Of a stretch of DNA of 35,076 nt, positions 1 to 35,076 are shown in pieces. A model generated the notes under the pieces. That model did no database searches and was not told the origin of the DNA. It saw only the letters and a program-made list of their open reading frames with translations. This DNA is from Natronohydrobacter sp. (GTDB taxonomy: Bacteria > Pseudomonadota > Alphaproteobacteria > Rhodobacterales > Rhodobacteraceae): NCBI GenBank assembly GCA_007118445.1, contig SKRP01000072.1, positions 1 through 35,076 on the forward strand, in the 5' to 3' direction. How positions within the stretch are numbered: position 1 is the stretch's first letter; each line of letters starts with the position of its first letter. The position numbers were made by a program, and so were the translations under genes.

Positions 1-1528
1 AGGCAAGGTCATACTGATAGCCCTTGACCTGCAGCGGATCGCCGTCCAGCGCCTTCATGCCGCCTTGTGGCATGGAGAAGGGGTTATGCGAGAAGTCGAT
101 CTTGCCAGATTCAGGGTCGGCCTCATACATCGGGAAATCGACGATCCAGGCGAAGGCGAAGCGGTTCTCATCGGTGAGCTTCAACTCGCGGCCAATCTCG
201 TCCCGCGCTTTCGCGGCGACGCCTTCGAATTGCGAGGGCTTGCCGCCGAGGAAGAAGGCCGCGTCGCCTTCGCTGAGGCCGAGTTGCTGGCGGATTGCCT
301 CCGTGCGTTCGGGGCCGATATTCTTGGCGAGGGGGCCAGCGGCTTCGACCCCTTCAAGTGTCAATTCGGCGCTTTCTATTTTCGCCCGCGCAGCTTGCAC
401 CGTGATAGAGAGTTCTTGTGCGACAGATTCCACCGTCTTCTTTCGCCAGAAAATATACCCCATCCCCGGCAGCCCCTGCGCCTGAGCAAAGGCGTTCATC
501 CGGTCGCAAAACTTGCGCGAGCCGCCCGTGGGCGCAGGGATCGCGCGGATCTCGGTGCCTTCATTTTCCAAGAGCTTCGCGAAGATCGCAAAGCCAGAGC
601 CGCGGAAATGTTCGGACACGACCTGCATTTCAATCGGGTTGCGCAGGTCGGGCTTGTCAGAGCCGTATTTCAACAGCGACTCCGCGTAAGGGATGCGCGG
701 CCAGTCGGTGCAAGGATCGACCTTTTTGCCCTCGGCAAATTCCTCGAACACGCCTTGCAGCACTGGCCCCACAGCCGCGAACACGTCCTCCTGCTCGACG
801 AACGACATCTCGACATCAAGCTGGTAGAAATCCGTGGGCGAGCGGTCCGCGCGCGGGTCCTCATCGCGGAAACAGGGTGCGATCTGGAAATATTTATCAA
901 ACCCCGAAACCATGATCAGCTGCTTGAACTGCTGCGGGGCCTGCGGCAGCGCGTAGAACTTGCCCGGATGCAGCCGCGAGGGCACCAGAAAATCGCGCGC
1001 CCCTTCGGGGCTCGAGGCGGTGATGATCGGGGTCTGGAACTCGGTGAACCCAGTGTCCCACATCCGCGACCGCATCGCGCGCACGACATTGGCGCGCAGC
1101 ATCATGTTGTCATGCAGCCCTTCGCGGCGCAGGTCGAGAAAACGGTAGGCAAGCCGCGTCTCTTCGGGATAATCCGGCTCGCCAAAAACCGGCAGCGGCA
1201 GATCATCGGCGGCCCCCAGCACATCCATCGCGCGGACATAGACCTCGATCTCGCCTGTGGGCAATTTGCTGTTCACCAATGTGGCGTCGCGGGCTTTCAC
1301 CTCGCCCTCGATGCGGATACAGAATTCGGCGCGCAGCTTTTCAATCGCCGTGAAAGCCGCCGAGTCGCTGTCGCACAGAACCTGCGTGATCCCGTAATGG
1401 TCGCGCAGATCGACGAACAGCACCCCCCCATGATCGCGGATGCGGTGCACCCAGCCCGACAGACGCACAGTCTGACCGACATCGGCGGCGCGCAGATCGG
1501 CGCAAGTGTGGCTGCGATAGGGATGCAT
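1..1528 (-). CDS. aspS: Aspartyl-tRNA synthetase (AspRS), 3' part truncated by the window edge
   Basis: Reverse-strand translation from ATG at 1528 ([51 protein letters not shown]...) is characteristic AspRS, with ...[60 protein letters not shown]. It is absent from the ORF track because the frame runs off the left edge. Confidence 0.96.
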
Positions 1529-1600
1529 GATCGACCCTTTCAGATACAGAGGACAGGCTGCGGGCGATACACAGGCTGCGCCGCCGGAAGTCAAGGGGGC

Positions 1601-1888
1601 TCAGGTCCAGTGCATCTGCCCGGACCCGGCGAGCACCGCCTGCGCCAGGGCCAGTTGGTCATTGCCCAGCCCCTGCGCCGCACAGGCCGCGATCACTGTG
1701 TCATCGCACATCAGAATGAAATCCAGCGCCGCCCCGCTCAGCGCCGGATCGCCCCCGGCCCGCAGACTGTCGCGCAGATCGCTCGCTGTGGCACCGGTCG
1801 CGGCCAGAAAAACCGGCAGCAGCTCTTCCTGCGCGCATAGCCATAAAAGCGCCTGGCTGGCAATCTCTTCAGCCTGCTTCGGGGTCAT
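1601..1888 (-). CDS. DUF3572-like small protein
   Basis: 95 aa: MTPKQAEEIASQALLWLCAQEELLPVFLAATGATASDLRDSL..., similar in style to the DUF3572 family; divergent from a PleD-like gene. Confidence 0.7.
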   Translation of the reverse strand: MTPKQAEEIASQALLWLCAQEELLPVFLAATGATASDLRDSLRAGGDPALSGAALDFILMCDDTVIAACAAQGLGNDQLALAQAVLAGSGQMHWT

Positions 1889-2015
1889 GGGCGCGAACTC
1901 CGGGAATTAAAGGATCTGTTAACCATTACCGACTAGTCTTAACCCGAAGTCCTGTCGGGTGAACAGCCGCGTCATGGGCTGCTTGACTGTAATCCAGCGC
2001 CAGGGGGCCGCACTG

Positions 2016-3401
2016 ATGCCGAATCGCATTCTTGTCGTGGATGATCTCTCGCTCAGCCGGGTCATCCTGCGCGCGCGCCTGTCGTCGGCCTGCTATGACA
2101 TATTGCTGGCCGCGACCGGGCAACAGGCGCTGAGTATCGCCCGCGCGGAACTGCCTGATCTGGTGCTGCTGGATTGCTCGCTGCCCGATCTGGACGGGTT
2201 CGAGATCTGCAAGGCCCTGCGCCGCGCGCCGGAAACCGCGCATATTCCGGTGATCCTGTTTTCGGCCACCAATACGCGCGACCGGCGCTTGCAGGCGCTG
2301 GAATGCGGTGCCGATGATTTCCTTGGCAAACCCCTGGATGAAGGCATCCTGCTGTCGCGCCTGCGCGCCCTGCTGCGCTGCAGGGCGCTGGAACGCGAGC
2401 ATCACAAACAGGCCACACCCGCGCTGCGCGCCTCATTGGCCGCATCCTTTCTGGCCGGTGCCCCTGCCGGACGCGTCTGTCTGGTGCAGCCAGACCCCGC
2501 GCCCGGACAGACGCAGACGCAGATCGACCCCAGTCTCCATGATCTGCGCTGCGACCTGACTTCGGCCCTGAAACCGGCGAGTAGCGCAACGGTGCCGGAT
2601 ATTTTCCTGCTTGCGCCCGAAGTGCTCGACCAACATGGGCTTGCCATCATCTCGGAATTCCATTCGCGCCCGCTGACACGCCATGTGCCGATCACAGTGC
2701 TGCTGGCACCGGACCAACAGATCGACCCCGGCATGGTCATGGATCTGGGGGCAGAATGCGTTCTGTCGCTGCCGCTTGATCTGACCGAGGCGCAGATGCG
2801 GCTCGGGGCGATGATCCAGCGAAAACGATGGGCGGATGCGCTGCGCCATGCGATGGGGACCGAACTGGATCTGGCTTCGCGCGATCCGTTGACGGGGTTG
2901 TTCAACCGCCGTCATGCACTGTCGTATCTTGCAGAGATCGTCAGCGACCAGAGCACACGGCATTTCGCGCTGCTGATGATTGATCTCGACAATTTCAAGC
3001 AGGTCAATGACAAATTCGGCCATCTTGTGGGGGACCAGGTACTGACCGAAGTCGCCGCACGCATGGCCGCTGCGATCCGGCCCGATGATCTGCTGGCACG
3101 CTATGGCGGCGAAGAGTTCCTGCTGGTCCTGCCCGGCATCGATCTCGAACACGCGCAGCGCATGGCGGAACGGCTGCGCCGCCAGATCGAAGGCGCGGAA
3201 TACAGGATCTCGCAAGGGGGCGGGCGTTTGCGCATGACGGCCTCGATCGGGGTCACAATGCATGATTGCGCAGCGTATGAGCCGATCGAAACAGTGCGCG
3301 CGCGTATTCAGGTGATCATCAATCAGGCTGATCAGGCGCTGCATGTCGCGAAGAACTCGGGGCGCAACCGTGTAGCCCTCGCCTGCCGTGCGGTCGCTTG
3401 A
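2016..3401 (+). CDS. pleD: PleD-like response regulator diguanylate cyclase (REC, degenerate second REC, GGDEF)
   Basis: N-terminal receiver (ILVVDDLSLSRVILRARL...PDLVLLDCSLPDLDGFEICKALR...DDFLGKPLDEG), a weak second receiver-like region, and a GGDEF domain (DPLTGLFNRRHAL...LLMIDLDNFKQVNDKFGH...ARYGGEEFLLVLPG) with an RPDD I-site five residues upstream of GGEEF. Start chosen at MPNRILVVDD. Confidence 0.9.
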   Translation: MPNRILVVDDLSLSRVILRARLSSACYDILLAATGQQALSIARAELPDLVLLDCSLPDLDGFEICKALRRAPETAHIPVILFSATNTRDRRLQALECGADDFLGKPLDEGILLSRLRALLRCRALEREHHKQATPALRASLAASFLAGAPAGRVCLVQPDPAPGQTQTQIDPSLHDLRCDLTSALKPASSATVPDIFLLAPEVLDQHGLAIISEFHSRPLTRHVPITVLLAPDQQIDPGMVMDLGAECVLSLPLDLTEAQMRLGAMIQRKRWADALRHAMGTELDLASRDPLTGLFNRRHALSYLAEIVSDQSTRHFALLMIDLDNFKQVNDKFGHLVGDQVLTEVAARMAAAIRPDDLLARYGGEEFLLVLPGIDLEHAQRMAERLRRQIEGAEYRISQGGGRLRMTASIGVTMHDCAAYEPIETVRARIQVIINQADQALHVAKNSGRNRVALACRAVA

Positions 3402-3425
3402 CATAGTTGCGCAGCAGCTAGGCGA

Positions 3426-3923
3426 TCAGTTGCTGCGCGCTTGCCCGTCCCGGCCCTGCCAGCGGCGCTTGCTCATCTGCTCCTGCAGGGCATCGGCATA
3501 GGATCGGCGCTCTTCTGCGCTCATGGCGCTGACACGCGTGATCAAGCGCGCGTGCATCTCGGTGCTGATCTGCACGAAACGATCCTGCGCCTGTTGCAGG
3601 CTGTCGCCAAACGCATCGGCATCAAATTCTTCCGCCTGCAAGACCGCGATCATGTCTTGCGCCGCAGACCTGCCCCCGGACCCGCCCCCGGACCCGCCGC
3701 GCATGTCGCGCCAGATCGCGCGGGTTTCGCGGCGCAGCGCACGGCGATCGTCGCTTGGCAGCGCCGAAACCGCCGCGCGCAAGACGGATCCCTGATCGCC
3801 CGCGCGCAGGATGATCCCGCCGACCATGCCCAGCATGCCCAGATTGAGCACCAGTGATACGGCAAGCGCGGCCCCCAGCCAGCGGCAGCGCGATGTCACC
3901 TGTCTTTCTGCCATGTCTTTCAC
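3426..3923 (-). CDS. Periplasmic heavy-metal sensor/resistance (CnrX/Spy-like Metal_resist) protein with N-terminal membrane anchor
   Basis: 165 aa: N-terminal TM (WLGAALAVSLVLNLGMLGMVGGIIL), then a helical region with SDDRRALRRETRAIWRDMR and AEEFDADAFGDSLQQAQDRFVQISTEMHARLITRVSAMSAEERRSYADAL. Overlaps the upstream ORF by 4 nt. Confidence 0.75.
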   Translation of the reverse strand: MKDMAERQVTSRCRWLGAALAVSLVLNLGMLGMVGGIILRAGDQGSVLRAAVSALPSDDRRALRRETRAIWRDMRGGSGGGSGGRSAAQDMIAVLQAEEFDADAFGDSLQQAQDRFVQISTEMHARLITRVSAMSAEERRSYADALQEQMSKRRWQGRDGQARSN

Positions 3924-4300
3924 ATCCCCAGAAGCAATGGATCATCCGGCCAGATCAGTGGCAGGGCAATCACATCAACATGCCAGAGCGCCTCGTGCAT
4001 CCAGCCCGGCATGTCCAGTGCCATCAGCGGCAGCGGCGTGACGAACCCCAGCCAAAGCCCGGCGAGCCCGGCGCTCACCCCTGCGGCCAGCCCTGGCAAG
4101 GTCCAGCCCGAAACCCGGTGCCACAGCGCCCTCGGGCGTGATGGCGCTGCCCTGTCCGCGGCCCGGACCGCGCTGTCAAGGATACGCGCGCGCAGGTCAG
4201 GCGGCACAACCGGGGCTTCCGCGCGGGCGGCCTCGAAGAACACGGCCAGCGGATCGGGCGCTTGCGGGCCATGCGGCTTCGGATCGGATTTGTCAGACAT
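3920..4300 (-). CDS. Single-TM putative anti-sigma factor
   Basis: MSDKSDPKPHGPQAPDPLAVFFEAARAEAPVVPPDLRARILDSA... then one TM (LPGLAAGVSAGLAGLWLGFV) and a short periplasmic tail; overlaps the ECF sigma gene by 8 nt. Confidence 0.65.
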   Translation of the reverse strand: MSDKSDPKPHGPQAPDPLAVFFEAARAEAPVVPPDLRARILDSAVRAADRAAPSRPRALWHRVSGWTLPGLAAGVSAGLAGLWLGFVTPLPLMALDMPGWMHEALWHVDVIALPLIWPDDPLLLGM

Positions 4301-4871
4301 CGTCATCATACCCCAATGCTGCGCGCTCACCGGCCAGAATCGCCGCAAGCCGCCGTTTTCCCCGCGCTGTCAGGCTTTCCACGGCCTCGACCCCGACCAT
4401 CATGATCGCGGCGATTTCGGGATTGCCCAGCCCTTCCAGATGACGCAGCACCACGGCCTCGCGCTGCCGTTCGGGCAGTTGCAGCAAGGCCAGCTCCAGC
4501 GCCTGCGCACGCGCCGCACGCATCATCTGCGCATCCTGCCCGGCGGCCGGATCGGGCAGATCGGGCAATTCGGGCAGCATCGGTCTGCGGCGGCGCAGCC
4601 GGTCAGTGCAGAGATTGGCCGCCACCCGGTAAACCCAGGTCGAAGGCGCGGCCTGACCGGGCACCCAGTCCGGGGCCATTTTCCACAGTCGCAACATTGC
4701 TTCCTGCGTCACATCCTCGGCCTCTTCGCGATTGCCCAGCATCCGTGCCGCATAGCGCAGGATGCGCGGTGCGATCAGGTCGGTCAGCGCACGCGCCGCA
4801 GCCTGATCGCCCGCGACGACCTGTGCCAGCAGAACCGATTGTTCGCTGCTCTCGCTCACCTCTCGCAGCAC
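4293..4871 (-). CDS. ECF-type RNA polymerase sigma factor
   Basis: Sigma2: ALTDLIAPRILRYAARMLGNREEAEDVTQEAMLRLWKMAP...STWVYRVAANLCTDRLRRRR; sigma4: ALLQLPERQREAVVLRHLEGLGNPEIAAIMMVGVEAVESLTARGKRRL. Probable GTG start at 4871 or 4859. Confidence 0.9.
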   Translation of the reverse strand: MLREVSESSEQSVLLAQVVAGDQAAARALTDLIAPRILRYAARMLGNREEAEDVTQEAMLRLWKMAPDWVPGQAAPSTWVYRVAANLCTDRLRRRRPMLPELPDLPDPAAGQDAQMMRAARAQALELALLQLPERQREAVVLRHLEGLGNPEIAAIMMVGVEAVESLTARGKRRLAAILAGERAALGYDDDV

Positions 4872-4923
4872 TGTTCTGCCCCTGCTCGTGGCAGGACGGG
4901 CCTGAACCCGTCCTGCGCAGTTC

Positions 4924-5400
4924 TCAGCGCATCCGCGACCGCTCCATACCGCGCCTGTCCATACCGCGTCTGTCCATGCCGCGCCGTTCCATACGCCCTG
5001 CAGACCGGTTAAGAAAGGCTTCATACTCTTCCGCCGAGATCACCCCATCCGAATTGGCATCGATCCGTCCGAACATCCGGGCCTGCATAGACGCACGCCG
5101 CGCCTCGCGGCGCTCTTCTGCGTAGGCCGTCAGGCCATTGCGCAACGCGTCCTCATCCAGCTTGCCATCGGCATCTGCCTCCTGCATCAGCCGGGCAACC
5201 ATCTGCTCGCGCTGCGCCGCGCGCGGATCCTCCAGTGCAGCCTGAAACTCTTCCAGGGTCACGACACCGCTGCCATCTGTATCCAATGCCTCGAAGCCGG
5301 GCCACATGGCAGCCCCTTGCCCCGGTCCACGCGCTTCCGCCATGACGGGCAGCATCAGCACGGCGCAGGCCGCAAGCGTCATCTGAAACTTCTGGGTCAT
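4924..5400 (-). CDS. Secreted/periplasmic EF-hand protein
   Basis: Signal peptide MTQKFQMTLAACAVLMLPVMAEARG; EF-hand loops DTDGSGVVTLEEF and DANSDGVISAEEY, plus a degenerate DADGKLDEDAL; Met/Arg-rich repeat tail. Confidence 0.88.
   Translation of the reverse strand: MTQKFQMTLAACAVLMLPVMAEARGPGQGAAMWPGFEALDTDGSGVVTLEEFQAALEDPRAAQREQMVARLMQEADADGKLDEDALRNGLTAYAEERREARRASMQARMFGRIDANSDGVISAEEYEAFLNRSAGRMERRGMDRRGMDRRGMERSRMR
4936..4995 (-). repeat. 15-bp tandem repeat encoding the RRGM(D/E) pentapeptide tail
   Basis: Four 15-bp units ending in tccatacc/tccatgcc/tccatacg, encoding MERRGMDRRGMDRRGMERS. Confidence 0.85.
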
Positions 5401-5578
5401 CTCTTGTCTCCTGTTATCTGGGGGCCTGTTCGCCCCGGACATGACATCAAACGCCGGACCGGCCGGTTTCCGTCGCAGGACTGCGCGGAATCATGCGGCA
5501 TGGTGCCGCAAATTCGACTTCGCGGATGTCATTTTTGGCAGATGGGCTTATGCCGGTTACAGTAGCCGGAAGGACCAT

Positions 5579-5995
5579 ATGATGACGATCTCCAACGATA
5601 TCGAGCGCGGTGCGGTGCTGGATGAACGGCCTCTCGGGCCGGCTGTGTTGCGCGGGCTGCGTTGCAAATGCCCGGCCTGTGGCGCAGGACCGATGCTGCA
5701 CAGCTTTCTGAAGGTCAGAGATACCTGTCCGGCCTGCGGTGAGGATCTCAGCCATCAGCGCGCCGATGATGGCCCGGCCTATCTGACAATGCTGGTTACC
5801 TTGAAAATCGTCACGCCGCTGATGGTATCCGCGATGTTCGTCTGGGATATGCACCCGGCGCTGTTATTTGCGATCTTTGCAACCTTTCTGGTGGCGCTTT
5901 CGCTATTCCTTCTACCTCGGTTCAAGGGCATGATCGTGGCGTTCCAATGGTCACGCCGGATGCATGGATTCGAGGAAACGAATGCCCAACTCTGA
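5579..5995 (+). CDS. DUF983 family membrane protein
   Basis: MMTISNDIERGAVLDERPLGPAVLRGLRCKCPACGAGPMLHSFLKVRDTCPACGEDLSHQRADDGPAYLT... with two CPAC motifs and two TM segments. Confidence 0.88.
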   Translation: MMTISNDIERGAVLDERPLGPAVLRGLRCKCPACGAGPMLHSFLKVRDTCPACGEDLSHQRADDGPAYLTMLVTLKIVTPLMVSAMFVWDMHPALLFAIFATFLVALSLFLLPRFKGMIVAFQWSRRMHGFEETNAQL

Positions 5996-6665
5996 CAAGA
6001 CCGCGATCCGTGATGCTGCAACCATTCTGCTGATCCGCGGAAACGGCGTGGATGCGCGTGTGCTGATGGGCCAGCGCGGGGCAAAAGCGGCCTTCATGCC
6101 TGACAAATTCGTCTTTCCGGGCGGCGCAGTCGATCCGTCCGATGCCAATGTGCCGCTGGCCCACCCCCTGCCCGCGCCTTGCATGGCCTGCCTGTCGCAG
6201 GGCCATGCCGACCCGAGGGCGCTGGCTGTCGCCGCGATCCGGGAATTATGGGAAGAGACCGGGCTGATGCTCGGCAGCGCCGCGCCCTGGCCCGACGCGC
6301 CTGCAGACTGGCAGGGCTTTGCCGCGACCGGGTTGCGGCCCGACGCCAAGGCGCTGCGCTACATCTTCCGCGCGATCACCCCACCGGGCAGGCCGCGGCG
6401 GTTTGACGCGCGCTTTTTCCTGGCCCGCGCAGAGGCCGTGCATGGCGATCTGGATGATTTCTCGGCGGCCTCGGATGAACTGAGCCATCTGCAATGGGTG
6501 CCGCTAGCCGAGGCACGGGGCCTGAACCTGCCCTTCATCACCGAGATCGTGCTTGCCGAGGCACAGGCGCATATCGAAGGCGAGGAACTCGCAGCCTCGA
6601 TCCCGTTTTTCGACAATTCCACGTCCGAGTCGGTTTTTCGCCGTATCCAGGCTGACAGCGCGTAA
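5982..6665 (+). CDS. Nudix hydrolase
   Basis: MPNSDKTAIRDAATILLIRGN...RVLMGQRGAKAAFMPDKFVFPGGAVD... with a Nudix box variant ending AAIRELWEETGLML. Confidence 0.88.
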   Translation: MPNSDKTAIRDAATILLIRGNGVDARVLMGQRGAKAAFMPDKFVFPGGAVDPSDANVPLAHPLPAPCMACLSQGHADPRALAVAAIRELWEETGLMLGSAAPWPDAPADWQGFAATGLRPDAKALRYIFRAITPPGRPRRFDARFFLARAEAVHGDLDDFSAASDELSHLQWVPLAEARGLNLPFITEIVLAEAQAHIEGEELAASIPFFDNSTSESVFRRIQADSA

Positions 6666-6672
6666 AGCAGGA

Positions 6673-7809
6673 TTATTCTGCGGCCTTGCCCTGCGCCTCA
6701 GTGGCTTCGATCTCGGCGGCGCGGCGCTCAACCTGTTCGACGATATGGTCGATCATCTGGTCATTGCTCAGCTTGTGGCTCTGTTTGCCCGCCAGATAGA
6801 CCATGCCGCTGCCCGCGCCGCCGCCGGTGAAGCCGATATCGGTCATCAGCGCCTCGCCCGGCCCGTTGACCACGCAGCCGATGATTGACAGGCTCATCGG
6901 GGTCTTGATATGCGCCAGCCGCTCTTCGAGCATGGCCACGGTCTTGATCACATCGAAACCCTGCCGCGCGCAGGACGGGCAGGAAATGATATTCACGCCC
7001 CGATGCCGCAAACCCAGTGATTTCAGGATCTCATAGCCGATTTTCACTTCTTCGACCGGATCGGCCGAGAGCGAGACCCGGATCGTGTCGCCGATGCCCA
7101 TCCAAAGCAGATTGCCCAGCCCAATGGCGGATTTCACGGTGCCGGAAACCATACCCCCGGCTTCGGTGATGCCCAGATGGATCGGCGCATCGGTCGCATC
7201 GGCCAGCCCCATATAAGCAGCCGAGGCCAGGAACACATCCGAGGCTTTCACGCTGATCTTGAATTCATGGAAATCATTATCCTGCAGGATGCGGATGTGA
7301 TCGAGGCCGGATTCGATCATCGCATCGGGGCAGGGTTCGCCGTATTTTTCCAGCAAATGCCGCTCCAGAGATCCGGCATTGACACCGATACGGATCGAAC
7401 AGCCGTGATCGCGCGCGGCGCTGATCACTTCGCGCACGCGGGTCGCATCGCCGATATTGCCGGGATTGATGCGCAGGCAGGCCGCGCCGGCCTCGGCGGC
7501 CTCGATCGCGCGTTTGTAGTGGAAATGGATATCGGCCACGATCGGCACCGGGCTTTCGCGCACCACCTCGCGCAGCGCGCGACTGGCATCCGTGTCCGGG
7601 ACCGAGACACGCACGATATCCGCCCCGGCTTCGGCACAGGCCAGAACCTGCCGGATCGTCGCAGGCGCATCGCCGGAATCGGTGTTTGTCATGGTCTGCA
7701 CCGAAATCGGCGCGTCGCCGCCTACCGGGACCGACCCGACCATGATCTGGCGTGACTTGCGGCGCGTGATGTTGCGCCAGGGGCGGATGTGATTGTGATC
7801 CATCGTCAA
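6673..7809 (-). CDS. ispG: 4-hydroxy-3-methylbut-2-en-1-yl diphosphate synthase (flavodoxin)
   Basis: [47 protein letters not shown]...NPGNIG...[15 protein letters not shown]...[12 protein letters not shown]. Confidence 0.97.
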
Positions 7810-7911
7810 GGCCTATCCTGTATACCCGTTGATATCTAAATCAATGCAGCCTTTGCGGCAATGGGTGTCGGGCCGGGACTGGCTTGCAAGACACACGAAA
7901 CGCTTCGCAAA

Positions 7912-7942
7912 GAAAAGGGCCCGGGCTGCTGCCACGGGCCTT
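7912..7942 (-). terminator. Putative rho-independent terminator after the RodZ-like gene
   Basis: Minus strand reads AAGGCCCG-TGGCAGCAGC-CCGGGCC-CTTTTCTTT: GC stem (GGCCCG/CGGGCC core) followed by a T-rich tract, between the RodZ-like stop and ispG. Confidence 0.5.
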
Positions 7943-8030
7943 GAAGGACTACTACGCGACGATGTTAACACAATCTGCCAGTCCTGGCGCGATGTTTCGC
8001 CGCTGTCACCGTAACGTGACCATCGCCATG

Positions 8031-9254
8031 TCAGTTCTCTGCCTGCGCCACAGCGATGAACTCGCGCAACGCCTGATCCTCGGAAATATCAGCGGTCTCA
8101 AACTGTTCGGACACTGCAGCTGCCGAGAGGGCGATCTGGTCCACAACCTGTGCACCTGGCGCAGTCGGACCGAACGGTTCCCCATTCACCAGCAGATAAA
8201 CCGAACCGGAATTCCCGGCGCGCAGCGTCGCAGGGGCTTCGGATTGCGGGACAGTGTAGCGCTCACCCGCATCGAGCACTTTCTCGAACAAGGTGGTCCC
8301 GTCTGCGGCGCGGACCCGTATCCAGCTGGGACGCACAGCAAGGACTTCCACCATCGGAGGCCCGTCCTGCGTTACGCGCACACCCTCTGGCGGGGCGACG
8401 ATATTCTCCGCTTCGGCCAGCGCCATATCAATGGCGGCGCGCAGCGTGCCATCATCCCCGTCGGCATCGGCCTCGCGCGGGTTGATCGCCGCAATAGGGC
8501 CGTCGCGCGCCACCACCACAGGCGTATCAAGCGCCTCTGGCCGGTAGTTTCGCACGATGCCCTGCGCTTCCGTAACCGCAGAAGGCCCATCACCTGGTAT
8601 CCGCAGCGCGGGTTCTTCGACCGCGACCATGCGCGGCGATGCGCCGGACAGGACCGGATCGAGATCGGCCAGCACTTCCGGCGGAAGATCAGCCGGGGTC
8701 AGATTGACGCGCTGCACTTCGCGCAGCACGGTCCAGCCGCCAAAACCCACGCCAAGGATCAGGAAGGCCATCACCGCAACAGACCCGATGGCAACAGGGT
8801 CAAACCGCTGCCAGAACGGATCGGGTTCAGCTGCCATTTTGGTCCGTGACAACAGACCTTGCGAGAAATCGCGCGCGGCACCGGGCTGCGTTGGCAGCGG
8901 GCCGGTGCCGGAGCTGCTGCGGGTCAGCTCTGTCGTTATCGCAAAGCCGGTTTCTGAGCAGAATTTCGCGTAGGACCAATCCGGGTCCATACCCAGATAG
9001 CGCGCATAAGAGCGCACATAGCCCGCCACGAAACTGGCCGCTTCGAACGCTGACAGATCGCCTGCTTCGATCGCGGCGATATATGTCGCACGAATATGCA
9101 ATTCGCGTTGCACATCCAGAAGCGACTTGCCCATAGTCGCCCGTTCACCGCGCATCAGGTCGCCAAGACGAACTTCATAGTCGTCAAAGCCTAGCGCGAC
9201 GTCACCTTGTGGATATGCGTCATCTGATCTGGGCTTACCGCCAAACCACTTCAT
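8031..9254 (-). CDS. RodZ-like helix-turn-helix / DUF4115 membrane protein
   Basis: LGDLMRGERATMGKSLLDVQRELHIRATYIAAIEAGDLSAFEAASFVAGYVRSYARYLGMD (HTH_25-like), a TM segment (VAVMAFLILGVGFGGWTVL), and a C-terminal PSWIRVRAADGTTLFEKVLDAGERYTVPQSEAPATLRAGNSGSVYLLVNGE. Confidence 0.85.
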   Translation of the reverse strand: MKWFGGKPRSDDAYPQGDVALGFDDYEVRLGDLMRGERATMGKSLLDVQRELHIRATYIAAIEAGDLSAFEAASFVAGYVRSYARYLGMDPDWSYAKFCSETGFAITTELTRSSSGTGPLPTQPGAARDFSQGLLSRTKMAAEPDPFWQRFDPVAIGSVAVMAFLILGVGFGGWTVLREVQRVNLTPADLPPEVLADLDPVLSGASPRMVAVEEPALRIPGDGPSAVTEAQGIVRNYRPEALDTPVVVARDGPIAAINPREADADGDDGTLRAAIDMALAEAENIVAPPEGVRVTQDGPPMVEVLAVRPSWIRVRAADGTTLFEKVLDAGERYTVPQSEAPATLRAGNSGSVYLLVNGEPFGPTAPGAQVVDQIALSAAAVSEQFETADISEDQALREFIAVAQAEN

Positions 9255-9380
9255 TGCCCGCCCTTTACCGCCTTGTATATAGGTCTGCACTCGACTCACC
9301 AGGTGCACTGACTTCTCTGACCAGTGTCGCCTGATACCAGACTATAAGAATTTCACAGCGATTTGAAGCTTTATCGGCAC

Positions 9381-10604
9381 TCAGGCAGAAATTTCGGCGC
9401 GATTTAGCGCACAATGCGACCAGAGCCCGTCCATTGCGCGCACAAGATCATCGATCATGCGGGGCGTGTGCACGGGCGAGGGCGTGAAACGCAACCGCTC
9501 GGTGCCGCGCGGCACGGTCGGGAAATTGATCGGCTGGGCATAAATCCCGTAGCGATCCAGCAACATATCCGAAATCACCTTGCAATGCACCGGATCTCCG
9601 ACATGGACCGGAACGATATGGCTGCCATGATCGATGATCGGCATTCCAAGCGCGCGCAGGCGCATTTTCAGGATGCGCGCGTTTTCCTGCTGCTTGTCAC
9701 GCAGATGCTGGGCCGATTTCAGAAACTCGACCGATGCCACCGCCCCTGCCACCACAGCCGGCGGCAATGAGGTCGAAAAGATGAAGCCCGGCGCATAGGA
9801 ACGCACGGCATCGCACATCTTCGCCGAGGCGGCGATATAGCCGCCCTGCACGCCGTAAGCCTTGGCCAGCGTGCCGTTGATGATGTCGATCCGGCCCATC
9901 AGCCCGTCACGCTCGGCCACACCCGCGCCGCGCGGGCCATACATGCCGACGGCGTGCACTTCATCGATATAGGTCAACGCGCCGAATTCATTTGCCAGAT
10001 CGCAGATCTCCGCGATCGGGCCAAAATCGCCATCCATGGAATAGATCGATTCGAAAGCGATCAGCTTGGGCGCGGCAGGATCGTCCGCTGCGAGCAATTC
10101 GCGCAGATGCGCCAGATCATTATGCCGGAAAATCCGCTTCGCGCCACCATTGCGCCGCACGCCCTCGATCATCGAGGCGTGGTTGAGCGCATCCGAATAG
10201 ATGATCAGGCCCGGAAACAATCTGGGCAGGGTCGACAGCGTTGCGTCATTCGCGACATAGGCGGAATTGAAGACCAGCGCGGCCTCTTTCTGGTGCAGAT
10301 CGGCCAGCGAGGCTTCCAGTCGCTTGTGATAGACTGTCGTTCCGGAAATGTTGCGCGTCCCGCCAGAGCCCGCGCCCGCCGCGTCCAGCGCCTCATGCAT
10401 CGCGTCCAGAACGATCTTCTGCTGGCCCATGCCCAGATAGTCATTGCCGCACCAGACCACGATATCCTGTTTGCCACCATCAGGGCGGGTCCAGACTGCA
10501 TGCGGGAAGAACCCCTTGCGCCGCTCGATGTCGATAAAGGTGCGGTAGCGGCCTTCTTCGTGAAGACGATTCAGGGCCGTGTCGAGCGCAGCATTATAGT
10601 CCAA
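9381..10604 (-). CDS. hemA: 5-aminolevulinate synthase, probable TTG start
   Basis: [38 protein letters not shown]...[12 protein letters not shown]...[45 protein letters not shown]...; TTG at 10604 is preceded by GGGAGAAGG and gives 407 aa. Confidence 0.96.
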
Positions 10605-10654
10605 GACCTTCTCCCTCGCGTGCTCAGCTAGGTATATTCGTATCTGTCTATCTA

Positions 10655-10676
10655 GCTTTGCCAAAAAAGGCAAAGC
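10655..10676. repeat. Perfect 8-bp inverted repeat (GCTTTGCC-A6-GGCAAAGC) in the hemA upstream region
   Basis: GCTTTGCC AAAAAA GGCAAAGC read directly. Confidence 0.85.
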
Positions 10677-10720
10677 AAGACTTGTCTAAGCGGATTAACG
10701 CATGCCGCGCCATTCGACAT

Positions 10721-10734
10721 ATGATTTAGATCAA
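10721..10734. promoter_or_regulatory. Candidate FNR/FnrL box upstream of hemA
   Basis: ATGAT-TTAG-ATCAA matches TTGAT-N4-ATCAA at 9 of 10 positions; about 117 nt upstream of the hemA TTG start. Confidence 0.65.
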
Positions 10735-10848
10735 TTCCAGTGCCTGATGGCCGGAAAGTCGGAAAGCGCGACGCTGTGTCGCCGCACATGCCGGTCCCGA
10801 ACCTGCCTGTAGGCAGGATCGGAACAGGGGTTGCAACAGCTTTCCGGC

Positions 10849-11250
10849 CTAGCGCGGCGCAACTTCCAGCACGACCTGGCAGGCCGCCCCCCCGCTCCGG
10901 GCTGCATTGCAGGCATCGAGCGCGGCCGCGCGCGCCGTTTCGATATCGGGCAAGCCGGAAATGGCGCTGGCCGAGTCAACCGGCATGCCCTCGCGCACGA
11001 AGCCTTCATCCGGGGCGACCGCAAGGGCCGCGTGCCCGCCAGCTTCCGGCAGGAACACCATCAGGGCATCGCTGTTCTGGCCGACCAGACGCAGCGTCTG
11101 CAATTCCTCTTCGGACAGGAAACCATGCGGCAGGATGGTCACTGCGGCACCCTCTAGCTGATATTGCTCGGCCTGTGCTTGCTGCGCCATCGCCCCTGCC
11201 GGGATTGCCAGTGCCAGAAACCCGGCCAGTGCACTCTTTACAATTGTCAT
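10849..11250 (-). CDS. Secreted hypothetical protein
   Basis: MTIVKSALAGFLALAIPAGAMAQQAQAEQYQLEGAAVTILPHGFLSEEELQTLRLVGQ...; signal peptide and two C-terminal cysteines. Confidence 0.7.
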   Translation of the reverse strand: MTIVKSALAGFLALAIPAGAMAQQAQAEQYQLEGAAVTILPHGFLSEEELQTLRLVGQNSDALMVFLPEAGGHAALAVAPDEGFVREGMPVDSASAISGLPDIETARAAALDACNAARSGGAACQVVLEVAPR

Positions 11251-11370
11251 CTTTCCCCTCGCGAGAATCACCTGTTGTCAGGGCGGACTATAGCCGCTGC
11301 GACAGCTCTGGACAGCCCCGGCCGCTCTGATACCTTCGCGCCAGACATCAACCTTGCCGGAGGCCCCGAG

Positions 11371-12756
11371 ATGAGCACAGCCCTGACCCCAGTTCTGGAC
11401 CGGATCGACGCGGATCTGCCACAGGCGCTGGACCGTCTCTCGGAACTGCTGCGTATCCCCTCGATTTCGACTGATCCGGTGCACAAGACCGATGTGGCGC
11501 AGGCGGCTGACTGGCTGGTGAATGACCTGAAGTCGATGGGGTTTGATGCGCGCAGGGATGAAACGCCCGGCCATCCGATGGTTGTGGCCAGGGGCGGTGC
11601 AGCGCGCGGACCGCATCTGCTGTTTTACGGACATTATGATGTGCAGCCGGTCGATCCGCTGGATCTGTGGCACAGCGATCCTTTCGCGCCGCAGATCGAG
11701 GAAACGCCTGTCGGAAAGGTGATCCGCGCGCGCGGGGCTTCGGATGACAAGGGCCAGCTCATGACCTTTATCGAGGCCTGCCGCGCCTGGCTGGCCGTGC
11801 ATGGATCGCTGCCGGTGCAGCTGAGTTTCTGCCTGGAGGGCGAGGAAGAAAGCGGCTCGCCTTCGCTGGTGCCCTATCTGAAAGCCAATGCCGACGCGCT
11901 GAAAGCCGATATCGCGCTGATCTGCGACACCACGCTGTTTGATGCGCAGACCCCCGGCATCACCACCATGCTGCGCGGATTGATGGGCGATGAGGTGATC
12001 ATCCACGGCCCGACCCGCGATCTGCATTCGGGCGCGTTCGGGGGCGCGGCGATGAACCCTGCGCGGGTGCTGGCGCGCGTGCTGGCCGGATTGCATGACG
12101 ATCAGGGCCGCGTCACCCTGCCCGGTTTCTACGATGACGTGCCCGAAATCCCGGACGATCTGCGCGCCCAATGGGAGGGGCTTGGCTTTGATGCAGAGGC
12201 GTTTCTGGGCGATGTCGGCCTGAGCCAGCCCGCAGGTGAAGCCGGGCGCAGCGCGCTGGAAATGATCTGGGCGCGACCGACCTGCGAAATCAACGGCATG
12301 ATTTCGGGCTATACGGGCGCAGGCTTCAAGACCGTTCTGCCCGCCCGCGCCTCGGCCAAGGTCAGTTTCCGGCTGGTGGGCACTCAGGACCCGCACAAGA
12401 TACGCGAAACATTCCGCGCCTATGTCGCCGCGCAGATCCCGGCCGATTGCCGGGTCGAATTCATCACCCATGGGGCCTCGCCTGCCTCGGTCATGGAAAC
12501 CAGCCATCCGGCATTCGAGGCCGCGCGTCAGGCGCTGTCGGATGAATGGCCCAAACCCGCAGCTTTCGTGGGCGCGGGCGGGTCGATCCCGATTGCCGGA
12601 TATTTCAAAACCATACTTGGCATGGATTCCATGCTGATCGGCTTTGCGAAAGAAGATGACCAGATCCACTCGCCAAATGAAAAGTATGATCTGGACAGCT
12701 TCCATCGCGGAATCCGGTCCTGGGCGCGTATTATAGACGCAGTTTCAAGGGTTTGA
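11371..12756 (+). CDS. M20-family metallopeptidase/dipeptidase
   Basis: LLRIPSISTDP...LLFYGHYDVQPVDPLDLWHSDPF...RGASDDKGQLMTFIEA...FCLEGEEESGSPSL...FVGAGGSIPI. Confidence 0.95.
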   Translation: MSTALTPVLDRIDADLPQALDRLSELLRIPSISTDPVHKTDVAQAADWLVNDLKSMGFDARRDETPGHPMVVARGGAARGPHLLFYGHYDVQPVDPLDLWHSDPFAPQIEETPVGKVIRARGASDDKGQLMTFIEACRAWLAVHGSLPVQLSFCLEGEEESGSPSLVPYLKANADALKADIALICDTTLFDAQTPGITTMLRGLMGDEVIIHGPTRDLHSGAFGGAAMNPARVLARVLAGLHDDQGRVTLPGFYDDVPEIPDDLRAQWEGLGFDAEAFLGDVGLSQPAGEAGRSALEMIWARPTCEINGMISGYTGAGFKTVLPARASAKVSFRLVGTQDPHKIRETFRAYVAAQIPADCRVEFITHGASPASVMETSHPAFEAARQALSDEWPKPAAFVGAGGSIPIAGYFKTILGMDSMLIGFAKEDDQIHSPNEKYDLDSFHRGIRSWARIIDAVSRV

Positions 12757-13946
12757 GCCGCGTGGTTGAGACATTGCCGCAAATCACGCAGGATCCGGTT
12801 GATATCGGGTTTGTGCAAGACCCCTATGCGGCCTATGACCAGTGGCGCAAACTCGGGCCGCTGGTCCACTGGCAGGAATACAACATGCCCTGCGCCGTCA
12901 GCTATGCGGCGGCCAACGCGATTCTGCGTGACCGGCGCTTCGGACGCGTGCCACTGGCGCCGATCACCCGGCCCGACCACCTAACGCCCTTCTACGATAT
13001 CGAAGCCCATTCGATGCTGGAACTCGAACCCCCGCGCCACACGCGGCTGCGCAATCTGGTGCTGCGCGCCTTCACCTCGCGCCGCATCAACGCGCTGGCC
13101 CCGGACATCGACGCGCTTTGCACAGACCTGCTTGCGAAACTTCCCGAAGATGGCCCTTTCGACCTGATCGCCAGCTATGCTCAGCCGCTGCCGGTCATCA
13201 TCATCGCGCGGCTGCTGGGGGTGCCTGACAGCATGGCCCCCGATCTGCTGCGCTGGTCGCACGCGATGGTCGGCATGTATCAGGCCGGGCGCACCCGCGC
13301 CGATGAGGACCGCGCTGTCACCGCCAGCCGCGATTTCGTGGCCTTCCTGCGTTCCCATATCGACCGCCGCAGAAACGATCCGCAAGATGATCTGATCACC
13401 CATCTGATCGCCGCCGAAGATGACGGCCAGACGCTCAGCACCGACGAGATGATCTCGACCTGCATCCTGCTCTTGAATGCGGGCCATGAAGCAAGTGTTC
13501 ACAGCCTGGGCAATGCCGTCAAGACGCTGATCGAAACCGGCCATTATGCCACGACCCCGGTCACAGATGCGCTGGTCGAGGAATGTCTGCGTTTCGACCC
13601 GCCGCTGCATCTGTTCGCGCGATGGGCCTATGACGATATCGAGGTCATGGGCCGCACCATTCCCAAGGGCACGCAGATCGCCTGTCTGCTGGGGGCCGCC
13701 AATCGCTGTCCGCGCCATTGGGACGCGCCGGAAGAGTTCCACCCCACACGCCTGCCGAAACCGCATCTCGGCTTTGGGGCGGGGCTGCATTTCTGCCTTG
13801 GTGCGCCGCTTGCGCGACTGGAGCTGCGCCTCGCGCTGCAGGCCCTCATCCGCGCCCGGCCCTGCCTGACCCTGACCGAACAAGCGCGCTACGCGGATAT
13901 CTACCATTTCCACGGGCTTTCGCGTCTGATGGTCGCGCAGGCGTGA
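12753..13946 (+). CDS. Cytochrome P450
   Basis: Heme-binding loop [17 protein letters not shown]; ExxR-like [22 protein letters not shown] region; I-helix [16 protein letters not shown] start overlaps the preceding stop, or GTG at 12762. Confidence 0.94.
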
Positions 13947-14022
13947 CCCCTTTCCCTTGCACCTTGCGCGGATATGTTTCACATCAGGCACGACAGCGTT
14001 TGACAGGCGGGACGACAGGATC

Positions 14023-14994
14023 ATGACGGCACAAGACAAACCCACCGAAGAAATCTCGGTTCGCGATGTTTTCGGGATCGATTCGGAAATGAAGGTCAAA
14101 GCCTTTGCCGAACCTTCCGAGCGCGTGCCCGCCATCGACCCGACCTATAAATTCGACCCCGACACCACACTCGCGATTCTGGCAGGCTTTGCCTATAACC
14201 GCCGCGTGATGATCCAGGGCTATCACGGCACCGGGAAATCCACCCATATCGAACAGGTCGCGGCACGGCTGAACTGGCCCTCGGTGCGGGTGAACCTCGA
14301 CAGCCATATCTCGCGGATCGACATGATCGGCAAGGATGCGATCAAGCTGCGCGACGGCGTACAGGTCACGGAATTTCAGGAAGGCATCCTGCCCTGGGCG
14401 CTTCGCAACCCGGTGGCGATCGTGTTCGACGAATATGATGCGGGCCGCCCGGATGTGATGTTCGTCATCCAGCGCGTGCTGGAACATGACGGCAAGCTGA
14501 CGCTGCTCGACCAGAACGAAATCATCACCCCGCATCCGTGCTTCCGCCTGTTCGCGACCGCGAATACGGTTGGCCTGGGCGATACGACCGGGCTTTACCA
14601 CGGCGTGCAGCAGATCAATCAGGCACAGATGGACCGCTGGTCGCTGGTGGCCACGCTGAACTACCTCAGCCATGACGCGGAAACCGCCATCGTGCTGGCC
14701 AAGAACCCGGCCTATAACACGGCCAAGGGGCGGCAGGAGCTGAGCCAGATGGTGACAGTTGCCGACCTGACGCGCACGGCTTTCATGAATGGCGATCTGT
14801 CCACCGTGATGTCGCCGCGGACCGTGATCAACTGGGCCGAGAATGCGCGCATCTTCCGCTCGATCGGCTATGCGTTCCGGCTGTCCTTCCTGAACAAATG
14901 CGACGAGCTGGAGCGCCAGACCGTGGCCGAATTCTACCAGCGCTGCTTTGACGAGGAACTGCCCGAATCCGCTGTGAGCACTGCTTTGGGCTGA
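14023..14994 (+). CDS. cobS: Cobaltochelatase subunit CobS (AAA+ ATPase)
   Basis: [96 protein letters not shown]...; Walker [10 protein letters not shown]. Confidence 0.97.
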
Positions 14995-15036
14995 CACCTG
15001 CGCGCGGCAATGGCTGCGCACAGGGGATAGGGCAGA

Positions 15037-15453
15037 TCAGCCCAGCGGTCGGGGCGTCAGCGCCAGATACAGCCCGACCGCCAGCAGCAGGATATGAAAC
15101 TGGTTGAACAGGATCAGATCCAGCGGCGGGGCCCAATAGGCCACGATCAGGACACCCGTGACAATCACTGCTGCGCCTGCACCGGCAAGGCGCGTGATCA
15201 CTTCTGCCGCCGGGCCGCGCCAGAGCCCGCCTGCGATCAGCATCGCCGCGACGACCAGTTCGCCGATTCCCGCAAGCGCCCAGAGAAACAGGGGCAAACC
15301 CCAACCCGCTGCGACATCTGCGGAGAGCGGGAACTTGTCGAGACCATATTGCACCAAAACCAGCGCCAGTGGCAGGCGCAACACCCAATGGGCATGAGAC
15401 ACGCGGGGCATGTTCTGCGCCGTGCGGTCGATGAAACCGGAAATATCTGACAT
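15037..15453 (-). CDS. DoxX-like integral membrane protein
   Basis: MSDISGFIDRTAQNMPRVSHAHWVLRLPLALVLVQYGLDKFPLSADVAAGWGLPLFLWALAGIGELVVAAMLIAGG...; four TM segments. Confidence 0.7.
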   Translation of the reverse strand: MSDISGFIDRTAQNMPRVSHAHWVLRLPLALVLVQYGLDKFPLSADVAAGWGLPLFLWALAGIGELVVAAMLIAGGLWRGPAAEVITRLAGAGAAVIVTGVLIVAYWAPPLDLILFNQFHILLLAVGLYLALTPRPLG

Positions 15454-15666
15454 GTGATATCCTCGTGCTGAATGGATGATACCAGACCTACGCATCATCC
15501 CCCGATGCCGATGACCGGTTCTGATCACAGAACGCTCACAATCGCGTCGGCACCACCCTTCCCGCAGCCGGGGCTGCCAGGATGCGAGGATTGCACATCG
15601 CATCCCGTGCCGAATGCGTCACCGCCCGTCTGATGCGACCGACGGTGACGCTGCCAATTGCGCGGA

Positions 15667-16578
15667 TCAATGCGCGGGGCGGATGAAGCTGCCGTTGCGC
15701 AATTCGCGGATCGCCTGCTGGATTTCGGCCTGCGTGTTCATGACAATGGGGCCATGCCAGGCAACGGGCTCCTGCAGCGGGGCACCGGAAATCAGCAGGA
15801 AGCGCACCCCCTCTTCGCCCGCCTGCACTGTCACCTCATCGCCGGTGCCGAAGCGGATCAGGGTCCGGTCGCCGGACATGTCGCGGATATTGACCTCCTG
15901 CCCCATCACCTCTTTCTCCAGCAACACGCCGGACGGGGGCGAGGCATCGGCAAAAGCGCCGGACCCGGCAAAGACATAGGCGAAGGCGCGGCGATAGGTA
16001 TCCACCTTGAAGGTCTTGCGCACACCGGGCGGCACCGAGATATCCAGATATTGCGGGTCTGCCGCGATCCCGTCCACCGGGCCGCGCTTGCCCCAGAACT
16101 CGCCGACGATCACACGGGTTTTCGTGCCGTCATCATCGATCACTTCGGGGATATCCTTGCCCTGCACATCCTGATAGCGTGGCGCTGTCATTTTCAGACT
16201 GCCCGGCAGATTGGCCCAGAGCTGGAAGCCATGCATCTGGCCCTGCGCATTGCCGCGCGGCATTTCCTGATGCAGGATCCCGGAACCGGCGGTCATCCAT
16301 TGCACATCCCCTGCACCCAATGTGCCGGTATTGCCCAGGCTGTCGCCGTGATCGACCTCGCCGGCCAGAACATAGGTGATGGTCTCGATCCCGCGATGCG
16401 GATGCCAGGGGAAACCGCGCAGGTAATGTTCGGGGATGTCGTTGCGGAAATCATCGAAAAGCAGAAATGGGTCCAGTTCGGATGGATCATGAAAGCCGAA
16501 GGCGCGGTGCAGATGCACCCCGGCCCCTTCCATCGTGGGTTGTGCCTTGCGGGCTTCGAGAGTGGGCCGAATGGACAT
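15667..16578 (-). CDS. Pirin family protein
   Basis: HLHRAFGFHDPSELDPFLLFDDFRNDIPEHYLRGFPWHPHRGIETITYVLAGEVDHGDSLGNTGTLGAGDVQWMTAGSGILHQEMP. Confidence 0.96.
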   Translation of the reverse strand: MSIRPTLEARKAQPTMEGAGVHLHRAFGFHDPSELDPFLLFDDFRNDIPEHYLRGFPWHPHRGIETITYVLAGEVDHGDSLGNTGTLGAGDVQWMTAGSGILHQEMPRGNAQGQMHGFQLWANLPGSLKMTAPRYQDVQGKDIPEVIDDDGTKTRVIVGEFWGKRGPVDGIAADPQYLDISVPPGVRKTFKVDTYRRAFAYVFAGSGAFADASPPSGVLLEKEVMGQEVNIRDMSGDRTLIRFGTGDEVTVQAGEEGVRFLLISGAPLQEPVAWHGPIVMNTQAEIQQAIRELRNGSFIRPAH

Positions 16579-17166
16579 GATTTACCTCCGGGCTGCGTGT
16601 CCTACGGGTTAGAAATCGGTGCCAGAGCGGATTTTGGCAAGGTGCCAATGCGAACCGGTGCTGTTCACGGATGCACAGCCGAAGAACAGGTCGCTGCATC
16701 AGGAGCCCAAGACAATCGGCTGTCAGTCCCGGTATCAAAACCGTGCCGTTGCGCGCGCAGCTGACGGTCACAGCGATTACAGCCCCAGGTGCTGTGCTGC
16801 CCTGCACCTCGACTGCGAAACCTGCCGCCCGTTGACGGTCTGCCCTGCGCGATTTGCAGGCGATGCCGAGTTTGGGCGCACGCGCCTGCGGCTCGCTCAC
16901 TCAGGTTTTTTCTGTCGCGCCGGGTCCACCTCGGGGCGGTTCCTGGCAATCCTCTCTTCCCGCGCGCCACACCTGTCCAGGTTGTCGGCCCTTCAGCGCC
17001 TGCGCAGGGTGTCCGGTCCCACGCGCCTGCCTTGCCCGCCCCGACGCGCCTATGGGTCCGCGCCTTCCGGGTTTGCCATCGTGCGCACGAAACCTGTCCG
17101 AACCGACAACCCCGCAACGTTTGCAAACTCGCACTTGCCAGATGTGCATTCCGGCGGGCCAGCCCT

Positions 17167-17246
17167 GTCCTTACTGCCAGCCTGTCAGCTCAGTCCTTAC
17201 TGCCAACCATGTCCTTACTGCCAGCCCTGTCCTTACTGTTAGTCCG
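17167..17246. repeat. Tandem repeat, 18-bp period (GTCCTTACTGCCAGCCCT-like), 4 copies
   Basis: GTCCTTACTG occurs at 17167, 17193, 17211 and 17229; spacings 26, 18 and 18. Confidence 0.9.
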
Positions 17247-17624
17247 GCAGCATCTGTAGATATGCGTCAGCTGTGCGTCCCGCCCCGTTCGCCAGCCCGT
17301 GCCAAACCGTCAGCCGCTGAGAACCTGCGGGTCCGCGTCAGCAGGGCCACTTGTCCGACGTGCCAGACCTGATGAGACCATCGCCCCTGCAGCGCCTGCA
17401 GCTGTCCCTCGCCTGCCTGTCGGCATTGTCATGCCCGACCCTTCCGTCGTGCCTTTCTGTTCCTTGCGCTATGCGTTTCGCGGCCACCACGACTGTGCTC
17501 CCTATCGATCCTGACCCGCGCTAACGGCCGCTCCAGACGCAATACCCCTTAACCATATTGTCGGGCAGTTCGTAGCTTGGCTGGACGGATGACTTCATGC
17601 ATCCGATTGCCCCAACGGCATCGC

Positions 17625-18044
17625 TCACCCCCAGCCCCATTCCCAGCCCAATGCCAGGATGATCAGCACCAGACTGCTCAGCAGAACGGCCAGCGCCAGC
17701 CGGATCACCGGCCGCGCGCGGCTGAGCGCGGGCACGAAATCGACTGCATCGGGTTGTGACGCCTCGATCACGCAGGGCGCAGCCGGACCGCCCGCGCGGA
17801 TCTCTTCGGCGAAGCTGCGTAGCCTGTCGCCCGAAAGTACCGGATCAGTTCGCGGCGACAATCCTGCACCGGTCCCGGTTTCGGCCCGACGCCGGGCAGA
17901 GCGCAGCTTGGGCCATCTGGTCCAGATCTCGCGCGGTGGAAAAACCGGCAAGGTAATCTCGACCGGGTTGGCAACGATGCCCACCCGCGCCTGCCGCCGG
18001 GCACGCTGCGACTTTCGCTGTTGCACCGATATAGCCTGATGCAT
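17625..18044 (-). CDS. Hypothetical protein with single C-terminal TM segment (tail-anchored architecture)
   Basis: MHQAISVQQRKSQRARRQARVGIVANPVEITLPVFPPREIWTRWPKL... ending VIRLALAVLLSSLVLIILALGWEWGWG; GGGAG upstream of the ATG; co-directional with gspM. Confidence 0.6.
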   Translation of the reverse strand: MHQAISVQQRKSQRARRQARVGIVANPVEITLPVFPPREIWTRWPKLRSARRRAETGTGAGLSPRTDPVLSGDRLRSFAEEIRAGGPAAPCVIEASQPDAVDFVPALSRARPVIRLALAVLLSSLVLIILALGWEWGWG

Positions 18045-18191
18045 GAACTGACATCTCCCGTTTGAACCGAAGGCTACAGGCAAGATGTTAAGAAATTCTT
18101 GGCAACCGGCAGGCCCCACCCGGATCAAACCTGCTGAATTGAAGACCGCGCAGGGGCAGTCGCGCGCCCGCTACGACCACTGCGCGCGCTG

Positions 18192-18671
18192 TTATTGCGG
18201 GCGCAACAGAAACTCTGCCCGCACCTGACCGGGCTGATCGCCCCGACGCAGACTCAACTGCGCCAGATCATAACCCGTGCCGCGCTCGAAGGCTTCGAGC
18301 CAGGGCATGAGAATCACGAACTCCACCTCTTCCAGCAGCACGGCGATTCCGCCCCCGGTCGCAGTGGAGAGCGCGGCCGAAAGCCCGGCCTCCTGCAGGC
18401 TTGCATCAATCGCGCTCAGACCCGGCAAAGGCCGATCCGCGCGCGTGTCGGCCGGTGGCAACGCTGCCAGTTCCGCGCGCCGCGCCTCGAGCCAGCGCTC
18501 CAGCGCCTGCGCCTCGAGCAGGGCCTGGCGCGACGCGCTTTCGCGCGTCTCAAGCGGAACGATCACGCCGTGATACCATCCCAGCGGCAGCCCGACCACC
18601 AGCAACAGCGCCAGCAACCAGCGTTCGCGGCGCGTGCGCGCCAGCACGAAACGTTCCAGAGCCCCGGTCAT
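18192..18671 (-). CDS. gspM: Type II secretion system protein M
   Basis: Short protein with N-terminal TM (RERWLLALLLVVGLPLGWYHGVIVPL), follows gspL with 4-nt overlap; C-terminal LSLRRGDQPGQVRAEFLLRPQ. Confidence 0.82.
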   Translation of the reverse strand: MTGALERFVLARTRRERWLLALLLVVGLPLGWYHGVIVPLETRESASRQALLEAQALERWLEARRAELAALPPADTRADRPLPGLSAIDASLQEAGLSAALSTATGGGIAVLLEEVEFVILMPWLEAFERGTGYDLAQLSLRRGDQPGQVRAEFLLRPQ

Positions 18672-19948
18672 GGTCCGTCCCCGGCTGCAGCGGCCGCGCG
18701 CAGGGTCAGCGTGCCCAGAACCCGCCCTGCCCCCTCGCTGGCAGACCGGTCCAGCGCGACCGCCAGACCAGCGCTTTCCAGTTCCGACAGCAAGGCTTCC
18801 AGAATGCCGAAATCCGGACTGGTGAGTTCGACCACCACCGACATATCCCCCTGCAGCTGCATCGATTGCAGGTCAATATCGGCCTCGGCCATCGCCGCGC
18901 TGGCACGCCACATCACGTCCAGCGCCGAAAGTTCCGCACCGGGGTCCTGCATCAGGGCTGCACGTCGTTCATCGATCACGCGCGCGACCTGCAACTCGAT
19001 ATTGGGCAAGGGCCCGTCCGGCAGGAAATATTGCCGCGTCAGCGCGATATTGCGGTCCTGGCGGGCTTGCAATTCGGCTTCCAGCTGGTGCGTCTCGAAG
19101 AGCACACCGCCCGCCCAGACCAGCCCGGCCAGCACGAAAAGCAGTGCAGGCAGCATCAACGCGCGGATGCGCGCGCGCAGCGCCATGCGCGGATCGGCCT
19201 GCTGCTGACGCAGATCCAGTGCCAGTTCTCCATAAGCCAGCACACGCGGTGCGGCGATATCAGGCGGCAGATCAGCCGCATCGCGCGCGATCACCAGCCC
19301 CGGCAGCTGATCCTGCAGACGCGCGAGCGCAGCATCAATCGCAGGATGGGCAGGACCAAGCCGCAACACTGCGCGCGGCGCAGTCGCATCGCTCAGCGCG
19401 GGCTGCAGGGCCAGCGCGGCGAGTTCCGGCTCGGCGCTCAGCCCGTCCCCTGGACCCAGCCGGATCTGGACAACCCCATCCGGGGCCGTGCCGGTCTGAA
19501 CTGTCCACAGCCCAGGGCTGGTCGGCAGGGCCAGATAATCCGGCAGGATCGCCTGCAGCTTTCGGCCCAGATCGGCAGTTGCGCTGCGCCAGGCCTGCAG
19601 ATCCTCTGACCGGGCCAGCAGCAGCGTCTGCCATTGCCCGCCCTCTGAATCCAGCGGCGCGGGGCGCAGATCGACCTGCTGCGTGCCAAGCCCCAGCCGG
19701 TCGCGGACATCGCGCGCGGCCACGCGCAGCCGCGCGTCACCGCGCAGCGCAGGCGGCAGATCAAGTGGCACCAGCGGCACCAGCGCGCCCGGCACCAGCA
19801 CCACGACCGGGCCATCCGGCAAAGGTGTCGCGCCATGCAGCGACCAGAAGGACACAGGCGCAGCAACGGCGCTGCGGCGCCAGCCCCTGCGCCAGCCGAA
19901 CGCGCCCGCCGAAGCGGCTGGAAGCGGCGATGTCAGGGCAGCGGTCAT
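18668..19948 (-). CDS. gspL: Type II secretion system protein L
   Basis: Cytoplasmic actin-like N-half (VVVLVPGALVPLVPLDLPPALRGDARLRVAARDVRDRLGLGTQQVDL), TM, periplasmic C-domain; syntenic between gspK and gspM. Confidence 0.85.
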   Translation of the reverse strand: MTAALTSPLPAASAGAFGWRRGWRRSAVAAPVSFWSLHGATPLPDGPVVVLVPGALVPLVPLDLPPALRGDARLRVAARDVRDRLGLGTQQVDLRPAPLDSEGGQWQTLLLARSEDLQAWRSATADLGRKLQAILPDYLALPTSPGLWTVQTGTAPDGVVQIRLGPGDGLSAEPELAALALQPALSDATAPRAVLRLGPAHPAIDAALARLQDQLPGLVIARDAADLPPDIAAPRVLAYGELALDLRQQQADPRMALRARIRALMLPALLFVLAGLVWAGGVLFETHQLEAELQARQDRNIALTRQYFLPDGPLPNIELQVARVIDERRAALMQDPGAELSALDVMWRASAAMAEADIDLQSMQLQGDMSVVVELTSPDFGILEALLSELESAGLAVALDRSASEGAGRVLGTLTLRAAAAAGDGP

Positions 19949-20880
19949 CACTCGGACTCCGGCATGGACAGGACCACCGTGCAACAGGCAGCAGGGTTTG
20001 CGCGTCTGACGATCACTTTCCGCCTCAGGCGCAGCGTGTCAAGCCGTGCATCGAGCTGCAGCTCGAACCAGCCGGAGGTGATGCTCAGCCCGAACAACTC
20101 GACCCGGTCAAACGCCGCTTCGCCGACACTGTCCTCGAACCAGTCCAGCGCCTGCCCGAGATCCGTGAAGGGCCGCGCCGCCTCGAGCATGCGCGCCATA
20201 TTGGCCGCGCTCACCCCCGGCAGAAAGGCGGCCAGCACTTCCGGGCGCACGGTGTTCAGGTTCATCATCTGCTCCTCCGGCAAGGCCGCCACATAGGGCG
20301 CGAGGGCAGTGATATCCGCATCGCTCAGCCCCTCGATCAGGCGCAACTGCGCGATATCGGTCAAGGGCAGCGGCGGCGGGCGGGTCGCGCGACCCCAGGC
20401 CGTGACCCGCTGGCCCAGATCGGGATCAAGCGCCTGCATCAGCCTGCGGCGCGTCGTCGCGGACAGGCCGATATCCTGCGTCAGCTGGCCAAATGCCTCG
20501 CGCGCCAGCGCCCGTAAAAGGGCGTCAGAATCCTCATCAAATTCCGTGCCCAGCCAGGCCAGATTGAACCGCCCCTGCAGATCGCTGATCTGCAGGCTGA
20601 CAACGCCCTGATCAATCGGTTCATCGCGGTAGCCCTGCGCCCAGCCCTGCCCGGTATGGGTCGCCGCCTCCGCGCCCGGTGCTTGCGTCAGCAATTGCAG
20701 TCCCAGAAGCTGCGCCGCGTCCAGATAGGCCGCCGCCTGCCCGGCCTCGGTCATGCCCGCCAGCCGCTGGCGGGCCGCATCGCTGCGCAGCATCAACCCG
20801 ACCGCAATCGCCGAGAGTCCCGCCACCAGCACCAGCGCATTGATCAGCGCCACCCCGCGCGGCCCGCCCCCGCGCCTCAT
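19948..20880 (-). CDS. gspK: Type II secretion minor pseudopilin K
   Basis: GVALINALVLVAGLSAIAVGLMLRSD prepilin-type N-terminus; LNTVRPEVLAAFLPGVSAANMARML region; syntenic. Confidence 0.9.
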   Translation of the reverse strand: MRRGGGPRGVALINALVLVAGLSAIAVGLMLRSDAARQRLAGMTEAGQAAAYLDAAQLLGLQLLTQAPGAEAATHTGQGWAQGYRDEPIDQGVVSLQISDLQGRFNLAWLGTEFDEDSDALLRALAREAFGQLTQDIGLSATTRRRLMQALDPDLGQRVTAWGRATRPPPLPLTDIAQLRLIEGLSDADITALAPYVAALPEEQMMNLNTVRPEVLAAFLPGVSAANMARMLEAARPFTDLGQALDWFEDSVGEAAFDRVELFGLSITSGWFELQLDARLDTLRLRRKVIVRRANPAACCTVVLSMPESE

Positions 20881-21455
20881 GGGCTCACCACCAGGCGCAG
20901 GGGGCCATGGCGGCGGGTCTCGAAGGTCACCTCGATCTGCCGTGGCAGGGTTTCGCTGGTCTCGGGGGGCGTGACCTCGAAGCTGGTCACACCTTCAAGC
21001 AACACGATATCGGGGCCGCGCTGGCCCGGGTCGCGCGGATGCAGCACTGGCCAGATGCCCCGCGAGAGGGTTTCCGCCTGCGCATCGAATTGCCAGATCA
21101 CCCGCTGGAACCCGTCCTCGCGCCGGGCGTCGCCCGCAAGCCGCATCTGGCCGCCAAGGCTGAGCGCGAGTGTGTTGCCGGAGGGCGCGTAGGCCGCTTC
21201 CTGCCCACCCAGCGGCGGGGTAAAGGGCAGCGGCACCAGACTGTCCAGATCCGCCCGCAGCAGGGCCATCAGACGCATCAGCGCCGCGCTGTCGCCGGTC
21301 TGCTGCTCGAGCACGCGGCGCTGATGCACGGCCCCGGTCAGAACCTGCAGCGACATGACGGCCACCAGCGAAAACAGCGCCAGCGCGACCATCAGCTCCA
21401 GCAAGGTGAATCCAGGCGGGGCATGGCGCGCGGCATGGCTCGGGTCCCGGCTCAT
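20877..21455 (-). CDS. gspJ: Type II secretion minor pseudopilin J
   Basis: APPGFTLLELMVALALFSLVAVMSLQVLTGAVHQRRVLEQQT...; 4-nt overlaps with neighbours. Confidence 0.92.
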   Translation of the reverse strand: MSRDPSHAARHAPPGFTLLELMVALALFSLVAVMSLQVLTGAVHQRRVLEQQTGDSAALMRLMALLRADLDSLVPLPFTPPLGGQEAAYAPSGNTLALSLGGQMRLAGDARREDGFQRVIWQFDAQAETLSRGIWPVLHPRDPGQRGPDIVLLEGVTSFEVTPPETSETLPRQIEVTFETRRHGPLRLVVSP

Positions 21456-21835
21456 GGCGCTGCCGCCAGATAGATCACCAGCCGCGCGCCGGGCAGGTCG
21501 GTGGCGGAGACCGTGATCGCAACCTCGACCAGATTGCCAGCGGTCGGGGCCTCGTCCAGCCGGATCGCCCAGTCATAGGGGCCCATCCGGCGCTGGTCCG
21601 GCAGCGCGCGTCCATCAGTCAGACCCAGCGCGCGCAGCTCGGCGGCATGGTTCAGCGCCACCTGATGCGCCAGCCCGCGCGCCAGCACGCCCTGCGCCTG
21701 CTGACCGGCCTGCTCGAAGCTGCGAAAGGCAGCAAGGCTGGCCACGGACAGAATGGTGATGGCAATCGCCAGTTCGATAAGCGTCATCCCGGCAGGCGCA
21801 CGCTTTCGCGCAGGCGTTTTCGCAGGCGCGCTCAT
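21452..21835 (-). CDS. gspI: Type II secretion minor pseudopilin I
   Basis: AGMTLIELAIAITILSVASLAAFRSFEQ... prepilin N-methylation motif. Confidence 0.9.
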   Translation of the reverse strand: MSAPAKTPARKRAPAGMTLIELAIAITILSVASLAAFRSFEQAGQQAQGVLARGLAHQVALNHAAELRALGLTDGRALPDQRRMGPYDWAIRLDEAPTAGNLVEVAITVSATDLPGARLVIYLAAAP

Positions 21836-22350
21836 ACCGGGTCACAGGCGGGTCGGCTCTGCCCGTCACCGATGCACAGCCAGGGGCGCGGCCCGCCCTG
21901 TTGCGGGACCAGGCGCAGGCTGAAGGCCGTGCTGCGCCCGTCCGGGAGCAGCCGGATGGCAGGCGCGTCCTCGGGGCCGGGCGCGGGCGCGGGCTGATGG
22001 CTGCGCCCGCCGATCTGCCACAGAAGCTGCATGTCGCGCAGCTCGGTTACGCCTGACCCGGCCGGCAGCCAGACGCCTTCGGGGTTGCGGCGCAGCACCT
22101 GCCAGCCCTGCGGGCGCGGGCGCAGCCCGACCGGCTGGCGCGTAAATGCCGCAAGGTCGATCGCCTCGGCCACAGAGTTTTCAAACGCCATCGCCTGACG
22201 GGACGGATCAGCGCCCCGCGCAGAGGGCGACAGGCTCTGCGTGGCGCCGGTCCCCCAGAGCACGCCCAGCGTCAGCACGGACATGATGGTGACGACCACC
22301 ATCAATTCGATCAGCGAGAAGCCACGCGCGCCCGCTGCCCTGCGCTGCAT
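21832..22350 (-). CDS. gspH: Type II secretion minor pseudopilin H
   Basis: MQRRAAGARGFSLIELMVVVTIMSVLTLGVLWG...; start set at 22350, inside the longer ORF-track entry 21832..22836. Confidence 0.9.
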   Translation of the reverse strand: MQRRAAGARGFSLIELMVVVTIMSVLTLGVLWGTGATQSLSPSARGADPSRQAMAFENSVAEAIDLAAFTRQPVGLRPRPQGWQVLRRNPEGVWLPAGSGVTELRDMQLLWQIGGRSHQPAPAPGPEDAPAIRLLPDGRSTAFSLRLVPQQGGPRPWLCIGDGQSRPACDPV

Positions 22351-22352
22351 TG

Positions 22353-22820
22353 TCAGTTGATGTTCCAATTCCCGATCACTGCATTGACCCCGCTGCCGCC
22401 GGGTCGCCCGTCCGCACCATAGCTGAACAGATCGTAATCGGCCTGCACACCAGGGTAGAGATACTGATATTCCCGCCCCCACGGGTCCGAGGGCACGCGG
22501 GCGATATAGCCGCCCTCGGCCCAGTTCTCCGGCACCGGCGCGCGGCTGGGGCGCGCGACCAGCGCGTCCAGCCCCTGTTCGGTGGTGGGGTAGCTTCGGT
22601 TGTCCAGCCGGTAGAGCGCAAGCGCGGCCTCGAGCGCGGCAATATCCGACTGCGCGCGCGACACCCGCGCCTGATCGGGCCGGTCGATCACGCGCGGCAC
22701 GATCACCACGGCCAGGATCGACAGGATCACCACCACAACCATCAATTCGATCAGCGAAAACCCGGCCGCAGGCTTGCGCCGGGGAACAGGAGCAGTCAGG
22801 AGAGGACGTCCGCGAAGCAT
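22353..22820 (-). CDS. gspG: Type II secretion major pseudopilin G
   Basis: GFSLIELMVVVVILSILAVVIVPRVIDRPDQARVSRAQSDIAALEAALALYRLDNRSYPTTEQGLDALV...GGYIARVPSDPWGREYQYLYPG. Confidence 0.96.
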   Translation of the reverse strand: MLRGRPLLTAPVPRRKPAAGFSLIELMVVVVILSILAVVIVPRVIDRPDQARVSRAQSDIAALEAALALYRLDNRSYPTTEQGLDALVARPSRAPVPENWAEGGYIARVPSDPWGREYQYLYPGVQADYDLFSYGADGRPGGSGVNAVIGNWNIN

Positions 22821-22926
22821 ATGTGTAATCTGTCACCAGAGAAATCGGGAATAGTCATCGGATGATACCGGAAGCGGCAGAGCACGACAACCGCGTCGAG
22901 ATGCAGGCGGACCTGCACAAGCTATT

Positions 22927-23730
22927 GTGAGCGCCGCGATGGGGACGCCAGAGGCCGAGCTTGTCCGGGCTGTGCTGATCCTCGCGCTCGGCGCACCGAT
23001 GGGGTCTTTCGCAGCGCTGCTCGCGGACCGTCTGCCGCGCGGGCGTCCCGTGGCCCTGACCCGCTCATGCTGCGACAGCTGCCAGACCCCTCTGCGCTGG
23101 TTCGAGCTGATCCCGATCCTGTCCTGGCTGGCCCTGCGCGGGCGCTGCAGAAGCTGCGCAGCGCCGATCCCGGCGCGGCTCTGGCAGGCCGAACTGGCCG
23201 GGCTGGCGCTGGCCGGGCTGGCGCTCTGGTCCGGGCTGGGGCTGTGGGGGGCGGCGCTCTTCTGGTGCCTGCTTGCACTGATCCTGTCCGATCTGCGATT
23301 CTATCGCTTGCCCGACCTGCTGACCGGCAGCCTGTTCGCGCTGGCCTGCGCAGCAGCTTTCTGGCCCGAGGGCCCGGGCGGGCCGACAGACCCTGCCAGA
23401 GTGCTGCAGGCATTGGCCGGGGGCGCGGTCGGGGCCGGGATGTTCTGGGCGCTGGCCCGCGCCTACCGGCTCTGGCGTGGTCATGACGGGATGGGGGCTG
23501 GCGATATCCGGCTGATGGCCGGGCTGGGTGCCATGATCGTCCCGCTGGCTGGCTGGCAGGGGCTGGCGCTGGTGACGCTGATCGCGGGCTTGAGCGGGCT
23601 GGCGCTGGGCCTGATGCGCGCGCTGCGCCGGGGCCGTAACCTGCGCCGCCGGGTGCGCCTGCCTTTCGGTGCCTGTCTGGGCAATGCGGCCATTTTCGTG
23701 GCAGCGGGTGCCGCTCTGGGGCTGATCTGA
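22927..23730 (+). CDS. gspO: Prepilin peptidase (A24 family)
   Basis: Two CxxC pairs (CDSCQTPL, CRSCAAPI), catalytic-Asp regions SDLRFYRLPD and GMGAGDIRLMAGLG, multiple TM segments; divergent from gspG. Confidence 0.93.
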   Translation: MSAAMGTPEAELVRAVLILALGAPMGSFAALLADRLPRGRPVALTRSCCDSCQTPLRWFELIPILSWLALRGRCRSCAAPIPARLWQAELAGLALAGLALWSGLGLWGAALFWCLLALILSDLRFYRLPDLLTGSLFALACAAAFWPEGPGGPTDPARVLQALAGGAVGAGMFWALARAYRLWRGHDGMGAGDIRLMAGLGAMIVPLAGWQGLALVTLIAGLSGLALGLMRALRRGRNLRRRVRLPFGACLGNAAIFVAAGAALGLI

Positions 23731-23900
23731 AACCTGCGTTGAGGAAGCGGTTGACTTGTTTCCGGCGCACAGGCAAGACGTATGCTGTTCAGATTTGATC
23801 AGGGTATTCTTGACCAGGTACAGGGGGCCGGCTCAGACGCAGCCGATCGGGGAGCGACATTTTTGCCAAGGCCGCATCGGGCCTGCCGCAGAAGGTGACA

Positions 23901-26900
23901 ATGATGAGATCAGGGCATTTGCTGAAGGGTTTAAGCCAGCGCGTCCGGCGGCTGCAAGCCGAGGGCACGCCCCTGCCACCGGGGTTTGATCCGGAACAGT
24001 ATCGCGCCCTGAACCCCGATGTCGCAGCCGCCTGCCCGACAGCGCAAGAGGCGGCGCAGCATTATCTGCGCCATGGCCGGGCAGAATTGCGGCGGGTCCG
24101 GCCCGAAGGCAGCGGCCTGAACCATCCCGAAAGCCGGATGCTGCAGAATGTCAGCGACAGACAGGGCTGGCTGGACTGGCTGCGGCGCGAAAGCGCGACC
24201 ACCGGGCTGGAAACCATCATCCGCTCCCATCCGCGTGCAGGATGGTTGCAGGGCGGATTCGTGCTGTCGGCCTATCTGCAGATGCGCCCCAATATGTCGG
24301 CCCTGCTTGACACACCGCTTCAAGGCGCTTTCCATTATCTGGAATTCGGCATCGAGGAAAACAGCAGCGGCACCCAGCCAAGCCCTGATCCGGCCCATAT
24401 CCGACAGCTCTATGCACCGCTGTTCGACGACATGCGCGCGCGCAGCTCCGCCGATGCCACCACTATGCTGCGCCGCTTGTTCGCGGCCGGGTATGACTGG
24501 CGCAACATCACCCTGACAGAATATGGTTTCTGGGAAGCGCATGGCCTGAATGGCGGCTTCTATACACGCTGGTTCGACCCCGATTACTACCATGCAGCCG
24601 CCACGCGCGCCGGAACGCCCCCGGTTACACGCAACCGGCTGGACTGCATCCGGCATTTCTGCGCCACAGCCCCCGAGGCGCGGCTGCGCCCGCATGCTGA
24701 TCTGACCGTGGATGCGCCTTTCTATGTCGAGCACTGGTTGCAGACCTGTCTGACGCTGCGGAACAATCTCGCTGCAGCGCCCGATCAGACCCAGGCGGCG
24801 CTGTCAGTGCTGGCGGCAGAGCTCGACTGCCCGTTCGGCGACCTGACCGCGTTTCGCGCCGGAAAATCATCCCTTCCGCCAGACCTGGCCCGCCGTATCG
24901 AGAGGCATTTCTTCACCCGCGGCACCCGGATCGGCGCGGCCTGCAACCTCGCGCATTGGGCCCGCCAGTTCTTCGGCAGGGCCTTGCCGCCGCGTCTGAT
25001 CGAGCGCCTGCAGGCCGAAGCCTTCCATGGTGGCCATATCGCGCCGCCTCTGGACCAGCTGACCCGCGCCCTGACCGAACCGATGCTGAATATCGGCGCG
25101 CTGCATGACCTCGCCCCGGAAGAAGCCGACGCCCTGATCGATCTGGCCGATTCACTGGCGGTGTCAGGCAAGACCGATGACGCCGAATGGCTCTATCGCA
25201 CAGTGCTGGAGCAATTTCCCCAGCTTGAGCGCGGGCTGAACCATCTGGCGGATCTGATGCGTCGCGCGGGTCGCCCTGGTGCCGAGTTTCAGCTGCGCGT
25301 GCAATCCGCAGCCCTGCCCGGACCGAAACAGGGGGGCGGGGTCTGGAATCTGCTCGCTCTTGCGGAAATGGCCATGGAGCGCGGCTTTCCCGCCCCGGCC
25401 ATTCAGGCCCTGACCACCGCCCGCGCAGCGCTTGGCGGCGACGAGGCGCAGCGCAGCAAGTTCCGCAACCTGTCCGAGACCCTTTTTCATCAGGTCTGGT
25501 CCAGCATCGGCGACTATGCAGATCGCACGGACATGAGCACCGCGCAGGCGCGCCTGCGCGCGACGCTGGCGCTGGCAACCCCGTTGCGTCACGGCCCGAT
25601 CCCCACGCGCACGACCCCGGTGCGCCATGTTGCCCTGGTCGGAAATGTCGATCTCTATCAGTGCAAGCTTTACCGGATCGACCAGAAGGTCGAGCAATTG
25701 CGCATGGCCGGGTTCCAGGTGAGCGTTTTCCACCCGTTCGAGCAGCTGGCCGAGTTCCGCGCGCGCCTGCCCGAATTCGATGCCGCGATCTTTTTCCGTC
25801 TGCCCGCCTTTCCCGAAATCATGGCCGCGATCTGCGAATGCGCAACGCAACATGTGCCAAGTTTCTACGAAATCGATGATCTGGTCTTCGATGCAACGGC
25901 CTTTCCGCCACCGCTTGATACCTATGCCGGGACGATCACCAGACGGCAACATCGCGATATCGCCTGTGGTGTCCCGCTCTATGCCCATGCCATGCGCCTG
26001 TGCGACTTTGCCATAGCCTCGACCCGCAGCCTGGCCGAGGCGATGGCACCGCTGGTGCGCAGCGGGCAGGCGTTTGAGCATCACAATGCGCTTTCCGACC
26101 TGCATTACACGGCCAGGGCCACACGCGACGCCATGCCCCCGCGCAAGGCAGATCAGCCGCTGGTGCTGTTCTATGGTTCCGGCACCCGCGCGCATAAAGA
26201 GGATTTTCACGACCTGCTGGAACCGGCGCTTGCCCGCATCTTGCGGCGCTACAAGGGCCGCGTCGAGCTGCGGCTGGTCGGCGATTTCGGTGCATTCCGC
26301 CATCTGGACCCGGAACGCGATGCGATCCGCTTCATGGCACCGGTCTGGGATTTCGAGCAATATTGCCTGATGGTCTCTGCCGCCGACATCAATCTCTCGG
26401 TACTGGCCCGCAGCCCGGTCACGGATACGAAAAGCGAAATCAAATGGCTGGAAGCCGCGCTTTTCGCCATCCCTTCGGTGCTCAGCCGGACCGCCACGCA
26501 TGAGGATGTCATCGCAGAGGGCCGCACAGGGTTCCTGTGCGACAACAGCGCGGATTTCGAGCGCCATATCACGGCCCTGATCGAGCGACCCGAGTTGCGC
26601 CGCCAGATCGGCGAGGCCGCCCGCGAGGATGTGCTCGACCGCTACAGCCTGACAGCCATGGGGCAGAATCTGCGCGACATATTCACCCGCGCCACAGCCC
26701 CCGCGCAGCCCCGCAAGCCCCGGCTTCTGGTCGTCAATGTCTTCTACCCGCCACAGGCCATCGGCGGCGCGACCCGCGTGGTGCGCGACAATATCGCCAG
26801 CCTGCGCGCCCGCCATGGTGCGCGCTTCGACATCCTGGTCGTCTGTTCGGTCGAGGGCGCGCCGGCCTACAGCCTGCAATCCTGGATCGAGGATGGCGTC

Positions 26901-27953
26901 CCGGTCTGGGGCATCGGCACGCCCGATCAGGGCGGTACCGAAATGACCGCCCGCGACCCGTTGATGGAGCCGGTTTTCAACCAGCTTCTGGAACGTCTTG
27001 CACCCGATCTGGTGCATTTCCATTGCATCCAGCGCCTGACAACAGCGATCATTGATGCCACCCGCAAACGCGCAATCCCCTATCTGATCACGCTGCATGA
27101 CGGTTGGTGGATTTCGCCGCATCAGTTCCTGCTCGGCCCTGAAACCGACAAGCCGGTCCTGTATGACTATGCAGCGCTGGACGATCCCGCCACCCCGCAG
27201 CGCGCCCGCAGCCTGTGGCCGTCACTGGCCGGCGCGCGCCATCTGCTGGCCGTGTCCGAACCCTTTGCGCAGCTGCATCGCGACTGTCATCTGCCCAATG
27301 TGCTGACCTGCGAAAATGGTGTCCCGGACCTGCCCGCAGTCACCCGGACCCCGCATCCCGAAGGCCGTATCCGTCTGGGACTGTTCGGCGGGACCGAGCG
27401 CCACAAGGGACTGCCGCTGTTGCGCGCAGCCCTTCTGGGACAGGATTTCGGCAATCTCGAATTGCTGGTCATCGATCACGCACTCAAACCCGGCAGCACG
27501 ATCCGCGAGACATGGGGCACCACACCTGTTATCCGCTGCGGGAAAGTACCGCAATCCGAAGTGGCCCGGCTCTATGCGCAGATCGATATCCTTGTCGCCC
27601 CCTCGCTCTGGCCGGAATCCTATGGTCTGGTCACGCGCGAAGCGCTGGCGACAGGCGCATGGGTCATTGCCTCGGATCGCGGCGCGGTCGGGGGCGATGT
27701 GACCGACGGCAAGAACGGTCATGTCGTCGCGGTCAGCGAACCGGGCGCGCTCACAGAGCTACTGGCCCGGATTGACGCAGCACCAGAGGCATACCGCGCG
27801 CCCCCCGATCCTGCACCGGATCTGCGTCCGGCGGATGCGCAGGCAGAAGAATTGGCCATGCATTATTCAAAACTGCTTGCGCTGCCAGAGCCCGACCCGA
27901 CCCCGGCCGAACCGCTGGCCGAGGAGCCGGTAAAAGATAGCGCGCAGGGATAG
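23901..27953 (+). CDS. Large multidomain glycosyltransferase with two GT4-like (GT-B) modules
   Basis: N-terminal FDPEQYRALNPDVAAACPTAQEAAQHYLRHGRAELR module; TPR-like segment; first GT-like module (LVLFYGSGTRAHKEDFHDLLEPALARIL...AALFAIPSVLSRTATHEDVIAEGRTGFLC); second complete GT4 module (PRLLVVNVFYPPQAIGGATRVVRDNI...LGLFGGTERHKGLPLL...VAPSLWPESYGLVTREALATGAWVIASDRGAVGGDV). Confidence 0.92.
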   Translation: MMRSGHLLKGLSQRVRRLQAEGTPLPPGFDPEQYRALNPDVAAACPTAQEAAQHYLRHGRAELRRVRPEGSGLNHPESRMLQNVSDRQGWLDWLRRESATTGLETIIRSHPRAGWLQGGFVLSAYLQMRPNMSALLDTPLQGAFHYLEFGIEENSSGTQPSPDPAHIRQLYAPLFDDMRARSSADATTMLRRLFAAGYDWRNITLTEYGFWEAHGLNGGFYTRWFDPDYYHAAATRAGTPPVTRNRLDCIRHFCATAPEARLRPHADLTVDAPFYVEHWLQTCLTLRNNLAAAPDQTQAALSVLAAELDCPFGDLTAFRAGKSSLPPDLARRIERHFFTRGTRIGAACNLAHWARQFFGRALPPRLIERLQAEAFHGGHIAPPLDQLTRALTEPMLNIGALHDLAPEEADALIDLADSLAVSGKTDDAEWLYRTVLEQFPQLERGLNHLADLMRRAGRPGAEFQLRVQSAALPGPKQGGGVWNLLALAEMAMERGFPAPAIQALTTARAALGGDEAQRSKFRNLSETLFHQVWSSIGDYADRTDMSTAQARLRATLALATPLRHGPIPTRTTPVRHVALVGNVDLYQCKLYRIDQKVEQLRMAGFQVSVFHPFEQLAEFRARLPEFDAAIFFRLPAFPEIMAAICECATQHVPSFYEIDDLVFDATAFPPPLDTYAGTITRRQHRDIACGVPLYAHAMRLCDFAIASTRSLAEAMAPLVRSGQAFEHHNALSDLHYTARATRDAMPPRKADQPLVLFYGSGTRAHKEDFHDLLEPALARILRRYKGRVELRLVGDFGAFRHLDPERDAIRFMAPVWDFEQYCLMVSAADINLSVLARSPVTDTKSEIKWLEAALFAIPSVLSRTATHEDVIAEGRTGFLCDNSADFERHITALIERPELRRQIGEAAREDVLDRYSLTAMGQNLRDIFTRATAPAQPRKPRLLVVNVFYPPQAIGGATRVVRDNIASLRARHGARFDILVVCSVEGAPAYSLQSWIEDGVPVWGIGTPDQGGTEMTARDPLMEPVFNQLLERLAPDLVHFHCIQRLTTAIIDATRKRAIPYLITLHDGWWISPHQFLLGPETDKPVLYDYAALDDPATPQRARSLWPSLAGARHLLAVSEPFAQLHRDCHLPNVLTCENGVPDLPAVTRTPHPEGRIRLGLFGGTERHKGLPLLRAALLGQDFGNLELLVIDHALKPGSTIRETWGTTPVIRCGKVPQSEVARLYAQIDILVAPSLWPESYGLVTREALATGAWVIASDRGAVGGDVTDGKNGHVVAVSEPGALTELLARIDAAPEAYRAPPDPAPDLRPADAQAEELAMHYSKLLALPEPDPTPAEPLAEEPVKDSAQG

Positions 27954-27979
27954 CCTGCCCTGCGGCCCTGTGCGCGCGG

Positions 27980-28390
27980 TCAGGACCGGATCTTGCGGCC
28001 CAGAAGCTCCAGCCGGTGCCCCTCCAGCCGGTAGCCCAGCCGCCGCGCGATGCGTTCCTGCAGGGCCTCGATTTCCGGGTCGCAGAATTCGATCACATCG
28101 CCGGTTTCCAGATCGATCAGGTGGTCGTGATGCGCGCGTTCACTGTCTTCGAACCGCGCGCGGCCATCGCCGAATTCCAGCCGCTCCAGAATCCCGGCCT
28201 CCTGTAACAGTTTCACTGTGCGGTAGACCGTGGCCAGCGAAATACGCGGGTCCAGAGCATTTGCGCGGGCGTGCAGCTCCTCGACATCGGGATGATCACT
28301 CGCGGCCTCGATCACCTTCGCGATGGTGCGCCGCTGGTCTGTCATGCGCAGCCCCTGCGCTTCAATTCGCTCAAGGATAGGTTTGTTCAC
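27980..28390 (-). CDS. Fur-family transcriptional regulator (Fur/Mur-type)
   Basis: VNKPILERIEAQGLRMTDQRRTIAKVIEAASDHPDVEELHARANALDPRISLATVYRTVKLLQEAGILERLEFGDGRARFE...HHDHLIDLETGDVIEFCDPEIEALQ; GTG start. Confidence 0.94.
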   Translation of the reverse strand: MNKPILERIEAQGLRMTDQRRTIAKVIEAASDHPDVEELHARANALDPRISLATVYRTVKLLQEAGILERLEFGDGRARFEDSERAHHDHLIDLETGDVIEFCDPEIEALQERIARRLGYRLEGHRLELLGRKIRS

Positions 28391-28600
28391 GATACTGGCC
28401 CGCTCTGCGTCGCCCGGAGCATACGCGCGATGGCGGGCGCAGAAAACCGCAAATCGCGCAGTCGGCACAGGCTGTCTGCTTTGGACTTGATTTCATGAGC
28501 CAAGCCATGTCCAATCCTGCCCTGTCAGACTTGGCGACCCTTGCGGTCGCGAGAACGACCGTATCAGAGCCACGCAACCCCAACCGAAAGCGATCCTGCC

Positions 28601-29026
28601 ATGGCCAAAAAGATCCTGTTGCCCATCGACCTGAACGCCCCTGCCTCCTGGATCAAGCCGATGGCCGAAGCGCAGACCATGCTGGCGCAGGGTGGCGAAT
28701 TGCATGTTGTGAGCGTGCTGCCCGATTTCGGCCTGTCGATGGTCGGCACCTTCTTTCAGGCCGGGTTCGAGCAGACCGCCCTGCACCAGTTCGGCGAGGC
28801 CCTGCGCGCCTGGGTGCGCCAGAATGTGCCCGGCGCGATCGAGGTGCATCCGCATGTGCTGCATGGCAATATCTATGACGAAATCCTGCGCGCCGCCGAC
28901 AAGCTGGAAGTCGATGTGATCATCCTGGCTGCGCACCGCCCCGAGGCCGCGGATTACCTGCTTGGCCCCAATGCCGCGCGGATTGTGCGCCATGCCAAAC
29001 AATCGGTCTATGTCGTGCGCGGCTGA
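28601..29026 (+). CDS. Universal stress protein (UspA family)
   Basis: MAKKILLPIDLNAPASWIKPMAEAQTMLAQGGELHVVSVLPDFG...VDVIILAAHRPEAADYLLGPNAARIVRHAKQSVYVVRG. Confidence 0.93.
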   Translation: MAKKILLPIDLNAPASWIKPMAEAQTMLAQGGELHVVSVLPDFGLSMVGTFFQAGFEQTALHQFGEALRAWVRQNVPGAIEVHPHVLHGNIYDEILRAADKLEVDVIILAAHRPEAADYLLGPNAARIVRHAKQSVYVVRG

Positions 29027-29034
29027 CCCTGCAC

Positions 29035-30039
29035 TCACTTGTATTCGATCAACCTGGTCCGCTGCCCACGCAGACGGCGCCACCAGAACAGCGCCAGCCC
29101 GTGTAATTCCGCAGCCTTGCCCAGCATGAGCGTCGCCGCCACGATCAGCGCGCGATCAGCGTCAAGCTGCAACCGCGTGAATCGCCAGGTCTGCCGTGCA
29201 AGGGACAGCCCCATCAGCGCGGCAGCACCGAAAAAGAGCGGCAACCAGAAAATCAGACCGCACAGGGCAAGAAACGGCATCACCCCGCCCCAGAGCAACG
29301 CCCGCAAGCGCTGCGCGCGTGCCACTGCTCCGTGTTTGACCCCGAGTGCACCATAGCTGTGGCCCGCCCGGATCATGCGCCGCCACCATGGGCCGATGGT
29401 CAGCAATCTTGCGTCATGTTCGGTCATGGGAGCGTCGATCCGCCAGGTCTGCCAACCGGCCTGCTGCAGGCGCAGGCACATATCGTCATCTTCGCCAGCG
29501 ATCAGGTTCGCATCATAGCCATCGATCTGCACAAGCGCCTCAGCCCGGATCATCAGACAGCCAGCGCAGAAACTGGTCGCGCCAAGCGGCTTGTCCCATT
29601 CCCAATCGGTCAGGAAATTAAAGACCGAGGCATCGGGCCGCGCTTCGAACTGGCGACCGAAGACCAGACCGGCCCGGGGATGCGCGGCCATAAAGCCAAG
29701 CGCGGATTGCGGCCAGTCCGGCTGCAGGATGCAATCGCCATCGATGAATTGCACAAAAGCCGCACGATCAGGGCCAAGCGCGGCAAAGCCTTCGTTCCGC
29801 GCCCGCGCCGCCGAGAAGGGTTGCGCCGGGTCCAGTTCCAGAACCTGAACGCCCAGCGCCTGCGCCTGCGTAACGCTGTCATCGCGCGATCCGCTGTCAA
29901 CATAGACAACGCAGCGGGCGTGGCCGATCACAGCGCGCAAGGCAGCGCCGAGCCGCTGCCCTTCATTGCGGCCGATCACGACGGCATCAAACGAATCTGT
30001 TCCCGCCAAGCCTGACCCCTGCGCGACGTTTCCACGCAC
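29035..30039 (-). CDS. Glycosyltransferase family 2 protein with C-terminal TM segments
   Basis: FDAVVIGRNEGQRLGAALRAV...VYVDSGSRDDSVTQAQALGVQVLEL...FIDGDCILQPDW...CAGCLMIRAEALVQIDGYDANLIAGEDDDMCLRL. Confidence 0.93.
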   Translation of the reverse strand: MRGNVAQGSGLAGTDSFDAVVIGRNEGQRLGAALRAVIGHARCVVYVDSGSRDDSVTQAQALGVQVLELDPAQPFSAARARNEGFAALGPDRAAFVQFIDGDCILQPDWPQSALGFMAAHPRAGLVFGRQFEARPDASVFNFLTDWEWDKPLGATSFCAGCLMIRAEALVQIDGYDANLIAGEDDDMCLRLQQAGWQTWRIDAPMTEHDARLLTIGPWWRRMIRAGHSYGALGVKHGAVARAQRLRALLWGGVMPFLALCGLIFWLPLFFGAAALMGLSLARQTWRFTRLQLDADRALIVAATLMLGKAAELHGLALFWWRRLRGQRTRLIEYK

Positions 30040-30072
30040 AGGGAATCACAGATTTCAGTCCAGCGCAAAGGC

Positions 30073-30255
30073 TCAGGTGCTGATCCCGCGGGATATGCGG
30101 GAAAAAGCGGGCAATCTGGTGTGCTTTCTGTCCAATGGTCGCGCCACCAGCGCCTTCACGCTGACATGGGGATACTGCGCGCGGTCGATCTTGGCAAAAC
30201 GCGACAACATCGCAGAGGGCTGCGCCTTTGGGCGGTCGATCACATGCTTTGGCAT
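30073..30255 (-). CDS. Small basic hypothetical protein (60 aa)
   Basis: MPKHVIDRPKAQPSAMLSRFAKIDRAQYPHVSVKALVARPLDRKHTRLPAFSRISRGIST with a strong ribosome binding site (GAAGAGGAGGAAATTATG). Confidence 0.5.
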   Translation of the reverse strand: MPKHVIDRPKAQPSAMLSRFAKIDRAQYPHVSVKALVARPLDRKHTRLPAFSRISRGIST

Positions 30256-30390
30256 AATTTCCTCCTCTTCGGACTCCCTGTGGGGCAAGTGTAACACGGG
30301 TTTGACCCCGCACCAAACAGCCTGCATTGCCTTGACGCGATTTCACCCAGCGTCTAGCGAATGGCGCGACCCAAAACATAAGGACATGTC

Positions 30391-31494
30391 ATGACCAACC
30401 CTTCCCTGCTCATCCTGCCCGGCGACGGCATCGGCCCCGAAGTCATGGCCGAGGTGCGCCGCATCATCGACTGGTTCGGGTCAAGGCGTGGGCTGGTGTT
30501 TGACGTGAGCGAGGATCTGGTCGGTGGCTGCGCCTATGACAAGCACGGCACACCGCTGCATGATGACACGATGGCGCGCGCGCAAGCGGCCGATGCCGTG
30601 TTGCTGGGCGCAGTCGGTGGGCCACAATATGATGATCTGGATTTCAGCGTAAAGCCCGAGCGTGGGCTGCTCCGGCTGCGCAAGGAGATGGATCTGTTCT
30701 CGAACCTGCGCCCGGCGCAGTGTTTTGATGCGCTGGCGGATTTTTCTTCGCTCAAGAAGGATGTGGTCGCGGGCCTCGATATCATGATCGTGCGCGAACT
30801 GACCTCGGGCGTCTATTTCGGCGAGCCGCGCGGGATTTTCGAGGAAGGCAATGAGCGCGTGGGCATCAACACGCAGCGTTACACCGAATCCGAAATCGCT
30901 CGCGTGGCGAAGTCAGCCTTTGATCTGGCGATGAAGCGCGACAAGAAACTGTGCTCGATGGAAAAGGCCAATGTCATGGAATCGGGCATTCTGTGGCGCG
31001 AGGTCGTGACCGAGGTGTCGAAGGAATATCCCGAGGTCGAACTCAGCCATATGTATGCGGATGCCGGTGCCATGCAATTGACGCGCTGGCCCAAGCAATT
31101 CGACGTGATCGTGACAGACAACCTGTTCGGCGACCTGCTGTCGGATCTGGCTGCAATGCTGACAGGCTCGCTTGGGATGCTGCCTTCGGCCAGTCTGGGG
31201 GCACCCATGGCCAATGGCCGCCCGAAAGCGCTCTATGAGCCAGTGCACGGCTCTGCCCCCGATATCGCAGGGCAAGGCAAGGCGAACCCGATTGCCTGTA
31301 TCCTCAGCTTCGCGATGGCGCTGCGTTACAGCTTCGATCAGGGCGATGAGGCCACGCGTCTGGAGAGCGCGGTCGAGCGCGTGCTGGCGGACGGCTTGCG
31401 CACGGCGGATCTGATGGGGCCAGAAGGCGGCGCACCAGTATCGACTTCGGGCATGGGCGATGCGATCCTGGCTGCGCTGGATGCAAGTCTCTGA
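30391..31494 (+). CDS. leuB: 3-isopropylmalate dehydrogenase
   Basis: [21 protein letters not shown]...[15 protein letters not shown]...[17 protein letters not shown]...[23 protein letters not shown]...[28 protein letters not shown]...[21 protein letters not shown]. Confidence 0.97.
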
Positions 31495-31517
31495 ACAGGG
31501 CTGCGCGACTACCGTGA

Positions 31518-31548
31518 TGTAGGGTGCGTGCTGAGCACGCACCCTACA
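31518..31548. repeat. Palindrome copy 1 (TGTAGGGTGCGTGC-TGA-GCACGCACCCTACA)
   Basis: Perfect 14-bp stem with 3-nt loop between leuB and icd; same stem recurs at 33901..33929. Confidence 0.95.
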
Positions 31549-31679
31549 AGACACCCGCGCGCAGGGAAGTCCGACAGCTTCACATCTGCAAGAAATTTGA
31601 TTGTATACCATTGTGCACTGTTTACGCGGACACAAAATCCCCCTATGGTGCGCGCGAATTCACCAAGGGGACTTGCGCC

Positions 31680-33887
31680 ATGACTGACAAAACCATTCCC
31701 GATATCATCTATACCAAGGTCGACGAAGCGCCCGAGCTGGCCTCGGCTGCGTTCCTGCCGATCATCCAGAGCTTCGCCAGCGCCGCCGGGATCAACGTCG
31801 GCACGCGCGATATCTCGCTGGCGGGCCGCATCATTTCCGCCTTCCCCGAATATCTGAGCAAAGACCAGCGGCTCAACGACGATCTGGCGGAACTGGGCGA
31901 CTTGGTGAAAACACCCGACGCCAATGTCATCAAGCTGCCCAATATCTCGGCTTCGGTGCCGCAGCTGGTCGCAGCCATCAAGGAATTGCAATCGCAGGGC
32001 TATGCGCTTCCAGACTACCCTGAAACGCCGACCACAGACGATGAAAAGAAGGTCCGCGCGCGCTATGATGCGATCAAGGGCTCGGCAGTGAACCCGGTCC
32101 TGCGCGAAGGCAATTCCGACCGCCGCGCCGCGACAGCTGTCAAGAATTTCGCACAATCCAACCCGCATCGCATGGGCAAATGGACCTCTGACAGCAAGAC
32201 CGAGGTTTCCTCGATGACTGGCGGCGATTTCTTCTCGAACGAAAAATCCGTCACGCTGAAAGATGCGGTCAAGGCAAAGATCGTGCTGACCAGTGCGGAC
32301 GGCACCGAGACTGTGCTGAAAGATGGCCTCTCCTATCCTGCTGGCACTGTGGTCGATGCCACTTTCATGTCAGCCAAGGCGCTGGCCGCGTTTCTTGATG
32401 CCGAAATTGACCGCACCAAGGCAAAGGGCACGCTGTTTTCGCTGCATATGAAGGCCACGATGATGAAGGTCTCGGATCCGATCATCTTCGGCCATGCGGT
32501 CAAGGCCTGGCTCAAGCCTGTTTTCGAGCAACATGCCGACAAGCTGGCCGCGATGGGCGTGGATCCCAATTCCGGTCTTGGCGACCTGCTGGCCCGCGTC
32601 AAGGATGATGCCGGGATCATGGCGGCGATTGATGCGGTGCGGGCAGAACGCCCGCCGATGTATATGGTGAATTCCGACAAGGGCATCACCAATCTGCATG
32701 TGCCGTCAGATGTGATCATCGACGCGTCGATGCCTGCGCTGATCCGTGGCGGCGGCAAGGGCTGGGGGCCGGACGGGGAAGAGCATGACACGAATTGCGT
32801 CATCCCCGACAATTCCTATGCGCCCGTCTATGACGAGACCATCAAATACTTCAAAGCCAATGGCGCGCTTGACCCTGCAACCGCCGGAACTGTGCAGAAT
32901 ATCGGCCTGATGGCGCAGAAGGCCGAAGAATATGGCAGCCACCCGACCACATTCGAGATCCCGCATGACGGGACCGTGCGCATGGTGCTGGAAGATGGCA
33001 CTGTGATCCATGAACACAAGGTCGAGGCCGGCGATATCTGGCGTTCCGCTTCCACCCGCAAAGCGCCAATTGAGGATTGGGTGCAACTGGCCATCGACCG
33101 GCAGGCTGCGACCGGTTATCGGGCGGTTTTCTGGCTGGATGAAAACCGTGCCCATGACGCAGAGCTGATCGCCTATGTCAAACCCGCTCTTGAGGCGAAG
33201 GGCGTTACAGACAAGTTCGAGATCATGTCGCCGCGCGACGCGACCCGCGCCTCGCTGGAGACGATCACCAAAGGCGAAAACACCATCGCCATCACGGGCA
33301 ATGTGCTGCGCGACTATCTGACCGATCTGTTCCCGATCCTGGAACTGGCCACCAGCGCCAAGATGCTGTCCATCGTCAAGCTGATGAATGGCGGCGGCTT
33401 GTTTGAAACCGGCGCTGGCGGATCGGCCCCGAAACATGTGCAGCAATTGCAGGAAGAAAACCATCTGCGTTGGGACAGCCTGGGAGAATTCTGCGCGCTG
33501 GGCGAAAGCTTCCGCTTTCTGGCAGAAGCACGCGACAACCCCAAGGCGCGCATCCTTGGCACCGCGACTGACGCGGCAACACAGGGCTATCTCGACAATG
33601 ACCGCTCGCCGCAGCGCAAGCCCGGCCAGCCTGACAATCGAGACAGCCATTACTGGTTTGCCCGTTACTGGGCCGAAGCGCTGGCCGCGCAGACCGAGGA
33701 TGCTGATCTGGCCGCGCATTTCGCGCCCATCGCGCAAGCCCTGGCCGAAAAGGAAGCGCAGATCCTCGCCGAGTTGCACGCGGATCGTGGCAAGAGCGTC
33801 GATCTGGGCGGGTATTACCACGGGGATGCGGCCAAGACCGCTGCGGTCATGCGCCCCTCGACAACGCTGAACGCAATCATCGGCTGA
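31680..33887 (+). CDS. icd: Monomeric NADP-dependent isocitrate dehydrogenase (735 aa)
   Basis: [59 protein letters not shown]...[31 protein letters not shown]...[32 protein letters not shown]: diagnostic of monomeric IDH. Confidence 0.97.
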
Positions 33888-33900
33888 GATCACGGCTCTG

Positions 33901-33929
33901 GTAGGGTGCGTGCGCGGCACGCACCCTAC
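33901..33929. repeat. Palindrome copy 2 (GTAGGGTGCGTGC-GCG-GCACGCACCCTAC)
   Basis: Perfect 13-bp stem with 3-nt loop between convergent icd and fabA. Confidence 0.95.
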
Positions 33930-33935
33930 ATCACC

Positions 33936-34445
33936 TCACGCGTCCGACAGTGCGACCTTCATATCCTTGACGATATAGATCACCTCGCCATCGGCCTCGA
34001 CGATCCCGTCAGCAACACCCATGGTCAGCCGCCGCGTCTGCACCGCCTTGGTGAAATCCACCTTGTAGGTCAGCATCTTGCGTTCCGGTCGCACCATCCC
34101 CGTCAACTTGACCTCGCCCACGCCCAAAGCATAGCCGCGCCCCTGCCAGCCACGCCAGCCCAGATTGAAGCCAGTCAATTGCCACAACCCATCGAGGCCC
34201 AGACAGCCCGGCATGATCGGGTTGCCCGGAAAATGGCACTCGAAAAACCACAGATCAGGCGTGATATCGAACTCGGCGACGATATGGCCTTTGCCGTGCA
34301 GCCCCCCATCTCCGGAAACCTCTGTGATCCGGTCCATCATCAGCATCGGCGGCGCGGGCAGTTGCGCATTGCCGGGGCCGAACAATTCACCGCGCGCGCA
34401 GGCCAGCAGGCCCTCTTTGTCAAAGGATGTGGGAAAGTCAGACAT
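33936..34445 (-). CDS. fabA: 3-hydroxydecanoyl-ACP dehydratase/isomerase
   Basis: [86 protein letters not shown]. Confidence 0.97.
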
Positions 34446-34580
34446 GCGATACTCCATCAGGGGTTTTCCCCCTCTAGCACTGTGGCAAACTTGCTGACAA
34501 GCCACGCCGCCCAGCCCCGCAATGCCTGTTGCAAGGGATTCTCATTGAAAACTGTTACAATCGCGCTTTATATGTGAACC

Positions 34581-35018
34581 ATGACACAGACTTTTGCCGC
34601 CCTCGACAGCATCGCCCATGACCGGGCCGCCGCATGGCTTTCCCGCGCCGATCTTCGCCCCACGCGACAGCGCATCGCGCTGGCCACACTTCTGGTGGGC
34701 GACGGGCAGAACCGTCATGTCACAGCCGAAGGGCTGTTCATGGCCGCGAAGTCCAGCGGCGAATCGGTCTCGCTGGCGACCGTCTACAACACGCTGCGCG
34801 CCTTTTGCGACGCCGGGCTGATGAACGAAATCACCGTGGACGCCACGCGCTCCTATTTCGACACCTGCGTCGAGGATCACCCCCATTACTTCTGGGAAGA
34901 CACGCAGGATCTGACCGATGCCCCCTCGGGCGAGGTTGCCTTCGCGCGCCTGCCCGATCCGCCCGAAGGTGCCGAGATCAGCCGCGTCGATGTGGTCATC
35001 CGCCTGCGGCGGGCCTGA
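34581..35018 (+). CDS. irr: Iron response regulator Irr (Fur superfamily)
   Basis: LRPTRQRIALATLLVGDGQNRHVTAEGLFMAAKSSGESVSLATVYNTLRAFCDAGLMNEITVDATRSYFDTCVEDHPHYFWEDTQDLTDAPSGEV; divergent from fabA. Confidence 0.92.
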   Translation: MTQTFAALDSIAHDRAAAWLSRADLRPTRQRIALATLLVGDGQNRHVTAEGLFMAAKSSGESVSLATVYNTLRAFCDAGLMNEITVDATRSYFDTCVEDHPHYFWEDTQDLTDAPSGEVAFARLPDPPEGAEISRVDVVIRLRRA

Positions 35019-35076
35019 CCCGCCTGCGTCTGAGCGCCACCATGTTCGACACGACCAGCGCTGAAATCATGATCGC

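Follow-up and report, generated by a model that had tools for sequence, protein, structure and literature searches.

An EF-hand, ECF sigma, putative anti-sigma and Metal_resist gene cassette of Natronohydrobacter sp.: a probable trans-envelope stress switch with a predicted efflux regulon

What do four neighbouring genes encoding a secreted EF-hand protein, an ECF sigma factor, a single-transmembrane (TM) protein and a Metal_resist protein respond to, and what do they control? The genes follow one another on the minus strand of a 35,076-nucleotide stretch of Natronohydrobacter sp. DNA (contig SKRP01000072.1, positions 1 to 35,076), here referred to as the window. A sequence-only reading of the window had compared the row with the CnrYXH circuit of Cupriavidus. 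We report gene order and its conservation, folds and families, a promoter motif and recurrent target genes, all computed directly, and we consider it probable that the cassette is an autoregulated trans-envelope stress switch that resembles CnrYXH in design and has RND and ABC export as its output. The features of the locus are as follows.

5493-5511, minus strand: inverted repeat TTGCGGCACCATGCCGCAT upstream of the promoter, a possible operator
5450-5475, minus strand: predicted ECF promoter of the cassette, CGACGGAA-N14-CGTT (-35/-10), from its invariance in the genus
4924-5400, minus strand: first cassette gene, secreted CaBP-like EF-hand protein, 158 aa (Pfam EF-hand matches)
4891-4916, minus strand: intercistronic hairpin GCAGGACGGG-TTCAGG-CCCGTCCTGC in the gap between the EF-hand and sigma genes (folding energy)
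4293-4871, minus strand: SigV-like ECF sigma factor, 192 aa, GTG start (Sigma70_r2/r4_2, NF009176)
3920-4309, minus strand: putative anti-sigma factor (ASF), single-TM, 129 aa, or 126 aa if the ATG at 4300 is the start (overlap with the sigma stop)
3426-3923, minus strand: putative membrane-anchored sensor of the Metal_resist/CpxP-CnrX fold (MR), 165 aa, or 162 aa if the ATG at 3914 is the start (PF13801)

All four genes of the row proposed earlier are present at these positions. For the last three genes, the overlaps described earlier (8 and 4 nt) depend on the start codons chosen: the sigma and ASF genes overlap by 8 nt if ASF starts at 4300 but by 17 nt if it starts at 4309, and the ASF and MR genes overlap by 4 nt if MR starts at the GTG at 3923, while the ATG at 3914 lies 5 nt past the ASF stop. 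The tight sigma-ASF-MR spacing was found again throughout the genus of the window, and overlaps and spacing suggest that the cassette may be co-transcribed. On the plus strand, a divergent gene for a small CxxC membrane protein (5441-5995; DUF983-like by eye) has its upstream region in common with the cassette, and a receiver-GGDEF gene (1959-3401; PleD-like, with a GGEEF motif, by eye) converges on it, approximately 25 nt from the MR stop.

The window sigma has 29 orthologues in the genus (62-83% identity; Roseibaca sp. is among the genomes), and wherever the contigs extend far enough, every one of the 30 genus loci keeps the order EF-hand, sigma, ASF, MR. The EF-hand orthologue lies directly upstream of the sigma gene in 30/30, which bears out its earlier description as a member of the cassette. 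A search for co-occurring EF-hand, ECF and Metal_resist genes, proposed earlier as a check, recovered the order beyond the genus as well. In a scan of named genomes it was present in approximately 40 other Rhodobacteraceae loci (Ruegeria, Shimia, Phaeobacter, Leisingera, Sagittula, Roseivivax and others), and neither an EF-hand nor an MR gene accompanied the sigma in 27 more distant ECF loci of that scan. The arrangement EF-hand, sigma, any gene, MR was found in Hyphomonas, Henriciella, Hirschia, a Sphingomonas-like strain, Magnetococcales, Micavibrio and a Lysobacterales bin. In Caulobacteraceae the row is present in most of 30 loci (EF-hand gene detected in 22/30), and profile comparison with hhalign supported homology for both ASF (probability 96.7, E 4e-10) and MR (probability 99.6, E 7e-24). 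Across the class the sigma was found at E<=1e-30 in 81 of 289 sampled genomes, and the best 30 of these loci include an EF-hand gene in 22 cases, ASF in 24 and MR in 28. The ASF profile matched only 5/289 genomes because ASF diverges fast, and sigma-anchored searches took its place. Judged by this conservation, the four-gene row occurs far more often than chance would predict, and the cassette is best regarded as ancient and widely conserved in Alphaproteobacteria, not as a local oddity.

The sigma is an ECF factor, having Sigma70 region 2 (PF04542, 72.3 bits) and region 4 (PF08281, 51.1 bits) without region 3 (TIGR02937, 97.5 vs 42.9); with NF009176/PRK12524 it scores 263.9 bits against a cutoff of 264. 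Comparison with PDB chains (SigW 83 bits, SigE 82, CnrH 55) suggests that it is not specially close to CnrH. It belongs to an abundant, uncharacterised alphaproteobacterial type, which the predictions below tie to a conserved RND efflux pump.

The ASF is characterised by a conserved N-terminal helix, LDxLFAxARxxxPxPSxxLxARxLADA, and a TM motif, GGW..GL..A..AG.WIG. In its AF2 model (mean pLDDT 75) two cytosolic helices (18-28 and 35-51) precede a single TM helix (56-87) and a short periplasmic tail. The same anatomy of short cytosolic helices, TM helix and periplasmic tail is that of class II CnrY (PMC7406223). No Pfam family matched ASF, the NCBIfam anti-sigma model NF052375 gave a weak score (17.9 bits vs a cutoff of 100), and among the anti-sigma factors of known structure in the PDB its profile matched none significantly. 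On the modelled CnrY-like helix anatomy, the TM protein is likely an anti-sigma factor.

The assignment of the 165-aa protein to Metal_resist, for which an HMM check had been suggested, was upheld (PF13801, 33.6 bits vs a gathering cutoff of 29.2), and 47/47 MR homologues match the family as well (E<=0.01). The AF2 model of MR (pLDDT 84) consists of one TM helix followed by a helical hairpin. Its profile matched CpxP (E 5.7e-5), NccX (0.002), CnrX (0.02) and Spy (0.03) among PDB entries, and with Foldseek the nearest folds were CpxP, CnrX, Spy and ZraP, none being significant by E-value. The MR periplasmic domain thus resembles CpxP and Spy in fold and sequence, with CpxP as the best PDB match; it differs from them in that MR is membrane-anchored and is encoded beside a sigma and its putative anti-sigma rather than beside a two-component system.

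Upstream of the EF-hand gene, GCGACGGAA and CGTT at a spacing of 14 nt are invariant in 30/30 genus loci, and the sequence of the spacer varies. GGAA-N14-CGTT occurs once in the window, at the cassette promoter (5475 to 5450, minus strand), and it is also found ahead of the EF-hand gene in most other Rhodobacteraceae, as well as in the Magnetococcales and Lysobacterales loci. Moreover, a near-perfect repeat, TTGCGNC-N5-GNCGCAA, is present in most genus cassettes, 15-16 nt upstream of the -35 element (27-30 nt in one subclade); other genome-wide matches were not recurrent and the site is cassette-specific. RegA/PrrA was considered as its regulator on account of a likeness to GCG inverted repeats and was rejected, given that ChIP work yields no strong PrrA consensus and that the site is specific to the cassette. 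The position of the palindrome upstream of the promoter suggests a second input. The GC-rich hairpin between the EF-hand and sigma genes (-26.8 kcal/mol; z about -3 with mononucleotide shuffles) has comparable counterparts in roughly half of the genus loci. It has no T-run and was not called as an intrinsic terminator by a terminator scan; it could set EF-hand protein and sigma to different levels.

A promoter motif shared by the region upstream of 5400 and sites elsewhere, sought on the advice of the sequence-only reading, was found. Searches with CGACGGAA-N14-CGTT in 37 genus genomes, with the downstream genes read, gave 52 matches outside the cassette, of which only 4 were left unassigned. 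The motif precedes an RND periplasmic adaptor gene in 23 genomes (mostly 88-100 nt from the start codon), a YbbA-type ABC ATPase gene in 13 (113 nt), cytochrome b561 in 6, TolC in 3 and DUF4395 in 3. In the window's own genome it stands before the RND adaptor and YbbA genes, both on other contigs. The adaptor (TIGR01730, 133 bits vs 94.9) is followed by an RND permease, and the YbbA gene by an FtsX-like permease with a TesA-like esterase gene divergent (names by eye). Outside the genus, GACGGAA-N13-15-CGT was found 84-129 nt upstream of the adaptor orthologue in 19/29 other genera. Of the exact matches sampled across the wider family, most precede genes that are not in the five target families; with 12 fixed bases a share of these is expected by chance, and control patterns gave about half as many. 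On the strength of the shared motif, the regulated output, listed earlier as unknown, can now be predicted to be an RND efflux pump together with other envelope exporters.

In three other Rhodobacteraceae genera (L266, L277 and L279; position 1500) CGACGGAA-N14-CGTT also stands before an rpoH-like sigma gene, and a link from the cassette sigma to a heat-shock sigma is possible.

Four genus genomes (G003, G008, G014 and G016) lack both the sigma and MR. In G008 and G014 the adaptor -35 reads GCGCCGCAA in place of GCGACGGAA; this element shares bases with the final codons of the gene before it (LRRK-stop), where the change is synonymous. In G016 the -35 is GCGGCGGAA and the -10 is broken, and in G003, an 86% complete assembly, the cassette is absent and the adaptor motif kept. 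Among the scored genomes with a cassette, CGACGGAA is kept at the adaptor in 28/29, the exception being G033 with a one-base -35 change. Loss of the cassette and loss of the adaptor motif coincide (Fisher p = 0.003, with kinship ignored among few, related genomes).

For the binding of the sigma by the TM protein, for sensing and its signal, and for transcription itself, we infer the following course. The TM protein would hold the sigma at the inner membrane, its two N-terminal helices clamping the sigma as CnrY clamps CnrH, and the anchored CpxP/CnrX-fold MR would read the short periplasmic tail of ASF. An envelope or cation disturbance would free the sigma, which would recognise GCGACGGAA-N14-CGTT and so amplify its own operon, including the EF-hand protein, likely a secreted Ca2+-binding co-sensor or buffer in the periplasm. 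The sigma would also switch on the RND adaptor-permease pair and the YbbA-type ABC exporter and, in some species, the TolC, cytochrome b561 and DUF4395 genes.

The EF-hand protein matches EF-hand_5 (52.7 bits, cutoff 25.9), has by eye an N-terminal Sec-type signal peptide and includes two canonical loops, DTDGSGVVTLEE and DANSDGVISAEE. Four canonical loops are present in most genera outside that of the window, within which mostly one strictly canonical loop is kept. Two other identities were rejected: Pro2 in a canonical loop, as in lanmodulin, is found in 0/103 EF-hand proteins (NF053806, 22.5 vs 135 bits), and the match to the XopAW model (51.8 vs a cutoff of 120) reflects EF-hand similarity only. 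A Phaeobacter piscinae mutant that cannot make tropodithietic acid has less of an EF-hand pair protein, OL67_000906 (PMC9942592); this protein may be the EF-hand protein of the cassette and is a candidate only.

The closest known system is CaBP-SigV of Caulobacter vibrioides (CCNA_02838-CCNA_02837), where an EF-hand protein and a sigma regulate each other positively and act under Ca2+ limitation and acid, cabp being induced by EGTA and acid (PMC13171946, 2026). In both systems a secreted EF-hand gene lies directly upstream of an ECF sigma gene, and the mapped cabp promoter, GGAAA-13 nt-CGTTCA (PMC13171946), has the spacing of GGAA-N14-CGTT in the window. In Caulobacter, cabp and sigV are reported to have separate promoters and independent transcription (PMC13171946), so that a single operon is not assured for the window cassette. 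The window cassette differs in its two additional conserved genes and its predicted efflux regulon, the comparison resting on Caulobacteraceae loci and not on the C. vibrioides locus itself; a literature search with the locus tags of the genes downstream of sigV gave nothing beyond the CaBP paper. That paper, the only experimental report of an EF-hand/sigma pair that we found, leaves the anti-sigma and the membrane sensor unnamed (drawn as '?') and describes no wider regulon (PMC13171946). Our analysis proposes candidates for all three, together with a precise promoter signature, and by analogy ASF and MR are the obvious candidates for the missing membrane components of CaBP-SigV.

The EF-hand protein may be output only, a periplasmic Ca2+ buffer or envelope stabiliser, with MR as an envelope-stress sensor of the CpxP/Spy kind. 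We regard this as a real possibility, short of probable: the EF-hand gene is the first behind a sigma-type promoter, the hairpin that precedes the sigma gene in about half of the genus could favour high EF-hand expression, and CpxP is the solved structure that MR matches best, but in Caulobacter CaBP raises sigV expression (PMC13171946). More tentatively, the EF-hand protein could itself be the sensor, its Ca2+ loading in the periplasm deciding whether it contacts MR/ASF, and low Ca2+, or acid that strips Ca2+, turning the sigma on. Its place at the head of the cassette and its canonical loops, none of the lanmodulin type, are consistent with such a role, as are the response of cabp to EGTA and acid and the mutual reinforcement of CaBP and SigV (PMC13171946). 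Sigma-ASF-MR cassettes with no detected EF-hand gene (L082 from Rhizobium, L035, and several class-wide loci) argue that it is dispensable for the core switch, and the single strictly canonical loop of most window-genus proteins also speaks against it as sensor; L082 and L035 suggest that the core switch can exist without the EF-hand gene. Of the earlier proposal that the signal might be Ca2+ or another cation, the Ca2+ part is plausible but unproven, being suggested by the EF-hand loops here and by the CaBP-SigV work (PMC13171946); a transition metal as the default signal found no backing, the distal CnrX ligands for it being absent from MR. A fuller version, in which a Ca2+/pH-gated ECF system widespread in Alphaproteobacteria uses the EF-hand protein to tune a CpxP-fold sensor and anti-sigma, and loss of periplasmic Ca2+ induces the RND pump, is doubtful as a whole. 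If true, it would be a calcium-to-efflux signalling pathway with every component named.

CnrX binds transition metals through H42, H46, E63, H119 and M123. In a MAFFT alignment of 109 MR sequences with CnrX/NccX fragments, H42 and H46 were misplaced, making their placement unreliable, and only H119 and M123 were used; the MR residues at these positions are mostly A/Q/R and R/F, respectively, so neither ligand is kept. Neither His nor Cys attains 60% in any column, and Cys is absent from 100/109 sequences. It is accordingly improbable that the cassette is a true relative of CnrYXH and a heavy-metal (Ni/Co/Cu/Zn) circuit, with transition-metal binding by MR freeing the sigma to induce metal efflux. 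Such a circuit would agree with the Metal_resist membership of MR, with CnrX and NccX among its best structural and sequence matches, and with an RND pump as predicted output, as with CnrCBA (PMC9045368). However, the RND adaptor and permease score far below the metal-type CzcB and CusA/CzcA cutoffs, CpxP is a better match to MR than CnrX, and SigW and SigE are better matches to the sigma than CnrH. With the metal ligands missing and MR resembling CpxP, envelope stress or Ca2+/acid stress is therefore favoured over heavy metal. The analysis also suggests that the annotation 'periplasmic heavy metal sensor' is borne by many proteins that do not sense metals.

The earlier comparison with CnrYXH of Cupriavidus metallidurans thus stands for design and not for family membership. 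The cassette shares with CnrYXH and NccYXH an ECF sigma, a short membrane anti-sigma with two cytosolic helices, a membrane-anchored Metal_resist sensor and an RND efflux output, the last three as predictions in our case. It differs in gene order (Y-X-H vs EF-hand, sigma, ASF, MR, with the EF-hand gene as an extra member), in not conserving the distal metal ligands of CnrX, in a sigma without special closeness to CnrH, and in a predicted RND pump that is encoded elsewhere and falls outside the metal subfamily.

Motifs of the general-stress sigma EcfG likewise contain GGAA and CGTT, in the form GGAAC-N16-17-CGTT. That the motif belongs to another such sigma, with the cassette as one of its targets, is nevertheless very improbable, for although Caulobacter cabp and sigV are reported to depend also on the general-stress sigma SigT (PMC13171946), the spacing here is N14 in 30/30 genus loci and the adaptor motif was lost in 3/4 genomes without the cassette.

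Papers on rhizobial ECF sigma factors gave no matching system. The RpoE8 operon of Azospirillum brasilense (AMK58_24940-24950) encodes an ECF sigma, a hypothetical protein and a 'periplasmic heavy metal sensor' (PMC12826043); it resembles the cassette in gene types, by description only, is uncharacterised and has no EF-hand gene mentioned. Finally, elsewhere in the window a run of minor pseudopilin genes resembling those of type II secretion (18192-21835, minus strand) is listed with a prepilin-peptidase-like gene (22927-23730, plus strand), both named by eye.
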